Source: Clostridia bacterium (GTDB lineage: Bacteria; Bacillota; Clostridia; Oscillospirales; Acutalibacteraceae). Taken from it: DNA of 64,000 nt. The stretch lies in contig JAGAJB010000013.1 of the NCBI GenBank assembly GCA_017626295.1, positions 1 through 64,000 on the forward strand. The letters are read 5' to 3'. The notes beneath the pieces are model-generated. The model did not search any database and had not been told where the DNA came from. It was given only the letters and a program-made list of their open reading frames with translations. Position numbers and translations under genes: made by a program. Of this stretch, positions 1 to 64,000 are shown piece by piece. Each line of letters starts with the position of its first letter. Position 1 is the stretch's first letter.

Positions 1-273
1 ACGAAAGTGTGCTTTTGATGTTAAACTTATCACTGAAAATTCAACTCCTATATGTTTGACGTTTTTGTGGTTATTAACATCATATCATATTTGAGTTGTT
101 TTTTCTTTTTTATTTGTCACCTATCAAGTGTACCATAACAACAAATTTTAAATTTTGGTAAATATTAAACTGTTTACAAAATACATTTCAGTCAATACTT
201 GTATTGACACTTCCCAAAGATTTTTTACATAGGACAGACCAAGTGTTTGTCCCTTATTTTAAGGAGTGCCGAA
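1..273. other. Upstream region of sigG; no confident gene
   Basis: No gene can be supported here. A frame on the plus strand is open from base 2 to 94 but has no start inside the window and no recognisable protein. On the minus strand an AGGAG at 45-49 precedes a GTG at 33 by 11 bases, so the start of a divergent gene leaving the window is possible but unproven. The rest is AT-rich intergenic DNA containing the candidate sigG promoter. Confidence 0.4.
204..231 (+). promoter_or_regulatory. Candidate promoter of sigG
   Basis: TTGACA at 204-209 is followed after 16 bases by TACATA at 226-231, which fits a vegetative-type promoter loosely. In known endospore formers sigG is transcribed by sigma-F. 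I could not find a convincing sigma-F or sigma-G -10 element, so the sigma factor used here is undecided. Confidence 0.35.
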
Positions 274-1044
274 ATGTATTTTAATAAAGTTGAAATTTGC
301 GGAATTGATACCTCTACTTTAAAAGTTCTTACGGAAAAAGAAAAGACCGCCCTTATTGAAAAAGCAAAGGAGGGCGATAAATACGCCCGCGAAAAACTTG
401 TAACGGGTAACCTGCGTTTAGTGTTAAGCGTTATCCAGCGTTTTGCAAATCGCGGTGAAAACCTCGACGACCTTTTCCAAGTAGGTTGCATAGGGCTTAT
501 GAAAGCCATTGATAACTTCGATACAGGTCACGACGTCAGATTTTCCACCTACGCTGTTCCGATGATAATCGGCGAAGTGCGCCGTTACCTCAGAGATAAT
601 AACCCCGTAAGAGTCAGCCGTTCAATGCGCGACACCGCATACCACGCTATGCAGGCGCGCGAACGCCTCAGCAACGAAACGGGAAAAGAACCCACCGTAG
701 AGGAGATAGCAAAAGAACTGGGAAAACCCAAAAGCGAAGTTGTAATCGCCCTTGAAGCAATAGTTGACCCCGTATCCTTCTACGAGCCTGTTTACTCAAA
801 CGGCGGAGATACCATTTACCTTATGGACCAACTGGGCTCTGACGAAAGTGACGGCGACTGGATAGACGAAATATCTATGAAAGAGGCAATTAAAAACCTT
901 CCCAAAAGAGAAAAGAAAATACTTTCAATGCGCTTTATGAGAGGTATGACACAAACAGAAGTCGCAGAAGAAATCGGCATTTCACAAGCACAGGTTTCAA
1001 GGCTTGAAAAAAGTGCTATAAATACTATAAAGAATGGGAAATAA
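274..1044 (+). CDS. sigG: RNA polymerase sporulation sigma factor sigma-G
   Basis: This is the late forespore-specific sigma factor that directs RNA polymerase to germination, SASP and DNA-protection genes after engulfment. The 256-residue protein starts with the sigma-G hallmark NKVEICGIDTS. It has region 2 (LRLVLSVIQRF, then DLFQVGCIGLMKAID and FSTYAVPMIIGEVRRYLRD) and a region 4 helix-turn-helix near the C-terminus (TEVAEEIGISQAQVSRLEK). The ATG at 274 is chosen because AAGGAG lies at 261-266; an upstream TTG at 247 would only add unrelated residues. It is the first gene seen, is followed by its own terminator, and shows no sign of damage. Length and motifs match the family throughout, so the assignment over the sister factors sigma-F and sigma-E is firm. 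Confidence 0.95.
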   Translation: MYFNKVEICGIDTSTLKVLTEKEKTALIEKAKEGDKYAREKLVTGNLRLVLSVIQRFANRGENLDDLFQVGCIGLMKAIDNFDTGHDVRFSTYAVPMIIGEVRRYLRDNNPVRVSRSMRDTAYHAMQARERLSNETGKEPTVEEIAKELGKPKSEVVIALEAIVDPVSFYEPVYSNGGDTIYLMDQLGSDESDGDWIDEISMKEAIKNLPKREKKILSMRFMRGMTQTEVAEEIGISQAQVSRLEKSAINTIKNGK

Positions 1045-1051
1045 AAATACT

Positions 1052-1083
1052 GCACCGAATACTCGGTGCGGTTTTTCATTTTT
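1052..1083 (+). terminator. Intrinsic terminator of sigG
   Basis: A 7-bp stem, GCACCGA pairing with TCGGTGC around an ATAC loop, is followed by GGTTTTTCATTTTTT. It lies eight bases after the sigG stop codon. Confidence 0.85.
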
Positions 1084-1096
1084 TATCCATTGGTGC

Positions 1097-1126
1097 TTGA
1101 CGAAGTAACATATAAAATTATATAAT
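1097..1126 (+). promoter_or_regulatory. Candidate sigma-A promoter of the GNAT gene
   Basis: TTGACG at 1097-1102 and TATAAT at 1121-1126 are separated by 18 bases, and lie 30 bases before the acetyltransferase start codon. Confidence 0.6.
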
Positions 1127-1155
1127 TATTATAGAAAAACTTACACGGAGGAATT

Positions 1156-1575
1156 ATGAAAATTACCGTATACGATAAAATTCCCGACGAAGCAAGATTT
1201 ATTCGCGAAACCGTTTTTCTTGAGGAACAGGGTTTTGAGAAAGAATACGACGAAAACGACAATATTGCAAAACACATTGTAATATACGAGGATAATACCG
1301 CCATAGCCACTTGCAGAGTTTATTGGGATGAAGAAGTGAATTGTTATCACATAGGAAGGATTGCAGTTTTAAAACCCCACCGCGGTAAAGGTCTGGGTAT
1401 AAAAGTGGTTACCGAAGCGGAAAAACTCGTCAAAGAAATGGGCGGTAAAGAAATTTTCATTTCAGGGCAATTACAGGTTGCGGAGTTTTATAAAAACAAA
1501 TTAGGCTACACACAGTACGGCGACGTTTACCCGGAAGAAAACCACCCACACGTAGCATTAAAGAAAACAATATAA
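1156..1575 (+). CDS. GNAT-family N-acetyltransferase (ElaA/YjcF-like)
   Basis: The 139-residue protein belongs to the GNAT superfamily, which moves the acetyl group of acetyl-CoA to an amine. The acetyl-CoA pyrophosphate loop RGKGLG is at residues 76-81, preceded by the beta-strand HIGRIAVLKP. The C-terminal FYKNKLGYTQYG and the early FLEEQGF segment fit the small ElaA/YjcF-type branch, whose substrates are mostly unknown. A strong GGAGGA site lies five bases before ATG 1156. It is followed 19 bases later by the cytidylate-kinase-like gene, so the two are probably co-transcribed from the promoter at 1097. The physiological substrate cannot be read from the sequence. Confidence 0.8.
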   Translation: MKITVYDKIPDEARFIRETVFLEEQGFEKEYDENDNIAKHIVIYEDNTAIATCRVYWDEEVNCYHIGRIAVLKPHRGKGLGIKVVTEAEKLVKEMGGKEIFISGQLQVAEFYKNKLGYTQYGDVYPEENHPHVALKKTI

Positions 1576-1594
1576 AACCGAAGGAGGAACAGAT

Positions 1595-2188
1595 ATGAAA
1601 AATAAAGTTATTGCCATAAGCCGTGAATTCGGAAGTGGCGGAAGAACTGTTGGTAAACTTACCGCAGAAAAACTCGGTATCCCCTGCTACGATCAGGAAA
1701 TTATTCAGAAAATCGCAGAGGAAAGCGGTCTTTGCGAAGATTTTATAGCAGAGCACGGCGAGTACGCATCCCACGGTAATTGGTTTGCAAACGCTTTCGC
1801 CAACAGGGATTATTACGGCCACTCCGTACAGGATGACATCTGGTCCGTTCAGCGTAAAATCATTACTGGACTTGCAGAAAAAGGCCCCTGTGTTATAGTT
1901 GGCAGATGTGCCGATTATCTCTTACAGGAAACCGCGGATTGTATTACGGTCTTTATCCACGCCGATAAGAAAAGCCGTGCGGAAAGAATTGTTAAACAGT
2001 ACGGTGAAAGTGAACAGGCTCCCGAACGCAGACTCCGCGATAAAGACAAACGACGCGCCGCATACTATCAGTTCTATACTGACAGAAAATGGGGCGACGT
2101 GAATAACTACGATATAGCCCTCAGCACATCTTCGCTGGGTATAGAAAAATGCGCAGAAATAATCGCAGATTTATATAAATCCAAATAA
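1595..2188 (+). CDS. Cytidylate-kinase-like P-loop protein
   Basis: The 197-residue protein is of the cytidylate-kinase-like family, a P-loop nucleoside kinase group distinct from housekeeping Cmk. The ATP loop is visible as GSGGRTVGK at residues 13-21 after the strand KVIAISREF. The segment CVIVGRCADYLL carries the core second motif, and a lid-like stretch rich in arginine (RRLRDKDKRRAAYYQFYT) follows. These proteins are common in gut Clostridia and their true nucleotide substrate is not established. AAGGAGG precedes ATG 1595. It follows the acetyltransferase closely and ends at a bidirectional terminator. Confidence 0.8.
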   Translation: MKNKVIAISREFGSGGRTVGKLTAEKLGIPCYDQEIIQKIAEESGLCEDFIAEHGEYASHGNWFANAFANRDYYGHSVQDDIWSVQRKIITGLAEKGPCVIVGRCADYLLQETADCITVFIHADKKSRAERIVKQYGESEQAPERRLRDKDKRRAAYYQFYTDRKWGDVNNYDIALSTSSLGIEKCAEIIADLYKSK

Positions 2189-2193
2189 ACGGT

Positions 2194-2231
2194 AAAAATC
2201 AGTACCAACTTTTTCGTTGGTACTGATTTTT
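2194..2231. terminator. Bidirectional terminator
   Basis: A 16-bp perfect stem (AAAAATCAGTACCAAC with its complement) around TTTTTC lies between the convergent genes ending at 2188 and 2240. A-rich and T-rich flanks allow it to work in both directions. Confidence 0.9.
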
Positions 2232-2239
2232 TTACTTTA

Positions 2240-4135
2240 TCAGAATTCAAACATAAATCTTCCGCCGGGGGCAACATCACCGTTTTGGTAGAAATCGAGA
2301 ATATCGCCGTCGGTCTGCATATTGTCGGATAATTTAAAGTTAAAACTTACATTCTCACTACCCTCGAGCCCCAATGCGCTGAGAGGTATCTGCAAATACA
2401 TAACATTTTTATTAACAACGTATTCGCCCACACCTGTTTTTTCAAAACTCCAACCGCCTTTGGATTTTTCAATAACAACCTGACTTTCGGTAGCGTTTTC
2501 GCGGTTGATAACATACTCGAAACCTTCCCAGGAAGAAACTTTTCCCGTTGAGTCAGTATCAATAAACAACCGCATCCATGCTTTGTCTGTATAGGGAGTT
2601 ATATCATCAACTGTCTCTATGCGGAAATATACATTATCCGTATCGTACGTAACCTTTACATTTTTAAAGTCGTTGCGCATAGTGTCACTTTCATAGTGAA
2701 CACCCTGCCAACTATCCGCATTTCGTTTTCTTGTGCTGTTTATGTAATGATTATAACTGTTGGTAATATTATCCCACTGGGAATCTGCACCTAAAATATC
2801 AATTGTAGTACCGCTTTTTGCAGTTAAGGAAGGTTTATCCATACCCTTAAATCTTCTGACATTGGCAACAAGTTGATAATAGTAATGGTCTTTGAGTATG
2901 CCTTTTGCAGGCTCAATATCACGGCTGTATTCATCGCTGAATTGATCGGGGAATGCATTCTCTGTTCCCTGCCACTCACGCCATCTGCCTGCAAGCCACT
3001 CGTTCCAACCTGTTACGAAGATAAATTCGGGGTCGCATTCAATTGCATAATCCCATTGTTGTTGGAAATTAAGTCCGTAAAGAAGTGAATTTTCAACAGA
3101 AGAATCAACAGTTACGATTTCTTCGCCTTTTTGGTAGGTGTATGAATAATCACCGTGGGTAAAACTTCTGCCTTGTACATTACCGCCCGAATTCATTGCA
3201 ACCAATTCGCCGTCGGCAGCATTTTGCGCAACGGAAACGCACATCTGCTCTGTACCGCCAAAAAGTGTTTTACCGTATTTTGTCTGGGGATAGTCACTGC
3301 ACCAACCCCAATTTTCCTCACTCATATAATTATCGTCTGTAAAATAACCGGGCTCGTTTCGGCGGAAAGTGAAGAAATCAAGAATTTCCTTTTCATCTGT
3401 TTTTTCACTGTCAAGGGCTGCAGGATCCGCCATAATAAAGGGTTTGCCGTCCCAAAAGAACCACAAATCTTTATATCTGCCTTTTGAATAGATATTATTA
3501 TACAGATTATGAAGAGATGTATTAGGGTCTTCACCCGCATTAAAGGGAAGCATAAATGCAACCTGTGGAACATTTACTCCCTCTACCCTCGCCTCTTCAA
3601 AAATTTTAAAAAGAGTTTCATAGCCGTCTTCCCAAACCTCTGTACCGTTTGTACAGTCGAAGATTATAACGTCTACTCCTGCGTCGGCTATCATTTCCGC
3701 GTGTTTTCTTACAACATATTCGTCAACATTCGTATAGTAACCGAAAAGGGGTTCGTTCCAGTAATGGGGTATGCCGTCACCGTCGTCGGTCCATACAGGG
3801 TTATCGAAATCGCGCACAGCACCGGGATCTTTACTGAGCATTTCGGTTACATTTCTTGCAGGACGGTTTTGGGAATGGTGATAATGCCAGGTCCAATAGA
3901 ATAACCCTACAAACTTTTCCTGATTCTTTTCTCCCGCTTCTTCATAGGTGGGTAAAGTTCTGCCGAGGCCGTCCGTTGCTACCCAGGTATCAGGGTTTAC
4001 ATCGCCGTATGTATTTTCATTCACGTTATCAATACCGTTACCGAAAATATCTACGCGAAAAACTGCCCCCAATATCACCGCAACCGCAAGCACTACACAC
4101 ACGGCAGTAACAATTACGTTTTTACCATTTTTCAT
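2240..4135 (-). CDS. Exported GH71/GH99-like glycoside hydrolase with C-terminal CBM9-like domain
   Basis: The 631-residue protein has a hydrophobic N-terminal segment at about residues 7-28 with no lipobox, so it is probably membrane-anchored or secreted. Residues 75-400 resemble the TIM-barrel hydrolases grouped with families GH71 and GH99 (endo-alpha-mannanase-like): FVGLFYWTWHYHH opens the barrel, DVIIFDCTNG follows near 155, and VTGWNEWLAGRW lies near 385. From about 440 to the end a beta-sandwich of the CBM9/DOMON kind is suggested by VYFRIETVDD, WMRLFIDTD and GFEYVINR. It is the last gene of a minus-strand operon after a zinc-ribbon membrane protein and a sugar symporter. This context points to surface glycan capture followed by import. 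The exact glycan and CAZy family need a profile search. Confidence 0.7.
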   Translation of the reverse strand: MKNGKNVIVTAVCVVLAVAVILGAVFRVDIFGNGIDNVNENTYGDVNPDTWVATDGLGRTLPTYEEAGEKNQEKFVGLFYWTWHYHHSQNRPARNVTEMLSKDPGAVRDFDNPVWTDDGDGIPHYWNEPLFGYYTNVDEYVVRKHAEMIADAGVDVIIFDCTNGTEVWEDGYETLFKIFEEARVEGVNVPQVAFMLPFNAGEDPNTSLHNLYNNIYSKGRYKDLWFFWDGKPFIMADPAALDSEKTDEKEILDFFTFRRNEPGYFTDDNYMSEENWGWCSDYPQTKYGKTLFGGTEQMCVSVAQNAADGELVAMNSGGNVQGRSFTHGDYSYTYQKGEEIVTVDSSVENSLLYGLNFQQQWDYAIECDPEFIFVTGWNEWLAGRWREWQGTENAFPDQFSDEYSRDIEPAKGILKDHYYYQLVANVRRFKGMDKPSLTAKSGTTIDILGADSQWDNITNSYNHYINSTRKRNADSWQGVHYESDTMRNDFKNVKVTYDTDNVYFRIETVDDITPYTDKAWMRLFIDTDSTGKVSSWEGFEYVINRENATESQVVIEKSKGGWSFEKTGVGEYVVNKNVMYLQIPLSALGLEGSENVSFNFKLSDNMQTDGDILDFYQNGDVAPGGRFMFEF

Positions 4136-4172
4136 AAAAGTTCCCCTTATTCCGTAAACTTAATTCAGAGTA

Positions 4173-5690
4173 TCACTCTGCATCAGCAGTTTTCTTTTCC
4201 GCAGCCGCTGTAGCAGCGCGGGTGCGCTCCAAATCAAGATACATTTTATCACGGGTTTTCTGGTCAATGTTATAGAAGAACATTGGAACAAGACTTAAAA
4301 AGTCAAATATCAACTGAGGACCGAATGCGGCAATAAACATTTTCCACATTGTATCCTGTGTCTGCACGGCAGTAAGACCCGATTCAAAACCTGCCCATCT
4401 TGACAAAAGCATTGTGTTAATCTTTGTAAGAGCAATACCGCGAACCTTGTTGATATAGCCCGTAAGGAGATTTACGGTTGCCTCTACTCTGTAACCGTTC
4501 TGCCATTCACAGTAGTCAAGGACTTCGTAGTTGATTTCGTTTTCTATAATTTTCTTTGTTCCGTAGAATACCATTTCAAGACTGTTACCAAACATCATTG
4601 CGATTGTCATAGGTAATTTTTTCTTATAGAAACCGTTTTCCTTTCCGCCTATAAGACCCACAAGGAAGAAAGATAACTCCGAAACTATTATTGAACCGCG
4701 CTGGAATAACCACAAAGTTTTAGTCGAAAATCTTTTTCTGAATTTTGTAGCCCAGGGATAACTTGCGTACGAAATGGGCATACCGGGAATACCCGCAACG
4801 GTGGACATCATATTGAACTTCAAAACGGTGTCGTAGTAAAGCGACTGCGACGTACCTACGTTGATACCGTCAACGAAGCCCGATAATGTGTAAATAAGCA
4901 AGGGTTTGTTTTTGAAAACAGAGAACATACCCTTCATAACACGGGGCGGTTTTTCCGATTGGGGAACTCGTTCCTTACTTACAAACACCCACATAACAGC
5001 AGGTACTGTGGCTATTACCCACCAGAAAAGTTTCATTGACGAGAAAACTTTGGTAAGGTTTATGTTTATCTTACCGTTTGCCACAAGGTCAAATAAAACA
5101 CCTGCTATCTGTTCGGGAAGTCGCCTGAACAAGTCGCTTGCAAAACGGGATGAAACGAGTAAAGCCGTTCGTTCATTCGGGTTGGGGGTGAAAACATTAT
5201 CAATATAACCGCCACCGCCGAAGAATGCACCGACTGTTTCACTGATATACGAAAGAATCATATAAAAAACCAATCTTTGAAAAGCATCCATACCCTGAGC
5301 ATCTGCAATAATAGGCATAAAGCAGGTTATTAAACCGAGTAAAATGCTGGGAATAAGTGATAAATACTGGAATGGCTTGAACTTACCCCAACGGGTTCTC
5401 ATTTTATCAATAATAACCGCAGAAAGCGGGTCGTTAATTAAATCGTAAATACCGAGTGTAACCGCGGCATTACCGTGTGCTTCGGCATTAAGACCAAAAA
5501 TCTTATAGAGGAATAATTCCGATGTTGTATCGTATTTACCCAACTGTAATTCTGCCGTGGCAGTTTTAAGTATGTAAACAACTCTTTCTTTAGTGGAACA
5601 GAACTGCCTGTTCATATAAGCGGGTAAATCTGTTTCGAGAACGTATTCGCGGGTCTGTGTTGCCACATCCTTGTTCATTTCTTCGCTCAT
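4173..5690 (-). CDS. MFS sugar transporter of the GPH (glycoside-pentoside-hexuronide:cation symporter) type
   Basis: This 505-residue polytopic membrane protein has about twelve hydrophobic segments. The family signature lies around residues 78-107: GIYDLINDPLSAVIIDKM followed by TRWGKFKPF. GPH carriers move sugars or glycosides together with Na+ or H+. Compared with classical members the N-terminus has an extra hydrophilic 40-residue stretch and the central loops are long. Its start codon overlaps the stop of the upstream zinc-ribbon gene (ATGA), so translation is probably coupled. It precedes the GH71/99-like hydrolase by 37 bases, which suggests it imports the hydrolysis product. Confidence 0.8.
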   Translation of the reverse strand: MSEEMNKDVATQTREYVLETDLPAYMNRQFCSTKERVVYILKTATAELQLGKYDTTSELFLYKIFGLNAEAHGNAAVTLGIYDLINDPLSAVIIDKMRTRWGKFKPFQYLSLIPSILLGLITCFMPIIADAQGMDAFQRLVFYMILSYISETVGAFFGGGGYIDNVFTPNPNERTALLVSSRFASDLFRRLPEQIAGVLFDLVANGKININLTKVFSSMKLFWWVIATVPAVMWVFVSKERVPQSEKPPRVMKGMFSVFKNKPLLIYTLSGFVDGINVGTSQSLYYDTVLKFNMMSTVAGIPGMPISYASYPWATKFRKRFSTKTLWLFQRGSIIVSELSFFLVGLIGGKENGFYKKKLPMTIAMMFGNSLEMVFYGTKKIIENEINYEVLDYCEWQNGYRVEATVNLLTGYINKVRGIALTKINTMLLSRWAGFESGLTAVQTQDTMWKMFIAAFGPQLIFDFLSLVPMFFYNIDQKTRDKMYLDLERTRAATAAAEKKTADAE

Positions 5691-6532
5691 TTTTTAACCG
5701 CCTCCCCGTTTAGTTCTGCTTCTTTCTGCAGTTGCATTTCGGTTAATCTGCGGTACATTTCCTGACGGATTTCCTCTTGCGGGACTCCGTCTTCCACCAT
5801 TTTGAAATATTCTTCAATGGGTATACCGCCCACAAAACAAGGGTCGTGCTTAACTTCAATGCCCTTTTTATATACGGCAATATCTATACCGAAATTCACA
5901 CCGAGAAGTAACAAATATACAAACGGTGCAATAACGAAATCTATACTGAAATAGGGGTTTTCGGGAATGAACATTAAAAGTGCCGTTGCACCGCCACACA
6001 TAACGAGCATTAAAATATCGAGAATGTAGTTTCTTACTTTGCCCCTTTTCCCGCAAGCCATTGTCAGACAACCGAAATGAACAAGCATAAAAACTACTGA
6101 CAAAGCGAGCATAAGAACGGCAGTCGCCAGAAAAATCAAAGCACTTTTTCCGCCACCGGTATTTAAAAGTTCTAAAATCGAATCAAAATTTATTTTTTCA
6201 AGCATATCGATTAAGGAAAACAGAGTATAAATGCCGTCAAACTCCGCAAAGGGTGCTTTAAAACTGCCCTTTAGCCACGGCACAACAATTGCCGCCACAG
6301 GAATAAGGCTTGTAAAAATACGGACAACCGCAAGTTTCGACCCTACAAAAGCGGCTTTCATTCTGTTCGTTTTTTGCTGAAAATAATAATGCTGAACCTC
6401 CGCCTTGTCGGCATCTTGCATCAGTCGTTCCTGAATATCATACAGCACAATATTGCAAGAGCAATGGGGACAATGCTGTTTCCAATCCGTCATACGCAGA
6501 TGTTCACCGCATTTAGGACAGTTTGCCATCAT
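5687..6532 (-). CDS. Zinc-ribbon multispanning membrane protein, unknown function
   Basis: The 281-residue protein begins with a zinc ribbon of two cysteine pairs (CPKCGE and CPHCSC, within the first 25 residues) and then has four or more hydrophobic segments between about 70 and 210. The tail is hydrophilic and contains GIPIEEYFKMVEDGVPQEE. ATG 6532 or ATG 6529 is preferred over GTG 6538 because GGGAG lies just upstream. It is the first gene of the operon with the GPH symporter and the GH71/99-like enzyme and overlaps the symporter by four bases. I do not recognise a named family. The context suggests an accessory or regulatory role for sugar transport, but this is inference. Confidence 0.65.
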   Translation of the reverse strand: MMANCPKCGEHLRMTDWKQHCPHCSCNIVLYDIQERLMQDADKAEVQHYYFQQKTNRMKAAFVGSKLAVVRIFTSLIPVAAIVVPWLKGSFKAPFAEFDGIYTLFSLIDMLEKINFDSILELLNTGGGKSALIFLATAVLMLALSVVFMLVHFGCLTMACGKRGKVRNYILDILMLVMCGGATALLMFIPENPYFSIDFVIAPFVYLLLLGVNFGIDIAVYKKGIEVKHDPCFVGGIPIEEYFKMVEDGVPQEEIRQEMYRRLTEMQLQKEAELNGEAVKK

Positions 6533-6559
6533 ACTCACTCCCTGTTAATATATATGATT

Positions 6560-6588
6560 ATGATACAATTTTTCGCTTATTAAGTCAA
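6560..6588 (-). promoter_or_regulatory. Promoter of the zinc-ribbon/symporter/GH operon
   Basis: On the minus strand TTGACT (6588-6583) and TATCAT (6565-6560) are separated by exactly 17 bases and lie about 30 bases before the first start codon. Confidence 0.65.
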
Positions 6589-6676
6589 TATTTTTATCAT
6601 TTTTCAACAAACAAAAAATGAATTGCACTACCTTAATAAAAAACTGTTAAAACAATGTGTCATATTGATTAAAATC

Positions 6677-6705
6677 TTAACCTTTTTCCCCTTTGTCCAT
6701 ATAAT
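6677..6705 (+). promoter_or_regulatory. Candidate promoter of the cotJ operon
   Basis: CATATAAT at 6698-6705 closely resembles the sigma-E -10 element (CATACAAT), which is expected because cotJ is mother-cell expressed in Bacillus. A good sigma-E -35 element is not visible at the right distance. TTAACC at 6677-6682 with a 17-base spacer would instead give a weak sigma-A reading. Confidence 0.4.
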
Positions 6706-6747
6706 GTAACAGGTGTGTTAACACCAATCCGTAAAAGGAGCGTCATA

Positions 6748-6981
6748 ATGGATAACACTATAAAATGCAATATGGCTGATACCGTGTCAAGGCTTTCGGC
6801 ATCAACCTGCAAACTCAACTGTGTTATAACGGAATTCCCCGCAGATACCGTTGTAGCAATGGCTTATGTGCCTTTCCAACTCGACAAAACCTCGTATTCA
6901 CCTGAGGTGGCATTGCGCGAAGGCACACTTTTCCCAATTCTCAATAAGCCTTTCTGCGGAAGGAGTGTCATAAATGAGTGA
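6748..6981 (+). CDS. cotJA: Spore coat associated protein CotJA
   Basis: The 77-residue protein matches CotJA, a small coat component made in the mother cell. The family core is visible as VVAMAYVPFQ, then YSPEVALREGTLFP and LNKPF. ATG 6748 is preceded by AAAGGAG at 6734-6740. It overlaps the start of the next gene by eight bases (ATGAGTGA), the usual cotJA-cotJB arrangement. It is the first gene of the three-gene cotJ operon and marks the organism as an endospore former. Confidence 0.92.
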   Translation: MDNTIKCNMADTVSRLSASTCKLNCVITEFPADTVVAMAYVPFQLDKTSYSPEVALREGTLFPILNKPFCGRSVINE

Positions 6982-7225
6982 ACGAAAAAAATTGCTTATG
7001 CGACTGCAGGCAACACAGTTCGCTGCATGGGAATTGCATATGTTCCTTGACACACATCCTTGCGACCGCACAGCAAATGAAATGTTCCGCAAATATACTG
7101 ACGAAGCAAAAATGCTTAAAACTGAGTTCGAAAAAAAATACGGCCCTCTCACTGTTTCGAGCTCATATGAAGCCAGTTGGCTTAATGACCCGTGGCCGTG
7201 GGAACATCAAGGGAGCTGTGATTGA
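6974..7225 (+). CDS. cotJB: Spore coat protein CotJB
   Basis: The 83-residue protein matches CotJB: LMRLQATQFAAWELHMFLDT, then THPCDRTA and a C-terminal WLNDPWPWE segment that is typical of the family. CotJB helps place CotJC in the spore coat. The ribosome site AGGAG (6961-6965) lies in the end of cotJA, and the reading frames overlap. The neighbours on both sides are the other two cotJ genes, which makes the call secure. Confidence 0.92.
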   Translation: MSERKKLLMRLQATQFAAWELHMFLDTHPCDRTANEMFRKYTDEAKMLKTEFEKKYGPLTVSSSYEASWLNDPWPWEHQGSCD

Positions 7226-7228
7226 TTT

Positions 7229-7846
7229 ATGTTCATGTATGAAAAGAAATTGCAATATCCGGTAAACATCAAAAACCCCAATCCTAAACTTGCACAGATA
7301 ATTATTACGCAGTACGGCGGTCCCGACGGCGAACTCGGAGCGAGTCTTCGCTACCTTTCCCAACGTTTCGCCATGCCCTACCCCGAACTCAAAGGCCTGC
7401 TGACCGATATAGGTACAGAGGAATTAGGGCACCTTGAAATGATAGGTGCAATTGTTTACCAGCTTACAAGAAATCTTTCTTTAGAAGAAATTAAGAAAAG
7501 CGGTTTTGATACCTATTTCGTTGACCATACAACAGGCATTTACCCCGTTGCTGCAAGCGGTTATCCTTACACCGCTGCTCAGTTCCAGTCTAAAGGCGAT
7601 GTCATAACCGACCTTCACGAAGACCTTGCGGCTGAACAAAAGGCAAGAACAACTTACGATAACATTCTTCGCCTGGTTGACGACCCCGACGTCCGCGACC
7701 CCATAAAATTCCTCCGCGAACGCGAAATCGTCCACTATCAGCGCTTCGGCGAAGGCTTAAGACTTGCAACAGACAAAATGGATTCAAAGAACTTCTACGC
7801 TATCAACCCCGCATTCGATTGCACAAAACCCAACAAGAGAAGATAA
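7229..7846 (+). CDS. cotJC: Spore coat manganese catalase-like protein CotJC
   Basis: The 205-residue protein is CotJC, a member of the manganese catalase (ferritin-like) family found in spore coats. The di-metal ligands are visible in GTEELGHLEMIGA in the first helix pair and in REREIVHYQRFGEGLR near the C-terminus. The opening MYEKKLQYPV and the repeated PDVRDPIKFL are typical. ATG 7229 or the in-frame ATG at 7235 could be the start. It is the last gene of the operon and runs into a strong terminator. Peroxide detoxification in the coat is the family role. Confidence 0.93.
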   Translation: MFMYEKKLQYPVNIKNPNPKLAQIIITQYGGPDGELGASLRYLSQRFAMPYPELKGLLTDIGTEELGHLEMIGAIVYQLTRNLSLEEIKKSGFDTYFVDHTTGIYPVAASGYPYTAAQFQSKGDVITDLHEDLAAEQKARTTYDNILRLVDDPDVRDPIKFLREREIVHYQRFGEGLRLATDKMDSKNFYAINPAFDCTKPNKRR

Positions 7847-7852
7847 ACAACA

Positions 7853-7882
7853 ACGAGCAGATTTCGGTCTGCTCGTTTTCTT
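7853..7882 (+). terminator. Terminator of the cotJ operon
   Basis: A perfect 9-bp stem, ACGAGCAGA with TCTGCTCGT around TTTCGG, is followed by TTTCTTAGTTTT. Confidence 0.9.
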
Positions 7883-7914
7883 AGTTTTATGGTGTGATTT
7901 TCTGTACTTCTCGC

Positions 7915-8043
7915 TTTGGTTTCGTCCGGTTCAACCTTACCGCCAACAAACTCCCACAACAAAGCACACGACTTAGTTGCAGGTCGTTGGCATATCATAA
8001 ATCTATTCTTATCCCATATAAGTGCTGCTACAACTTCAGTCAT
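7915..8043 (-). pseudogene. Truncated Nudix (MutT-type) hydrolase
   Basis: The minus strand encodes the first third of a Nudix NTP pyrophosphohydrolase: MTEVVAALIWDKNRFMICQRP, then LLWEFVGGKVEPDET. The Nudix box begins with GGKVEPDE but its essential REXXEE half is absent. The frame instead runs into unrelated residues and the cotJC terminator and ends inside cotJC at 7795. A good GAGGA site lies before ATG 8043, nine bases after the HRDC gene. A deletion that brought the gene next to cotJC is the simplest reading. The product cannot be an active Nudix enzyme. Confidence 0.8.
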
Positions 8044-8051
8044 ATAAATCC

Positions 8052-8321
8052 TCACTTTAACTTCCTGATAGTTTCCATAAATGCTTCACCGTAGCGTTTA
8101 TATTTCACTTCGCCCACACCGGACACTTCCAACAACTCATCCTTGGTTGTGGGTTTTCTTCTGCTCATATCTGTAAGAGTTGCATCACTGAAGACTACAA
8201 ACGCAGGAACACTTGCTTTTTGTGCAAACTCTTTTCTGACAAGTTTTAATGCTGCCAAAAGTTTGGTGTCAACATCCGGAAGGTTTTTATCTTTATGCCT
8301 TCTCTTTTGCTCTTTTGCCAT
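8052..8321 (-). CDS. Free-standing HRDC-domain protein (possible RecQ C-terminal relic)
   Basis: The 89-residue protein is almost entirely one HRDC domain: LLAALKLVRKEFAQ, VPAFVVFSDATLTDM, then the hairpin ELLEVSGVGEVKYKRYGEAF. HRDC domains bind DNA or mediate contacts and normally sit at the C-terminus of RecQ helicases or RNase D. No helicase domain lies upstream; the preceding DNA holds a different small gene. It may be an independent small protein, or what is left of a recQ. It lies between the EF-hand microprotein, which overlaps it by 29 bases, and the broken Nudix gene, so the three form a compact minus-strand cluster. Confidence 0.7.
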   Translation of the reverse strand: MAKEQKRRHKDKNLPDVDTKLLAALKLVRKEFAQKASVPAFVVFSDATLTDMSRRKPTTKDELLEVSGVGEVKYKRYGEAFMETIRKLK

Positions 8322-8433
8322 TTTCTTCTTTTGTTAACTCGTCGAGGAACATAAATTCCAGGCCTTGTTCAAAGACGTCGAGGTTGCCGTCATTGTTGAG
8401 GTCGAACATATCGCCGAAAATACTATTTGTCAT
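8293..8433 (-). CDS. 46-residue EF-hand/dockerin-like microprotein
   Basis: A short frame with ATG at 8433 and a GAGGG site just upstream encodes 46 residues. Residues 9-22 (MFDLNNDGNLDVFE) form a near-perfect calcium-binding EF-hand loop of the type DxNxDGxxDxxE, followed by GLEFMFLDEL. The rest is hydrophilic. It overlaps the start of the HRDC gene in another frame. A single loop rules out a cohesin-binding dockerin, which needs two. Small proteins with this loop seem recurrent in gut Clostridia, but I know of no assigned function. An extended -10 promoter lies 36 bases upstream. Confidence 0.65.
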   Translation of the reverse strand: MTNSIFGDMFDLNNDGNLDVFEQGLEFMFLDELTKEENGKRAKEKA

Positions 8434-8468
8434 AACACTACCCTCTTTTTATTGTATTTACTGATTGT

Positions 8469-8477
8469 ATTATATCA
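8469..8477 (-). promoter_or_regulatory. Extended -10 promoter of the microprotein gene
   Basis: On the minus strand TGATATAAT (8477-8469) is a perfect extended -10 element about 36 bases before the start at 8433. No good -35 hexamer is seen. Confidence 0.5.
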
Positions 8478-8526
8478 CATCGATTGTCTCATCTTTGGTA
8501 CTTTGAGAGGTGTTTCAAACTCCTTT

Positions 8527-9192
8527 TTAACGTTTTTTACCGCGTTTTTGATAATCTTTATTGATTTCTTCGCTCCAGTTGGCTTGGAGTGGGGCGCTTG
8601 CTCTCATTTGGCATATGCTTTCGGAGACAGTTGCATAGAGGATTTTTGTACCTTTTTCGTCTGCGTTGTAATTAACTGCACGGTCGGGGTTTATGCCGTA
8701 CTGCGCGGCGGTTTCTACTGCATCTATGTTTGCGCCGATGAAGAGGAATTCCCAACCGTATTTTTCTTTTTGGCGTGAAATCTGCGTTTTTACTTTATCG
8801 GATGTGTAACGGTGGCTGGCATTCTCCATACCGTCTGTTGTTATGATAAACATTGTGTGCTCGGGCACATCTTCGGGGCGTGCGTATTTATGAACGTTTC
8901 CGATATGATGTATTGCTCCGCCGATAGCATCAATAAGTGCTGTGCAACCTCTTACATAGTAATCGTCTTCAGTCATAGGCTTGATTTCAGAAAGTTTCAC
9001 TCTGTCGTGGATAACTTCGCTTTCGTTATCAAAAAGCACGGTCGAAACATAGCATTCACCCGCCTGTTTCTTTTGCTTTTCTATCATAGAATTGAAACCG
9101 CCGATTGTATCTTTTTCAAGACCACTCATCGAACCGCTACGGTCAAGGATGAATACGAGTTCTGTGATACCGTTTTTGTTTGTGTTTTTCAT
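8527..9192 (-). CDS. von Willebrand factor A domain protein
   Basis: The 221-residue cytosolic protein is one vWA domain with an intact metal-ion-dependent adhesion site. The DxSxS motif is DRSGS at residues 17-21, the conserved threonine is in GCTALIDAIGG, and the distal aspartate is in FIITTDGMEN. ATG 9192 is chosen because AGAGAGG lies ten bases upstream; a longer reading to 9321 would add 43 non-homologous residues. Stand-alone vWA proteins of this size resemble the TerY-like group, which act as scaffolds. Gene order here gives no clear partner, since the ArsC-like gene upstream is separated by 80 bases. Confidence 0.8.
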   Translation of the reverse strand: MKNTNKNGITELVFILDRSGSMSGLEKDTIGGFNSMIEKQKKQAGECYVSTVLFDNESEVIHDRVKLSEIKPMTEDDYYVRGCTALIDAIGGAIHHIGNVHKYARPEDVPEHTMFIITTDGMENASHRYTSDKVKTQISRQKEKYGWEFLFIGANIDAVETAAQYGINPDRAVNYNADEKGTKILYATVSESICQMRASAPLQANWSEEINKDYQKRGKKR

Positions 9193-9271
9193 AAATAAAA
9201 ACCTCTCTTTCATTTGATGTCTACATTTTACATCAATCAAAGAGAGGTCAGGTCGCATACAAAGCGACAAA

Positions 9272-9625
9272 TTATACAATTGTTTCTTTCCACTCGTTTT
9301 CCTTAAAACCAACCAAAACAAAATTATCGCCTACCAAAATCGGTCGTTTAACCAGCATACCGTCTGTTGCGAGGAGTTTCAGCATTTCGTCTTCGGTCAT
9401 ATTGGGGATTTTGGTTTTGAGTTCCATAGATTTGTACAGAAGACCGCTTGTGTTGAAGAATTTCTTTAAGGGTAATCCGCTTTTCTTGTACCATTCGGTG
9501 AGTTCTTCAAAAGTGGGATTATTGAGTTTTATATCTCTTAACTCGTATTCTATTTTATTATCATCAAGCCACTTTTGAGCCTTTTGGCAAGTGGTACATT
9601 TAGGGTAGCATATAAATTTTAACAT
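9272..9625 (-). CDS. ArsC/Spx-family thioredoxin-fold protein
   Basis: The 117-residue protein has the ArsC/Spx fold: a CxxC redox motif in FICYPKCTTCQK (C10 and C13), the strand YELRDIKLNNPT, and the LVKRPILVG segment with the conserved Arg-Pro. The second cysteine makes it more Spx/YusI-like than true arsenate reductase. ATG 9625 with GGAGA just upstream is preferred; a longer start at 9646 would overlap the nuclease-like gene. It is the tail of the nuclease/macrodomain-relic/Fic run on the minus strand. Arsenate reduction is possible but not supported by neighbours. Confidence 0.75.
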   Translation of the reverse strand: MLKFICYPKCTTCQKAQKWLDDNKIEYELRDIKLNNPTFEELTEWYKKSGLPLKKFFNTSGLLYKSMELKTKIPNMTEDEMLKLLATDGMLVKRPILVGDNFVLVGFKENEWKETIV

Positions 9626-9642
9626 AACATTTCTCCATTCTA

Positions 9643-10200
9643 TCAATGCTCACAAACATAAAACTGAGTTTCATAATCGCTATTTTTTATGTATGAGGCA
9701 TTTAATTCTGTAACTTTACCTTTTGCCCAAGCTGCATTTTTTCTTATCCAAGTGGTAGGATCATCAAATTCTTCCCAAATGGTAGCCATATACAAATGCG
9801 CATTTACATTCAACTTTGAAATATATTTTTCCATTTTATCATAATCGGCACTAATTGTATCTGCCCCGTTTTTAGTTTTAAATTTTATTTCAATAACCGC
9901 CAGACACTCCTTAACATCGTCACCATAGTATGTACCATCCTCTTTATTAAAATCCATCTCGGCAATTACCATATCAGGACGACACCCCGTATTTTTAAAC
10001 ACCGAATCTGTAAATTCTGTAAAAATACGAATATTGTTTTCAGCAAACATGATACCTAACTCACTTCGCAAATGAAAGTACAAGGCATTTTTTAGTGTAT
10101 CTTCTTTCAAGAGCCATCCGTCATCATAATCTTCTTTTATTTTTTCTTCCCAAATGTATTTAATCTTCTGATGAATAGTGTCAAAAATTTCTTTTTCCAT
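9643..10200 (-). CDS. PD-(D/E)XK nuclease-fold protein, uncharacterised
   Basis: The 185-residue protein shows the core of the PD-(D/E)XK nuclease fold: a helical glutamate in LRSELGIMF (about residue 47), Pro-Asp in CRPDMVIAEMD at 75-76, and E-x-K in CLAVIEIKFK at 104-106. The remainder is helical and acidic. The catalytic set is complete, so nuclease activity is plausible, but some members of this fold are inactive. It lies five bases after the macrodomain-relic gene and after Fic in one transcription unit. No methyltransferase accompanies it, so it is not an ordinary restriction enzyme. I do not recognise a named family. Confidence 0.6.
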   Translation of the reverse strand: MEKEIFDTIHQKIKYIWEEKIKEDYDDGWLLKEDTLKNALYFHLRSELGIMFAENNIRIFTEFTDSVFKNTGCRPDMVIAEMDFNKEDGTYYGDDVKECLAVIEIKFKTKNGADTISADYDKMEKYISKLNVNAHLYMATIWEEFDDPTTWIRKNAAWAKGKVTELNASYIKNSDYETQFYVCEH

Positions 10201-10205
10201 AGTTT

Positions 10206-10826
10206 TTAACCTCCTAATAAATTCTGGTCGAAGGCGAACAGGGCTTCATTGATTTCAAAGATGTTGTAATTGCCTTCTGTGATGAAATATTCGATTATAA
10301 TATCGAATTTATTGCTGTGGGAAAGGGCGAAGCCTGCCTTTTTCAGCATATCCTCGGTTTCATCGAGAGAAAGCTCAAGGGCAATTGCAAAGGCTATTGC
10401 AGTGGGTTTAGAGGGCTTATAATGCACATCACCACGAATTTTTGAGAACAGTTTGCGGTCGATATTTGCCTTTTTGTAACACTCGGCATCGGTCATACCC
10501 TTTTCGTCAATTTTACGAAGAAGCATTTGTGAAAAACTCTCGTCAACACTATTGACCGCATCTTCAAGTGAAATCGATTTAGGCATCGGTGCAGATACAG
10601 TAGGTGCATAACAATCGCACATATCAGCCATAACAACCGACGGCACAGGCATATTAAGGCGCATACTTTCCCTGCGATAATCGGTATTCTCATCAACATA
10701 TCTGTCGTCAATATACTCGGCAATATCAGAGAAAAGTTTTTCGCTGATTTTATATTCTTTCTTATCTAAAGCAACATCATCAACTGTCATTTTTGTTATA
10801 TCATTTCGTACTATTTGTAGTGGCAT
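10206..10826 (-). CDS. Macrodomain-protein C-terminal module with the macrodomain deleted
   Basis: The 206-residue protein opens with [13 protein letters not shown], the usual first strand of bacterial macrodomain proteins that hydrolyse or bind ADP-ribose. It then jumps directly to [18 protein letters not shown], which in full-length relatives follows the macrodomain. The C-terminal half ([14 protein letters not shown], then [12 protein letters not shown] and [14 protein letters not shown]) is the intact helical, HTH-like domain that such proteins carry. About 120-150 residues, including the whole ADP-ribose pocket, are missing while the frame stays open. AGGTGA precedes the start. It sits four bases after the Fic gene. 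A DNA-binding or partner-binding remnant role is possible; ADP-ribose chemistry is not. Confidence 0.65.
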
Positions 10827-10830
10827 AGAA

Positions 10831-11733
10831 TCACCTGACTTCTAATATAGCTAAATATTCATCCAACCTTGCATTCACATACTCTGCAATGAGGTTTGTC
10901 ATTGGCATTGAGTCATTATCTCGGTAATAGGCATCGAATGCTTCGTAATAACGTTTTCTATCTGTAAATTTCACATTAATTGGCGGGTAACCGTTACGGA
11001 TAAGGTCGAGGTTCATAATAAGACGACCTGTTCTGCCGTTACCATCAATAAACGGGTGGATGCCCTCAAATTCGAGATGGAATAAAGCTATACGTTCTAT
11101 GTCTGACATAATTGGTTTTCTCTCCTCATTTTTTATGAGGAGTTCAGACATTTTAGGTTCAATCATGTACGGTTGAACGGGCATAGTGTATGCACCCATA
11201 ATGCGAACGGGAATTCTGCGGTAAGTTCCTTTATCCTCCGGTCTATTCATAAGAACGAGACTGTGGATATTTTTTATAACATACTCAGAAAATTCGATTT
11301 CCTTTGCTGCGATTTTCTGAACATAAAGGAAAGCATCTCTGTGTCCCACCGCTTCAAGATGGTCTTTCATCGGCTTTTGGTCAATGGTGATACCCTCAAG
11401 AACCATTGCAGTTTCTTTTAGCGTAAGTGTGTTGCCCTCTATTGCATTGGAGTTATATGTGAATTCAACCATAAACTCTTCACGAAGTCGCTCAACCTCA
11501 CCGGGAGTAAGAGGTCGCAACTCGGAAAGTTTTTGTTTTTTAGTTTCAATTTCTGCATATGAATTGGCATTAGAGAGTCTGCCATCAACGGGTTTTTGAG
11601 CATCCGCAGGAATCATATATAAATTTCCTTTGCGTATAACTCCGGGGATTTTCTCTTCTGCACAAAGCATACGGATTCTGCGTGCAGAAATCCCCCACTT
11701 TTCTGCCATTTTAGATATTTTTACATATTCCAT
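10831..11733 (-). CDS. Fic-family AMPylase with N-terminal helix-turn-helix
   Basis: The 300-residue protein has a full Fic motif, [12 protein letters not shown] at residues 226-237, which binds ATP and transfers AMP to protein hydroxyls. A class II inhibitory helix is present in SNAIEG at 95-100 (S/T-x3-E-G), so activity is expected to be self-restrained in one polypeptide. Residues 1-45 form a MerR/excisionase-like HTH ([17 protein letters not shown]). This suggests it binds its own operator; three matching sites surround its promoter. It leads a run with the macrodomain relic, the nuclease-like protein and the ArsC-like protein. The target protein is unknown. Confidence 0.9.
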
Positions 11734-11752
11734 AACATAACCTCTGTGATTG

Positions 11753-11841
11753 TATTATTCCTAATTTAGTGCAATATTATCACATTTTAGGAACAATATC
11801 AAGGATTTTATTGCATTTCAAAGGGGTATTATTCCTATTTT
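11753..11841. promoter_or_regulatory. Fic promoter with three TATTRTTCCTA sites
   Basis: On the minus strand TTGATA (11802-11797) and TAATAT (11779-11774) with a 17-base spacer form the promoter of the Fic run. The motif TATTATTCCTA occurs on the plus strand at 11753-11763 and 11827-11837, 74 bases apart. An inverted copy (TATTGTTCCTAAAA read on the minus strand) at 11798-11785 overlaps the -35 and spacer. Flanking plus overlapping placement is what a repressor-type operator would look like. Confidence 0.6.
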
Positions 11842-12692
11842 CAATAAAACTCATTTTCGTGTTCCTTGAAAAATTCGTAGTACGCTCGGACATTTTCAAG
11901 TTCTGTCCAATTGCATTCTCTTGCAGGATACAAGTCAAGGTTATAAATCTTTGCACCGGGCATTGCCAAAAAGAATGGCGAGTGGGTTGAGATAACAAAC
12001 TGACAACCGAAAAATCTTGCGGATTGGTGGATATACTCCTCCAGTTCCTTTTGCCTTGTTGCAGAAAGTGAATTTTCAGGCTCATCTATAAGATAAAGGG
12101 CGTCTCTGTCAATTCTCTCTGTGTAATATCGCATAGCGGTTTCGCCGTTTGACTGCATATCAACATTTCGCATAAGACGGTTTTTAACGAACTGAGATTG
12201 AGTTGATTTTTTTGCTTCCAAACTGTCCTTCCAGTCATCATAATCTGCCATTGATTTCAGTTGATGGCTACTGTATTTCCTGTGGAGATATTCATCGAAC
12301 AATTCATTTCTGCGAACATCAATACCGTCATTCAGATAGCGGATATTAAGTAAATAGTCCGTAACGTCATCGCTTGTAAGAATCTGGCTTCCATCGGGTA
12401 TCGTCTTTGCATCTAACCGACAACGCCTTGTATATTCCTTGAAAAATGCGCTCCCGCTGAATGCAGAATGACGGGTTACACCTGTCAAATCTGCAAGAAT
12501 ATTAAGCAAGGTAGTTTTGCCCGAACCGTTACCGCCGTAAAAAATAGTTATGGGTGCAAAATCTATTCTGTCAAGCCCTTTGTCAGGGAAAATTTTGAAA
12601 GGATAAACACCGTTATAACACGTTCGCGCTAAATCTCTGATAAAGATTATTTCATCAATATCAGAAGTCAATTTTAATGATTTTATATACAT
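11841..12692 (-). CDS. SMC/RecF-like AAA ATPase (AAA_21 type)
   Basis: The 283-residue ATPase has Walker A GGNGSGKT at residues 53-60, a degenerate signature in MQSNGETAMRYY, Walker B with catalytic glutamate in ALYLIDEPE and the switch histidine in VISTHSPFF. It lacks a coiled-coil or a TOPRIM/nuclease tail, so it is shorter than OLD or RecF. Proteins of this class occur alone in many genomes or as one part of defence pairs. Here the nearest partner is the Fic gene downstream, across a separate promoter. GGGGAG lies four bases before ATG 12692. Function beyond ATP hydrolysis is not evident. Confidence 0.8.
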   Translation of the reverse strand: MYIKSLKLTSDIDEIIFIRDLARTCYNGVYPFKIFPDKGLDRIDFAPITIFYGGNGSGKTTLLNILADLTGVTRHSAFSGSAFFKEYTRRCRLDAKTIPDGSQILTSDDVTDYLLNIRYLNDGIDVRRNELFDEYLHRKYSSHQLKSMADYDDWKDSLEAKKSTQSQFVKNRLMRNVDMQSNGETAMRYYTERIDRDALYLIDEPENSLSATRQKELEEYIHQSARFFGCQFVISTHSPFFLAMPGAKIYNLDLYPARECNWTELENVRAYYEFFKEHENEFY

Positions 12693-12750
12693 TTAACTCC
12701 CCTACCTAGACACATAATTTTTAAAGAGGTTAAAGATTAAAGACGGGTAT

Positions 12751-12759
12751 ATTATAACA
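12751..12759 (-). promoter_or_regulatory. Extended -10 promoter of the ATPase gene
   Basis: TGTTATAAT on the minus strand (12759-12751) is an extended -10 element about 60 bases before the ATPase start. No matching -35 was found. Confidence 0.45.
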
Positions 12760-12796
12760 TATCTATTGGGGTATTCATGGGACTTCAGCAAAGAAA

Positions 12797-12840
12797 AACC
12801 GAACTACTAACACAAATCTTAGTAGTTCGGTTGAATTTTT
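12797..12840. terminator. Orphan bidirectional terminator between divergent genes
   Basis: A perfect 13-bp stem, AACCGAACTACTA with TAGTAGTTCGGTT, has a 10-base loop and T-rich tracts on both sides. It lies between two divergent genes, where no known transcript should end. It may be left from a lost gene, or end an unannotated short RNA. Confidence 0.8.
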
Positions 12841-12927
12841 TACTCTGCTTTATTTCCCTTTTTACAGATAATGTGTTGAATTGCCAAAACAACTGAAAAA
12901 TACAGTTATTTTGAATTGAGGCAATTA

Positions 12928-12960
12928 TTGAAACATTTATAAATATATGGTATCATACCA
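12928..12960 (+). promoter_or_regulatory. Promoter with overlapping palindromic operator of the GH92 operon
   Basis: TTGAAA at 12928-12933 and TATCAT at 12951-12956 with a 17-base spacer form the promoter. The -10 lies inside the perfect palindrome TGGTATCATACCA (12948-12960). A dimeric regulator bound there would block polymerase. The sequence is GntR-like in look, but no GntR gene is in the window. Confidence 0.6.
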
Positions 12961-12987
12961 TCAGAATGTTTGAAAGCAGGTATTCTT

Positions 12988-15057
12988 ATGAATTATCTCA
13001 AATACGTTAATATCAAGCAGGGGTCAAAATCTCTGCACCGATTCTCTCAGGGTAACACCTTACCGCTTGTTCAAAGGCCTTTCGGTTTTGCGGCATTCAG
13101 TTTGCAGACCGAAACTTCAAGAGGAAGTTGGTACTATCATCCCGATGACCGTTCTGCTGAGGGTATCCGCCTTACCCGTCAGCCGAGCCCTTGGATTAGT
13201 GACCACAGCGCCTTTACAATGATGCCCCAGATTGAAAAACCCTACGTGGATTTTGAGGATTGTTGGTCGGGTTATGACCCTGATAGAGCAATTTTACAGC
13301 CCCATTACCTCAAATGTTATCTTAAACGTCCTTTCTGCGATTTTGAACTTACACCTACCGAATACGGTGCTTGTGTAAGGCTCAGTTTCAAAAAGAATTT
13401 TGACCGTTACCTTTCAGTTTTGCCCGTAAAATACAACTGCGAATATGAGTTTGACAGAGAGAACAACCGTCTTTATTGTTGGACTGATTGCAACCAAGGC
13501 AGAAAAACTCACGATAAAGGCACTCTCAAGGGTTATTACGTTTTTCAGTTTGACGGGGACTCAGTTGATGCAGATAAGATTCTTACAGGTAACAAAGGCA
13601 CCTGCGAAACCGAGCACCGTCTGCACGTCAAGGGTGAGGGTACAGGTATCCACATTGCCCTCAAGAAAAAAGATGTTACGTTCACGGTTGCCACATCATT
13701 TATTAGTTATGAGCAGGCGTTGAGAAACCTTCAGCACGATTCTTCTTACGGCAGTTTTGATGAACTAAAAGCGGAAAACGAGCGTATATGGAATGAATAT
13801 CTCAGCAAAATTGAGATAGATTCTGATGAAGATACAATGAAAACTTTTTACAGTTGTATGTACCGCACGTTCCTCTACCCCCACAAAGCATACGAGCCCG
13901 ATGAAAACGGCAATCCCATCCACTATTCGCCGAGTGCAGACAAAGTTCTCCCCGGTGTCAGATACACCGATAACGGTTTCTGGGATACATACCGCACCAA
14001 CTATCCTTTCTATGCTATTGTGGCAAAGGATATTTTACCCGAGATTATTGAGGGGTATATTCAGGATTATACAGACGGCGGATGGCTCCCCCGTTGGACT
14101 GCAGGCGATGCCAAAAACTGTATGCCAAGCACCGCAATTGATGCTGTAATAGCAGATGTTGCCACAAGAAATCTTATTTCAAGAGATTTACTTGAAACTG
14201 CATTTCAAGGTATGGAACATCACGCCAATAAATCGTCCACAGTATCGGCATACGGCAGAGAGGGTTGCGAAGAATATCTTGAACTTGGTTACGTTCCTTA
14301 CGATAAATACAAGGAAAGTGTGAATTTGACACTTGACGCGGCATATTTTGATGATTGTATCGCAACTGTTGCAGGTATTCTCGGTTACGGGGATAAGAAA
14401 GAAAAATATCTTAAACGTGCAAAGAATTATCGGAATATCTTTGATAAAGAAACAGGTTTTATGAGACCCAAGGATTCGGAAGGTAACTTCAAGCCCGACT
14501 TTGACCCTATAAGATGGGGCGGAGACTACACGGAAGCAGCCGCCTGGCAGACAAGTTTTGCAGTTCAACACGATATTGAAGGTCTCGCGGAACTCTACGG
14601 CGGAAAAGATAAACTTATCAATAAACTCGACGAATTTTTCGCTACACCTGCAGAATACAGAGTGGGCGGATACAACTACGAAATCCACGAAATGACTGAA
14701 ATGGCAGTTTGCGATTGGGGTCAATGTGCAATTTCCAACCAACCGAGTTTTCACATTCCCTTTATATACACATATCTCGGTCAGCCTGAAAAAACTGAAT
14801 ATTGGCTTAAAAAGATTTGTGATGAAGGCTTTTCGTGGAAAGACGACGGCTTCCCCGGTGATGAGGACAACGGTTCAACTGCCGCCTGGTACATATTCAG
14901 TTGCCTTGGCATTTACCCCATCACTCCCGGAAAACCCATTTATACAAACAATAAGCCGATGGTTAAGAACATACGTATTCTCGGCAAAAAAGTTGATTTC
15001 GGGAAATACGGCAATATCATTACTTACGACGAAATAATGAAAGAAATTGAAGAATAA
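12988..15057 (+). CDS. GH92 alpha-1,2-mannosidase-like glycoside hydrolase
   Basis: The 689-residue protein belongs to family GH92, calcium-dependent exo-alpha-mannosidases acting on N-glycans and other mannosides. It has the N-terminal beta-sandwich and the C-terminal (alpha/alpha)6 domain; family motifs include NGFWDTYRTNYPFY, the tract GGWLPRW and the catalytic GDEDNGSTAAWYIF near residue 620. It lacks a signal peptide, so it should act on imported oligosaccharides. It is a little shorter than typical exported GH92 enzymes. ATG 12988 is preferred to the upstream TTG. It leads a glycan operon with GH27, a sialidase-like protein and an XRE regulator. Confidence 0.9.
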   Translation: MNYLKYVNIKQGSKSLHRFSQGNTLPLVQRPFGFAAFSLQTETSRGSWYYHPDDRSAEGIRLTRQPSPWISDHSAFTMMPQIEKPYVDFEDCWSGYDPDRAILQPHYLKCYLKRPFCDFELTPTEYGACVRLSFKKNFDRYLSVLPVKYNCEYEFDRENNRLYCWTDCNQGRKTHDKGTLKGYYVFQFDGDSVDADKILTGNKGTCETEHRLHVKGEGTGIHIALKKKDVTFTVATSFISYEQALRNLQHDSSYGSFDELKAENERIWNEYLSKIEIDSDEDTMKTFYSCMYRTFLYPHKAYEPDENGNPIHYSPSADKVLPGVRYTDNGFWDTYRTNYPFYAIVAKDILPEIIEGYIQDYTDGGWLPRWTAGDAKNCMPSTAIDAVIADVATRNLISRDLLETAFQGMEHHANKSSTVSAYGREGCEEYLELGYVPYDKYKESVNLTLDAAYFDDCIATVAGILGYGDKKEKYLKRAKNYRNIFDKETGFMRPKDSEGNFKPDFDPIRWGGDYTEAAAWQTSFAVQHDIEGLAELYGGKDKLINKLDEFFATPAEYRVGGYNYEIHEMTEMAVCDWGQCAISNQPSFHIPFIYTYLGQPEKTEYWLKKICDEGFSWKDDGFPGDEDNGSTAAWYIFSCLGIYPITPGKPIYTNNKPMVKNIRILGKKVDFGKYGNIITYDEIMKEIEE

Positions 15058-15071
15058 AGAGGTAGATTTAA

Positions 15072-16379
15072 ATGCATAAAAAACTCGCTCTTACTCCCCC
15101 TATGGGTTGGAACAGTTGGGACTGCTACGGTGCGGCTGTAAACGAAGAACAACTTCTCGCCAATGCGGATTATATGGCAAAGCACCTTAAGGATTACGGT
15201 TGGGAATACGTTGTTTGCGACATTCAGTGGTCCGAGCCTACTGCAAACAGTTTTTACTACAACTACTTTGCACCGCTTTGTATGGATGAATATTCCCGCC
15301 TTATCCCCTCGGTTGAACGTTTCCCCTCTTCCGCAGGCGGTAAAGGTTTCAAGCCCATTGCGGATTACATACATTCCCTCGGTCTTAAATTCGGTATTCA
15401 TATTATGCGCGGTATTCCCAGACAAGCGGCACATCAGAACACTAAAATCAAGTGTGAGGGCGTTACTGCAAAGGATATTGCAAACCCTACTTCCATCTGC
15501 AAGTGGAACCCCGATATGTACGGACTTTATCCCGACAAAAAAGGCGCTCAGGAATATTACGATTCAATATTTGAACTTTACGCTTCCTGGGGTGTTGACT
15601 ACATCAAGTGTGACGATATTGCAAACACAGAGATGTATCCCGACAACCCCTATTCTGCAAGAAAAGAAATCGAAATGCTCAGACGTGCCATTGATAAATG
15701 CGGCAGAGATATGGTTCTCAGCCTTTCCCCCGGTCCTGCCCCCGTTTGGGAACACGAACACCTTGCCGCGCACGCAAATATGTGGCGTATGACAGGTGAT
15801 TTCTGGGATGAATGGAGCAAACTCCACGCTATGTTTGAGCGTTGCTACGCTTGGCAGGAATACGTTCAGCCCGGTACTTGGCCCGATTGCGATATGCTCC
15901 CTCTGGGCAGAATTCAGATTACAGAAGAACTCCCCCAATACAGAAATCGTTACACACGCTTTACCCACGATGAGCAGATAACAATGATGACCCTTTGGGG
16001 CATTTTCCGTTCACCTCTTATGATGGGCGGCGAAATGCGCGACAACGATGAATTTACCCTTTCACTTCTTCAGAACAGAGAACTTATTGATATGCTCAAA
16101 AATTCAAACGGTGCAAGACAGTTCAAGCGTGAAGAAACTGACGGCAAAGGTGAAATCATCTGGACATCTAACGGTGAAAACTGCAAATACGTTGCACTCT
16201 TTAACACAGACGATAAAGAAAGAGACGTAAGTTTCGATATTACCGATATTTCAATCGGCGGTGTTAAATACAGCGTTCGGGATATGTGGAAACACGAAGA
16301 ATACACCGTAACCGACGGCGAATTCTCCGCAAAGGTCAACTCCCACGGCGCAAGACTTTTTAAAATTAAGATAAAGTAA
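15072..16379 (+). CDS. GH27 alpha-galactosidase-like glycoside hydrolase
   Basis: The 435-residue cytosolic enzyme matches GH27 (alpha-galactosidase/alpha-N-acetylgalactosaminidase). It opens with LALTPPMGWNSWDCYG. The nucleophile is D181 in VDYIKCDD, and the acid/base is probably D243 in WRMTGDFWDEW. A C-terminal beta domain follows from about residue 345. It begins 14 bases after the GH92 gene, which places it in the same transcript. GH27 members also include isomalto-dextranases and beta-L-arabinopyranosidases, so the sugar is not certain, though alpha-galactose caps on glycans fit the mannosidase neighbour. AGAGGTAG lies upstream of ATG 15072. Confidence 0.88.
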   Translation: MHKKLALTPPMGWNSWDCYGAAVNEEQLLANADYMAKHLKDYGWEYVVCDIQWSEPTANSFYYNYFAPLCMDEYSRLIPSVERFPSSAGGKGFKPIADYIHSLGLKFGIHIMRGIPRQAAHQNTKIKCEGVTAKDIANPTSICKWNPDMYGLYPDKKGAQEYYDSIFELYASWGVDYIKCDDIANTEMYPDNPYSARKEIEMLRRAIDKCGRDMVLSLSPGPAPVWEHEHLAAHANMWRMTGDFWDEWSKLHAMFERCYAWQEYVQPGTWPDCDMLPLGRIQITEELPQYRNRYTRFTHDEQITMMTLWGIFRSPLMMGGEMRDNDEFTLSLLQNRELIDMLKNSNGARQFKREETDGKGEIIWTSNGENCKYVALFNTDDKERDVSFDITDISIGGVKYSVRDMWKHEEYTVTDGEFSAKVNSHGARLFKIKIK

Positions 16380-16414
16380 AATGTTCTTATACTTTTTCCG
16401 GAGGTGAAAATCTT

Positions 16415-17482
16415 TTGAATATTAAACTGATCGGCGAACCAAAAATTGTTATGACGAATACAGAAAGTCACCACGCTTACTTTGCCTGGCCGACAATTGC
16501 AAAACTTCAGAACGGCAAAATTTGCGTTGGTGCGTCAGGTTACCGTGTGGAGCATATATGCCCCTTCGGCAAAGGTGTTTTAGCCTTTAGTGATGATAAC
16601 GGCGAAACCTACGGGAAGCCCATACCTGTTTTTGATACTGTGCTTGATGACAGAGATGTAGGTCTCACGGTTTTCGGTGAAAGCGGTCTTATTGCCACGT
16701 CTTTTAACAGCACACTCGAATTTCAAAGAGAAAATATGCCTCAGACCCAAGAGTGTTTTGACTACATAAATTCTGTTTCCGCAGAAGATGAGGCAGAGGC
16801 TCTCGGTATCAGTTTCAGAATAAGCAAAGATTTTGGTGAAACCTTCGGGAAGATATATAAATCCCCTGTTTCCTCCCACCACGGCCCAACGGTGCTTAAT
16901 GACGGCACGGTTTTATGGGTTGGCAGAAGACTCGGCGTACACAACCACATTGAAGCACACGTAATAGATACCGAAACCGGTGAAATGACCTTGCGAGGCG
17001 AAATGGGGCTTTATAAATACGAGGAGTTTAAGGATATTTATTTCTATGAGCCTCACGCAATTCAACTGAAAAACGGAAAAATAATATGCCACTTGCGAGC
17101 AGAAAACAAAGACGAAACTTTGTTTACTCTTTACCAGACCGTTTCCCTCGATAACGGTGTAACCTGGAGTAAACCCCGACAAATTGTCAGAGATGACAGC
17201 GGTGCGCCCGGTCATTTATTTATGCACTCATCAGGCACGTTGATTTCCACATTTTCTCACAGAAGCAGACCCTACGGAATATGGGCGATATTCAGCGAAG
17301 ATATCGGCGAAACCTGGAGTGACGAAAGTGTTTTATATTACGGAAACGACACAGACGATTTAGGCTACCCCTCAACAATTGAACTTCCCAACGGCGATTT
17401 AATTACTGCTTTCTACACAAGAGAAAACGACTATGTACCCGCACTTATAATGCAGCAAAAATGGTCTTTGGGAGAGAAATAA
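16415..17482 (+). CDS. Sialidase-superfamily (Asp-box/BNR repeat) protein
   Basis: The 355-residue protein is a six-bladed propeller of the sialidase superfamily. Four Asp-boxes are readable: SDDNGETYGKP, SKDFGETFGK, SLDNGVTWSKP and SEDIGETW. Conserved arginines occur in GYRVEH, HLRAEN and YTREND, but the full triad of true GH33 sialidases was not confirmed. It starts at TTG 16415, supported by GGAGGTG eight bases upstream; no better ATG exists. No signal peptide is seen, so it would act in the cytoplasm. Context with GH92 and GH27 suggests trimming of host-type or mucin-type glycans. Confidence 0.75.
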   Translation: MNIKLIGEPKIVMTNTESHHAYFAWPTIAKLQNGKICVGASGYRVEHICPFGKGVLAFSDDNGETYGKPIPVFDTVLDDRDVGLTVFGESGLIATSFNSTLEFQRENMPQTQECFDYINSVSAEDEAEALGISFRISKDFGETFGKIYKSPVSSHHGPTVLNDGTVLWVGRRLGVHNHIEAHVIDTETGEMTLRGEMGLYKYEEFKDIYFYEPHAIQLKNGKIICHLRAENKDETLFTLYQTVSLDNGVTWSKPRQIVRDDSGAPGHLFMHSSGTLISTFSHRSRPYGIWAIFSEDIGETWSDESVLYYGNDTDDLGYPSTIELPNGDLITAFYTRENDYVPALIMQQKWSLGEK

Positions 17483-17514
17483 TAGCGGTTTATATCGGTA
17501 TAAGGAGAAGAAAA

Positions 17515-18015
17515 ATGGCAGACAGTATATATAAAGCAATACGCAAAGAGCACGGTATGACCCGTGACGAAGTTTGCGATGCGGCGGTTGATTTGAACTC
17601 GGCAATTCAGCCCGAACGACTTGAAAGAATCGAAAACGGCAAATTGGAAATTCATCCCGAGGAGGTTATGCTTCTTTCTGAGATTTACGGCGAGCCCACC
17701 CTTTGCAACCACTACTGCTCTAAGGAATGCCCTATCGGACAAAAATATGTTCCCGAAATTAAGGTTAAGGATTTGGCTCAAATTGTTCTCGAAATGCTCT
17801 CTTCCCTTAACTCAATGAAAAAAAGCCAGGAACGTTTAATTGAAATAACCGCTGACGGCATAATTGAGGATGACGAAATACAAGATTTTGTTTTCATACA
17901 AAAGGAACTTGAACGCATTTCAATTACGGTTGAAACATTGCAACTCTGGGTTGAGCAAATGATTGCTGAAAACAAGATTGACAAAGAAAAGTATGCAAAA
18001 TTTATAAGTAAATAA
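17515..18015 (+). CDS. XRE-family transcriptional regulator with a cysteine motif
   Basis: The 166-residue protein has an N-terminal XRE helix-turn-helix at residues 1-60 (TRDEVCDAA as the first recognition helices, then RLERIENGK). It is followed by the cysteine cluster LCNHYCSKECPIG with C64, C68 and C72 spaced CX3CX3C, which might bind metal. A helical C-terminal half looks like a dimerisation domain. AAGGAG precedes ATG 17515. Lying 32 bases after the sialidase-like gene and before a terminator, it is probably the last gene of the glycan operon and a candidate regulator of it. Similar regulators with the same cysteine tract are common in gut Clostridia. Confidence 0.75.
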   Translation: MADSIYKAIRKEHGMTRDEVCDAAVDLNSAIQPERLERIENGKLEIHPEEVMLLSEIYGEPTLCNHYCSKECPIGQKYVPEIKVKDLAQIVLEMLSSLNSMKKSQERLIEITADGIIEDDEIQDFVFIQKELERISITVETLQLWVEQMIAENKIDKEKYAKFISK

Positions 18016-18028
18016 ACTACATAAAACA

Positions 18029-18061
18029 GTGTTCAGGCAGCAGTTGCTTGAACACCATTTT
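18029..18061 (+). terminator. Terminator after the glycan operon
   Basis: An 11-bp stem, GTGTTCAGGCA with TGCTTGAACAC (one G-U pair), is followed by CATTTTTGC just after the XRE gene. Confidence 0.75.
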
Positions 18062-18188
18062 TGCATTTATTGTAAATTTCCACCATAGAGATTTGCAGTT
18101 ATTGTAATTCAGATTTATATACGCAAATGCTATTATACAGTCACAACAAAGGATTGTTGCAAATAGAATAACACAAGGAGTGTTAAAG

Positions 18189-18302
18189 ATGTCTCCCCAA
18201 CAAAGAATTTTAGCCATTAAGTTGGCAGAAAAGATAAACAAAAACCAATCATATGCCGAGAAACTCGGTATTGTAATTGAGAATAAAAAGAGAAATAAAT
18301 AA
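18189..18302 (+). CDS. 37-residue basic small protein
   Basis: ATG 18189 follows CAAGGAG at a normal distance, and the frame encodes 37 residues: MSPQQRILAIKLAEKINKNQ, then SYAEKLGIVIEN and a Lys/Arg-rich tail. It is helical and basic with no membrane segment. It overlaps the ribosome site of the next gene, so the two are likely co-translated. I do not recognise a named family. The strong start signal and tight packing with the downstream membrane protein argue that it is real. Confidence 0.6.
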   Translation: MSPQQRILAIKLAEKINKNQSYAEKLGIVIENKKRNK

Positions 18303-18315
18303 AGGAGAATTACTA

Positions 18316-18555
18316 ATGTTAGAAACAATTTTTGAAATCGCAATTACGGTTCTGTTTGTATGGCTTTTCTTTAAAGCCCTGAAACTCACATTCAAAATCA
18401 CCTGGGGTATTACAAAAATCATAGCAGTTATTCTGTTTGTCATTGCAATCCCCGCACTCATAGGTTGCTTACTGTTCGCCGGTGGTGCAGTGTTCCTACT
18501 CCCCTTGGCATTGGTGGCAGCAGCCTTCGGATTAGTTAAAAGTTGCTCTGTATAA
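18316..18555 (+). CDS. Small two- or three-span membrane protein
   Basis: The 79-residue protein is nearly all hydrophobic, with spans at about residues 5-20, 30-50 and 52-72, rich in Ile, Phe, Ala and Gly. AAAGGAG lies nine bases before ATG 18316; a longer reading from 18277 would overlap the previous small gene. No motif identifies a function. It is followed 70 bases later by another membrane protein. Confidence 0.6.
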   Translation: MLETIFEIAITVLFVWLFFKALKLTFKITWGITKIIAVILFVIAIPALIGCLLFAGGAVFLLPLALVAAAFGLVKSCSV

Positions 18556-18625
18556 TCAAACTATTGCCAAAGACAATAAAAAGATATAAAATATATTTAA
18601 GAGATTTTCTGAAAGGAGAATTACA

Positions 18626-19240
18626 ATGAACGAAAGAACAATAAGAAGGCCCAAAGGTCCCGCCGTTATTTTTCTTATACAGGCCATCAGTTATTTTTTC
18701 ACACTATTCAGCTCTGCTTTAATGGGTGTGATTTTTGATTATCCCGAAAAACTGCCCTTAAGAAGCGTTCTCACTTTTCTTATCTGGGGTGCAACCAATT
18801 TATTTTTGAGTATCGTTCTGTTCTCCAAAAACTACAACAACTTACTCCTTGTTGGTGTCGGCGTGCTTTTAGTTCCGAGTATTTTCGGGTTATTTTTTAA
18901 TATCACACCCTATCTCATAAGTGAGATTATTTTCTGCTTGATATTATTTGCATTCACATATATAATGGTAAAAATGCCCGAAACACCCATAAGAGAAAAA
19001 ACTGTTAAATTTCGTTTCGTTATTCCTGTTTTACAATTTCTGCTCGTTTTAATTTCAACAATACAGACCATTCAGGGCGCTTACGAAAAGTTTTTTGAAA
19101 ATGCGGGTTCATACCCTGTGGACACAATGAACGTTGCAATCGCTTTGTTTCCCTCAATATTAGGTGCAATTACAGGTTTCTTACCCGTACTATGCTATGT
19201 ACTGCTTGCAAATTGGCTGGCAGACCCTTATGAGAAATAG
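18626..19240 (+). CDS. Multispanning membrane protein, unknown function
   Basis: The 204-residue protein has about six hydrophobic segments separated by short loops, a basic N-terminus (MNERTIRRPKGP) and no recognised motif. GAAAGGAG precedes ATG 18626. It ends 26 bases before the larger membrane-anchored protein, so the two are likely co-expressed. The even spacing of spans suggests a channel-like or scaffold protein, but nothing in the sequence fixes its role. Confidence 0.55.
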   Translation: MNERTIRRPKGPAVIFLIQAISYFFTLFSSALMGVIFDYPEKLPLRSVLTFLIWGATNLFLSIVLFSKNYNNLLLVGVGVLLVPSIFGLFFNITPYLISEIIFCLILFAFTYIMVKMPETPIREKTVKFRFVIPVLQFLLVLISTIQTIQGAYEKFFENAGSYPVDTMNVAIALFPSILGAITGFLPVLCYVLLANWLADPYEK

Positions 19241-19266
19241 ATTAAAATAAAAAGGATTTGACTAAT

Positions 19267-20943
19267 ATGAAAAAAATAAAAGTTTTACCGTATATATTAG
19301 GCGCCATTACCGCTTTGTTGTTTTCAGGCTTTTGCTTATATGTTTTTTGTCCCGCAATCAATGTTCACAACGTGGGTTTGTGGGTGATTATTGATATTGC
19401 AATTTTACTTTTTGTTGTTGTGGTGCGGCTCACAAAAGGATTCAAAGATTTCGGTTGGATAACAGTAAAAAAGAGAACCGGGTCAAAAGGCAGAACCAAA
19501 AAGTTTGCAAAATTCAATTTTAACATCAAATATTATATACTTCCTATTATACTTACCCTTTTAATAATTGTAATCGGTATTACAGGCAGTACTGTTTTTA
19601 ATGCAACATCTTATTCCGAAATTTTAAAGGTAAAAGATTCGGATTTTTCAGTTGACTTATCGGAATCTGTCGGCACGGATTCAATTGCACTTATGGATAC
19701 CGCTTCAGCACGAATGCTCGGTGACCGTGAAATAGGCGCTCTTTCCGATGTTGTAAGCCAGTTTAACGTTTCTTACGATTATACGCAGATAGATTATAAC
19801 GGAAATCCCATAAAGGTTTCAGCACTGGAATACGCGGGCTTTTTCAAATGGATGAATAATAACGTCAACGGAATAAAAGGTTACGTTACGGTTGACCCTG
19901 TTTCAATGTCCGCTTCTTTTGAAAAATCGGAAGGAATGAAATATGTTCCCTCGGCATTTTTCTCGGAAGATGCATACAGATACCTTTGGACTGAATATCC
20001 AACGCTTATGTTGGAAAACCTTCATTTTGAAATTAACGAAAACGGTAAACCCTATTACGTTGCTTCTGTCATTGAAAAAACAATAGGTTTATTCGGCGGT
20101 AAAACCGTCAGCGGATGTGTCGTTCTTGACCCTGTAAGCGGTGAAACACAGAAATATAACGTTTCGGATATTCCCAAATGGATAGACGTTGTTTTCTACG
20201 GCGACCTTATATGTGAACAGTATAATTGGCACGGTATGTTCCAGAACGGCTATCTGAACAGTATGTTTGCTAAAAAAGGTTGCAAACAGGTTACTACATA
20301 TTATACAAGCGACGATGAAGTTGACGAAACGCCCATTTCCGACTACGGCTACGTGGCTAAAGACGGCGATATATGGATTTACACAGGTGTAACGTCCGTA
20401 AACGGTGACAGTTCAAATATCGGTTTCCTCTTAGCAAATGAAAGAACAGGCGAAAGCCGTTACTACTCAATTGCAGGTGCTGATGAAAAATCCGCTATGG
20501 CGGCAGCAGAGGGTGAAGTTCAGGAAAAAGGCTACCAGGCTTCTTTCCCGTCTCTTATCAATATTGACGGTCACCCCACATATATTATGGTCTTAAAGGA
20601 TTCCGGCGGATTAGTAAAACTCTATGCCGCCGTAAACGTTGAACAGTATAATATTGTTACCACTGCAACCACCCAGGCTGAATGTATTAAAAAATACAGA
20701 ATGGCTCTCGGTATAGAAAACGACGAGAAAAAGGAAGATATAAAAGAAAAAACAATTACCGTTGCTTCAATAAAATATATTGACATTGACGGAAACACTT
20801 TCATCTATTTAATCGACAACGAAAGCAATATATTCAAAGCAAAAGCAAGCGCAAATGAAAATATGCTTTTACTGAATGTGGGTGATAAAGTAAAAATCAC
20901 CTATTCAGGTAAAACGATTACTTCTTGTGAAAAAGTCGGATAA
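19267..20943 (+). CDS. Large membrane-anchored protein with C-terminal OB-like domain
   Basis: The 558-residue protein has three N-terminal membrane spans (about residues 5-25, 33-52 and 87-108), then an approximately 380-residue external beta-rich domain (Tyr-rich, with YVTVDPVSMSASF and repeated NGKPYYV/GHPTYI-type strands). Its last 65 residues look like a small OB barrel (ITVASIKYIDIDGNTFIYL, then NVGDKVKITYSG). ATG 19267 is favoured over TTG 19258. No enzyme motif is seen. The layout would suit an envelope receptor or sensor. It is the last gene of the 18-21 kb membrane-protein cluster. Confidence 0.55.
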   Translation: MKKIKVLPYILGAITALLFSGFCLYVFCPAINVHNVGLWVIIDIAILLFVVVVRLTKGFKDFGWITVKKRTGSKGRTKKFAKFNFNIKYYILPIILTLLIIVIGITGSTVFNATSYSEILKVKDSDFSVDLSESVGTDSIALMDTASARMLGDREIGALSDVVSQFNVSYDYTQIDYNGNPIKVSALEYAGFFKWMNNNVNGIKGYVTVDPVSMSASFEKSEGMKYVPSAFFSEDAYRYLWTEYPTLMLENLHFEINENGKPYYVASVIEKTIGLFGGKTVSGCVVLDPVSGETQKYNVSDIPKWIDVVFYGDLICEQYNWHGMFQNGYLNSMFAKKGCKQVTTYYTSDDEVDETPISDYGYVAKDGDIWIYTGVTSVNGDSSNIGFLLANERTGESRYYSIAGADEKSAMAAAEGEVQEKGYQASFPSLINIDGHPTYIMVLKDSGGLVKLYAAVNVEQYNIVTTATTQAECIKKYRMALGIENDEKKEDIKEKTITVASIKYIDIDGNTFIYLIDNESNIFKAKASANENMLLLNVGDKVKITYSGKTITSCEKVG

Positions 20944-20982
20944 AAGATAAATAATCGATATTTACTTAAAACAATTATAAAC

Positions 20983-21030
20983 AAATCACACCCACTTAAC
21001 GATTTTTCGCTAAGCGGGTGTGATTTATTT
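20983..21030. terminator. Bidirectional terminator
   Basis: A 16-base stem with one mismatch (AAATCACACCCACTTA with TAAGCGGGTGTGATTT) lies between the convergent genes ending at 20943 and 21025, with A- and T-rich flanks. Confidence 0.85.
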
Positions 21031-22074
21031 TATCAAATTGTATCTGCTCAGAACCAAGTCAATTATTACTTGAGTTTTCACTTTCATATTTATCTTTTCG
21101 AGAACATTACGAATTGTTTCTTCGTTAAGTTCGGGAATATATTTTTTATATTCGGGGTATTCTGAAATTACTTCGTTGAATAAAGTTATAAGAACATCTT
21201 TTGAATTCACTTTTGTTTTTGCAGGATAACCACGGGCAATAAGAGCCATATTGTTATCATAATTTGGAGCAAATCCAAGAATTTCGCCTGTTTTTGCATC
21301 TCGCAACAAACCGAAGTTATTTGTATGCCTGTCAGGATTTGCACATACTGTATCCATAAATATCATTCTGATATAATCGGGTACGGCATCAGGACATATA
21401 TTTTTCAAAGCACTCACTACTTTGATATAGTCTTCATCATCGCCCATAAAGGTTGATGCAGGTTCAAAATTAACAGTTGCACCATTGGTAAAATCGAGAG
21501 TTTTTATAAATCCCTCGCCTCGCTCATAAACTGCCATATTCATACCGAGAGCGACACCTAATTCATAAACAAAAAGTTCGGAAAACAGTTCGCTGTGTGT
21601 GGCTCTTTTAAACATCCACCATTTGCCGTTAAGAAGTTTCCAGCACTTTTCAAAACTACCGACATTGGTTAATTCGGGTGTACGGGATTTTTTACTTGTG
21701 GCAGCACGGTTAAAACTATCGTAATTCCCCTTTAAAGCAAGGTTTGAAAAATAATCATCCGAGAATTTTACGTCATCATAAATCAAGTCGGAATCAATCG
21801 GTCTTATCCAATAGTTATCAGTAACGGTTGCGGCATTAACGTGAGCAACCGTTGATACATCATCTTTTTCGGCAAGGCGAAGTGCCTTTTTAAGAAGTCG
21901 AGAGTTAGCGCGATGGCTATCGATTGCACGAGTTTCAAGCCACATATCAGCATTTTTCACTCTTTTAAGATACAAAGGTAATAAATCATTATTTTTTACG
22001 AAAAGTTTACCGTTTTTCCACACAGCAACAACTACATTCCCGCTTAAAATCTCGTAATTATCTTTATCTATCAC
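21025..22074 (-). CDS. HipA-like protein kinase, stand-alone
   Basis: The 349-residue protein has the C-terminal kinase core of the HipA family: the catalytic block with NPDRHTNNFGLL near residue 245 and the metal-binding APNYDNNMAL near residue 273. The N-terminal 100 residues do not match the HipA N-domain and there is no HipB-type HTH partner beside it. It is therefore a HipA-domain Ser/Thr kinase outside the usual toxin-antitoxin pair, more like CtkA-type or orphan kinases. A poorly matched ribosome site (AGGCGAG) lies before ATG 22074. The substrate is unknown. The promoter region towards the next gene is divergent. Confidence 0.75.
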   Translation of the reverse strand: MIDKDNYEILSGNVVVAVWKNGKLFVKNNDLLPLYLKRVKNADMWLETRAIDSHRANSRLLKKALRLAEKDDVSTVAHVNAATVTDNYWIRPIDSDLIYDDVKFSDDYFSNLALKGNYDSFNRAATSKKSRTPELTNVGSFEKCWKLLNGKWWMFKRATHSELFSELFVYELGVALGMNMAVYERGEGFIKTLDFTNGATVNFEPASTFMGDDEDYIKVVSALKNICPDAVPDYIRMIFMDTVCANPDRHTNNFGLLRDAKTGEILGFAPNYDNNMALIARGYPAKTKVNSKDVLITLFNEVISEYPEYKKYIPELNEETIRNVLEKINMKVKTQVIIDLVLSRYNLIK

Positions 22075-22240
22075 CTATCTCGCCTCCTTTAGCATTTCAC
22101 ATTCATATTATGCCAAAAACGATAAGTTTTGTCAATGTATCCTGCATCCTTCTTGTAACACAACAGAGTTTCACAGTATGCTTGAAAACTTTTTATATTT
22201 ATGATATTTTTATTATATACACTGAAAGGAGTGGTACTTA

Positions 22241-23536
22241 ATGGCAAAAGGAAAAAATAAAAAAGCAAAAAAGAGGTTACTTATTTTTATTTCAATAGTT
22301 ATAGTTCTCGGAATTGTAATTGCGGGGCTTAACTTTTTATCACTTCAGAATCTTTTGAAAAAGGGTAATTCATATAACACCCCAGAAATTGAAAATCAAC
22401 TGGTACCCCAAAAGGATGAAAACGGATATTGGTATTTTACAACCGACCGCGAGTTTAAGGTAATGCACCTTACCGATATTCACATAGGTGGCGGTTTTAT
22501 GTCAAAAACCGTTGATGAAAAAGCCCTTAACGCAATTGCAACTATGGTAACAAAAGAAAAGCCCGACCTTGTTATTGCTACGGGTGACATTGCTTTCCCT
22601 GTTCCCTATATGGCGGGTACATTCAATAATTACAGCGGTGCAAAAGCATTCGGAAACCTTATGGAAAGCCTTGGGGTTTACTGGACAGTTACTTTCGGTA
22701 ACCACGATTCTGAATGCTATTCATATTTTGACAGAGAATCAGTTGCAGAAATTTATTCAAACGAAGAATTCAAGCATTGCTTATTCGGGGCAGGTCCCGA
22801 AGATGTTGACGGTTACGGAAACCACGTTATTGAGGTTAAAAATTCAAAAGGTATCATTACACAGGCTATGGTTTTAATTGACTCACAAGCTTACGTTAAA
22901 GATACTCTCATTGACAGTATCAAAGGCACTTATGACAATATTCATCCTAACCAGGTTGAATGGTATGAAACTGAAATAAAAAGAATGAACGCCGAAAACA
23001 GCCAAGTCATAAAATCAATTCAGGGCGATGTAAACAGCGGTTTATTCAAACAATACGGCACAGTAAAAACTCTTGCATTTTTCCATATACCTTTGGTAGA
23101 AATGGCTGATGCCTGGAACGAATTCCAAGAAAACGGATTTAAAGACACAAAGGAGTTCAAATATATTGAAGGTATAATCGGTGAAGGCGGCAGAAGAATT
23201 TTCTGCGGTTTGGGTGAAGATGACCTTTTTGAAAAGATGCTTGAACTCGGGTCAACAAAAGCAATGTTCAACGGTCACGACCATATTAACAATACCACCT
23301 TTGAATACAAGGGTATTCAGTTCAGTTACGGTTACAGTATTGACTACTTTGCATATTCGGGCATTGATAAGCAAGGCTCGCAAAGAGGTTGCACTATGAT
23401 TACCTGCAAACCCGACACCACATTCACTATTGATAAATATAACTATTATTCTGACAGATATAATCTTGACGGTTTCACACGCGAAGAAGTTACTATGCAG
23501 TTTGAGGACGTTACATACCAGACTCCCGAAGAATAA
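22241..23536 (+). CDS. Membrane-anchored calcineurin-like metallophosphoesterase
   Basis: The 431-residue protein has one N-terminal span at about residues 12-30 and then a metallophosphoesterase domain: DIH in MHLTDIHIG, GD in VIATGDIAF, GNHD in TFGNHDSE, and GHDH in MFNGHDHIN. All dimetal ligands are present. It is likely on the outer face of the membrane. It opens a three-gene operon with an MFS transporter and a GH127 enzyme, which suggests processing of phosphorylated or phosphodiester-linked sugars. AAAGGAG lies upstream of ATG 22241. Confidence 0.8.
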   Translation: MAKGKNKKAKKRLLIFISIVIVLGIVIAGLNFLSLQNLLKKGNSYNTPEIENQLVPQKDENGYWYFTTDREFKVMHLTDIHIGGGFMSKTVDEKALNAIATMVTKEKPDLVIATGDIAFPVPYMAGTFNNYSGAKAFGNLMESLGVYWTVTFGNHDSECYSYFDRESVAEIYSNEEFKHCLFGAGPEDVDGYGNHVIEVKNSKGIITQAMVLIDSQAYVKDTLIDSIKGTYDNIHPNQVEWYETEIKRMNAENSQVIKSIQGDVNSGLFKQYGTVKTLAFFHIPLVEMADAWNEFQENGFKDTKEFKYIEGIIGEGGRRIFCGLGEDDLFEKMLELGSTKAMFNGHDHINNTTFEYKGIQFSYGYSIDYFAYSGIDKQGSQRGCTMITCKPDTTFTIDKYNYYSDRYNLDGFTREEVTMQFEDVTYQTPEE

Positions 23537-23565
23537 ATCTTTTTTACACAAGGAAACGAGAAGAT

Positions 23566-24972
23566 ATGAGTAAAGAAAAACTCAGCAAGAAGAATTGGTT
23601 TATAATTACCCTCTTCTGCTTTATGGGTGGTATAGCCTGGAATACTGAGAATATGTATTTCAACACCTTTGTCACCAACGAAATTTATGCCGATGTATCA
23701 CAGTCGGCAATCCTCGGCTCAATGGAAGCGGTAACCGCGGTTTCAAGAATGGTTGCCCTTTCCGCTATTGCGGCGGTGGTCACCACATTTATAATGGGTG
23801 CTCTCAGCGACAGATTAAAAAACAGAAAGATGTTTATTTCTGTGGGCTATATATTTTGGGGTATAGTTACCGCTATGTTCGGCTTCATTACAAAAGAAAA
23901 CGTAGCAAACCTCCTAAACCTTTCCGACGAAGCAAAAATTCTCGGCTGTACCGTTTGGTTTGTTATCCTTATGGATATTGTAATGACCTTTATGGGCTCT
24001 ACGAGTAACGATGCCGCTTTTCAGGCTTGGGTAACGGACGTTACTGTTCCTAGGCAAAGACCCATTGTTGAAACGGTTTTGTCCGTTGTGGGTACTGTAT
24101 CCTCTTTTGCAGTAACGGGTGTAGGCAGTTTCGCACAGGCGGGTACTATCTCATATAAACTTTTCTTCGGCATTTTAGGTCTTGTAGTGACCTTATGCGG
24201 TGTGTTAGGCCTTTTCCTTATTAAAGACCCGCCCCGTACGGCACAGATAAAAACATCATCAAACTATTGGGCAGACCTCTTCTACGGTTTCAGACCCTCT
24301 GTTATTAAAGAAAACGCAAGACTTTATCTGGCGCTTGTTTCATTCTGCTTTGCAATCATCTCTTTCCAGGTTTTCTACCCCTATCTTCTTACATACGTTC
24401 AATACGTGGTTATCCCCGATAATGGCGGTGTTGAAAATCTTTTGAAAGCACCGGTTATTATAACAGCGGTAGTTGTTGTAATTATTCTTCTTGCGTGTAT
24501 TGTAACTATGCTTAAACTTTCAAATAAGAAAAAAGGCTTTTGCCTGGCTGTAGGCGTAACTGTTATGAGTTTAGGTTTTTTACTTCTTTCAACAAGCACC
24601 AGTATTTACGTTATTCTTATAAGTATATTGCCTGTTGTTCTTGGTAACGCCCTTGTTAACATTCTCTTCGGTGCTGCTGTTAAAGACTTTATTCCCGAAG
24701 GCAAGGCAGGTCTTTTCCAGGGTATACGAATGATATTCTCCGTGCTTATTCCTATGATTGTGGGGCCCTTTATCGGCGAAACCGCATGTAAGTATGCAGC
24801 ACGAACCATAATAAACGAAGCAAATGCAGAAGTTATTGTTCCTGCAAAGGATATGTTCCTGTGGGCAGGTATAGTATGTATATTGGCTCTTATCCCTCTT
24901 TTCTTCCTTATCAAAAAAGGCCTTGAAATTAAGGAAACCGAAACTGATGCTGAGGTAAAACAATATGAATAA
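23566..24972 (+). CDS. MFS transporter (sugar-type)
   Basis: This 468-residue protein has twelve predicted spans. The MFS loop 2-3 motif is MGALSDRLKNRKMF, and a second basic loop lies in the middle at VPRQRP. The C-terminal loops carry FLIKDPPRTAQ. It begins 29 bases after the phosphoesterase and overlaps the GH127 gene by eight bases, so all three are in one transcript. It is a different carrier from the GPH-like protein at 4.2 kb. Context makes an arabinose-containing oligosaccharide a reasonable but unproven cargo. Confidence 0.8.
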   Translation: MSKEKLSKKNWFIITLFCFMGGIAWNTENMYFNTFVTNEIYADVSQSAILGSMEAVTAVSRMVALSAIAAVVTTFIMGALSDRLKNRKMFISVGYIFWGIVTAMFGFITKENVANLLNLSDEAKILGCTVWFVILMDIVMTFMGSTSNDAAFQAWVTDVTVPRQRPIVETVLSVVGTVSSFAVTGVGSFAQAGTISYKLFFGILGLVVTLCGVLGLFLIKDPPRTAQIKTSSNYWADLFYGFRPSVIKENARLYLALVSFCFAIISFQVFYPYLLTYVQYVVIPDNGGVENLLKAPVIITAVVVVIILLACIVTMLKLSNKKKGFCLAVGVTVMSLGFLLLSTSTSIYVILISILPVVLGNALVNILFGAAVKDFIPEGKAGLFQGIRMIFSVLIPMIVGPFIGETACKYAARTIINEANAEVIVPAKDMFLWAGIVCILALIPLFFLIKKGLEIKETETDAEVKQYE

Positions 24973-26776
24973 ATGGAATTTCTACACTTCAAAAGAAATT
25001 AAACCTGAGGGTTGGCTTCGCCGTCAACTTGAAATTCAGGCAGAAGGCTTAAGCGGTAATCTTCATAAAATCTGGCCCGATATTCGTGACAGCGCGTGGA
25101 TTGGCGGAAACTGTGAAGGTTGGGAAAGAGTACCCTATTGGCTTGACGGGTTTATTCCCCTTGCTTACCTTTTAGAAAATGAAGAAATGATTGCAACCGT
25201 TAAGAAGTATATTGATGCGATTGTTTCGGCACAAGAGGAAGACGGTTGGATTTGCCCTTGCAAAAAAGAAGAAAGAGCAACCTACGACACTTGGGCAACT
25301 CAACTTATTTGCAAAACCCTTAAAGTTTATTACGATTGCTCCGGTGACGAAATAATACCCAAGGTCATTTACAAAGTTCTCAAAAACTATTATGAACTCC
25401 TTAAAAGCGGCGAAATCTCCTTATTTAAATGGGGTAAATACAGATGGTTTGAAACTTTCATTTCCCTTAACTTCTTATATGAAAAATACGGTGAAGAATG
25501 GATAAAAGACCTTGCCCGAATCATTAAAGAACAAGGCTTTGACTATAACACGGCAATCGATTTCTGGAAGAAACCAAGCCACACTTGGCGAATGATTACT
25601 CATATAGTAAATATGTGTATGATGCTGAAAACCGAAGCCGTTTCTCACGAATTACTGGGCGAAGAATATACCGACAACGCTGAAAAACTCCGTGAAATTC
25701 TTGATAAGTACAACGGCACTGCCTTTGAGGGCTTCACAGGTGACGAGGTTCTTTCGGGTATTGACCCCACAAGAGGAACAGAACTTTGCGCTATTGTTGA
25801 GCAGATGTATTCTTACGAAGAAATTTTCGCCCGTACAGGTGACAATAAATGGGCAGAACGCCTTGAAATGCTTGCCTTCAATGCTCTTCCCGCTACACTC
25901 AGCGAAGATATGTGGACTCACCAATACGTTCAGCAAGTTAATCAAATCGCTTGCCAAAAAACAATGATTATGGCACCGTTCAGCACAAACGGCCCATATG
26001 CGCATACTTTCGGACTTGAGCCTAACTTTGGCTGTTGTACCGCAAACTTTAATCAAGGTTGGCCGAAATTCGCGCTTTCAACGTTTATGCACAAGGACAA
26101 CACAATAATAAACGCAGTTACGGTGCCCTCGGTTCTTAATTATAACGGTATTACAATTAAACTTGAAACCAACTACCCCTTTGATAACCAGATGCACTAT
26201 TATATTGATACAGAAAAAGATTTTGACTTTATAGTCCGTATTCCGTCTTTCGCAAAAAATCTTAAAGTAAACGGTGAAAATACAGTTGTAAAAGACCTGA
26301 AATTTGAGATTAAAACAGGTAAAACTGAAATTGAAATCGAATTCCAGACAACACCGTTTTTCAAAGAAAGACCAAATAACCTTTACGCTTTGCAAACGGG
26401 TTCTTTACTTTTCTCGGTTCCGATTAGTTATGAAAAAGAAATGCGAGAATACGTAAAAAAAGGCGTTGAACGAAAATTCCCCTATTGCGATTATCAGTTT
26501 ATTCCCAAAACACCTTGGAATTACGGCTTTTCCGACGGAAATTTTGAAGTTAAATTCAACGGAATAGGCGATGTTCCGTTTTCGCAGGATGCACCGCCCG
26601 TAACCGTAAAAGCAAATATGCAACAAATAAACTGGGGACTTAAATTCCCGTACAGAAGCGTTGCAAGAAAAACGCCGAAATCAACGAAACCGATTTCCGA
26701 AGTCAAGAAAATTGAACTTTGCCCATACGGTTGCGCAAGGCTCAGAATGACAGAAATGCCTTTGCTTAATAAATGA
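24965..26776 (+). CDS. GH127-family beta-L-arabinofuranosidase-like hydrolase
   Basis: The 603-residue protein belongs to the GH127/DUF1680 clan, cysteine-nucleophile enzymes that release beta-L-arabinofuranose. The zinc-site residues are visible: E273 and C275 in GTELCAIVE, and the adjacent cysteines C357-C358 in NFGCCTAN, where the first is the nucleophile by analogy with HypBA1. The (alpha/alpha)6 body and C-terminal beta domain fill the expected length. No signal peptide is seen. It overlaps the upstream transporter gene and ends at a strong terminator. The family also holds GH146 and uncharacterised members, so the exact arabinoside is unknown. Confidence 0.85.
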   Translation: MNKWNFYTSKEIKPEGWLRRQLEIQAEGLSGNLHKIWPDIRDSAWIGGNCEGWERVPYWLDGFIPLAYLLENEEMIATVKKYIDAIVSAQEEDGWICPCKKEERATYDTWATQLICKTLKVYYDCSGDEIIPKVIYKVLKNYYELLKSGEISLFKWGKYRWFETFISLNFLYEKYGEEWIKDLARIIKEQGFDYNTAIDFWKKPSHTWRMITHIVNMCMMLKTEAVSHELLGEEYTDNAEKLREILDKYNGTAFEGFTGDEVLSGIDPTRGTELCAIVEQMYSYEEIFARTGDNKWAERLEMLAFNALPATLSEDMWTHQYVQQVNQIACQKTMIMAPFSTNGPYAHTFGLEPNFGCCTANFNQGWPKFALSTFMHKDNTIINAVTVPSVLNYNGITIKLETNYPFDNQMHYYIDTEKDFDFIVRIPSFAKNLKVNGENTVVKDLKFEIKTGKTEIEIEFQTTPFFKERPNNLYALQTGSLLFSVPISYEKEMREYVKKGVERKFPYCDYQFIPKTPWNYGFSDGNFEVKFNGIGDVPFSQDAPPVTVKANMQQINWGLKFPYRSVARKTPKSTKPISEVKKIELCPYGCARLRMTEMPLLNK

Positions 26777-26782
26777 ATACAT

Positions 26783-26818
26783 AAAAAATCCGTTTCGAAC
26801 GAAACGGATTTTTTACGT
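26783..26818. terminator. Bidirectional terminator
   Basis: A perfect 15-bp stem (AAAAAATCCGTTTCG with CGAAACGGATTTTTT) has a two-base loop and separates the convergent GH127 and GH95-like genes. Confidence 0.92.
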
Positions 26819-26819
26819 A

Positions 26820-28913
26820 TTATATCAAAATATACTCTGCATTTTCCTGTGTTTCAAAAGAAGCTGTGTTACCGTTTCTTTCGCAAGGGATTTCTTTGTT
26901 ATCTGCTTTTCTTATTACAGACTTAATATCCGAACATTCAACAGTACATTTTCTGCCTTTAAGGCTCTTGATTTTAAGAGAAATTATTTTCTCGTTTTTA
27001 AGTTCTGCAGAAACTAAGAATGCACCGTCTGCACGCAGATTAGTAAATGCTGCATCATCATTTTTATTCCAACAAGGGAAGAGTCTTATAACACCTTGGT
27101 GGCTTTGCATAAGCATTTCGTTAACGGTCGCAGGAATTGTTGTCAGATGTTCAATACCGCCGCCGTGATGACGGAAAAGCCTGTTGGGAAGTCCGAATTC
27201 CTTTATATTCTGACGAATACCTTCAATAAGAAAATCAGGGTCAACACCAATTCTTGCACCTGCGGGGAGATATGAGTTTGAGCCGTTATCATCAAGCCGT
27301 CTGTCGTTGATGAAATATGTATTTTTCGCGATTTTAAGTAGTTTTTCGTCGCTGGAAAGACCTATTTGAGATGCGGGATAAATATGCTGAAGACCTACTG
27401 TATTTTCATTTCTCCAACGAATGCCGAATTTAGAATATCTGAAGCATTTTTTACCTTTCTTGATAAACGTGGGGAAATCACTTAAATTCTCGATAATATC
27501 TTCCCACAAGGCGTATTTTTCAGAATTAAGCCCCAGTTCCTTTGACATATCATAAACTGCGTTAAACAATAGTTTTACAAGTCCCAGAGAGTTTATGGCA
27601 TTTATTGTATTCACTTGACCGAAATGGGTGATATATCTGAATTTTTCGCCTCGGTAATAGGGAATTTCGTGGGCGGCATCGCCCTTTATTACGTATTTTC
27701 CCTTTTCTTTAACAAGATAATCTTCCCAGAATGCAGCAGTGTTCAAAACAAAATCATAATAGTTTTTGAGGGCATATTCCTTATCATAAGTTGAAAACCA
27801 ATGCATAATGGGGATTACAGAGGTATAAGCGGCGTGGCTTTTCTGACCTAGGAAAAGTATGCCGTGTTCCTTACAATCTTCCTGACTGTAAACGTCAAGA
27901 GCCTTCGGTCCGAAACTTACAGGGAAAGCATAACCCCTGCAACCAAACAAACCCGCCATTCTTTTCGCTTCGTTTTTCATCTCGTTAACAGGTGTCATAT
28001 ACCCGTCAAAAAGTTCGGGATGATTAGAGGAAAAGACACAGTAATAGGGCGCCTCGTAGTTATAATTCATATGGTAATCCCCTGCCCAAGGGAAGAAATC
28101 ATCGGTTACAAAGTTTCCGAATAATCCGGGAGGAAATGCACGGTTTCCCATACACCCTGCAAGGTGATACAGGCTTGAATTATAAAAACTTTCAATTTCT
28201 TTATACGGAAGTGTTACCTTTGAGGCAGAGAAGAATTTCTCCCATTTCTCCTGTGTTCTTTTTTTATCTTCGTTATAATTGCAATTCAGAACCATATCAA
28301 CACCTTTGTTGATATACTCGCTGTCGTCAAAATTTGTAACAACCGAAATACAATAACGCGCGGTTTTAAAGCCGTCTGCAATACTTGTATCAATTTCTCT
28401 TAAGCAAACAACTACAGCCGATTCTCTTTCAACCTCTTCACCGCAGAATTTACGGGAATAGCATTTCACATCACTTTCCTCAAACACGGAATTTTCCGAA
28501 TTACAAGTGTCGGGAAGCAAGATGTTAACACTGGGAATTTTTTCCGATTCGGGTGTTTTGATTTCAAAGTAAATAAGATTTTCGGGAGCAACAAAAAACT
28601 CAATTTCAGTACCGGAGAATTTACACTCAAGAAGACCTTTGTCAAAATATTGCTTGATATTGTATTCATTCAAATTAACGTGACCGATTCTCAAATCGCC
28701 TACGGTTTTTATTCCGCCGTCTTTATGCACACCCGAGGTAAATTTCCAAAAATCGCACTTTGAAATGTGTATAACAAGGTCTTTTTCGTCGTTATCAAAA
28801 ACAACTCCAAGATCACCGTTACCGCACATTGCACCTGCAGGTATTTTATAAACCGCACCGCCGCTGTTTATATTTACAGGCTTTGAGGTTATTTCGTTAA
28901 AATATGTGTTCAT
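26820..28913 (-). CDS. GH95-like (six-hairpin) glycoside hydrolase
   Basis: The 697-residue cytosolic protein resembles the alpha-L-fucosidase family GH95. It has an N-terminal beta-sandwich (GAMCGNGDLGVVFDND), the (alpha/alpha)6 domain with WAGDYHMNYNYEAPYY, and the C-terminal family block EMLMQSHQGVIRLFPCW followed by LRADGAFLVSAEL. GH95 also holds alpha-L-galactosidase-like enzymes, and the catalytic Asn/Asp/Glu set could not be assigned with certainty. It is a single gene facing the GH127 operon. Its position near the SGNH hydrolase (62 bases upstream) suggests joint action on acylated fucose- or galactose-bearing glycans. Confidence 0.75.
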   Translation of the reverse strand: MNTYFNEITSKPVNINSGGAVYKIPAGAMCGNGDLGVVFDNDEKDLVIHISKCDFWKFTSGVHKDGGIKTVGDLRIGHVNLNEYNIKQYFDKGLLECKFSGTEIEFFVAPENLIYFEIKTPESEKIPSVNILLPDTCNSENSVFEESDVKCYSRKFCGEEVERESAVVVCLREIDTSIADGFKTARYCISVVTNFDDSEYINKGVDMVLNCNYNEDKKRTQEKWEKFFSASKVTLPYKEIESFYNSSLYHLAGCMGNRAFPPGLFGNFVTDDFFPWAGDYHMNYNYEAPYYCVFSSNHPELFDGYMTPVNEMKNEAKRMAGLFGCRGYAFPVSFGPKALDVYSQEDCKEHGILFLGQKSHAAYTSVIPIMHWFSTYDKEYALKNYYDFVLNTAAFWEDYLVKEKGKYVIKGDAAHEIPYYRGEKFRYITHFGQVNTINAINSLGLVKLLFNAVYDMSKELGLNSEKYALWEDIIENLSDFPTFIKKGKKCFRYSKFGIRWRNENTVGLQHIYPASQIGLSSDEKLLKIAKNTYFINDRRLDDNGSNSYLPAGARIGVDPDFLIEGIRQNIKEFGLPNRLFRHHGGGIEHLTTIPATVNEMLMQSHQGVIRLFPCWNKNDDAAFTNLRADGAFLVSAELKNEKIISLKIKSLKGRKCTVECSDIKSVIRKADNKEIPCERNGNTASFETQENAEYILI

Positions 28914-28975
28914 TGTATATCACCGTAATTTATTTTATATGTATTTTTATCAAGGTTAGCAATAAATAACAGAAA

Positions 28976-30156
28976 TCATTTAAACCAGTTTAAATCAATA
29001 TTATCTGCAACGATTTTTCCGCCAAGTTTATTGGAATGAACATAGTCTTTTCCAAGATATTCTTTCCTTGTGCAAGTAGGCTTATCCGGATTCACGCACA
29101 AACTCGCCTGGTCATAAACTGAGTGGAAATATTTTTTATTCTCTTCAAGGAGCCTGTTAATTTCCGTAACCATCGCTTCTTTTTCAGGTCGGGAATCAAT
29201 ACTTTCTCCAAAGTTTAAAATATTGAAAACAATTAACTTTTTGCCGTGTTTTTTCAGTTCTTCTGATACGCGTATCATTGCATTTAAAAATTCTTCGGGT
29301 GTCGGTTTTTCTGTCTTAGGAGCAGCAATTGTACCGTACTGAAGAAAATCGTTTGTACCGAGAGCAATAATAACGAATTCAACGTCGGGATAGTTGAGAA
29401 TGTCCCTGTGCAAACGGTTCAGACCGCTTTTACCGAACAGGCCTTTACAGATAAATCGTTTGTGGAAATCTCTCAGAAGACGTGTTCCCATAATAGATTT
29501 ATTGATAACGGAATACCTGCCGAAAAAGTTTTGACGTATTCTGTCTGAAAACATATTTGTCCAATACCCTTGCTGACTGATGGAGTCACCGTGAACAACA
29601 ATTGAACTTGCATTTGTATCATTGAGCATCTGAACAGACTGAAAAAGCGGTATCGGCTTGTGAAAATACATTTTAAGAACAACCGAAGCAATCTCGCGAA
29701 CTTTATCACGGACTCGTCTTTGGTTTTCGATTTTCGGACTGTGGGAAACATCACTGTTAACCGTTAAAAGACCCGCATCATCAATAAGATTACCGCTGCG
29801 AAGCGCACCTTTTTCCACATAGGCGTTAATGCAAAAATATTCACCTGCCACTATGTCAAGGTCAACTTCATCGCTTAAAACAACCTCGCCTGCTTTAAGG
29901 CAAAGAGATTTTTGGGAATTTACCGTTGCGGTTTTACACTCCCCTGTAAAATTGCCGTCTTTATCGCATCCGGCAACTGACAATGCACCTATAACCACAT
30001 CATTTTTTGCACATTCGTTGGAAAGTTCAAAGCGAACACTTTTTCCCGATAACGCGGATTTTATAACAAGTCTGAAAGTTTTTTGCAGGATGGGTAATAG
30101 AAAAATGAAAATGCAGAATGAGCCTGTCCCCAAACCTGAACCCATTTGTTATTCAT
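28976..30156 (-). pseudogene. SGNH/GDSL hydrolase with a frameshift in the N-terminal domain
   Basis: The bulk of the gene encodes an SGNH esterase: block I VVHGDSISQQGYW, the GTNDF block III, and block V DYVHSNKLGG with the Asp and His of the triad. The natural start is ATG 30156, with GGAGGG upstream, and gives MNNKWVQVWGQAHSAFSFFY, ending in SCKK. That frame then stops after 31 residues. The homologous continuation TFRLVIKSALSGK lies in the -1 frame. The switch falls in a run of six A (30077-30082 region); one more A would restore a single open frame. This may be a true mutation, a slippery site or a sequencing error. Such proteins normally deacetylate sugars. Confidence 0.75.
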
Positions 30157-30234
30157 ACAAAATCCCTCCGTTTTCTTATAATATAACACTCCTTTGCGTT
30201 GGTTTTCAAGACGTTATACAATTTATCCTCTTCA

Positions 30235-30263
30235 TTGACACAAAAAAAGCAGTGTGATAATAT
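30235..30263 (+). promoter_or_regulatory. Promoter of the epimerase-ribokinase operon
   Basis: TTGACA at 30235-30240 and TAATAT at 30258-30263, 17 bases apart, lie about 35 bases before the epimerase start. Confidence 0.65.
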
Positions 30264-30298
30264 AGATTAAACGATTACAACTGAAAGGTTGAGGAATT

Positions 30299-30964
30299 TT
30301 GAAAAAACTCTTATCTGCATCTTTAATGTGTGCTGACCTTACAAACCTCATTGCATCTGTAAAAGAACTTGAAAAGGCAGGTATAGACTACCTGCATATT
30401 GATATTATGGACGGGAGTTTTGTTCCCAATATTACGTTGGGTTTTGATTTGGTCAACGCCATAAAAAAAGTAACCGACATTCCTTTGGATATTCATATGA
30501 TGGTTAACGAACCCTCCAAGTTTATTGACAGAATGAATCTTTCCGAAAATGATATTTTATGTATACATTATGAATCGGAAATACATATCCACCGCACCCT
30601 TGAAATGATTAAAAACAAAGGTTGCAAGACAGGTCTTGCAATAAATCCCCAAACCCCTGTTGAAAACATAAAACACCTTACGGATTATATTGATATGCTT
30701 TTGGTTATGACTGTAAGTCCGGGTTTTACAGGTCAAAAAATGTTTATGGGTGCTGAGAAGAAAGTAAAAGAGGCGCGTAAACTTTTAGAAGAATGGAGTT
30801 GCTCTGATATGCTCATTGAGGTTGACGGCAATATAAGTCTTCCTAACGGCAGAAAACTTTCCCAATGCGGAGCCGATATTTTTGTTCTCGGCACAAGTGC
30901 TTTGTTTTTAAAAGACAAAACCATCATTGACGCTGCCGAAGATTTCAAGGCAGTTCTGGAGTGA
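30299..30964 (+). CDS. Ribulose-phosphate 3-epimerase family protein
   Basis: The 221-residue TIM-barrel protein is of the RPE/allulose-6-phosphate epimerase family. It has the family marks HIDIMDGSFVPNITLG, DIHMMVNEPSKF and VSPGFTGQKMF with the metal-binding His and Asp residues. It starts at TTG 30299, supported by TTGAGG upstream. It is followed closely by a ribokinase-like gene, which suggests phosphorylation of a pentose or a rare sugar and its epimerisation into the pentose phosphate pathway. Allulose-6-phosphate 3-epimerase is an alternative to the housekeeping pentose enzyme. Confidence 0.85.
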   Translation: MKKLLSASLMCADLTNLIASVKELEKAGIDYLHIDIMDGSFVPNITLGFDLVNAIKKVTDIPLDIHMMVNEPSKFIDRMNLSENDILCIHYESEIHIHRTLEMIKNKGCKTGLAINPQTPVENIKHLTDYIDMLLVMTVSPGFTGQKMFMGAEKKVKEARKLLEEWSCSDMLIEVDGNISLPNGRKLSQCGADIFVLGTSALFLKDKTIIDAAEDFKAVLE

Positions 30965-30968
30965 TTTT

Positions 30969-31880
30969 ATGTATAAAAATATTCGTGCCGCTGTTGTAGG
31001 CAGTATAAATATGGATTTAATTCTCAATATGCAGAAAGTTCCCGAAGTGGGCGAAAACGTTTTGGGTACGGACTACGGCTATGCAAACGGCGGCAAAGGT
31101 GCAAATCAGGCAACTGCTTTAGCAAAACTCGGTGCGCAGGTTAAAATGGTCGGCAAAGTTGCAGATGATACAAACGGCAACAAACTTCTGGAGAATTTAA
31201 GAAACAACAATATTGATGTTTCCGGTGTTGCTACCGACGGTACTCAAACAGGACTTGCCGCAATCATTCTGGACGGTGAGGGAAGAAACAGAATTGTAGT
31301 TTACGAAGGTGCAAATGCCGAAATAGAACCTCAAAAGGCTCTTCAGGATATAGGAACAGACATTGACCTTTTGCTTTTGCAGTTTGAAACGAATGAGGAA
31401 GTTGTTGTAAACTGCGTTAACCACGCTGTAAAGAACAATATAACGACAGTTATTGACTGCGGTCCTGCAAAGAATTTCAGTTTGGAAAAAATGCAAGGCG
31501 CAACAATACTCTCCCCCAACGAAAGCGAAACCAAGGCTTTGACAGACATATATCCCGACACGGAAGAAAATATTTTGAAAGCCTCAAAAATATTGGAGGA
31601 AAGAAGTAAGGCCGAATTTATTGTTCTTAAACTCGGCGAAAGAGGTTGTTCACTCTGGGGCGGAAAAGAATTAAAACTTTTCCCCTCTTACAAAAGCAAA
31701 GTCATAGATACAACTGCCGCAGGCGACTGTTTTACCGCCGCATTGGCTCTGGAATATGTAAAAAATGGCGATATTCATACCGCTTGCGATATGGGAAACA
31801 AAGCGGGCTCAATAGCCGTCAGCCGAATGGGCGCGCAAAGTTCAATGCCCACTGTTGAGGAAATCTACCAAATAAAATAA
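30969..31880 (+). CDS. rbsK: Ribokinase (PfkB family)
   Basis: The 303-residue protein is a PfkB sugar kinase closest to ribokinase. Signature 1 lies in YANGGKGANQATALAKLG, and signature 2 with the catalytic base is DTTAAGDCFTAALA near residue 245. INMDLIL and VGENVLGTDY contribute sugar contacts. ATG 30969 has GGAG in the end of the upstream gene, four bases from its stop. With the epimerase it forms a two-gene operon ending at a terminator. The phosphorylated sugar could be ribose or a related pentose. Confidence 0.85.
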   Translation: MYKNIRAAVVGSINMDLILNMQKVPEVGENVLGTDYGYANGGKGANQATALAKLGAQVKMVGKVADDTNGNKLLENLRNNNIDVSGVATDGTQTGLAAIILDGEGRNRIVVYEGANAEIEPQKALQDIGTDIDLLLLQFETNEEVVVNCVNHAVKNNITTVIDCGPAKNFSLEKMQGATILSPNESETKALTDIYPDTEENILKASKILEERSKAEFIVLKLGERGCSLWGGKELKLFPSYKSKVIDTTAAGDCFTAALALEYVKNGDIHTACDMGNKAGSIAVSRMGAQSSMPTVEEIYQIK

Positions 31881-31897
31881 AAAATATCTGTAACTAA

Positions 31898-31933
31898 AAA
31901 GAAAGTGGCAACTGTCTGCCACTTTCTTTATTA
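31898..31933. terminator. Terminator after rbsK
   Basis: A perfect 13-bp stem (AAAGAAAGTGGCA with TGCCACTTTCTTT) around ACTGTC, with T-rich and A-rich flanks, ends the operon and may also serve the convergent phosphoesterase gene. Confidence 0.9.
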
Positions 31934-31986
31934 TTTAATCGTATATCAAGACGAAAAACGCCGTGATGTACCGAAAGATTTAAATT

Positions 31987-33369
31987 TTAGGCGTACGGAG
32001 TTCGACTCCCGTCGGCTATAGTCAAAATTGCATTGTAATCATCAATTTCATAGTTTCCTGCGGTATGCTTGAGTATGTGATAGAGGTCTGCCTTCTTACC
32101 GTCCCAGCCTTTGACATCTATCCTTTTGAGTATGAAATTTATTCTCTTAAGAAGGTTAATCCATACGTCACCCTTTGGTGTACCTTCAGTATAACTTTGA
32201 TTACCTTCAAAGACACCACGAACAAGATCTGTTGCATAATCGAGCGCACGCATATTTTTTATACTATTATCACATTTGATGAACAGCAGTCTTGCCAGCG
32301 TACCGACTTTAACTTTGCATATAAATTTTCCCGCTATGCGCAGTACTTTTTTTGTTATCCCCTTATCCTTTATACCCAGTTTTCTCATGGCACGTTCTGT
32401 GTCATCTCTCATATCTGTAATGATATTTATAATCATTCTGTCAAACATATCGGAAAGGTACTTTTTACAGTCATCGGTATCCCATTCAAAGTCGGGTGTG
32501 GGGATACTTTTGATGTCAATAGTTTTTTCATCAAGCACACTCACATGTCTTATAAAAGCAGGGTCGGCAATAACTGAACCTGTGGTAATGTCATAAAGTT
32601 TGTTGCCTTTTTCCGTTACCAATTCATTTATGCTCTGATTATGCATATGTCCTGTGAAAATAATATGTATACCGTTATCTGCAAGGAAAGTTGCAAATTT
32701 ATAAGCATCTCTGATAAGTATGGGCGAAATTAACGAAAACAAAGGCTGTCCCGGAAGAATGGGATAGTGACACATAGCAACAATTGTCTGGTTGTCTTCC
32801 TGTGCTTTTTTTGCCTGTTCTTTAATCCACTCTAACTGCTCATCAAAGAAATAGTGTTTACCGTCTTTTTTCAGGTCACAGTTAAGTGCCATAAGTCGCA
32901 CATCATCGGAAAGTTGTGCAACATAGGAAAGATGTTCCTCATCAAATGCAATTGCATCACCAAAGCCGAAATCCCTATACATAGTGAGCAACTCATTTCT
33001 TTCGGTGTGTTCCGGAGAATATCTGCCGTTTTCACCAAATGCAAATGTATCCTCTCTTTTCCATTTAAAATCATGGTCGGCAGTAACAACATAGATTTTT
33101 TTACCGCTGCTTTTCAGGTCATACAGAAGTTTGAGAAAACCTTCGTGACTCTTTTTCTCTCCGTTAAAAGCCAAATCACCTGCTATAAGTACAATGTCTG
33201 CCTCATCGGCTTTTTTCAAAAATTCAAAAACGCTTTTGTTTATGCTCTCGGTTTCAGCAAAACACTTTTGCTCGTAATGCATAAAGTCTTCGTATTCTTT
33301 TCCGCTGCAACCCGATGCGGTATCGAAAAAATGCGGGTCTGTCATTACATAGAATTTCAATTGCTTCAT
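31987..33369 (-). CDS. Cytosolic calcineurin-like metallophosphoesterase
   Basis: The 460-residue protein has a metallophosphoesterase core in its first 290 residues: TDPHFF, IAGDLAFNGE, the AD-H-D variant VVTADHDFKW where most families have GNHD, CHYP and TGHMHN. The C-terminal 170 residues are helical and basic and end in a short domain that I do not recognise. It has no signal peptide, unlike the enzyme at 22.2 kb. A ribosome site is weak. It lies alone between the rbsK terminator and DUF2804. Whether it cleaves a cyclic nucleotide, a phospholipid or a sugar phosphate is open. Confidence 0.75.
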   Translation of the reverse strand: MKQLKFYVMTDPHFFDTASGCSGKEYEDFMHYEQKCFAETESINKSVFEFLKKADEADIVLIAGDLAFNGEKKSHEGFLKLLYDLKSSGKKIYVVTADHDFKWKREDTFAFGENGRYSPEHTERNELLTMYRDFGFGDAIAFDEEHLSYVAQLSDDVRLMALNCDLKKDGKHYFFDEQLEWIKEQAKKAQEDNQTIVAMCHYPILPGQPLFSLISPILIRDAYKFATFLADNGIHIIFTGHMHNQSINELVTEKGNKLYDITTGSVIADPAFIRHVSVLDEKTIDIKSIPTPDFEWDTDDCKKYLSDMFDRMIINIITDMRDDTERAMRKLGIKDKGITKKVLRIAGKFICKVKVGTLARLLFIKCDNSIKNMRALDYATDLVRGVFEGNQSYTEGTPKGDVWINLLKRINFILKRIDVKGWDGKKADLYHILKHTAGNYEIDDYNAILTIADGSRTPYA

Positions 33370-33411
33370 ATGCTTAAATTTCCCCTTAATTGATACTTTT
33401 ATATTATCAAA

Positions 33412-34509
33412 TTACCATCTGTTTTCCACGTATTCACAGAATGTGAAAAGGTCTTTTATTTGTAGTTTAGTGCCGTCATCCAGGGTAACATCACCGTTCC
33501 ATATTCCGAAAACCTGGTGGCAGTTCATTCTACCCACTTTAAAATCCACATCCGAATGGTTGTCAAGAGTAGGCATCATAGTCATATTGAATCTGCCGTC
33601 CTCGGAAATAAATTTCCACGTTTCAAGAAATCTGTCTTTCGGGAATTTTTCAACGTCAACTGCACCGATTTTATGCACCTTGCCGTCATAAAAAATGCAA
33701 GTTTCAGTAGCATTGATTTCGTTACCGATAGCCCAGGTTATTTCAAAACCGAAAAGGTGTTTTTCACCCTTTTCATCAGTTATGTACTGATTACCGCTGC
33801 CCCAATACCAAACCATTTTGTGCGGAGTGTTAACTCTGCCCCAGTCGAGTGTACAGAAGGCATTTTCCTTTGAAAACTCGTATACGTAATCCCCAAACTT
33901 AAACGTACCCTCACAAGGCATACACATCTGCTTCGTGGTCATAAAATATTTGGTTTCATCCTCGTCAAAGGGAAAAACCGTTGTAATATTTTCAAGACCT
34001 TCGGGTATATCCATAGAAATGTTAACTTCCACAGGTTTCTTTTTAAACGAGCCTTTGTACCGTAAAGTTCGCTCGGTTTCTTTGGTGTGAAAATCAAATT
34101 CCGTCTTACCGATTTTTTCTTTAAAACGGTTTGGCACATCACCCTTTGCAGGCGGAACATATTTGTTACCGCCAACAAAATACTGTACGGAATCGCAGAT
34201 AACCTCACCTGTTTTAAGGTCAACCAACTTCGCCGCCACATATCCGCCTATGTTGATGTTGGCAAAACTAACAAGAATCTGCATTTCGTCACCAACATGA
34301 ATGGTGTAAAAATCCCACTCTTTACGGCTGATTATACCCTTTTTAACATAATCCCTGTTGTATTCAAAAACGTTGCTCCTCGCCCAACCTTTACAGAGCA
34401 ACGTCCCGTCAGAAGCAAGAAGCGGAACATCCGCAGTATACTCCACCTGCTTCGACCTCTCCGCCCACTCACTAAACGGCACATAAGTCCGCTTCAATTC
34501 ATCAGTCAT
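33412..34509 (-). CDS. DUF2804 family protein
   Basis: The 365-residue protein matches the DUF2804 family, beta-rich proteins related in fold to AttH/lipocalin-type domains. Family marks are LDWGRVNTPHKMVWYWGSG and the tail HQVFGIWNGDVTLDDG. No signal peptide or membrane span is present. Function is unknown in general. It has an AGGAGA ribosome site and stands 45 bases downstream of hsdR on the same strand, so read-through from the restriction island is possible. Confidence 0.8.
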   Translation of the reverse strand: MTDELKRTYVPFSEWAERSKQVEYTADVPLLASDGTLLCKGWARSNVFEYNRDYVKKGIISRKEWDFYTIHVGDEMQILVSFANINIGGYVAAKLVDLKTGEVICDSVQYFVGGNKYVPPAKGDVPNRFKEKIGKTEFDFHTKETERTLRYKGSFKKKPVEVNISMDIPEGLENITTVFPFDEDETKYFMTTKQMCMPCEGTFKFGDYVYEFSKENAFCTLDWGRVNTPHKMVWYWGSGNQYITDEKGEKHLFGFEITWAIGNEINATETCIFYDGKVHKIGAVDVEKFPKDRFLETWKFISEDGRFNMTMMPTLDNHSDVDFKVGRMNCHQVFGIWNGDVTLDDGTKLQIKDLFTFCEYVENRW

Positions 34510-34554
34510 TTTCTTTTCTCCTATGTAGTTTGAATCAAATATTATTTCTCACCT

Positions 34555-37500
34555 TTACGCCACATTAGCATTTGCGTTGATATTTTCAATTATTTTTCTG
34601 ATACCTGCCCAAACGGACAAGTCTGTGAAAATTTCAACTACGCTACCTTTATCTGTGAATGGTGATTCTTGCAAAACTGAAAGGTCTTTCATCAATCCGT
34701 TGTGAAATATATATTCAACAATCTGATTTACAAAATAAATCTGTCTTGAATCAAGATTTACATCATCAAGATATTTTGCGAATGCAGTTTTAGCTGCATT
34801 CATATCAAGACCTACGATTTCACGAACAAATTCACCTAGAGGTTTCTCACCGAATTCAGCCTCATAGTCAGCCTTTGTTCCTACTTCGTTCCAAAGTATT
34901 TCTTCCAGTGCTTTCACATCATCAGTATCCAAAGGAATATTTGATTTGAGTTTTGCAATAACAGGATTCTCTTGATGTTGACGAACATAGAATTCAGCCT
35001 TGGCTTTGTAATTCTTCAAATCATCATTTTCAAGTTCGGATTCGTTCCATTCGATTGATAAAATTTCATCGTCAAAGTTTGTGTTGTAGATAGCACCTTC
35101 ATAGGGAATGTATTTTATCAAATCACGCAAATTCTCACGGATATGCTCAAACTCGTTGATGCCTGCATTGTCAACATAATTGGTGTGCAAAATCTTATCA
35201 ATCAACTCCGCTTGTACCATTATTTCAGGTATATTTGCAACACTTGCAATACCTGAAACCTTTTTGAAAAGGTCACTACGAGCACGAGTATATTTTTTAC
35301 CTATCAAATATGCAAGTTCAATGCCGTACATAAGAGCATCAAAACGCATTGCTTTCGGGTCATCCTCATCCGGTGTGATGAGTGGTGCAAGTTCCTCTCC
35401 TATAATAAGAGTATCTTCGTAGGTAAGGCTTGTGTAATTATCGGGATTAGAATACAATTCAACATATTTTAAATGCTGACGAACTGCAAAATTTTCTTTG
35501 TTAAGTTCTCGGACTTTACGAACCATATCCTCAACAAGAGTTTTGCGGAAAGCAATTAAATCTTCAGTCTGATATGCTATATCTTGAAGTTTGAAGACTA
35601 TTTGCGATTTTAAACTGAAAATTGCACCTTGTAATGCAATTTGGTTTGCAGTAGGCTTGCCTTTATTCATACGGAAAAATTCAAAGTTTCCGCAGAAATC
35701 AAATATATAGAACAAATTCTTATCTTTACCATCCAAAAGACCTGGGCAAAGACGAGTGCCTCGACCGATCATCTGCCAGAATTTCGCTTTACTCATAACC
35801 TTTTTGAAGAACACAAGATTCACTACTTGGGGAACATCAATACCTGTATCGAGCATATCAACAGAAATAGCAATCTGCGGTAATTTCTTAGGGTCGGAGA
35901 ATTCATCAATAGCAGTCTGCGCATAGTTTATTTTGTTATCAATAACCTTTGCGTAACCGTTAAGGTGAGGATATTCTTTATTGAACACCTCGAATATTCT
36001 TTCAGCGTGCCTGTGGTTTTTGGCAAAGATAATTGTTTTACCAATCCTTTCGCCATAGTCAATTTTAATGCCGTTTGTCATTAAAACATTAAGCACTTCT
36101 TTGATTGTATCTTCATTGAAAATCCATTCATTAAGGGCGGATGAACCTATGCTTTCAGGCAGTTCACCGTCACGGGCAAAGGTTGCCTCATATTCCTCTT
36201 TATCTTCATCGGATAAATCATCATAAACAATGCCTTGCTCAATAAATTTGAGTTTGGTTTCAACGGACATAAAGTCAACAAGATAACCGTCTTTAACGGC
36301 ATCTGCCAACTCATAGCCGTAAGTAGGCACACCGTTTTCAAGTTCAAAAACCTCATAGGTGTTCTTATCAATTTCATCCTTGGGCGTAGCCGTAAGACCC
36401 ACCAAAGGTGCGTCAAAGTAGTTAAATATATCGCGGTATTTGTTATAAATGGAGCGATGTGCCTCATCGCATATCACCAAATCAAAATGACCGCAGGTGA
36501 AAAGTTTTCCATTTTCATCTTTAACAGAATCAATGCAGTTCATCATTGTCTGATAAGTTGAAAAAACACAGTGAGCGTTATAATTATCTTTATCTTCGCA
36601 AAGATTTGTAACAGATAAATCAGGCAGCATATTATAAAAACTGCGCTTTGCCTGAGTTACCAATGAGTTTCTGTCAGCGAGAAAAAGAATGTTTTTCACC
36701 CAACCGTGTTGCAACAGAACATCACAAAGAGCAATAACAGTTCTTGTTTTACCCGAACCTGTTGCCATAACAAGCAAGGCTTTTCTTCGGTTCTTTTTGC
36801 CGAAACTGTCGCAAACGGCTTTGATAGCACCTTCCTGATAATATCTACCTGCTATTTTCTTATTAACCATTACGTGATTAAGGCTTGTTCGCATAGTCTG
36901 AAGATTAAAGAGTTTTTCCAAATCACGCTTTGAATAAATGGTTGCGCACTTGCGCTCGGGGTAGAGGTTATCTGTGATTCGGGTATCAAAACCGTTTGTA
37001 AGGAAAATTACAGGACGGCGACCAAACTTCTTTTCTAATAAATCGGCATATAACTTAACCTGTTCCCTGCCTTTAGATACATCCACACAAGTTCTTTTGG
37101 CTTCAATAACTGCCAAGGGCTTACCGTCATCACCGAATAAAACATAATCGGCAAAACCAACCTCGGATTTGTTTGGCATACCGGGAAGTTCATATTCATT
37201 CACCCAATCCTTGCCCTCAACCCAACCTGCATCCTGAAGCATAAAATCAATATAAATTTTGCGGGTTTTATATTCAGAAATATCAAGGGGTTTTGGAACA
37301 TAGGTCTGTATCTGTTCTTCACGGCGAGAGGTTAACTCTGCTTTAAGGCTTTCGTTCTCAGCAATCAGCGCTTTAAGGTCGATGTCAATAAACGGGGCTT
37401 CTTCAACCTTTTCTTCTGCACTTTCTTCCAAAAGACCGAGATTAAAATCGCCCGGAACATATTCTTCACCATAGCAGCAAGCAATGAAATCCATAAAGAT

Positions 37501-37845
37501 ATACAGGTTTTCAAGGCAGAGCGTTGCCTGCTCAACAGAAAACTTTTTACCTTCGTGAGCCGCATTATTACCTAAACGGCGAATGAAATCCATCCTTCGC
37601 CATATATCATTGCCGACTATATCACGGAAATCCTCGGTATTCATAAGACTCACCAAAGTTTCCTGATAAGGCTCACCAAGAGAGCCGTCAACGGAATACA
37701 TCCATTTAACAGCCATCTCCATCGCTCTACGGCAATTTATAATGCAGGTTGACAGGTCAATATGTAAAGTCTTTTCCGCAGCAACAGCAATGCCCGAAAA
37801 ACTATCAAATTGCTTGTCCTGTGTCAAAAAATCAAAGTTGGTCAT
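34555..37845 (-). CDS. hsdR: Type I restriction endonuclease subunit R
   Basis: The 1096-residue protein is the motor and nuclease subunit of a type I restriction enzyme. Residues 1-125 form a DUF4145-type helical domain, typical of one HsdR branch. The nuclease domain holds E-x-K in PLAVIEAKRTC, the helicase has Walker A MATGSGKTRTV, DEAH in VICDEAHRS, TATP in GLTATPKD and motif VI in QMIGRGTRL. The C-terminal EcoEI-like region completes it. All catalytic motifs are intact. AGGTGATTAA lies before ATG 37845. It is the last gene of the hsdM-to-hsdR operon and is separated from hsdS by two extra genes. Confidence 0.93.
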   Translation of the reverse strand: MTNFDFLTQDKQFDSFSGIAVAAEKTLHIDLSTCIINCRRAMEMAVKWMYSVDGSLGEPYQETLVSLMNTEDFRDIVGNDIWRRMDFIRRLGNNAAHEGKKFSVEQATLCLENLYIFMDFIACCYGEEYVPGDFNLGLLEESAEEKVEEAPFIDIDLKALIAENESLKAELTSRREEQIQTYVPKPLDISEYKTRKIYIDFMLQDAGWVEGKDWVNEYELPGMPNKSEVGFADYVLFGDDGKPLAVIEAKRTCVDVSKGREQVKLYADLLEKKFGRRPVIFLTNGFDTRITDNLYPERKCATIYSKRDLEKLFNLQTMRTSLNHVMVNKKIAGRYYQEGAIKAVCDSFGKKNRRKALLVMATGSGKTRTVIALCDVLLQHGWVKNILFLADRNSLVTQAKRSFYNMLPDLSVTNLCEDKDNYNAHCVFSTYQTMMNCIDSVKDENGKLFTCGHFDLVICDEAHRSIYNKYRDIFNYFDAPLVGLTATPKDEIDKNTYEVFELENGVPTYGYELADAVKDGYLVDFMSVETKLKFIEQGIVYDDLSDEDKEEYEATFARDGELPESIGSSALNEWIFNEDTIKEVLNVLMTNGIKIDYGERIGKTIIFAKNHRHAERIFEVFNKEYPHLNGYAKVIDNKINYAQTAIDEFSDPKKLPQIAISVDMLDTGIDVPQVVNLVFFKKVMSKAKFWQMIGRGTRLCPGLLDGKDKNLFYIFDFCGNFEFFRMNKGKPTANQIALQGAIFSLKSQIVFKLQDIAYQTEDLIAFRKTLVEDMVRKVRELNKENFAVRQHLKYVELYSNPDNYTSLTYEDTLIIGEELAPLITPDEDDPKAMRFDALMYGIELAYLIGKKYTRARSDLFKKVSGIASVANIPEIMVQAELIDKILHTNYVDNAGINEFEHIRENLRDLIKYIPYEGAIYNTNFDDEILSIEWNESELENDDLKNYKAKAEFYVRQHQENPVIAKLKSNIPLDTDDVKALEEILWNEVGTKADYEAEFGEKPLGEFVREIVGLDMNAAKTAFAKYLDDVNLDSRQIYFVNQIVEYIFHNGLMKDLSVLQESPFTDKGSVVEIFTDLSVWAGIRKIIENINANANVA

Positions 37846-37864
37846 TTAATCACCTGCTTTGTTG

Positions 37865-38626
37865 TTATTTTTTGAATTTGTATTCTGTATTTAAATTATC
37901 AATTCTTCTAAATATTTCACAGAAATACATTCCATATTCACTTAAAGAGAAATAGCTATCCAATGAAAAACCATAGCTCATAGGATGATATTGTTTTAAT
38001 AAACCAATAGATTTTAATCTGCTACACCTAATCTCATTAAAACTAAAATCTTTTCCTTGTTCAGTCTCTAAAAAAGCTTTGCCATCGAACAAAGTATTCG
38101 TTTCACTTTGCTTATGATATATTTCTAACAAATGCGGAATATCTTGAATATAAATTTGATCAACCATATCAAGATATTCTCTATATCCCTCTGTTGTAAT
38201 TTCACTATTTATAAGATCTCTGTACAGTTCTGCCATTATTTTTGCTTTTTCAACTCTTGAAGTTCGGTGTAAAAAAACAACCGTTTGTTCTACTTCATCA
38301 AAATACCATTTTTTGCCGAATTGGTATGCTTTATTCCTTTTTTCTAAACCTTTTTCATCTAAATCACCATTTTGTAATTGAAAAAGGAAAACAAATTGTT
38401 TTTTAATATTAAACTTTTCAATTATTGAATGACCAAATTTTATTACTTTTTTTGCTTTATTAAAATAGGGTATAAATTCAACTGCATCAGATAGTACGTC
38501 TCCTAAATCATCTAAATCTAATTTCTCAACATCATTCACCAATAGATTATTCTTTTGTATTGTTGGAATCACTTCACCTAAGTCTTTAATATATATATTA
38601 TCAGCGTTGGTTAATTCGTTATTCAT
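37865..38626 (-). CDS. Uncharacterised helical protein within the restriction operon
   Basis: The 253-residue protein is soluble, helical and acidic. Visible features are DDLGDVLSDAVEFIPYFNKAKK near residue 45, KKWYFDEVEQTVVFLHRTSR, and SLDSYFSLSEYG near the end. I do not recognise a named family. Its start ATG 38626 has TAGGAG five bases upstream. It lies 19 bases before hsdR in the same transcription unit, between the hsdS remnant and hsdR. An operon-internal accessory gene of a type I system may be an immunity or anti-restriction helper, or a second defence factor; none is shown. Confidence 0.6.
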   Translation of the reverse strand: MNNELTNADNIYIKDLGEVIPTIQKNNLLVNDVEKLDLDDLGDVLSDAVEFIPYFNKAKKVIKFGHSIIEKFNIKKQFVFLFQLQNGDLDEKGLEKRNKAYQFGKKWYFDEVEQTVVFLHRTSRVEKAKIMAELYRDLINSEITTEGYREYLDMVDQIYIQDIPHLLEIYHKQSETNTLFDGKAFLETEQGKDFSFNEIRCSRLKSIGLLKQYHPMSYGFSLDSYFSLSEYGMYFCEIFRRIDNLNTEYKFKK

Positions 38627-38778
38627 TTTATCTCCTATCAATTATTTGCATAAATTTAATCATAAAATCAACTTTTTTGTCATTAAAAACACCTCATTTA
38701 CTCTTCAATTATATCGACAAGATAATCAAATCACAATATCGAAAACGTTGTGTTTTTGTTGTGCTTTTTTTGCGCTAC

Positions 38779-38960
38779 CTCATCAGAAATATTGTTGCAT
38801 TAATGATTTTTTTAGTGTTTCGAGTTTTTCGAGACTTTGCTGAAAATCAACTTTTGATTTATTGATTTGTAATATATTTCAGTTACAACATTTTTTCGAA
38901 AAGATATCAGGTTGTTTTTCCTTTGTTAAAATCGAAGTTGGTAATTTGTCTCACCTGTTT
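38779..38960 (-). pseudogene. Fragment of a second hsdS tail with an hsdR-start-like echo
   Basis: Bases 38779-38870 match the last 92 bases of hsdS (39274-39365) at 84 of 92 positions, and read in frame as QINKSKVDFQQSLEKLETLK then KSLMQQYF and a stop. Changes are partly synonymous, so it came from a diverged hsdS copy. Upstream in reading direction, at 38960-38927, CAGGTGA followed by ATTACCAACTTCGATTTT mirrors the hsdR ribosome site and first codons (CAGGTGA then ATGACCAACTTTGATTTT), with ATG changed to ATT. Stops separate the pieces. The segment is a recombination scar. Confidence 0.7.
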
Positions 38961-38966
38961 TTATTA

Positions 38967-39149
38967 TCACATTTGATTATTCAGAATATTAATAACATCT
39001 GAAATAGTATTTGCTCGAAAAATTGAATCACACACATTATTAACTCTGATTTTATTTATTTCAGATAAATTTGAATAATCTTTTTGGATTTCATCACATT
39101 TGTTTTTTACGCCAAGCCAAAACTTAAAGTATTCTTGTTCTTGATTCAT
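38967..39149 (-). CDS. 60-residue small protein between hsdS and hsdR
   Basis: ATG 39149 follows the strong site GGGAGGTGA at normal spacing. The 60 residues are helical: EQEYFKFWLGVKNKCDEIQK, then INKIRVNNVCDSIFRAN and a C-terminal DVINILNNQM. It has no match that I recognise. It lies 125 bases downstream of hsdS with an 11-bp tandem repeat between them. It may be a genuine small accessory protein, or cargo left with the second hsdS copy. Confidence 0.5.
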   Translation of the reverse strand: MNQEQEYFKFWLGVKNKCDEIQKDYSNLSEINKIRVNNVCDSIFRANTISDVINILNNQM

Positions 39150-39212
39150 AATATCACCTCCCTTTTATGCTCAATTATACAAAAAAATATAAAAAGAGCA
39201 AGGAACAAAAGG

Positions 39213-39256
39213 GGTAATAAAAAGGTAATAAAAAGGTAATAAAGTGGTAATAAATT
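39213..39256. repeat. 11-bp tandem repeat next to the hsdS 3' end
   Basis: Four head-to-tail copies of an 11-base unit, GGTAATAAAAA (two exact), GGTAATAAAGT and GGTAATAAATT, start at 39213, followed by a decayed GGTGCATTAAA. The unit length is close to one helical turn. It lies 18 bases beyond the hsdS stop codon. Confidence 0.9.
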
Positions 39257-39274
39257 GGTGCATTAAACACAAAC

Positions 39275-40384
39275 TCATCCGAAATATTGTTGCATTAATG
39301 ATTTTTTTAGTGTTTCAAGTTTTTCAAGACTTTGCTGAACTTCAAATTTTGATTTGTCGATTTGTTTCACAAAGTTTGCAAATTTATTTTGAAGTTCAAT
39401 TGGTGGAACAATAACTTTTAACTCGCTCAACACTTTTAGATTTATGTTTTTCTGCGCCGATTCAGGTGCCTGCGATTCTAAAATCTTCTGAAAAAATGAG
39501 AACCAGTAATGAATGAAAACATTATTAGTTTTATCATTAGCTTTAAAACCAACAACGCTATCAGGAAAACAAGCATCAAATGTCAATATCGCTGTTTTGG
39601 CAATGTTTGCAGCGATTGTAATACACAAAGTACCTTTCTGCCACAACTTACTTTGTTTAAAACCTAATTCTGAATAGGTATTTTCATATTCTGTTATATA
39701 AAGATTTGAATTCGCAACTTCACCAGTTTGTATTAAAGGATATTCACCACCTAATAATTCAGGGGCATTTCTTGGTCGGTGTTTTGAAACTCCACGCCCA
39801 AACTCACCTAATTCCGGCAAAGTCAACTCTGGTAAATTTTTTGAATTACTTACAGGATCACCAAACAACTCGACAAATCGGGCTTTGACGAGTTCATCAA
39901 GTTTTGAAAGTTGTTGTTTGCGAAGTTTAACAATGTCACAAATTTTATCAAGTACAACAACTATTCGTTTTTGCTCTTCAATCGTAGGTAATGGAAAGTT
40001 GTATTTTTTTAATGCGGGAACAGTTAATTGTGGTATTGATGTACCACTTCCATCAAATTTATAATTTTGTGCTGCATAAAACAAATATCGTATGTCAATA
40101 ATATCTTTTTTAGGCACGAGGGTTATAAGGCGAACTATCGGGACAAAAGGAGTATTCCTAACAGATGTATATCCAATAGTTCCCCTTGCAGAAATAGTTA
40201 TACTAGGCTCGGAAACTCTTGCAAAATTTGTGAAACCATAGAGTCCATCATTAGCTTCGCCGTTCGAATATATTGGGATGTTATATTTATCAGTTTTTAC
40301 AATAGACATATTGTTTTTAGGTGCATCACCACCGGCAAAGATTTCAGAACACACATCACAAATATTCACTATTTTTGCCATCAT
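39275..40384 (-). CDS. hsdS: Type I restriction-modification specificity subunit S
   Basis: The 369-residue protein sets the DNA target of the enzyme. Two target-recognition domains are separated by conserved helical regions: TRD1 ends at PLPTIEEQKRIVVVLDKI, the central helix is LRKQQLSKLDELVKARFVELFGDP, TRD2 ends at IVPPIELQNKFANFVKQID, and the distal helix is SLEKLETLKKSLMQQYFG. The gene overlaps the preceding membrane-protein gene by four bases (ATGA), with AAAGGGG before the start. Length is on the short side for HsdS but both halves are complete. A fragment of a related hsdS tail lies downstream. Confidence 0.9.
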   Translation of the reverse strand: MMAKIVNICDVCSEIFAGGDAPKNNMSIVKTDKYNIPIYSNGEANDGLYGFTNFARVSEPSITISARGTIGYTSVRNTPFVPIVRLITLVPKKDIIDIRYLFYAAQNYKFDGSGTSIPQLTVPALKKYNFPLPTIEEQKRIVVVLDKICDIVKLRKQQLSKLDELVKARFVELFGDPVSNSKNLPELTLPELGEFGRGVSKHRPRNAPELLGGEYPLIQTGEVANSNLYITEYENTYSELGFKQSKLWQKGTLCITIAANIAKTAILTFDACFPDSVVGFKANDKTNNVFIHYWFSFFQKILESQAPESAQKNINLKVLSELKVIVPPIELQNKFANFVKQIDKSKFEVQQSLEKLETLKKSLMQQYFG

Positions 40385-40929
40385 CCCACCCCTTTCACAA
40401 GTGCTATTATAGCTATAATTAATGCTACAAAACTAACTATTCCTGAAAAAACAGAAACGATATAGTTTTTGTCTTTTTCTTTTTCCACTTCGTGTGAAGC
40501 GCCCCATATAATCACAGAGTAAAGAAAAACAATAACAGATAGAACAATTAAAACAATGCCGAATATTATCCATAATGTGATATTACCCACATCAAAACCA
40601 TGCAAAATGCAATTAACTGCAATATAGATACCTGCAATGGTTAAGAAAAACCCGGTAATGGCAATAATTTTAAATGTAAGGCTAGTTAAAACAGCAAATA
40701 TACTAACAGTGAGATTTCCTTGAGTATTACTTTTGTTTCTTAAAATTAGAACTATAGCCTTTATGTAATCTTTGATTGTAATTTTAGTTTTGTTTTCTTG
40801 GTAGGATTGCTCTTCATCGACACGATTTTGAGCCTTAACAATAGCTTCTGCGAGTTTATCATAATCGATATCTACATTGACAGATTCTATATTATTAACA
40901 ACCGTTTGGTTGTTTTTCTTTTTAGCCAT
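40381..40929 (-). CDS. Three-span membrane protein inserted between hsdM and hsdS
   Basis: The 182-residue protein starts with a charged cytosolic helix (MAKKKNNQTVVNNIESVNVD, then LAEAIVKAQNRVDEE) and has about four hydrophobic segments: 75-95, 96-112, 118-140 and 158-178. AAGGAGA precedes ATG 40929. Its stop overlaps the hsdS start, so its level is tied to the specificity subunit. Membrane proteins are not part of the type I enzyme. A role as an effector that acts when restriction fails is a reasonable guess, but no domain supports it. Confidence 0.65.
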   Translation of the reverse strand: MAKKKNNQTVVNNIESVNVDIDYDKLAEAIVKAQNRVDEEQSYQENKTKITIKDYIKAIVLILRNKSNTQGNLTVSIFAVLTSLTFKIIAITGFFLTIAGIYIAVNCILHGFDVGNITLWIIFGIVLIVLSVIVFLYSVIIWGASHEVEKEKDKNYIVSVFSGIVSFVALIIAIIALVKGVG

Positions 40930-40957
40930 ATTATCTCCTTTGACTCCAACTCAAAAT

Positions 40958-41185
40958 TCATGAAACAAACTCTTTTCCGGTAGCAGCGTAATAACTGCCA
41001 CAAACACTTGATACGTCCATAGGAACAGGAATGAGTTTTATATAATGTTCCTTTTGCAATTCGTAAACCATGCTAATAACTTCTATATTAGGCAAATTTA
41101 ATGTCGCCGAGATTTCGTGTATATTTGCACATTTTAATAATCTTACACAATTCCAAATTTTAAATTTTGTTTCTTTGTTGCTCAT
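40958..41185 (-). CDS. Small winged-helix-like protein after hsdM
   Basis: The 75-residue protein reads like a small winged helix: KIWNCVRLLKCANIHEISAT, then LNLPNIEVISMVYELQKEHY and a C-terminal strand pair. Its start overlaps the hsdM stop by four bases (ATGA), which shows it is translated with hsdM. It could regulate the operon or bind DNA near the enzyme, as do small controller proteins of other restriction systems, but the fold is inferred only from the helix-turn-helix pattern. Confidence 0.55.
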   Translation of the reverse strand: MSNKETKFKIWNCVRLLKCANIHEISATLNLPNIEVISMVYELQKEHYIKLIPVPMDVSSVCGSYYAATGKEFVS

Positions 41186-42681
41186 TTCAGCATTTCCTCC
41201 AACTCGGCAAGGCCTGTTGTTATTTTCATTTCAAGCTCGTTTAAATCTGCCATAATTTCTGCGGTTGAGGGATATTCAATGGGCACATACTCTGTCTTTT
41301 TGTACTTGTTTATTGAAAGGTCATAATCATTGCCGACAATTTCATCCTTTGGTACAAAGAAGGATTTTTCTGTGCGCTCACGCTCAGTTTCTTTATCGAG
41401 ATTATGGAATCTTTCGATAATATCCGGGATGTCATTTTCTTTTATTTCCGTACGCTTATCATCAAGGCTGAAGCCGTCTGCCTGCATATCGTAGAACCAA
41501 ACGTTATCAGTTCCGCCGTGACCTGTTTTGGTAAATATAAGAATACCGGTTGAAACACCTGCATAGGGTTTGAAAACGCCTGAAGGCATAGAGATAACTG
41601 CTTCAAGGCGGTTACCTTCAATTATTTCTTTACGAATTGCTTTATGAGCAGTTGAAGAACCGAAAAGAACACCGTCGGGAACAATACAAGCGCATCTGCC
41701 ACCAATACGAAGCATACGAAGGAAGAGGGCAAGGAACAAAAGTTCTGTTTTCTTAGTCTTACAAACCTTTAACAAATCGGCAGAAACAGTATCGTAATCA
41801 AGGCTACCTTTGAATGGTGGGTTAGCAAGAATTAAAGAGAATTTGTCCTTATCTGCATTCTGGTCGGAAAGGCTGTCACGGTATTCAATAAAAGGACTGT
41901 CAACACCGTGAGTCATCATATTCATAGCACCGATGCGGAGCATGGTTCTGTCCATATCGTAGCCAAAGAACATGTGATTCATATAGTGGTCTTTTTTCTG
42001 TTTATTAAAGAAGATTTCTTCTTTATGCTTTTCTTTGAGGTATTCGCCTGCATTCACCAAAAATCCACTTGTTCCGCAAGCAGGGTCGCAGATTATGTCA
42101 TCGGGTTTGGGTTGCATAAGTTCAACCATCATTCTGATAATGTGGCGAGGTGTACGGAACTGACCGTTCAAGCCTGACTGTGCGATTTTATTAAGAAGAT
42201 ATTCATATGTATCACCGCGGACATCTTTATCCTGCTCTTTTGCCATAATGGCATAGATTTCATCAAGGGAATCAACTACCTTTGAAAGAAGCAATGGTGT
42301 AGGCAATTTGAATATTGCGTCATCCATATATTTTGAATATGCGCTGTCTTTTTTGCCGTCAAGATTTTTGATGAACGGGAAAACCAATTCCTGCATAGTC
42401 GAATACATTTTACCGGCAGGGAAATCACGAAAAACAGACCATTTAAGCTGACTACCGTCAATTTTGCGGTCGCCAACTGTAACTTCATCTGCAAAAATAC
42501 TCTTATAAGGAAGACCTAACATAGCACTTTCCTTTGCCCGAAGGTTGTCCGAATCGTCAAGGTCGTGGATAAACATAAGGTATGTTATCTGCTCAATAAC
42601 ATCCAAGGGGTTAACAAGTCCGCCTGCTGCAAAAACATCCCATAAACTATCTATTTTATTTTTAAGTTCGCCTGTAATCAT
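41182..42681 (-). CDS. hsdM: Type I restriction-modification N6-adenine methyltransferase subunit M
   Basis: The 499-residue protein is the modification subunit. The SAM site is DPACGTSGFLVNAGEYL, and the catalytic NPPF lies in LILANPPFKG. An N-terminal HsdM_N helical domain (ITGELKNKIDSLWDVF) precedes them, followed by the FRTPRHIIRMMVELM element before motif I. ATG 42681 with TAGGAGA upstream is preferred over the more upstream ATG. It heads the operon after a good promoter and is followed by overlapping accessory genes rather than directly by hsdS. All motifs look intact. Confidence 0.93.
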   Translation of the reverse strand: MITGELKNKIDSLWDVFAAGGLVNPLDVIEQITYLMFIHDLDDSDNLRAKESAMLGLPYKSIFADEVTVGDRKIDGSQLKWSVFRDFPAGKMYSTMQELVFPFIKNLDGKKDSAYSKYMDDAIFKLPTPLLLSKVVDSLDEIYAIMAKEQDKDVRGDTYEYLLNKIAQSGLNGQFRTPRHIIRMMVELMQPKPDDIICDPACGTSGFLVNAGEYLKEKHKEEIFFNKQKKDHYMNHMFFGYDMDRTMLRIGAMNMMTHGVDSPFIEYRDSLSDQNADKDKFSLILANPPFKGSLDYDTVSADLLKVCKTKKTELLFLALFLRMLRIGGRCACIVPDGVLFGSSTAHKAIRKEIIEGNRLEAVISMPSGVFKPYAGVSTGILIFTKTGHGGTDNVWFYDMQADGFSLDDKRTEIKENDIPDIIERFHNLDKETERERTEKSFFVPKDEIVGNDYDLSINKYKKTEYVPIEYPSTAEIMADLNELEMKITTGLAELEEMLK

Positions 42682-42724
42682 TTTTATTCTCCTAAAGCAT
42701 GTTATATACAATTATACAGTTTAT

Positions 42725-42753
42725 ATTATATTACATTTATTTTCATATTTCAA
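42725..42753 (-). promoter_or_regulatory. Promoter of the restriction operon
   Basis: On the minus strand TTGAAA (42753-42748) and TATAAT (42730-42725), 17 bases apart, lie 44 bases before the hsdM start. Confidence 0.7.
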
Positions 42754-42805
42754 CAAAATATATTCTATCTGACCCGCTGTTGTGACAAAAATCGGACATA
42801 AAAAT

Positions 42806-42828
42806 AGAGCGATTGGTGTGGTCGCTCT
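42806..42828 (-). terminator. Terminator of the gene remnant upstream of hsdM
   Basis: AGAGCGA pairs with TCGCTCT around a nine-base loop; on the minus strand the stem is followed by ATTTTTATG. It lies 30 bases after the stop codon of the remnant frame at 42859. Confidence 0.55.
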
Positions 42829-42858
42829 CTTGGTTATTTCTTGTATTTTTACTTTAAT

Positions 42859-43035
42859 TTAAATACCCTTTTCTGCAGTTCTTTTATACCTCAACACAAG
42901 AATGCCGTTTCGGGTTTCTGTTTTTGTTAATTGGTAATTTAAAACGCAACTGTCGGTGAATAAGGGTTTATCGTTTTTGGCGGCAACAATGGGGGCTGCT
43001 ACTTGTTGCGTAATTTTTAATTTTATGTTATTATG
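42859..43035 (-). pseudogene. 3' remnant of an unknown gene with its own terminator
   Basis: A minus-strand frame without any start codon is open from about 43047 and ends with TAA at 42859. It encodes a coding-like tail (VAAPIVAAKNDKPLFTDSCV, then LNYQLTKTETRNGILVLRYK) followed by a short basic end. A terminator oriented the same way follows. The 5' part is missing, cut near the lipoprotein gene's promoter region. I do not recognise the protein. The 395-base gap between hsdM and the lipoprotein gene is explained by this remnant, its terminator and two promoters. Confidence 0.45.
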
Positions 43036-43076
43036 TTTTTGGAAATTCCTTTAATAAAATTTGAGGAGTATGGAAT

Positions 43077-44117
43077 ATGAAAACATTAAAAAACTCGTTG
43101 GCTCTGTTACTTGTACTCGCAGTTGTTTTTTCTGTTGCTTCTTGCGGTAAAGGTGACGGAGATATTACGACCACCACTGCCGAAACGTTTAACAATAACT
43201 TTGTTCAGGATAACGTCACTAATATGACAGAAACTCTTGCGGTAACTGTTTTTGACAATAATCAGAACACCACGTACGCAGAAGTTCCCGCTACAGAGAA
43301 CGCACCTACCGAAATCATCACCCAAGCCCCCGAAACCGAGGGTTACACTCCCCCTGCTACCGTTGCACCGCAAGTTTCCGAAACCGTCAATACAAATATT
43401 GAAGACGTTACAGGGGTAGGCTCATATGCAAGCACCTACCAAGGCGTTGAGCAAACTGTTTTCTATCCCAAGAAAGCAGAAAACGGTAACGACGTGTACC
43501 CCGTTGTTGTTTTCGCTAACGGCACAGGGTTTGACTATAAAATATATGAAAATCTTCTTATAAAAATTGCCGAGGGCGGTTACATTGTTGTTGCCAACAG
43601 CGAAACAATGGCTGCAGACGGCACTGCACAGCGGGCATCACTTGACTTTATAATTTCCGAAAACGGCAACTCAGGAAGCGTACTGTACAATAATATTGAC
43701 ACTAACAACGTGGCTGCCGCAGGTCACTCACAGGGCGGCAGAAGTGCCGTAAATGCGGCTGCAGCGGATTCACGCTTTGACTGTGTTATTTCATTCGCAG
43801 GCAGTAACTTCCCCGAAGAAGCCGAAAAACTTTCCGCACCTGCTCTTTTTATGGCAGGCACACGGGATATGATAGTAAATGCTGATAAATGGGTTAAACC
43901 TGCATACGACGTATGCAAAGGCCCTGCGGTTTATGTTTCCCTCGTAAACGGTATTCACACAAGTTGTTGCTCTGACCCCGAAACATACACGCAATACGCT
44001 ATTGAATGGTTAAACATCTGGCTTAAGAACGACACAGGCGCAAAAGGCACTTTCCGAGGCGGCGGTGAACTTTCAAAGGACGGCGCCTGGACAGAGTTTT
44101 CCTGCAAAGGCATTTAA
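43077..44117 (+). CDS. Alpha/beta-hydrolase lipoprotein
   Basis: The 346-residue protein has a lipoprotein signal with lipobox VASC (about residues 20-23), then a 90-residue Thr/Asn/Glu/Pro-rich linker, and a hydrolase of the dienelactone/cutinase-like group from about 115. The nucleophile elbow is GHSQGG, the acid is probably the aspartate in MAGTRDMIV, and the histidine lies in VNGIHTSCC. It would sit on the outer face of the membrane and cleave an ester. GAGGAG precedes ATG 43077. It is a single gene; a weak hairpin follows at 44140. Confidence 0.85.
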   Translation: MKTLKNSLALLLVLAVVFSVASCGKGDGDITTTTAETFNNNFVQDNVTNMTETLAVTVFDNNQNTTYAEVPATENAPTEIITQAPETEGYTPPATVAPQVSETVNTNIEDVTGVGSYASTYQGVEQTVFYPKKAENGNDVYPVVVFANGTGFDYKIYENLLIKIAEGGYIVVANSETMAADGTAQRASLDFIISENGNSGSVLYNNIDTNNVAAAGHSQGGRSAVNAAAADSRFDCVISFAGSNFPEEAEKLSAPALFMAGTRDMIVNADKWVKPAYDVCKGPAVYVSLVNGIHTSCCSDPETYTQYAIEWLNIWLKNDTGAKGTFRGGGELSKDGAWTEFSCKGI

Positions 44118-44139
44118 TATATTTAACAAAAATCTTTTT

Positions 44140-44170
44140 TATAAAAGCCCGTTTTATAACAAATTTTTAG
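44140..44170 (+). terminator. Weak terminator-like hairpin
   Basis: TTATAAAA and TTTTATAA form an AT-only 8-bp stem around GCCCG, followed by CAAATTTTTAG. The stem is weak, so termination would be inefficient. Confidence 0.35.
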
Positions 44171-44207
44171 AACATTTCCACAGGGCAAAAAAAATGCCCG
44201 TCTGCCC

Positions 44208-44236
44208 TTGACATTAGGATAAAACAGTTTTAAAAT
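44208..44236 (+). promoter_or_regulatory. Promoter of purC
   Basis: TTGACA at 44208-44213 and TAAAAT at 44231-44236 with a 17-base spacer precede purC by about 57 bases. No purine riboswitch fold was recognised in the short leader. Confidence 0.65.
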
Positions 44237-44293
44237 TCATTATGTAAAAAAATTGATGCTACTGCTAAACAGCGGTTAGAAGGAGCGTTTAAA

Positions 44294-44977
44294 ATGAAAA
44301 AACTCTACGAAGGCAAAACCAAAGACGTTTACGAACTTGAAAACGGCAACTTTATGCTTAAGTTCAAAGACGATTGCACAGGCAAAGACGGCGTTTTCGA
44401 TCCCGGTGAAAACAGCGTTGGTCTTACCATTGAAGGTATCGGTAAAGAAAACCTTAAAACATCCATTTATTACTTTGATATGCTCAAAGAAGCAGGCATC
44501 AAAACTCACTATGTAAGTGCTGATGTTGAAAACGCTACTATGGAAGTTCTTCCCGGTAAAGTTTTCGGCCACGGTCTTGAAGTTATTTGCAGACTCGTTG
44601 CAACAGGCAGTTTCATCCGCAGATACGGCGAATATATTGAAGACGGTACAGTTCTCGAAGGCGGCTACGTTGAATGCACATTCAAAAACGACGCTAAGGG
44701 CGATCCCCTTGTTACAGGCGAAGGTCTTGCAGCACTCGGTGTTATGAGCCCCGCAATGTTCGAGAGTATGAAAGAACAGACACTCAAAATCACAAAGATT
44801 ATCGCTGATGACCTTAAAACTATCGGCCTTGACCTTTGGGATATTAAGTTCGAGTTCGGTTACAACAACGACGAAGTTATCCTTATCGACGAAATCGCTT
44901 CAGGTAATATGAGAGTTTACAAAGGCGATACAATCGTTGAACCCGTTGAACTTACAAAACTTATTTTAAATAGATAA
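44294..44977 (+). CDS. purC: Phosphoribosylaminoimidazole-succinocarboxamide synthase
   Basis: The 227-residue protein is SAICAR synthetase, which joins CAIR with aspartate using ATP in purine synthesis. Family marks are [12 protein letters not shown] at the start, [17 protein letters not shown] in the middle and [19 protein letters not shown] before the C-terminus. GAAGGAG lies upstream of ATG 44294. It is monocistronic here with its own promoter and a strong terminator, away from other pur genes. Length is normal for the family. Confidence 0.95.
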
Positions 44978-44984
44978 ATCAATG

Positions 44985-45030
44985 ATTACCCCCGTTGAAT
45001 TTCAAGAAATTCAACGGGGGTAATATTTTT
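44985..45030 (+). terminator. Terminator of purC
   Basis: A perfect 18-bp stem (ATTACCCCCGTTGAATTT and its complement) with a CAAG loop is followed by ATTTTTATT. Confidence 0.95.
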
Positions 45031-45264
45031 ATTCGCGTAAGATTACAATTAATAAAACTTTATAAGGTTGCGTGAAGAACGCAGTTTTAGCGAGCGACGC
45101 TGTATTTAGATACTGCGAGCGAACTAAAACAAGTTATTCGCGTAAGATTACAATTAATAAAACTTTATAAGGTTGCGTGAAGAACGCAGTTTTAGCGAGC
45201 GACGCTGTATTTAGATACTGCGAGCGAACTAAAACAAGTTATTCGCGTAAGATTATAAAGTTTT
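45031..45264. repeat. 105-bp tandem palindromic repeat, two copies plus a stub
   Basis: Two identical 105-base units occupy 45031-45135 and 45136-45240, and the first 15 bases of a third run to 45255. Each unit is internally an imperfect inverted repeat: AAGGTTGCGTGAAG and GTTTTAGCGAGC fold back on AACTAAAAC and TATTCGCGTAAG. The second copy together with the end of the neighbouring gene extends this to a 106-base palindrome (45159-45264) whose right arm contains the last codons and stop of the isomerase gene. No open frame fits the array. It may end the isomerase transcript. Confidence 0.9.
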
Positions 45265-46065
45265 AAGGTAATTTATGCTCATTTCGGCACATTCCATAGG
45301 TGTTTTACACATTGAGGGGTCGTCTTGCTCAACTACTACCCATTCTGCGCCTGCTTTTTCTGCGGAAGCGATAATCTTCTTCCAATCCTGAACACCGCTG
45401 CCAACGGGTCTGAACTCGAACGTGCTTGTATTTTCCTGTTCCTCTTCCTCAATACCTATAAGTTTGTAAAGAGGGCCGTTACCCTTTGAGCCGCTGAAAT
45501 CTTTAAGGTGAACAATGGGTGCTCTGCCTGTGTATTTCTCAACGTATGCTGCAGGTTCTTCGCCGCCTACGTTTACCCAGCAGGTGTCAATTTCTGTTTG
45601 AAGAAGGTCTGCGGGAACTGTATCGTAAAGAATATCAAGGGCATATTTGCCGTCAATTTTAAGGAATTCAAAATCGTGGTTGTGGTAGAGAAGTTGAATA
45701 CCCATTTCTTTTGCTGCTTCGCCGATTTTACGAATACCCTTAACTGTATCATCCCAACCCGCTGTACCGGGACGGCATTCCTCAGTAAGATAGGGAACAA
45801 CAACATATTTACAGCCTAAATCTTTGTAATCCTTAAGAACTTCCCCGGGATTTTCCAGCATATCATAATAAGGAACGTGAGCAGAAACAGGAACAATGCC
45901 TAAATCATCGCAGATTTTTTTAACCTCTGCGCCTGATTTTCCGAAAAGGCCTGCAAATTCAACACCTTCGTAGCCGAGTTCCTTAACTTTTTTAACCGTA
46001 CCTTCAAAATCTTTTTCCATATCGTCACGAACGGAATAAAGTTGTATGGCAATAGGTAATTTCAT
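45253..46065 (-). CDS. Sugar phosphate isomerase/epimerase (xylose isomerase-like TIM barrel)
   Basis: The 270-residue protein belongs to the AP-endonuclease-2 TIM-barrel fold shared by sugar isomerases and inositol-type epimerases. Marks are IAIQLYSVRDDM at the start, GVEFAGLFG, LLYHNHDFEF and TEIDTCWVNVGG with the metal-binding Glu, Asp and His. It is cytosolic. It stands alone between a palindromic repeat, which overlaps its stop, and the divergent phosphoglycerate mutase gene. The sugar cannot be read from the sequence. Confidence 0.8.
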   Translation of the reverse strand: MKLPIAIQLYSVRDDMEKDFEGTVKKVKELGYEGVEFAGLFGKSGAEVKKICDDLGIVPVSAHVPYYDMLENPGEVLKDYKDLGCKYVVVPYLTEECRPGTAGWDDTVKGIRKIGEAAKEMGIQLLYHNHDFEFLKIDGKYALDILYDTVPADLLQTEIDTCWVNVGGEEPAAYVEKYTGRAPIVHLKDFSGSKGNGPLYKLIGIEEEEQENTSTFEFRPVGSGVQDWKKIIASAEKAGAEWVVVEQDDPSMCKTPMECAEMSINYLKTL

Positions 46066-46180
46066 AATTTTTACTCCTTTATGTAAACAATTTCTATATG
46101 GTTATATTACTCTAATTACTCAAATAATTCAAGTACGTATTGTTATTTATGACAGATTTTATTTTTTGATTTCTTATTTA

Positions 46181-46210
46181 TTGACAAGTGGTAAAAAATA
46201 GTTGTATATT
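46181..46210 (+). promoter_or_regulatory. Promoter of the phosphoglycerate mutase gene
   Basis: TTGACA at 46181-46186 and TATATT at 46205-46210, with an 18-base spacer, precede the start by 33 bases. Confidence 0.6.
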
Positions 46211-46243
46211 ATTATAAAACCCAAATGAAATGAGGTAATACCT

Positions 46244-47452
46244 ATGAAATATATTGTTGTTTTATACGACGGAATGGCGGACTACCCTGTTCCCGCATTA
46301 GACGGCAAAACGCCAATGGAATTGGCTGAAAAGCCTTTACTTGATAAACTTGCAAGAAACGGCGAAGTTGGTCTTGTAAAAACTGTTGCAGACGGTTTAA
46401 AACCCGGCAGTGACATTGCCAATATGAGCGTTCTCGGTTACAATCCCAAAGAATGTTACACAGGCCGTTCACCCCTTGAGGCAGTAAGTATCGGAGTTAA
46501 TATGCTCGACTCTGACATTATCTTCCGCTGCAACCTTGTTACACTTTCTGACGAAGAAAATTATGAAGATAAAACTATGGTTGATTACAGCGCAGGCGAT
46601 ATTTCCACCGCTGAAGCCGCTGAAATTATTAAGAGTGTGGAAGAGCATTTCGGTAACGATATTTTCGCCTTTTACAGCGGTGTTGCGTACCGTCATTGTC
46701 TTGTGTGGCACAACGGCACACTTGACCTGGGTAAACTTACACCTCCCCACGACATTTCGGGTAAAGTTATAGGGGAACATCTTTCCGACAGCGAAAATGC
46801 AAAAGAACTTATAGGAATGATGAAAAAAAGTTACGATTTTCTTATGGAACACCCTGTTAACAAAAAGAGAATTGCTGAGGGCAAACGCCCCGCTAACTCA
46901 ATCTGGCTTTGGGGCGAAGGCACAAAACCTTCACTCCCCGATTTCAAAGAGAAATACGGTCTTGACGGCTCAATAATCTCTGCGGTTGACCTTCTTAAAG
47001 GTATTGCAAAATGTGCAGGTATGGACGCCCCCGAAGTAGAAGGTGCAACAGGTTACATTGACACAAACTTTGACGGCAAGGCAGAATGTGCAATAAGCGA
47101 ACTCGAAAATAAAGATTTCGTTTACATACATATTGAAGCACCCGACGAATGCGGTCACAGAAATGAGCCCGAAAACAAAGTTAAATCAATTGAACTTATT
47201 GATGAAAAAGTTCTCGGCAAACTTCTTCCCGCTTTGGAAAAATACGAAGATTATAAAATTATGGTACTCCCCGACCACCCCACACCCATTGTTACAATGA
47301 CTCACGCAGGTGACGCAGTACCCTTTATGATTTACCAAAAGTCAAAAGCAACTGACAACGGCATTGAGTCCTTCAACGAGATTACCGCAAAAAATACAGG
47401 TAATTACATTGAAGTAGGTTACACTTTGATGGATAAATTTATAAAGGAATAA
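46244..47452 (+). CDS. apgM: Cofactor-independent phosphoglycerate mutase, archaeal (ApgM) type
   Basis: The 402-residue enzyme interconverts 3- and 2-phosphoglycerate without 2,3-BPG. It belongs to the alkaline-phosphatase superfamily. The N-terminal metal site is YIVVLYDGMADYP, the catalytic serine lies in DIANMSVLGYNP, and the C-terminal metal residues are in HIEAPDECGHR and LPDHPTP. It is shorter than the bacterial GpmI (about 510 residues), which identifies the archaeal-type branch that many Clostridia also carry. ATGAGGT lies upstream of ATG 46244. It is monocistronic with its own promoter and terminator. Confidence 0.9.
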   Translation: MKYIVVLYDGMADYPVPALDGKTPMELAEKPLLDKLARNGEVGLVKTVADGLKPGSDIANMSVLGYNPKECYTGRSPLEAVSIGVNMLDSDIIFRCNLVTLSDEENYEDKTMVDYSAGDISTAEAAEIIKSVEEHFGNDIFAFYSGVAYRHCLVWHNGTLDLGKLTPPHDISGKVIGEHLSDSENAKELIGMMKKSYDFLMEHPVNKKRIAEGKRPANSIWLWGEGTKPSLPDFKEKYGLDGSIISAVDLLKGIAKCAGMDAPEVEGATGYIDTNFDGKAECAISELENKDFVYIHIEAPDECGHRNEPENKVKSIELIDEKVLGKLLPALEKYEDYKIMVLPDHPTPIVTMTHAGDAVPFMIYQKSKATDNGIESFNEITAKNTGNYIEVGYTLMDKFIKE

Positions 47453-47459
47453 AAAACAG

Positions 47460-47494
47460 AAACCAAGAAAGAAACAACTCTTTCTTGGTTTTAT
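47460..47494. terminator. Terminator between apgM and yunB
   Basis: AAACCAAGAAAG pairs with CTTTCTTGGTTT over 12 bp around an eight-base loop. The right arm touches the yunB stop codon, so both convergent genes use it. Confidence 0.85.
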
Positions 47495-48180
47495 TCATTT
47501 CTGACATAATATGAATTCGGCACTTCTCCTACTATAATTGTTTCAACAAGAATTATGGTTTCGTCAACACTTTCATTCAAATGGCAAAGTCCCATATATG
47601 CGTGGGCTGATGCCTGAACGTCAAGGTAAATTGTGTGGCGTGTCTGGTTAATGCCTGCACTTTCAAATTTTGAAACAACGTCCGTAACAGCAAAACCGTA
47701 AATGGTTGCGGTTACGTTTATATTAAACATTTCGCTGTCTAAAAAGGCAAAACCGATTATCGCCCCCAAGGGTATGGGTACTTCTGTTTTATCAAATTTT
47801 GAAAGTCTGTCGGAACATCCGTCGGATAAATCTGCCTTGTAGCCGTTTATGTATGCGCTTTTTAAAGTTATGGCGGCTATTGAGCCGTCGGGATTTTTTT
47901 CGATATTCACCATATCGCTGTACTGTACTCCCAATTCGTCAACAATTTCATTAACGGTGCGGTCAAGTACGTTTGACAATGAGTTTTTCAGTGCATTTCC
48001 GCCCACGGTTTCAATTACTGGTCGCATTTTAATATCACAAATCACGGAACAGATGGAAATCACTAAAAATATTGAAACTATTCTGAATAGAATTATTTGC
48101 CGTTTCTTTTTAAAATAAAACCTTTTAGCCCGTACAGGCGGCGGCCTTTTAAGCCTCGGTTTAAAATAAAATTTCACCAT
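47491..48180 (-). CDS. yunB: Sporulation protein YunB-like
   Basis: The 229-residue protein has a basic N-terminus, one membrane span at about residues 30-52 and a beta-rich outer domain. The C-terminal pattern with the strands FESAGINQTRHTIYLDV and ETIIVGEVPNSYY is the mark of YunB, a membrane protein controlled by sigma-E and needed for efficient sporulation in Bacillus. ATG 48180 is preferred over upstream GTG/TTG codons. It lies alone at the end of the iorB terminator region. It supports spore formation together with sigG and cotJ. Confidence 0.85.
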   Translation of the reverse strand: MVKFYFKPRLKRPPPVRAKRFYFKKKRQIILFRIVSIFLVISICSVICDIKMRPVIETVGGNALKNSLSNVLDRTVNEIVDELGVQYSDMVNIEKNPDGSIAAITLKSAYINGYKADLSDGCSDRLSKFDKTEVPIPLGAIIGFAFLDSEMFNINVTATIYGFAVTDVVSKFESAGINQTRHTIYLDVQASAHAYMGLCHLNESVDETIILVETIIVGEVPNSYYVRNE

Positions 48181-48210
48181 AACTCTCACCAATATATTAT
48201 ATGTAGCAAT

Positions 48211-48251
48211 AAAAAAGATGCACCCTGTTTTTTACAGAGTGCATCTTTTTT
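48211..48251 (-). terminator. Terminator of the T-box/ior operon
   Basis: AAAAAAGATGCAC pairs with GTGCATCTTTTTT over 13 bp, with an inner CTGT/ACAG stem. It directly follows the iorB stop codon. Confidence 0.9.
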
Positions 48252-48820
48252 TATTGATTATAACCCAACTCAAATGCTTTAAGGTTCATTTCAAGGAACT
48301 TTTCGGGGACACAGGCTTTAACCGCGTCAAGCCAGATTTCCTTGTCAATATCGGTATTCTTAGCCATAGCGCCGATAAGAACAACGTTTGTTGCCTTAGG
48401 TGACCCAGCCTCTACTGCAAGGGGAAGTGCATCAAGTTCAACTACCGAAGCCCCTGCTGCCCTAACAGCATCAAGAACACCGTCGGGATATACGCTGTCG
48501 CCGATAACTACTGACATAGGGTCGATTTTCTGAGTATTCACAATAACCTTGCCGTCGGGTTTAAGGCAAGAAAGCCATCTTGCAGCCTCAAGTTGTTCAA
48601 ATGCGAGGATAAGGTCTGCTTCACCCTCACCAACAACAGGTGAATAAACCTTTTCACCGTATTTAACGTATGTAACAACTGAGCCACCGCGCTGACTCAT
48701 ACCGTGAACTTCGGAAACTTTCACGTCGTAACCCTTTGAAAGAAGTGCGCTGCCTAAAATACGGCTTGCAAGAAGTGTACCCTGTCCGCCAACGCCGACA
48801 ATCATAATTGCTTTATTCAT
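48251..48820 (-). CDS. iorB: Indolepyruvate:ferredoxin oxidoreductase, beta subunit
   Basis: The 189-residue protein is the small subunit of the arylpyruvate:ferredoxin oxidoreductase. It has the gamma-type 2-oxoacid oxidoreductase fold with GVGGQGTLLASRILG at the start and SEVHGMSQRGGSVV. Together with IorA it interconverts indole-, phenyl- or 4-hydroxyphenylpyruvate and the aryl-acetyl-CoA. AGGAGAG lies before ATG 48820. It is the last gene of the T-box operon, 18 bases after iorA. Confidence 0.93.
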   Translation of the reverse strand: MNKAIMIVGVGGQGTLLASRILGSALLSKGYDVKVSEVHGMSQRGGSVVTYVKYGEKVYSPVVGEGEADLILAFEQLEAARWLSCLKPDGKVIVNTQKIDPMSVVIGDSVYPDGVLDAVRAAGASVVELDALPLAVEAGSPKATNVVLIGAMAKNTDIDKEIWLDAVKACVPEKFLEMNLKAFELGYNQ

Positions 48821-48838
48821 AATATACGCTCTCCTTTC

Positions 48839-50572
48839 TTATTCAATAGCACCGAATTTGCAAAGTTGTGAACAAACGTTGCAACCGAGGCATTGTGTGA
48901 AATCGATTTCTGCTTTACCGTCTTTCATACTGATAGCGGGGCAACCGATTTTCATACACATTTTACAGGACTTACATTTATCTTTATTTACTTTAAGAGG
49001 CGGATTATGTTTAACCGTCTTGAGAAGTGCGCAAGGTCTTCTTGAAATAACTACCGCAGGAGCGTTAAGTGAAAGTGCCTTGCCAATATTAGTATAGCAG
49101 TCATCAAGGTCATAGGGGTCAACTACAAACACATTGTTTATACCAACCGCTCCACAGAGTTTTTCAAGGCTTACTGCCGCTGCAGGCTCGCCTTTAATAT
49201 TATAACCTGTGGTGGGATTCTGCTGATGGCCTGTCATGCCTGTAATACTGTTATCAAGAATAATTGTAACAGAATTACTGTTGTTGTATGCAATATCAAT
49301 AAGGCCTGTAATACCCGAATGGATAAAGGTTGAGTCACCGATAACCGCAACGCTCTTGTTTGCTTTGTCGGGGTCTGCAAGGTTTCTGCCGTGAAGCCCC
49401 GAAACGCTGCCACCCATACAGAGAACAGTATCAATCATACCGAGGGGTTTAGAAGCACCGAGAGTATAGCAACCAATATCACCGCTAACGGTAACACCGA
49501 GTTTTTTAAGAGAATAGAAAAGACCTCTGTGAGGACAACCTGCGCAAAGAACAGGAGGTCTTTGGGGAATTTCAACGTCTGCTTTAAGCGATTTGCTTTC
49601 TTCACCGAGAATTACTTTTCTGATAAGACCCTGTGAATATTCGCCGAGAAGTGTGAAAGCGGATTTACCGATAACCTCCACACCGATTTTACGGCAATGG
49701 GTTTCAATGTAATCATCAAGTTCTTCAAGAACGTAAACTGTTTCACATTCATTGCAGAAATCTTTAATAAGTTTTTCGGGAAGAGGATAAACACAACCGA
49801 GTTTAAGGTAAGATGCCTTATCGCCCAACGCCTCTTTTGCGTATTCATAGCAAATACCCGAAGTAATAACACCGATTTTCTTATCGTTGTATTCAACTGT
49901 GTTAAGTCCGTTTTCAACGGCTTCAGTTTCGCAGTATTCAACCTGTTTGAGAATACGTTTTTCAACAACTACGTGTTTAACCTTTGCGTTTGCAGGTACC
50001 ATTACGTATTTCTGCGCATTTTTCTCGTAAGTTTTAAGGCCGTTATCAACCCTTTCGCCTACTTCTGCAAGGCTTCTTGAGTGTGAAACGCGGGTTGTAA
50101 GACGAAGAAGAACAGGTGTATCAAAACGCTCTGAAAGTTGGAATGCGAGTTTTGAATATTTAAGGCATTCGTCAGAATCGGAAGGCTCAAGCATCATAAT
50201 CTTTGAAGCCTGTGCATAGTGACGGCTGTCCTGCTCATTCTGTGAAGAGTGCATACCGGGGTCATCTGCAACAACAATAACAAGACCTGCATTAACGCCT
50301 GTATATGAAGATGTGAAAAGCGGGTCTGCCGCTACGTTAAGACCAACGTGTTTCATAGCGCAGAATGAACGCGCACCTGCAACCGCCGCACCGAAAGCGA
50401 CTTCACAAGCCACCTTTTCGTTTGGAGCCCATTCACTTGTAATTTCATCATATTTTGCAATACATTCGGTAACTTCTGTGCTGGGAGTACCGGGGTAACT
50501 TGAAGCAACTCGGCAACCTGCCTCATAAAGACCGCGGGCAACTGCTTCGTTACCTAATAAAAGTTTTTTCAT
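48839..50572 (-). CDS. iorA: Indolepyruvate:ferredoxin oxidoreductase, alpha subunit
   Basis: The 577-residue protein is the catalytic subunit. It has an N-terminal pyrimidine domain (GNEAVARGLYEAGCRVASSY), the TPP-binding domain with GDIGCYTLG and GDSTFIHSGITGL, and a C-terminal ferredoxin domain with cysteine clusters CKSCKMCMKIGCP and CLGCNVCSQLCKFG for two [4Fe-4S] centres. All motifs are intact. The enzyme is oxygen-sensitive and marks an anaerobe. It lies between the acyl-CoA ligase (16 bases) and iorB (18 bases). The reaction is reversible, and the T-box leader points to the reductive, amino-acid-making direction. Confidence 0.95.
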   Translation of the reverse strand: MKKLLLGNEAVARGLYEAGCRVASSYPGTPSTEVTECIAKYDEITSEWAPNEKVACEVAFGAAVAGARSFCAMKHVGLNVAADPLFTSSYTGVNAGLVIVVADDPGMHSSQNEQDSRHYAQASKIMMLEPSDSDECLKYSKLAFQLSERFDTPVLLRLTTRVSHSRSLAEVGERVDNGLKTYEKNAQKYVMVPANAKVKHVVVEKRILKQVEYCETEAVENGLNTVEYNDKKIGVITSGICYEYAKEALGDKASYLKLGCVYPLPEKLIKDFCNECETVYVLEELDDYIETHCRKIGVEVIGKSAFTLLGEYSQGLIRKVILGEESKSLKADVEIPQRPPVLCAGCPHRGLFYSLKKLGVTVSGDIGCYTLGASKPLGMIDTVLCMGGSVSGLHGRNLADPDKANKSVAVIGDSTFIHSGITGLIDIAYNNSNSVTIILDNSITGMTGHQQNPTTGYNIKGEPAAAVSLEKLCGAVGINNVFVVDPYDLDDCYTNIGKALSLNAPAVVISRRPCALLKTVKHNPPLKVNKDKCKSCKMCMKIGCPAISMKDGKAEIDFTQCLGCNVCSQLCKFGAIE

Positions 50573-50588
50573 TATTAAGTACCTCTTT

Positions 50589-52241
50589 TTATTTTTTCTT
50601 TATTTCATTCTGTGAAGCAACAAGGCTTTCACCGCAATAAATTTCACGAAGTTTCGGTTTTTCGATTTTACCTGTGGGGTTTCGGGGAACATCCGCAAAA
50701 ATTATCTTTCTGGGACGTTTGTATCTGGGCATATCGTAACAGAAATCGTTAATATCATCTTCTGTAAGTGTCATACCCTCTTTAACTTCAATAACCGCCG
50801 CCGCAATTTCACCAAGACGCGCGTCGGGTAAACCGATAACCGCAACGTCTTTGATTGCATCGTGCTTGCGTAAGAAGTCCTCAATCTGAACAGGGTAAAG
50901 ATTTTCACCACCGGAAATAATAACGTCTTTTTTACGGTCAACAAGGAATATGAAACCGTCCTCATCCTCCTGAGCCATATCGCCCGTAAAGAGCCAGCCG
51001 TCTGCGAGAACGTCGTTTGTTGCTTTTTCATCTTTGTAATAGCAAAGCATTACACCGGGGCCTTTAACAGCAAGTTCGCCCACTTCACCGCGGGGAACGG
51101 TTGCGCCATGTTCGTCAACAATCTTTACTTCCCAACCGTAGCCTGCTTTACCGATTGCACCCACTTTATGTACGTTTTCAACGCCCAGATGAACACAACC
51201 GGGGCCGATAGATTCGCTGAGACCGTAGTTAGTGTCATACTGATGATGGGGGAAAATATTCAACCATCTTTTAATAAGGCTGGGGGGAACAGGCTGTGCG
51301 CCAATGTGCATAAGGCGCCATTGAGAGAGTTCATATTCACTTAAATCTATTTCTCCGCTGTCAATTGCATCTAAAATATCCTGCGCCCACGGAACAAGAA
51401 GCCACACTATTGTGCAATGCTCTTTGCTGGCGGTATCAATAATCCACTTGGGTTTTGTACCCTTAAGAAGAACTGCCTTACTGCCTGCAACAAGAGAGCC
51501 GAACCAATGCATCTTTGCGCCTGTGTGATAAAGGGGCGGTATGCAAAGGAAAACGTCATCCCTACCCTGTGAATGATGGGCCTGCTCTGTTTTTGCGGCG
51601 TGAACAAGGCTTCTGTGTGCGTGAAGAATCGCTTTCGGGAAACCTGTTGTACCCGACGAGAAGTAAACCGCCGCTTCATCATCGTCACTAAGTGCAACGT
51701 CGGGTGCTTTTGAAGAACAGTACGTAACAAGTCTGTCGTAACTTTCTGCGAACGTGGGGCAATCTTCACCCACGTAGAAAGTATATTTAACATCGGGGAT
51801 TCTGTGGCTAATCTCTTCAACACGGCCTGTAAACTCAGGTCCGAAAACAAGCACGTCACTGTCGGAGAGTTTAAGGCAGTATTTGATTTCATCCGCAGTA
51901 TAACGGTAGTTAAGCGGTACTGCAAGCGCACCCGCTTTAAGTATACCGAAATATATGGGAAGCCATTCAAGACCGTTCATAAGAAGAATAGCAACTCTGT
52001 CACCTTTCTTTATGCCCCTTGAAAGAAGGAGGTTTGCAAAACGATTTGCTTTTTTATCAAAATCGCCCCAGGTAAGTTCTCTTCTGCCTGCATTCAATGT
52101 ATTAGGCTCAACAAGAGAATACTCACGCCAGGTCTGGCGGTTTTTTTCCTGAATATCAGGGTTAATTTCAACAAGGGCTACTTCGTCCTTATAATTCTTT
52201 GCATTATTTACAAGATATTCCGTAATAGGCAAAACTTTCAT
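50589..52241 (-). CDS. AMP-forming acyl-CoA ligase, probably aryl-acetate specific
   Basis: The 550-residue enzyme is a class I adenylate-forming ligase with YFSSGTTGFPKAILHAH (ATP loop), GWLFTGDMAQ and a C-terminal NPTGKIEKPKL lysine. It resembles medium- or long-chain acyl-CoA ligases more than PaaK-type phenylacetate ligases. It is the first gene of the T-box operon with iorA and iorB. Because the enzyme spends ATP to make a CoA thioester, this context suggests activation of 4-hydroxyphenylacetate or a related aryl acid for IorAB. AAAAGGA precedes ATG 52241. A fatty acid substrate cannot be excluded. Confidence 0.8.
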   Translation of the reverse strand: MKVLPITEYLVNNAKNYKDEVALVEINPDIQEKNRQTWREYSLVEPNTLNAGRRELTWGDFDKKANRFANLLLSRGIKKGDRVAILLMNGLEWLPIYFGILKAGALAVPLNYRYTADEIKYCLKLSDSDVLVFGPEFTGRVEEISHRIPDVKYTFYVGEDCPTFAESYDRLVTYCSSKAPDVALSDDDEAAVYFSSGTTGFPKAILHAHRSLVHAAKTEQAHHSQGRDDVFLCIPPLYHTGAKMHWFGSLVAGSKAVLLKGTKPKWIIDTASKEHCTIVWLLVPWAQDILDAIDSGEIDLSEYELSQWRLMHIGAQPVPPSLIKRWLNIFPHHQYDTNYGLSESIGPGCVHLGVENVHKVGAIGKAGYGWEVKIVDEHGATVPRGEVGELAVKGPGVMLCYYKDEKATNDVLADGWLFTGDMAQEDEDGFIFLVDRKKDVIISGGENLYPVQIEDFLRKHDAIKDVAVIGLPDARLGEIAAAVIEVKEGMTLTEDDINDFCYDMPRYKRPRKIIFADVPRNPTGKIEKPKLREIYCGESLVASQNEIKKK

Positions 52242-52249
52242 TCCTTTTC

Positions 52250-52530
52250 AAAAAAATAAACTCACCCTTTGAAAACAAAGGACGAGTTAATACCCGTGTT
52301 ACCACCTTTTTTTACGGATTTCTCACGAAAACCGCCTTACAGAGTAAAAATTACCCTTGCGCTTTAACGGGCGCACCCGCCGCAGCCTACTGTAATTTCG
52401 GTGCGTTGCTCCGGGATGTATTCACACTAACTGCTCACGCGCCTCTCACCAAACGGCAACTCTCTTATTTACGCCTGCTAATGTTACTTGTTCCCTTCGT
52501 TGCATTTGAAGTAAACACTATAAAATTATC
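52250..52530 (-). promoter_or_regulatory. T-box leader with UAC (Tyr) specifier
   Basis: The leader of the ligase/ior operon is a T-box element. Stem I opens with AACGAAGGGAACAAGTA, and its specifier loop carries GAA-UAC-A with UAC at 52420-52418, a tyrosine codon. The T-box sequence AAGGTGGTAACACGGG lies at 52308-52293; its UGGU bulge fits an A discriminator base, as in tRNA-Tyr. The terminator AACTCGTCCTTTG/CAAAGGGTGAGTT plus a U run lies at 52288-52250, and its 5' half can also pair with the T-box. Uncharged tRNA-Tyr should switch transcription on. Confidence 0.88.
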
Positions 52531-52536
52531 CGTTAA

Positions 52537-52565
52537 ATTATATCAAACAAGTCGACAAATGTCAA
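52537..52565 (-). promoter_or_regulatory. Consensus sigma-A promoter of the T-box operon
   Basis: On the minus strand TTGACA (52565-52560) and TATAAT (52542-52537) are both perfect with a 17-base spacer. The -35 overlaps the last codons of the DUF1643 gene. Confidence 0.85.
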
Positions 52566-53185
52566 CACAATGTTTTAAGATACTCCGCTATGTCAAACTC
52601 TTCCGTAGGACTGTTGTTTTTTAGGTAAAGCGGATGGTGGGGGTGACCTTTTACGGAGCGTTTGCCAACGGTAAACCATTTTGCTCCGTATTCATTACCT
52701 ATTTTAACCATTTCCGTAACACAGGGAATAAGATAGGGTCTTTTTTCGATTATAGTACCCCAAGCCGCCCAGACGGCAGGTGTGTTTCCCTCACCGTAGG
52801 ATGAAAGTATATATCGGAAAGCGTTCATATTTTCTCTATGTAAAAGGGAATTAAAACATCCGTCCATATCTTTAGGATTAGTGGCTCTCTGAGCATAGAC
52901 GTTAAACATAATAAAACTGTCATAGCCGTTAAAAAGTGCCGTTCTCTCAACGGATTTCAAAGTATTATCAAGATCATCGGGTTTGGCGGTAGACGGATTT
53001 ATACCGATACAAATAAGGGGATTCTCCCCTCTTGTACCTAAAATATATCGGTACTCAGTATAGGCATTCGGTACGTAGAGCCACTTTTCGCGGTTATACT
53101 CAAAAGAGCCGTCTTTTTCCGTTTCAAGTGCTTCTTGAAATGTCAGTATGTCAATATCTTTTGTTTCACATTGAGGTATGTGCAT
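52562..53185 (-). CDS. DUF1643 family protein
   Basis: The 207-residue protein matches DUF1643. Marks are LICIGINPSTAKPDDLDNTL, FIMFNVYAQRATNP and AVWAAWGTI, with VGKRSVKGHPHHPLYL near the C-terminus. Function is unknown, but the fold is related to uracil-glycosylase-like or nucleotide-binding proteins in some predictions. ATG 53185 with GGGGTGAG upstream is preferred to GTG 53194. Its 3' end contains the -35 box of the T-box operon, so transcription through this gene may feed the T-box operon as well. Confidence 0.8.
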   Translation of the reverse strand: MHIPQCETKDIDILTFQEALETEKDGSFEYNREKWLYVPNAYTEYRYILGTRGENPLICIGINPSTAKPDDLDNTLKSVERTALFNGYDSFIMFNVYAQRATNPKDMDGCFNSLLHRENMNAFRYILSSYGEGNTPAVWAAWGTIIEKRPYLIPCVTEMVKIGNEYGAKWFTVGKRSVKGHPHHPLYLKNNSPTEEFDIAEYLKTLC

Positions 53186-53298
53186 ATATCTCACCCCGGT
53201 AATTTTTTAGTTCGTTTTATTATACTATAATGATAAAGGACTTTTCAATATCATATAATCCTAAATATTTAATATACTGTTAAACCCTGCCGTTTCAC

Positions 53299-53326
53299 TT
53301 GACTTTTTTTGCCAGTATAATATAAT
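53299..53326 (+). promoter_or_regulatory. Promoter of the PRTase-rsmI operon
   Basis: TTGACT at 53299-53304 and TATAAT at 53321-53326 with a 16-base spacer precede the PRTase start by 50 bases. Confidence 0.65.
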
Positions 53327-53375
53327 TAAACTGTGAAATGATGTGCGATTTTATCGCAAAAAGGAGTATGGTTTT

Positions 53376-53924
53376 ATGTATCATTCAATGAAAATTGCAG
53401 GACTTGACAGAAATCTTCCTCTCTGCCCTTTAAACGAAAAATTACAGATAGGTGCTTTCGTTATTTTCGGTGATGCTGAACTTACCGTTGCATGTGCCGA
53501 AGAACTTCTTAAGAAAGCACCCGAATTTGATTACATAATTACTGCTGAAGCCAAAGGTATCCCCCTTGCTCACGAAATGTCACGCCAAAGCGGTAAAAAA
53601 TATTTCGTAGCAAGGAAGAAACCCAAACTTTATATGACAGGTGTTTTCGATGTTGTTGTAAATTCAATAACTACAGAGGGTGAACAGCACCTTTACCTCG
53701 ACACCGCCGAAGCCGATGAAATGAAAGGCAAAAAAGTTATTATCATTGACGACGTTATTTCAACGGGTGAATCACTTAAAGCAGTTCAGAAACTCGTTGC
53801 CGAAGCACAGGCAAACCTTGTGGGTAATATGGCTATACTCGCAGAGGGTGATGCCGCTGACCGTGATGACATTATTTATCTTGAACGCTTACCCTTATTC
53901 GATGCAGAAGGTAATGTGATTTAA
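53376..53924 (+). CDS. Phosphoribosyltransferase (adenine PRTase-like)
   Basis: The 182-residue protein is a type I PRTase. The PRPP loop is VIIIDDVISTGESLKAV near residue 125, and the active-site lid region carries ITAEAKGIPLAHEM, which resembles adenine or xanthine PRTases. RKKPKLYMTGVF contacts the base. It starts at ATG 53376 with AAGGAG upstream and ends one base before rsmI, so they share a transcript. The length is slightly above typical Apt. The base cannot be decided by eye. Confidence 0.8.
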   Translation: MYHSMKIAGLDRNLPLCPLNEKLQIGAFVIFGDAELTVACAEELLKKAPEFDYIITAEAKGIPLAHEMSRQSGKKYFVARKKPKLYMTGVFDVVVNSITTEGEQHLYLDTAEADEMKGKKVIIIDDVISTGESLKAVQKLVAEAQANLVGNMAILAEGDAADRDDIIYLERLPLFDAEGNVI

Positions 53925-53925
53925 T

Positions 53926-54750
53926 ATGGCAGGAACACTTTATGTTGTAGGAACACCTATCGGCAATTTAGGTGATTTTTCCCCGAGAGCCGTTGAGGTA
54001 CTTTCCTCGTGCGACTTTATCGCCGCAGAAGATACCCGCGTTACAATCAAGTTGCTTAACCATTTCGGTATTAAAAAGCCTATGGTAAGTTACTACGAGC
54101 ACAACCGTAACGAGCGTGGCGGTGTTATAATCGAAAGGCTTTTAAACGGCGAAAACTGTGCCTTGGTTTCAGATGCAGGTATGCCCATTATTTCAGACCC
54201 GGGTGAAGATTTAACCCTTCGATGTCACGAAAACAATATAAAAGTCTGTGCAGTTCCCGGTCCTTGTGCTTTTGTTACGGCGCTGGCAATTTCAGGTATG
54301 CCCTCGGGAAGATTCACTTTTGAAGGGTTTCTTACAAAGGCAAAACAGAACAGGCGCGAACACCTGGAAGAACTCGTGAATGAAAAGCGCACAATGATTT
54401 TTTACGAAGCCCCCCACAAACTCCCCTCTACCCTTGAGGATATGGCTAAATACTTCGGTGACCGTAAAATTGCATTGGTTAAAGAACTCACAAAAATTTA
54501 TGAAAACGTGGAGCGTACAACACTTTTTGAAGCCGCAAAGAAATACAGGGAAGTAAGTCCTCGGGGCGAATACGTTTTAATAATTGAGGGAAAACCCGAA
54601 GATACAGAAAAAACAATAACTATAGATGAAGCAAAATCTATGGCGGAAGAACTTATAAAAAGCGGCCTTTCCAAAAATGAGGCTTCAAAGGAAATCGCTA
54701 AAAAAACAGGCCTTAAAAAGAGCGACATTTATAAAAGTTTACAGGAGTGA
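53926..54750 (+). CDS. rsmI: 16S rRNA (cytidine-1402-2'-O)-methyltransferase
   Basis: The 274-residue enzyme methylates C1402 of 16S rRNA. It begins with LYVVGTPIGNLGDFSPRAVE, then LVSDAGMPIISDPG and AVPGPCAFVTAL, all family marks of the tetrapyrrole-methylase fold. A C-terminal helical domain (LSKNEASKEIAKKTGLKK) is present. It follows the PRTase by one base and is followed six bases later by a membrane-anchored protein. The ribosome site is poor and translation may be coupled. Confidence 0.95.
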   Translation: MAGTLYVVGTPIGNLGDFSPRAVEVLSSCDFIAAEDTRVTIKLLNHFGIKKPMVSYYEHNRNERGGVIIERLLNGENCALVSDAGMPIISDPGEDLTLRCHENNIKVCAVPGPCAFVTALAISGMPSGRFTFEGFLTKAKQNRREHLEELVNEKRTMIFYEAPHKLPSTLEDMAKYFGDRKIALVKELTKIYENVERTTLFEAAKKYREVSPRGEYVLIIEGKPEDTEKTITIDEAKSMAEELIKSGLSKNEASKEIAKKTGLKKSDIYKSLQE

Positions 54751-54756
54751 TTTACT

Positions 54757-55362
54757 ATGCTTTGGGGCGTTAAATGGTATTTATGGTTAATTCTGGTAAT
54801 TGCAATTATTGTTGCTGTTTTTGCTTGGCACAAAGCACTTACCGCCTCTCGTGAAAGGCGCGAAAAAATAAAATGCGAGGGTGAAATCTGGAAACGCGAC
54901 TACGATTTAAGGCAAAAATTTTCCGTTCTTACTGATTATAAAATAAAAGAAACTGCTGATAGCGAACTTTTACACGGTGTGGCAATGAATATTCAGATTG
55001 CTCTTGAGAACGAAATAAATATGAATGAGGCGTTCAGACTTCTCCCCGACGAAAAGCAGTTCATTTATACTCTTGAATATTTTGATGAGGACGCTAAAAA
55101 AAGTCTGTCGGCATTCTTTAAAAATAACGGAGCCCCCCTCGTACCGCTTATTCCCGATGCATTGAAAGCAATAGGCGCAGAAAAATATATAGAAACAATT
55201 TCACCCTTGTTACCTATGTATGACCCCGACAGTGAGGTTTCGGTTGACTACAATATAATTGCTAAAGCCGACGAAAAATTCAAAGAAATTTACGAGTCCG
55301 ACGAAATGTGCAGATTGGCAGCACAGTATATTAAAAAGAATAAAGAAATATTTTTAAACTAA
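54757..55362 (+). CDS. Membrane-anchored DMP19/DUF4375-like protein
   Basis: The 201-residue protein has one N-terminal span (residues 4-24) and a helical domain after residue 65. The pattern of LLHGVAMNIQIALENEI, the FIYTLEYFDED segment and PLIPDALKAIGAEKYI resembles DUF4375 (DMP19-type) proteins, though the match is by eye. CAGGAG precedes ATG 54757. It is the last gene of the PRTase-rsmI operon or continues into the sugar genes 15 bases later. Function is unknown. Confidence 0.6.
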   Translation: MLWGVKWYLWLILVIAIIVAVFAWHKALTASRERREKIKCEGEIWKRDYDLRQKFSVLTDYKIKETADSELLHGVAMNIQIALENEINMNEAFRLLPDEKQFIYTLEYFDEDAKKSLSAFFKNNGAPLVPLIPDALKAIGAEKYIETISPLLPMYDPDSEVSVDYNIIAKADEKFKEIYESDEMCRLAAQYIKKNKEIFLN

Positions 55363-55377
55363 AAGGAGAATATATTT

Positions 55378-56277
55378 ATGGCAATATCCTTCCACCTTTC
55401 AGCCTTTGCTGATGAAGCAGGCGGCTCAATTAAAGAACAGATAGACGCCCTCAAGGCTCACGGAATGACTCATATTGAGCCACGCGGTCTTGACCACGGC
55501 AACATTTCACTTTACACAGTAGAGCAGGCTAAGGAGTTAAAGAAAATTCTCGATGATAACGGTATCGGTGTTTCCGCTATCGGCTCACATTACGGTAAAA
55601 TTGAAATTACTGATGATTTCGGTCCTCATTTTGACGATTTTAAAAACTGCGTAGAAGTTGCAAACATTCTCGGCACAGAGCGTATAAGAATGTTCAGTTT
55701 CTTCTTTACAAAAGGTCAGAGTCTTACAGAATACCGCGACGAAGTTTTTGAAAGACTTGATAAAATGTGCGACTATTCACTCAAAAACGGTGTTTGGTGT
55801 TGCCACGAAAACGAGAAAGATATTTACGGAGATATTGCCGAACGTTGCCTTGAAATATACAAAACTTTTGAAGGTAAAATAAAAGGTATTTTCGACCCTT
55901 CAAACTTCATTCAGTGCGGTGAACAGATTTTACCCGCTTACGACCTTCTTAAAGATTATATCGACTATTTCCACATTAAAGACTGTCTTTATGAGGGTGG
56001 CAAAGTTCGTCCTGCAGGTCTCGGTGACGGTCACATTGTTGAACTTCTTCAGAAATTCGCTCAAGACAAAGACGGCGACCATTTCCTTACTCTTGAACCC
56101 CATCTTAAAGTTTTCGACGGTCTTGCAGCGCTTGAAGGCGAAGGCGGAACCGCCGACAAATTAAAAGATGATTTCACTTATCCCACAAACCGTGCCGCTT
56201 TTGATGCCGCGGCAGAGGCTCTTGACGTTTGTCTTGAAAAAGCAAACCTTACAAGCGTTACAGTCAGAAGTAAATAA
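55378..56277 (+). CDS. Sugar phosphate isomerase/epimerase (TIM barrel)
   Basis: The 299-residue protein is of the xylose isomerase-like TIM-barrel family. Metal-site residues are visible in VWCCHENEKDIYGD, GIFDPSNFIQCG and DYFHIKDCLYEG. It opens with ISFHLSAFADEAGG. AAAGGAG lies before ATG 55378. It precedes a mannonate-type dehydrogenase by 34 bases, which suggests conversion of hexuronate- or ketose-type sugars. Inositol catabolism enzymes such as IolE/IolI look similar and are not excluded. Confidence 0.75.
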   Translation: MAISFHLSAFADEAGGSIKEQIDALKAHGMTHIEPRGLDHGNISLYTVEQAKELKKILDDNGIGVSAIGSHYGKIEITDDFGPHFDDFKNCVEVANILGTERIRMFSFFFTKGQSLTEYRDEVFERLDKMCDYSLKNGVWCCHENEKDIYGDIAERCLEIYKTFEGKIKGIFDPSNFIQCGEQILPAYDLLKDYIDYFHIKDCLYEGGKVRPAGLGDGHIVELLQKFAQDKDGDHFLTLEPHLKVFDGLAALEGEGGTADKLKDDFTYPTNRAAFDAAAEALDVCLEKANLTSVTVRSK

Positions 56278-56311
56278 TTTCAATATAATATAAAATCAAG
56301 GAGTGTTTTAA

Positions 56312-57160
56312 ATGTTTAATCACGATAATCTTAAAGGCAGAGTTGCCGTAGTAACAGGCGGTGGCGGTGTGCTTTGCGGCGGTTTTGCAAAAGACCTTGC
56401 AAGACAGGGTGTAAAAGTTGCTGTTCTCGACTTAAGACTTGATGCGGCACAGAAAGTTGCCGACGAAATCATTGCAGAAGGTTTTGAGGCTATCGGTGTT
56501 GCTTGCAACGTTCTTGAAAAAGAAAGCCTTGAAGCAGCAAGAGCAGAAATCAATGAAAAAATCGGTACTTGCGATATTCTTATTAACGGCGCAGGCGGTA
56601 ACCACCCCAGCGGTAATACCACAAAAGAAAAGTTCGAACTTTCCGACCTTGACTCAACAGAAGATATTAAAACTTTCTTCGACCTTGACCCCAAAGGCAT
56701 CGAGTTCGTTTTCAACCTTAACTTCCTCGGCACACTTCTTACAACACAGGTTTTTGCAAAGGATATGGTAGGAAAAGAAAATGCTACTATTATCAACATC
56801 TCTTCAATGAACTCTTATAAACCTCTTACAAAAATCCCCGCATATTCCGCAGCAAAGGCTGCTATTTCAAACTTCACACAGTTTATGGCTGTTCACTTCT
56901 CCGATGTAGGCCTTCGTGTTAATGCTATTGCGCCCGGTTTCTTCTCAACAAATCAGAATAAAGCGCTTCTTTATAACGAAGATGGCTCATATACACCCCG
57001 AAGCGAAAAAATCATCGGTCATACTCCCCTCGGTCGTTTCGGTGTTCCCGAAGATCTCACAGGTACACTTCTCTTCCTTAGCGATGAAACTTATTCAAAA
57101 TTCGTAACAGGCGTTATCATTCCTGTTGACGGCGGTTTCTCAGCATATTCGGGTGTTTAA
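56312..57160 (+). CDS. SDR dehydrogenase, probable D-mannonate oxidoreductase (YjmF/UxuB-type)
   Basis: The 282-residue short-chain dehydrogenase has the NAD(P) loop TGGGGVLCGGFAKDLA, catalytic Ser in NISSMNSY and YSAAKAAISNF (Tyr-x3-Lys), and the family loop INGAGGNHPSGNTT that marks D-mannonate oxidoreductases of the YjmF type (fructuronate to mannonate). The C-terminal DGGFSAYSGV is typical. AAGGAG precedes ATG 56312. It follows the isomerase and ends at a terminator. A role in uronate use is likely. Confidence 0.8.
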   Translation: MFNHDNLKGRVAVVTGGGGVLCGGFAKDLARQGVKVAVLDLRLDAAQKVADEIIAEGFEAIGVACNVLEKESLEAARAEINEKIGTCDILINGAGGNHPSGNTTKEKFELSDLDSTEDIKTFFDLDPKGIEFVFNLNFLGTLLTTQVFAKDMVGKENATIINISSMNSYKPLTKIPAYSAAKAAISNFTQFMAVHFSDVGLRVNAIAPGFFSTNQNKALLYNEDGSYTPRSEKIIGHTPLGRFGVPEDLTGTLLFLSDETYSKFVTGVIIPVDGGFSAYSGV

Positions 57161-57180
57161 TAACAGTTTAAAAGGCATAA

Positions 57181-57216
57181 AAAATCGGTTCTGCGTTTGC
57201 AGAACCGATTTTTATT
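57181..57216. terminator. Bidirectional terminator
   Basis: AAAATCGGTTCTGC pairs with GCAGAACCGATTTT over 14 bp around GTTT, between the dehydrogenase and the convergent LRR gene. Confidence 0.92.
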
Positions 57217-57226
57217 ATATTATTTA

Positions 57227-60200
57227 TTATTTTTCTGCTTCCATTGCAGCCATCTGTTCTGCAATAGCATTCTTTTCCTGGATTTCTTTCTGAATCTTTT
57301 TCTGTTTCTTGTTGTATACAAGATACCATACGACACCGATAACAACGAAAATACCTGCTATAACAGCGAGAAGAGCACCGGAGTTATCTTCAACGTTTAT
57401 TGTAACTGCATCATAGTTGAAGTAGTAGCAACCGTCGAATGCGCTATCTGCATAGTCTGTAAGGTTGCTGTAAACAACAAATTCAACAAGTTTGTCACAA
57501 GATGCGAAAGAGTGGTCGCCGATATTTCTTGCACTTTCGGGCATTACAACTGATGTGATAGCATCACAGTCATAGAAACTTTCAGTACCGATATTGGTGA
57601 AACCTTCTGCAAACTTAATACCTGTAAGGGCATCGCAGTCATAGAATGCTCTGTCAGCAATATTCTTAACTGATTCGGGAACTGTATATTCACCTTTTTT
57701 ACCTACGGGATAAATTGCAATAGTATCAACTTCGCCTTCTTCGTTAGCGGTAAGAACAACGCCATCCAAAGACTTATACGTAGCATTACCCTCTGCAACA
57801 AGTATGTTTTCAAGACCTGTGCAACCTGTGAATGCCAATGAATTGCATTCTGTAACACTAGCGGGAAGAGTGATTTCTTTAAGAGCAGAACAACCGCTGA
57901 AAGCATACTGTTCAATTTCTTCTACTGCGCCAAGGTCAATCTTTGCAAGTTTAACGCAACCTGCAAAAGCATCGGAAGCAAGAGCCTTAACGCTTGCAGG
58001 GATTACAATTTCCTCAAGTGCAACGCAACCCTTGAATGCGCCTGTTTCAAGAACTTCTAACTTTGCGGGTAATTTAACTGATTTAAGGTTAGCAACATCT
58101 GCGAAAGCACCGATACCGATGTAGGTTACGCTATCGGGAATTGCAACTGTTGAAATGCCGGAGCCTGCGAAAGCACCGTCACCGATACGAACGAGGGAAG
58201 CAGGAAGTGTAACCGCTTTAACAGTTGCATTCTTAACTGCGCCATCTGCAATAGTTGTTGTACCGTCATCAACCACAAGACTTGCAACATTGCCTTTTAC
58301 TTTATAAAGTACCTTACCTGCGTAAACTGCACCTGCCTGTGATGCATACCAATTTGTAACGTCAAGAGCATTTTCTTTAATTGTAACAAGAGAAGCAGGG
58401 AATGTTATTGTTGCAACATTCTTTGCAAGGTCAAATGCATTTGCCGCAATTGTAGTTGTGCCGCTTGCAACAGCAAGAGTTGTTGTATTTTTGTTACCTG
58501 CAACAACAAGTGTAGCACCGTCTGCAGAGTAAATTGAAGCGCCTACCGCTTTAAATGCTTTGTTTTCAGCATCAACTGTGATTTTAACAAGTGATGTGCA
58601 ACCGTCGAAAGCAAGAGCGCTGAAGTTTTTAAGAGAAGCAGGAAGATTAACTGCTACAAGAGCCGCACAATCTTTGAATACGCCTGCACCGAGTGTTTCA
58701 ACATTCTTACCGAGGTAAAGGTCAGTAAGGTTTTTGTTGCCTGCGAATGCCTCAGAAGCAACCTTCAAAAGACCGTCGCCTGTGTTAACACTCTTAAGTC
58801 CTGCATTTTTGAAAGCACCGTTTGCAATGCTTATCAATGTTTCGGGAAGTTCAATGGCTGTAAGAGCAGCACAACCCTCAAATGCAGAAGCACCGATATA
58901 TGTAAGACCTTCGTTAAATACAATTTTTGAAAGTTTAGCCGCATTTTTGAATGTTGCACTGTTAAGAGTCACAACGTTAGCAGGAATTTCAAAAGATGTA
59001 ATTGCTGAATTTTCAAAAGCAGATACACCGATATATCTGAGCGCAGGTTCTTCACTGAGTTTAACTGAAGAAACAGAACTGTTGATAAATGCTTTATCTT
59101 TGATTTCTTCAACATTCTGAGGAAGTTGGAATTCACCTGTTTTAGCAGCGGGGAAAAGAACAAGGACTTTTCCGTCTTCACTGTAAAGAACACCGTCAAC
59201 TGTTGTAAATGTTTTATTCTTATCAACTACTTCAATACCCTCAAGTGTGGTAACACCTGCAAAAGTATCAGTGCCGATAGAGTTCATATTCTTTAAGAAC
59301 TCAATAGTTTTAATTTTTGTATTAGCGAATGCGTAATCGCCGATTTCAGAAAGAGTTTCGGATAACTTAACCTCTGCAAGAGAAGTACAGTCAGCAAAAC
59401 TTTCGTAACCGATAGTTGCAAGTGTTGATTCTGAGAAGTCGATAGATGTAAGAGAAGAACATCCCTTGAAAGCACCTGCTGCGAGGATACCCATAGCATC
59501 GTCAACTGCAACTGATTTAAGGTTTACGCAGTTCTGGAAAGCGAAAAGACCGATTTCCTCAACGTCCTCACCGAGTGTAACTGTTTCAATAAAATCACAA
59601 CCGAGGAAAGCATAGTCTTCGATTATTGAAACACCTTCGGGAACAACCATATCTTTAACTTCGCCTTTGTATGAGTAAAGAACTCTGCCGAAGTTAAGGG
59701 GACCTTCCTCTTTAGCATCTTCCCATGCTGAGCCGCTGAATGCATCTGCTGCTACGTTTTTGAGGTTTTTATGTTCCTTAATCTCAACAAGAGCAGTACA
59801 ACCTGCGAAGCACTTTTCAGGAATATCGGTTACAGCGTCGGGAATCTGATATTCTTCCAAAGAAGTACAACCCTCAAACATTGATGCGCCGAGTGTTGCA
59901 AGAGCATCGTCATTTTTAAGTTCTTTAAGTGATGTACAGTTTTTAAAAGCACCTTCACCGATAGTAGTAATATCGTTGTGAAGTTTAATAACCTCAACCG
60001 TTGTGTTGCCCTCAAAGCAACCTGCACCGATTGAAATAACACTTAAACTGTTGATTCTTGTGGGAACTGAAATTTCTTTCTCAGTACCGACATAGCCTAC
60101 AATCTCAAGAGCAGAACCGTCACCGATGGGAATATATTCAAAACCATCTTCGTCGGTTTCTTTGTTGAGTTCGATTTCCTGTGCTGAATAAGTAGTTTGT

Positions 60201-60298
60201 TCATCTTCGGCAAAAACCGAAACAGGAGCTGCAGCGATAAATACGAATACAAGAATAAACGCAAGTATACCGCAGAGGGGTTTCTTACATGCTGTCAT
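57227..60298 (-). CDS. BspA-like leucine-rich repeat surface protein
   Basis: The 1023-residue protein has a signal peptide (MTACKKPLCGILAFILVFVF, cleaved near VFA-ED), then more than twenty repeats of the LRR_5/BspA type (patterns such as IGEGAFKNCTSLKEL, IGDYAFANTKI and LASDAFAGCVKL). A C-terminal membrane span at about 985-1005 (LLAVIAGIFVVIGVVWYLVY) is followed by a charged cytosolic helix. It lacks an LPxTG motif, so it is held by the span. Such proteins bind host matrix or glycans. Repeat number is probably variable. A consensus promoter lies upstream. Confidence 0.92.
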   Translation of the reverse strand: MTACKKPLCGILAFILVFVFIAAAPVSVFAEDEQTTYSAQEIELNKETDEDGFEYIPIGDGSALEIVGYVGTEKEISVPTRINSLSVISIGAGCFEGNTTVEVIKLHNDITTIGEGAFKNCTSLKELKNDDALATLGASMFEGCTSLEEYQIPDAVTDIPEKCFAGCTALVEIKEHKNLKNVAADAFSGSAWEDAKEEGPLNFGRVLYSYKGEVKDMVVPEGVSIIEDYAFLGCDFIETVTLGEDVEEIGLFAFQNCVNLKSVAVDDAMGILAAGAFKGCSSLTSIDFSESTLATIGYESFADCTSLAEVKLSETLSEIGDYAFANTKIKTIEFLKNMNSIGTDTFAGVTTLEGIEVVDKNKTFTTVDGVLYSEDGKVLVLFPAAKTGEFQLPQNVEEIKDKAFINSSVSSVKLSEEPALRYIGVSAFENSAITSFEIPANVVTLNSATFKNAAKLSKIVFNEGLTYIGASAFEGCAALTAIELPETLISIANGAFKNAGLKSVNTGDGLLKVASEAFAGNKNLTDLYLGKNVETLGAGVFKDCAALVAVNLPASLKNFSALAFDGCTSLVKITVDAENKAFKAVGASIYSADGATLVVAGNKNTTTLAVASGTTTIAANAFDLAKNVATITFPASLVTIKENALDVTNWYASQAGAVYAGKVLYKVKGNVASLVVDDGTTTIADGAVKNATVKAVTLPASLVRIGDGAFAGSGISTVAIPDSVTYIGIGAFADVANLKSVKLPAKLEVLETGAFKGCVALEEIVIPASVKALASDAFAGCVKLAKIDLGAVEEIEQYAFSGCSALKEITLPASVTECNSLAFTGCTGLENILVAEGNATYKSLDGVVLTANEEGEVDTIAIYPVGKKGEYTVPESVKNIADRAFYDCDALTGIKFAEGFTNIGTESFYDCDAITSVVMPESARNIGDHSFASCDKLVEFVVYSNLTDYADSAFDGCYYFNYDAVTINVEDNSGALLAVIAGIFVVIGVVWYLVYNKKQKKIQKEIQEKNAIAEQMAAMEAEK

Positions 60299-60373
60299 AA
60301 AACACGCATCCCTTCAAAAAATGTACTTTTACCGTAAAAAAGATAAGTGAAAATCCACTTTACAGATAGAATT

Positions 60374-60402
60374 ATTATAATATAAACACCCTTCATTGTC
60401 AA
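60374..60402 (-). promoter_or_regulatory. Consensus sigma-A promoter of the LRR gene
   Basis: On the minus strand TTGACA (60402-60397) and TATAAT (60379-60374) are perfect with a 17-base spacer, about 75 bases before the start. Confidence 0.85.
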
Positions 60403-60429
60403 GCAATCTGCCCGCCAACAAGGGTGTTT
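60384..60429. other. Inverted repeat spanning the LRR promoter
   Basis: AAACACCCTT at 60384-60393 and AAGGGTGTTT at 60420-60429 form 10-base arms with a 26-base loop that includes the -35 box of the LRR promoter. It may be a folD terminator that overlaps the promoter, or an operator. Confidence 0.6.
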
Positions 60430-60488
60430 TCAATCTTTAAAAACTAACAAAAATTACCGCATTTTTATGTGTAATATGACATTACTTA

Positions 60489-61328
60489 TTATATTTCTAC
60501 TGCTCTGACCGTATTCTCCAAAAGCATTGTAATGGTCATAGGACCCACACCGCCGGGTACAGGTGTTATAAATGAGGCTTTTTTCTCAACTTCCTCATAG
60601 CAAACGTCACCGCAGAGTTTACCTTCTTTGTTTCTGTTCATTCCCACATCAATAACAACTGCGCCGTCTTTTACCATGTCAGCGGTAACAAAATCTGCTT
60701 TACCTACCGCTGCCACAAGTATATCTGCAGTCAAAGTTTCTTCTTTGAGATTTTCTGTTCTTGAATGGCATATTTCAACTGTTCCGTTTTCTTTTAAAAG
60801 GAGCATTGCCATAGGTTTTCCCACAATGTTACTTCTGCCTATAACCACGCATTTTTTACCGCTTACGGAGATATTGTAGTACTTCAGCATTTCCATAATT
60901 CCTGCAGGTGTACAGGGTAAAAACGTGTAATCCCCTATCATTATATGGCCTACGTTAAAGGGATGAAATGCATCAACGTCTTTTTTATGGTCTATTGCAT
61001 TTATGACCGCCTGTTCGTCTATATGTGAGGGTAAGGGAAGTTGGCAAAGTATGCCGTTGACTTCGTCATTAGTATTAAGATCCTTTATCAATTCAAGAAG
61101 TTCTTCCTGTGTTGTTTCTTCGGGAAGGGCGTATTCATAAGAATTTATGCCTACCTCTTCACAAGCCTTTTTCTTATTATTAACGTATACTCTTGAAGCG
61201 CTGTTATTACCTACAATAATAACTGCAAGTCCAACTTGTTTACCTTTACTGTTAAGTTCTGCAACACGATTTTTAATTTCTTCGCGTTTTGCTGCAGAAA
61301 CCGCTTTACCGCTTATAATTTCAGCCAT
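60489..61328 (-). CDS. folD: Bifunctional methylenetetrahydrofolate dehydrogenase/cyclohydrolase
   Basis: The 279-residue enzyme interconverts methylene- and formyl-THF. Marks are the catalytic VYVNNKKKACEEVG and GILCQLPLPSHI, the Rossmann loop VIGRSNIVGKPMA and the signature PVTPGGVGPMTI. ATG 61328 is preferred over 61334, because GAGGAAG lies at a better distance. The start lies inside the end of lgt, so the two are co-expressed. Length is normal. Confidence 0.95.
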   Translation of the reverse strand: MAEIISGKAVSAAKREEIKNRVAELNSKGKQVGLAVIIVGNNSASRVYVNNKKKACEEVGINSYEYALPEETTQEELLELIKDLNTNDEVNGILCQLPLPSHIDEQAVINAIDHKKDVDAFHPFNVGHIMIGDYTFLPCTPAGIMEMLKYYNISVSGKKCVVIGRSNIVGKPMAMLLLKENGTVEICHSRTENLKEETLTADILVAAVGKADFVTADMVKDGAVVIDVGMNRNKEGKLCGDVCYEEVEKKASFITPVPGGVGPMTITMLLENTVRAVEI

Positions 61329-62349
61329 TTTCATCTTCCTCTTCTGCTGTTTCTTCTACCTTTTGCGCTTTTAATAGTTTTTCCGCTTTCTTCTCCTTTA
61401 AAGTCTTAGCAGACCCTTCGGGAAAGAAGTCAACACCCTCAATGGGTTTGGGATTCTTTTTTACCTTTATAAGATTTATTACAAGAAGTACCGCGCACAC
61501 CGCTACAATAGCAATCGATAACAGTTGCGACACTCTTAAATCAGTATTGCCTATATAAAGGCTGTCCGTTCTCAAACCCTCTACTATCGCTCTGCCTGTG
61601 CCGTACCATATGCCGTAGCAAAGGAAAAGTTGGCCGCTGAATTTTCTGAATTTTTTCAGTATGATATATAACACAAGGAAACCGAGCATACACCACACGA
61701 ACTCATAGAAGAATGTGGGGTGAACAAAAAGGTTGTGCTCCTCAATATATCCGCCTATATCCGCAACACCTTCCAAACCGAATTTTGAGGGGTGTCGGGA
61801 AATATATGACACAACTTTATCACTCATCATTCCGTAGTTGCCGTTTGTAAACGTACCGAAGGCTTCTTGATTAGCGTAATTACCCCATCTGCCTATACCC
61901 TGACCTATAAGAAGGCTCATACCCACAAGGTCAAGAAGATTAAGGAAATTGAGTTTTTCGACTTTACAGGTTATATACCCCGCAATAATACCACCTATTA
62001 TACCGCCGTATATTGCAAGTCCGCCATTCCAGATAGCAATAATTTCATCAAGATGTTCGCTGTAATAATCCCATTCAAAGATAACGTAATAGGCTCTTGC
62101 ACCTATAATACCGCCGAATGTACCGTAAATAAGAACGTCTACCATTTTTGAAAGATTTATACGCCAGGTATATGCAATCCGACCGCCGAAAAGTGCCGCA
62201 AGAGTAAAACCGAAAGCAATAATCACTCCGTACCAATTTATCTGAACCAAGTGAGAGCCGATATAGAACTCGCAAAAGACCGACGACACGTCGAATATTT
62301 TTTCGATACCGCCGAATGTAACTTTTGCAAAATCAGCAAACCATTCCAC
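61321..62349 (-). CDS. lgt: Prolipoprotein diacylglyceryl transferase
   Basis: The 342-residue membrane enzyme adds diacylglycerol to the lipobox cysteine of lipoproteins. It has seven spans, the signature GQGIGRWGNYANQEAFG, and HPTFFYEFVW in the later part. The start is probably GTG 62349, since AGGAG lies eight bases upstream; an upstream ATG at 62373 would put the ribosome site inside the gene. The C-terminal 45 residues (KPIEGVDFF to the end) are a charged extension beyond the usual length. It overlaps folD by eight bases. Confidence 0.93.
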   Translation of the reverse strand: MEWFADFAKVTFGGIEKIFDVSSVFCEFYIGSHLVQINWYGVIIAFGFTLAALFGGRIAYTWRINLSKMVDVLIYGTFGGIIGARAYYVIFEWDYYSEHLDEIIAIWNGGLAIYGGIIGGIIAGYITCKVEKLNFLNLLDLVGMSLLIGQGIGRWGNYANQEAFGTFTNGNYGMMSDKVVSYISRHPSKFGLEGVADIGGYIEEHNLFVHPTFFYEFVWCMLGFLVLYIILKKFRKFSGQLFLCYGIWYGTGRAIVEGLRTDSLYIGNTDLRVSQLLSIAIVAVCAVLLVINLIKVKKNPKPIEGVDFFPEGSAKTLKEKKAEKLLKAQKVEETAEEEDENG

Positions 62350-62402
62350 AACTAACACTCCTATGTAGTGCAATCCGATTCATTGGGATTACACGTAAAT
62401 TT

Positions 62403-63692
62403 TCAATTCTTTTGTTGACATACAACCGAGAGAACCGTTGTTTTTTCATCGAATGCTTTAAGAAGCAATTCATTAACAAAAGAAAGTTTCAGATTTTTAA
62501 TAACTTCAAATTCCGAAAATAATTCTTCAATTTCAAAATGCGAAACCACAAGACCGTTTGCAAGGGTATCAATATCAGAAAATGCTCTGACCGTTTTGCC
62601 GTACTGTTTCTTACGGACGGTTTCAAACTGTTCTTCTGTAATAAGCGTTTTCTTTAACTCTGCAATGCGTTTTTTTATCTTTTCGGCCACGGTCACAGGG
62701 TCGGTTGACTCACCTGAAAAGATAGGCGCCGCATAATTGTAGCCGTTAAAATACTCTGTGGAAAAAGTATGATTCACAAGTCCGTCGTCGAGGAGTTCTT
62801 TGTATAAAGGTGACATCTGCCCTGCGAGAATATCAAGAATAATTGACATTGCAATTTCTTCTTCCAATGTTCTTTCGTGGGTTTCGTGACTTTCTTTATA
62901 ACCGAAAGCAAACACAGGTGTTGCAACGGGTAAATTCTCTTCCACATAACTTTTCACTATTTCCGCGGGCTCTTCAAGGAATGCGCGTTCAACGGTAACG
63001 TCTTCATCCGCTTCCAAGAGGCTGTCGGCAATTTCAAGAACTTCTTCCACCGTAGTATTGCCTGCAACTGCAAGTGCCATATTGGAAAGGTTATAAAAAG
63101 TGTTGTAACAGGAAAAAAGCATATCCGCCGTAATCTCTGATATGGACTGTTTCGTTCCTGCAATATCTATTTTAACAGGGTGATTAACATACATAGCATC
63201 AAGAAGATTAAAAAGACATTCCCATTCGGGTGAATCTTTATACATGTCAATTTCCTGACCGATGATTCCCTGCTCTTTCTGAACTGTTTCTTCGGTAAAA
63301 TAAGGATGTCTTACAAAATCGAGAAGTATCTGAAAATTCTCTTTAAAATTGCCCGTGCAAGTAAAAAGATAACAAGTTCTGTCAAAACTTGTGTATGCAT
63401 TGGCAGAAGCCCCTGTTTTAGCATAGCGCTGAAAAGCGTCAAGTTCTTCGCTTTCAAAAAGTTTATGCTCTAGAAAATGGGCTGTACCTGCGGGAATTTC
63501 CGTAAAATCCGCTTTATCACTTCTCTTGAATCTGGTGTCGATAGAGCCGTACTTTGTGCCGAAAACCGCATAAGTTGATGCGTAATCCTCTTTAGGATAA
63601 ACATAAATTCTTAAACCCGATTTATGCTCTACCGAATAATATCCCTCTTGGAGTATATCGTTTTTAATATATGTGATTTTATTTTCACTCAT
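62403..63692 (-). CDS. M16-family zinc peptidase (YmfH-like)
   Basis: The 429-residue protein is an M16 peptidase of the YmfH type. The inverted zinc motif is HFLEH in GTAHFLEHKLF with the distal glutamate in QEIDMYKDSPEW. ATG 63692 overlaps the end of the upstream M16 gene (ATGAGTGA), the same arrangement as ymfF-ymfH in Bacillus. The pair probably forms a heterodimer, with YmfH as the active subunit. No signal peptide is seen. It is followed 54 bases later by lgt. Confidence 0.88.
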   Translation of the reverse strand: MSENKITYIKNDILQEGYYSVEHKSGLRIYVYPKEDYASTYAVFGTKYGSIDTRFKRSDKADFTEIPAGTAHFLEHKLFESEELDAFQRYAKTGASANAYTSFDRTCYLFTCTGNFKENFQILLDFVRHPYFTEETVQKEQGIIGQEIDMYKDSPEWECLFNLLDAMYVNHPVKIDIAGTKQSISEITADMLFSCYNTFYNLSNMALAVAGNTTVEEVLEIADSLLEADEDVTVERAFLEEPAEIVKSYVEENLPVATPVFAFGYKESHETHERTLEEEIAMSIILDILAGQMSPLYKELLDDGLVNHTFSTEYFNGYNYAAPIFSGESTDPVTVAEKIKKRIAELKKTLITEEQFETVRKKQYGKTVRAFSDIDTLANGLVVSHFEIEELFSEFEVIKNLKLSFVNELLLKAFDEKTTVLSVVCQQKN

Positions 63693-64000
63693 CAGATTCA
63701 CCGCCTTCCGCTGTTCCTTCAAGCATAAACACAGTATCGAGCGTTACGTCCTGTGCGGCTTTGATTATATCTTCCCTGGTAACTTTCTTAAATTCTTCAA
63801 TAAATTCTTCGGGGTATCTGTACCCACCCGAAACACATTGTGACATAAACCAGGAATCCAGAGCCTCCGGACTGTCGGAAACGCTCTTGAAACTATCCTC
63901 CAACGCCTTAATTGACGCTTTCAAATCACTATCTTTAAAATCACCTTTTTTAATATCTTCAAGTTGCTGAAGAATTGCGTTTTTCGCCTTTTCCTCGTTA
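63685..64000 (-). CDS. M16-family peptidase partner (YmfF-like), C-terminal part
   Basis: Only the last 104 residues are in the window; the frame is open to the edge at 64000. The visible part (LKASIKALEDSFKSVSDS, then YRYPEEFIEEFKKVTREDII and VTLDTVFMLEG) is typical of the C-terminal half of M16B proteins. Together with the next gene it matches the ymfF-ymfH pair. The catalytic half lies outside the window. Confidence 0.8.
   Translation of the reverse strand, partial: NEEKAKNAILQQLEDIKKGDFKDSDLKASIKALEDSFKSVSDSPEALDSWFMSQCVSGGYRYPEEFIEEFKKVTREDIIKAAQDVTLDTVFMLEGTAEGGESDE

Follow-up and report, generated by a model that had tools for sequence, protein, structure and literature searches.

A tyrosine T-box in front of an acyl-CoA ligase-iorAB operon: probable salvage of aryl-acetates in a Clostridia bacterium

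IorAB is known to handle aryl-acetyl-CoA, and iorAB is usually read as encoding an enzyme of amino acid fermentation. T-boxes switch genes on when their amino acid is scarce, and their usual targets are synthetase, classical biosynthesis and amino acid permease genes. In the window (the whole stretch of 64,000 nucleotides that was analyzed) iorA and iorB follow an acyl-CoA ligase gene behind a tyrosine T-box, which raises the question in which direction these enzymes work and for which product.

The leader and the operon

The locus comprises, in the direction of transcription:

52537..52565, minus strand, promoter TTGACA-17-TATAAT
52275..52509, minus strand, T-box leader (RF00230), specifier UAC (Tyr), antiterminator bulge UGGU
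52259..52288, minus strand, intrinsic terminator with a 13-bp stem, a loop of 4 and a U-rich tail; it and the antiterminator exclude each other
50589..52241, minus strand, AMP-forming class I acyl-CoA ligase
48839..50572, minus strand, iorA, indolepyruvate ferredoxin oxidoreductase alpha subunit
48251..48820, minus strand, iorB, indolepyruvate oxidoreductase beta subunit

The promoter, whose -35 element reaches into the end of the DUF1643 gene upstream, matches the consensus at 12 of 12 positions and has a TG extension before the -10 element. A promoter scan ranked it best of 17 promoter-like sites in positions 47000-53500, a number to be compared with 13.1 ± 3.9 such sites of any quality in shuffled sequence. 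The leader was matched by the covariance model RF00230 over its full length (model positions 1-219) with 117.9 bits (gathering 93, E = 1.9e-25); nothing else in the whole 64 kb scored above gathering with an Rfam model. Its specifier loop reads GUGUGAA-UAC-AUCCCGGAG, with the tyrosine codon UAC after GAA, and the genome encodes a tRNA-Tyr (gta) whose 3′ end ACCA pairs with the UGGU bulge. Six T-boxes of the same genome served as controls in the same alignment; five clearly gave the expected specifier (pheS UUC, thrS ACC, ileS AUC and trpB UGG twice), and in the sixth, alaS, GCU is present at a place that is not unique in the alignment. Folding gave -17.3 kcal/mol (z = -2.7) for the 71-nt terminator stretch. 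The antiterminator alternative, folded alone, reached -8.0 kcal/mol (z = -1.7), and 12 of 200 shuffles did as well. A full-length match, a specifier after GAA, a tRNA-complementary bulge of the UGGN type and a terminator/antiterminator switch thus place the leader, as predicted from its sequence, in the T-box family.

The iorA product scored 713 bits with TIGR03336 (cut-off 650.9), as the sole match in this genome above that cut-off, and the iorB product, which contains PF01558, 281.7 bits with NF005325 (cut-off 230); with a further beta model, TIGR03334, iorB stayed just under the cut-off (199.6 versus 205.8 bits). Equivalog models for both subunits are thus above their curated cut-offs, and the predicted product is IorAB (EC 1.2.7.8). 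The order is ligase, iorA, iorB, with intergenic gaps of 16 and 18 nt. The sequence-only reading of this DNA had claimed a perfect promoter, a T-box with an antiterminator/terminator pair and, behind it, ligase, iorA and iorB as one unit, and had proposed to verify the UAC specifier with a covariance model; the whole arrangement was found on the minus strand and the specifier was confirmed.

T-boxes on related operons

Ligase relatives were collected at 187 loci, some of them duplicated; in one of the searches 80 of 143 places were taken, mostly the best scoring. Ahead of the ligase or of a symporter-ligase operon there were 43 distinct T-boxes, 39 with the specifier UAC (Tyr) and four with UUC (Phe). 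Six of the 43 readings require that one extra base is allowed; 42 were made in one alignment and that of L170 separately, the T-boxes of L106 and L170 lying outside the alignment. A tryptophan specifier was looked for and found in none of the 43. A non-aromatic codon, which had been named beforehand as an observation that would speak against a role in aromatic amino acid synthesis, is likewise absent, all 43 being read as aromatic. Strict specificity for tyrosine did not survive the comparison, since the four Phe T-boxes stand on orthologous operons.

The layouts vary. In L015, L017 and L039 a Tyr T-box is followed by symporter, ligase and iorA, and in L194 ligase and symporter are under a Tyr T-box and iorAB under a Phe T-box. 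A class I/II aminotransferase gene lies 3′ of iorB in L019, adjoins the ligase gene in L032 and L076 and follows an ACT gene in L206.

Among 180 distinct ligase proteins, 42 have a T-box, 115 do not and 23 were not assessable. Absence was judged by a motif search rather than with the covariance model: a locus not otherwise listed counts as lacking a T-box when no copy of the core GGTGGYANCRCG turned up within one mismatch (two for some loci). For the symporter-first operons in L132-L211 the reading extended no more than about 1 kb upstream, and their T-box state was therefore set to unknown. Rows dropped before counting were L106 (upstream region equal to that of L012), L103 (treated as one genome with L013), L117, L118 and L119 (equal to L153, L165 and L177) and L173 (T-box cut at the contig start); the ligase tree excludes L039 (protein identical to that of L135) and proteins under 400 residues. 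In laboratory strains of Ruminococcus albus or R. flavefaciens, which are cultured carriers of this ligase family (L026, L046 and L049), the ligase is preceded by no T-box core within two mismatches.

This distribution bears on the possibility that the T-box is a relic or casual insertion saying nothing about the role of the enzymes. As a relic would lead one to expect, its presence is patchy: the ligase tree shows at least 16 state changes on branches with good support, and in the close relative L013 the upstream gene is the same and the promoter similar, yet there is no T-box core (up to two mismatches). Against it, the specifier is aromatic in every readable case despite the repeated changes and the several operon layouts, and terminator and antiterminator are intact in the window, so that we regard a relic as very improbable. 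Many ligase relatives are not adjacent to ior. Adjacency was counted for 26 of 41 ligases with a T-box and 38 of 112 without, raw numbers behind which phylogenetically independent pairs revealed no association (sign test, median p = 1, range 0.375-1).

The ligase and its acid

The ligase contains PF00501 (256.6 bits) and PF13193 (48 bits) together with the core motifs SSGTTGFPK, YGLSE, TGD, RKKD and GKI, as in class I AMP-forming acyl-CoA ligases. Translation more likely starts at TTG 52232 than at the listed ATG 52241, because the ATG sits immediately after the ribosome-binding site AAAAGGA and because the alignments of most relatives begin at residue 2 to 4. An identity as PaaK was considered and rejected: the domain list holds only PF00501 and PF13193 and not PF14535, the 25 NCBIfam matches listed (of 109) do not include TIGR02155 (PaaK), and blastp against two PaaK-like proteins gave nothing at E = 1e-3. 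The ligase is thus of the generic AMP-forming class, and an arylacetate is its putative substrate.

It might activate another acid, fatty, branched-chain or aryl-propionate, its pairing with IorAB then serving, for example, aryl-propionate scavenging. The nearest NCBIfam models are those of long-chain and fatty acyl ligases, all 25 listed of 109 matches being below cut-off (best NF004837, 413.9 bits, cut-off 476). In addition, several of the ligase operons encode a PaaK-like ligase as well (for example L014 and L060, TIGR02155 529 and 552 bits, below the cut-off of 646.3), and so does the genome itself elsewhere (L242); phenylacetate may therefore already be served. What argues against another acid is that all the operon T-boxes read as aromatic, that aryl-acetyl-CoA is a known compound of IorAB, and that branched-chain acids seem to have T-box ligases of their own in this genome, where one locus has the order Ile T-box, ligase, probable Val T-box (weaker), ligase, VOR, IlvE. 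We hold a different substrate to be rather unlikely.

Direction, precedents and meaning

In an oxidative fermentation of aromatic amino acids IorAB would convert aryl-pyruvates to aryl-acetyl-CoA, from which the ligase would free the acid. Since T-boxes turn genes on under amino acid scarcity, a catabolic operon would be wrongly timed behind one. In PMC13285125, IORs are described as acting on phenyl-, hydroxyphenyl- and indolepyruvate and steps in C. scatologenes as thermodynamically reversible, both of which would suit fermentation; the ligase here, however, is AMP-forming, unlike the ADP-forming ligases or Pta/kinase pairs of that paper. Also against fermentation stand the branched-chain locus, which ends in IlvE, and a second, unlinked Tyr T-box of this genome (UAC, 103.1 bits) ahead of a sodium:solute symporter. 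Of the 18 symporter ORFs of the ligase loci, 12 share 62-68% identity with this symporter and six match it less well; a search for a genus-wide symporter regulon was negative, just two of 22 genomes in the genus encoding the protein at E ≤ 1e-100. Taken together, the Tyr and Phe T-boxes of the operons, that of the symporter and the T-box ligases for branched-chain acids favor acid salvage, and fermentation appears distinctly unlikely.

An explanation of the operon by a lost de novo route was rejected, since the genome encodes both TyrA and chorismate synthase. Of 22 T-box-bearing genomes examined (this one included), 21 have TyrA above cut-off and 21 have chorismate synthase; among the 21 other handles TyrA passed the cut-off in 17. 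Within the genus TyrA was found in 15 of 22 genomes and in five of nine T-box members, where the four members lacking a hit are 76-84% complete. The operon is therefore read as one of salvage, on which tyrosine does not depend. Of the sequence-only reading, in which an ATP-spending ligase and IorAB under a Tyr T-box make tyrosine, the gene set and the UAC switch thus stand, and the operon as the route to tyrosine does not, because the shikimate route is still encoded.

We consider it likely, from the genes and their switch, that the operon is induced by tyrosine starvation and salvages aryl-acetates to tyrosine or phenylalanine. Uncharged tRNA-Tyr would accumulate and stabilize the antiterminator; external 4-hydroxyphenylacetate or phenylacetate would be imported and activated by the ligase to the CoA ester, from which IorAB, using CO2 and reduced ferredoxin, would form the aryl-pyruvate by reductive carboxylation; transamination would then yield tyrosine or phenylalanine, in addition to what the shikimate route supplies.

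In Methanococcus maripaludis, Porat et al. reportedly described how aromatic amino acids are made from aryl acids, a route for which we know of no T-box control, and Allison is said to have found by labelling that rumen bacteria reductively carboxylate phenylacetate and branched-chain acids. The former is alike in that an indolepyruvate oxidoreductase is run from aryl acids towards amino acids, and differs in being archaeal; the latter matches in net chemistry and in type of habitat, and to its labelling physiology genes and T-box control are added here. The M. maripaludis route is cited in PMC4162585, and PMC7356843 covers rumen and gut anaerobes that build amino acids out of aryl-acetates and branched-chain acids. 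For Bacteroides, PMC13285125 (2026) reports arylacetate-CoA ligase activity, by assay, for an AMP-forming ligase next to IOR and already suggests a biosynthetic role for the two; enzyme pair and proposed direction are of the same kind, in another phylum and likened by enzyme kind rather than ligase orthology, and the word T-box is absent from the main text. According to the same paper, the Hpd tyrosine fermentation of C. scatologenes also has a 2-oxoacid:ferredoxin oxidoreductase between hydroxyphenylpyruvate and hydroxyphenylacetyl-CoA, but differs from the operon here in its VOR-type enzyme (HpdDEFG), its phosphotransferase and kinase, its oxidative direction and the induction of hpd during growth on tyrosine.

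Ligase-iorAB and a symporter also differ from the usual targets of RF00230, as given in a 2008 survey (PMC2494555), in whose main text oxidoreductase, phenylacet and acyl-CoA do not occur. A literature search found no link of T-boxes to indolepyruvate, phenylacetate or phenylacetate-CoA ligase, prior mention in T-box surveys being possible.

With somewhat less assurance we favor a general design in gut and rumen bacteria, in which each acid-activating CoA ligase would be under the T-box of the amino acid rebuilt from its acid, tyrosine and phenylalanine with IorAB and isoleucine, valine and leucine with VOR and IlvE, so that starvation would directly trigger a CO2-fixing salvage of aryl and branched-chain acids. 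If so, the codon in the RNA switch would predict the product of each orphan ligase. A product-specific switch on ligase-iorAB and a putative acid importer offers a direct clue to direction and product in the DNA itself, and the old labelling physiology becomes testable gene by gene. In this gut bacterium, enzymes usually credited with the opposite direction probably lead from scavenged aromatic acids to tyrosine, and the annotation of ligase-iorAB clusters in gut Clostridia would shift from phenylacetate producers to consumers.

Promoter, leader and operon of the window

The ligase operon of the window encodes an AMP-forming class I acyl-CoA ligase and the indolepyruvate ferredoxin oxidoreductase IorAB, and is followed on the same strand by a sporulation gene.

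52565 to 48251, minus strand: promoter, T-box leader, ligase, iorA and iorB, in this order
50589..52241, minus strand: ligase gene
48192-47491, minus strand: yunB-like sporulation gene (TIGR02832 just below cut-off, PF09560 above)

The promoter agrees with the sigma-70 consensus at 12/12 positions, has a TG ahead of the −10 and overlaps with its −35 the 3′ end of the DUF1643 gene upstream. The leader, the sole Rfam match above gathering within the window, matches the full T-box model with 117.9 bits and ends in a 13-bp terminator with a U-run; the antiterminator alternative forms once the 3′ half is withheld from folding. Its bulge, UGGU, is complementary to the 3′ end ACCA of the tRNA-Tyr (anticodon gta) of the window's genome. 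The intergenic gaps are 16 nt (ligase/iorA) and 18 nt (iorA/iorB). The true start of the ligase is probably TTG 52232 rather than ATG 52241, because of the ribosome-binding site and of where the proteins of relatives begin. The yunB-like gene starts 58 nt past iorB; the promoter and terminator scan lists no terminator-like site between the two, and transcription from iorB could continue into it.

The specifier loop reads GUGUGAA-UAC-AUCCCGGAG. As a control for misreading, Stem I of this and the other leaders was aligned with that of six T-boxes of the same genome preceding genes that we take, from recognition of their translated starts, to be pheS, thrS, ileS, alaS and trpB (two leaders). Five of the six gave the expected codon (UUC for pheS, ACC for thrS, AUC for ileS and UGG for both trpB leaders); the alaS leader contains GCU, which the alignment does not place uniquely. 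Promoter score, bit score and the controlled reading UAC (Tyr) confirm what the sequence-only reading had seen, a consensus promoter and a tyrosine T-box in front of ligase-iorAB. The two trpB-like genes are separate (contigs C36 and C32), each with its own Trp T-box upstream.

Altogether 11 T-boxes were found in this genome, 6 of them above the Rfam cut-off, and one copy of iorA above cut-off. One of the others, on a different contig, is again a Tyr T-box (specifier UAC; 103.1 bits); it precedes a sodium:solute symporter gene, past which no gene is listed within 1 kb. The symporter is 62-68% identical to 12 of the 18 symporter ORFs of the ligase loci; of the other six, five reach 42-47% identity and the last is a fragmentary ORF. 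Within the genus, a search at E ≤ 1e-100 found the symporter in no more than 2 of 22 genomes, and it is therefore not a fixed partner.

Relatives of the ligase and their T-boxes

Close relatives of the ligase (72-89% identity in the best segment) occur at no fewer than 80 loci of named genomes, by record titles mostly Ruminococcus, Lachnospiraceae and other Clostridia of rumen and gut; four records are of Lentisphaerae type. The family is present in 27 of 40 genomes near that of the window, its own counted. Across the order 142 of the 394 genomes have it, and 80 of the 143 places found there were taken for locus comparison. One genome of the genus (G011, 95% complete) has iorA above cut-off; neither TyrA nor, at the threshold applied, a ligase of the family was found in it.

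Among the 187 loci examined, part of them duplicates, 43 distinct T-boxes precede a ligase or symporter-ligase operon. Their specifiers, 42 aligned and one (L170) read by eye, are UAC in 39 and UUC in four (L121, L157, L178, L195). Six (L064, L141, L204, L166, L090, L178) have one extra base 3′ of GAA and would read AUA, UUA or UUU if it were ignored; the alignment favours an aromatic codon because of the 3′ anchor and because the pheS, thrS and ileS controls have the same extra base. The Rfam score lies above gathering for 39 of the 43 and below for L088 (92.9 bits), L113 (90.4), L090 (67.5) and L170. The weak T-box of L090 precedes a ligase and an ABC_sub_bind-type transporter rather than ior or a symporter. 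L013 and L103 have the upstream gene of the window and a similar promoter with no T-box before the ligase, a natural regulatory comparison.

In a tree of 180 distinct ligases 38 have a Tyr T-box, four a Phe T-box and 115 none, absence meaning that a motif search, not a covariance model, did not find the core motif; 23 were not assessable. Counting well supported branches only, the T-box state changes at least 16 times in this FastTree tree, which does not separate gains from losses, and the 43 T-boxes are therefore not 43 independent cases. Presence of a T-box and adjacency of ior are associated in raw counts, not in phylogenetically independent pairs.

Among the layouts are ligase-iorA-iorB, ligase-iorA-iorB-PaaK-ACT, symporter-ligase-iorA-iorB and ligase-symporter. 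The cluster of L194 has two T-boxes with different specifiers, one for Tyr (−121 from the ligase) in front of ligase-symporter and one for Phe (+3549) in front of iorAB. A class I/II aminotransferase gene lies 3′ of iorB in L019; L032 and L076 have related ones adjoining the ligase, and L206 has one 3′ of the ACT gene. Between them these loci contain the components required to turn an acid into an amino acid; none of the T-box loci examined has all of them at once. On contig C17 of the window's genome (L242, 3093-4842) the gene of a PaaK-like ligase, which shares 77% identity with its L014 counterpart, and an ACT-type gene 3′ of it stand apart from ligase-iorAB, 3′ of which such a pair lies in other genomes; a search of this stretch for the T-box core found none.

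A parallel locus, probably for branched-chain acids

The same genome contains a cluster with T-boxes of the branched-chain amino acid type (L125).

Features of L125 (contig C28, 41000-60000; genes on both strands)
Minus strand: Ile T-box (AUC, 104.2 bits), then XRE-cupin-acyl-CoA ligase
Minus strand: weaker T-box, probably for Val (81.1 bits, under gathering), then second XRE-cupin-acyl-CoA ligase
Minus strand, after the second ligase: small MinD-like ATPase
Minus strand: 2-oxoacid oxidoreductase of three subunits, VOR-type (alpha-type subunit: VorB NF005507, 558 bits, cut-off 399; other two: model matches below cut-off only)
Minus strand, last gene: IlvE (NF009897, 502 bits, cut-off 307)
Divergent: Leu T-box (CUC, 110.3 bits) on LeuA-like gene (every model match below cut-off) and further acyl-CoA ligase fusion

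The specifiers were read via the 3′ anchor of the Stem I alignment, the canonical GAA being present in none; XRE, cupin and MinD are labels that we presume from recognition. Both XRE-cupin ligases of the minus strand score highest with the MbcS model, at values under its cut-off. From its gene content L125 is likely a locus for the salvage of branched-chain acids to branched-chain amino acids. Its logic is similar to that of the window operon; unlike the latter, it ends in an aminotransferase gene.

Direction of flux

Observed are the class of the ligase, a switch responding to amino acid starvation and a symporter with matching specifier; the flux would run from aryl-acetate via aryl-pyruvate to tyrosine or phenylalanine. 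In the opposite direction ligase-iorAB would serve fermentation, and a part of the Bacteroides thetaiotaomicron IOR in the conversion of phenylalanine to phenylacetate has been demonstrated, as described in the main text of PMC13285125. Such a function fits the regulation poorly, starvation control by a T-box being ill suited to a fermentative operon. According to the same text, tyrosine fermentation in Clostridium scatologenes uses a different oxidoreductase and a kinase, and in Bacteroides IOR, which may have a biosynthetic role, adjoins an AMP-forming ligase that was characterised in assays as an arylacetate-CoA ligase; this main text makes no mention of a T-box. An aryl-acid route of M. 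maripaludis is cited in PMC4162585, and phenylacetate can serve as phenylalanine precursor, as stated in PMC7356843. In the open-licence papers searched we found no T-box tied to ligase-iorAB. The parts of the system are already known, and what is new would lie in their combination.

Of the 22 T-box-bearing genomes examined, the window's own counted, 21 have TyrA above cut-off and 21 have chorismate synthase above cut-off; the de novo route is kept. The earlier proposal that the operon makes tyrosine from aryl-acetate has good support in its core and is softened from a route to tyrosine to salvage. In this form the operon would be induced by starvation and salvage tyrosine, and its orthologues phenylalanine too.
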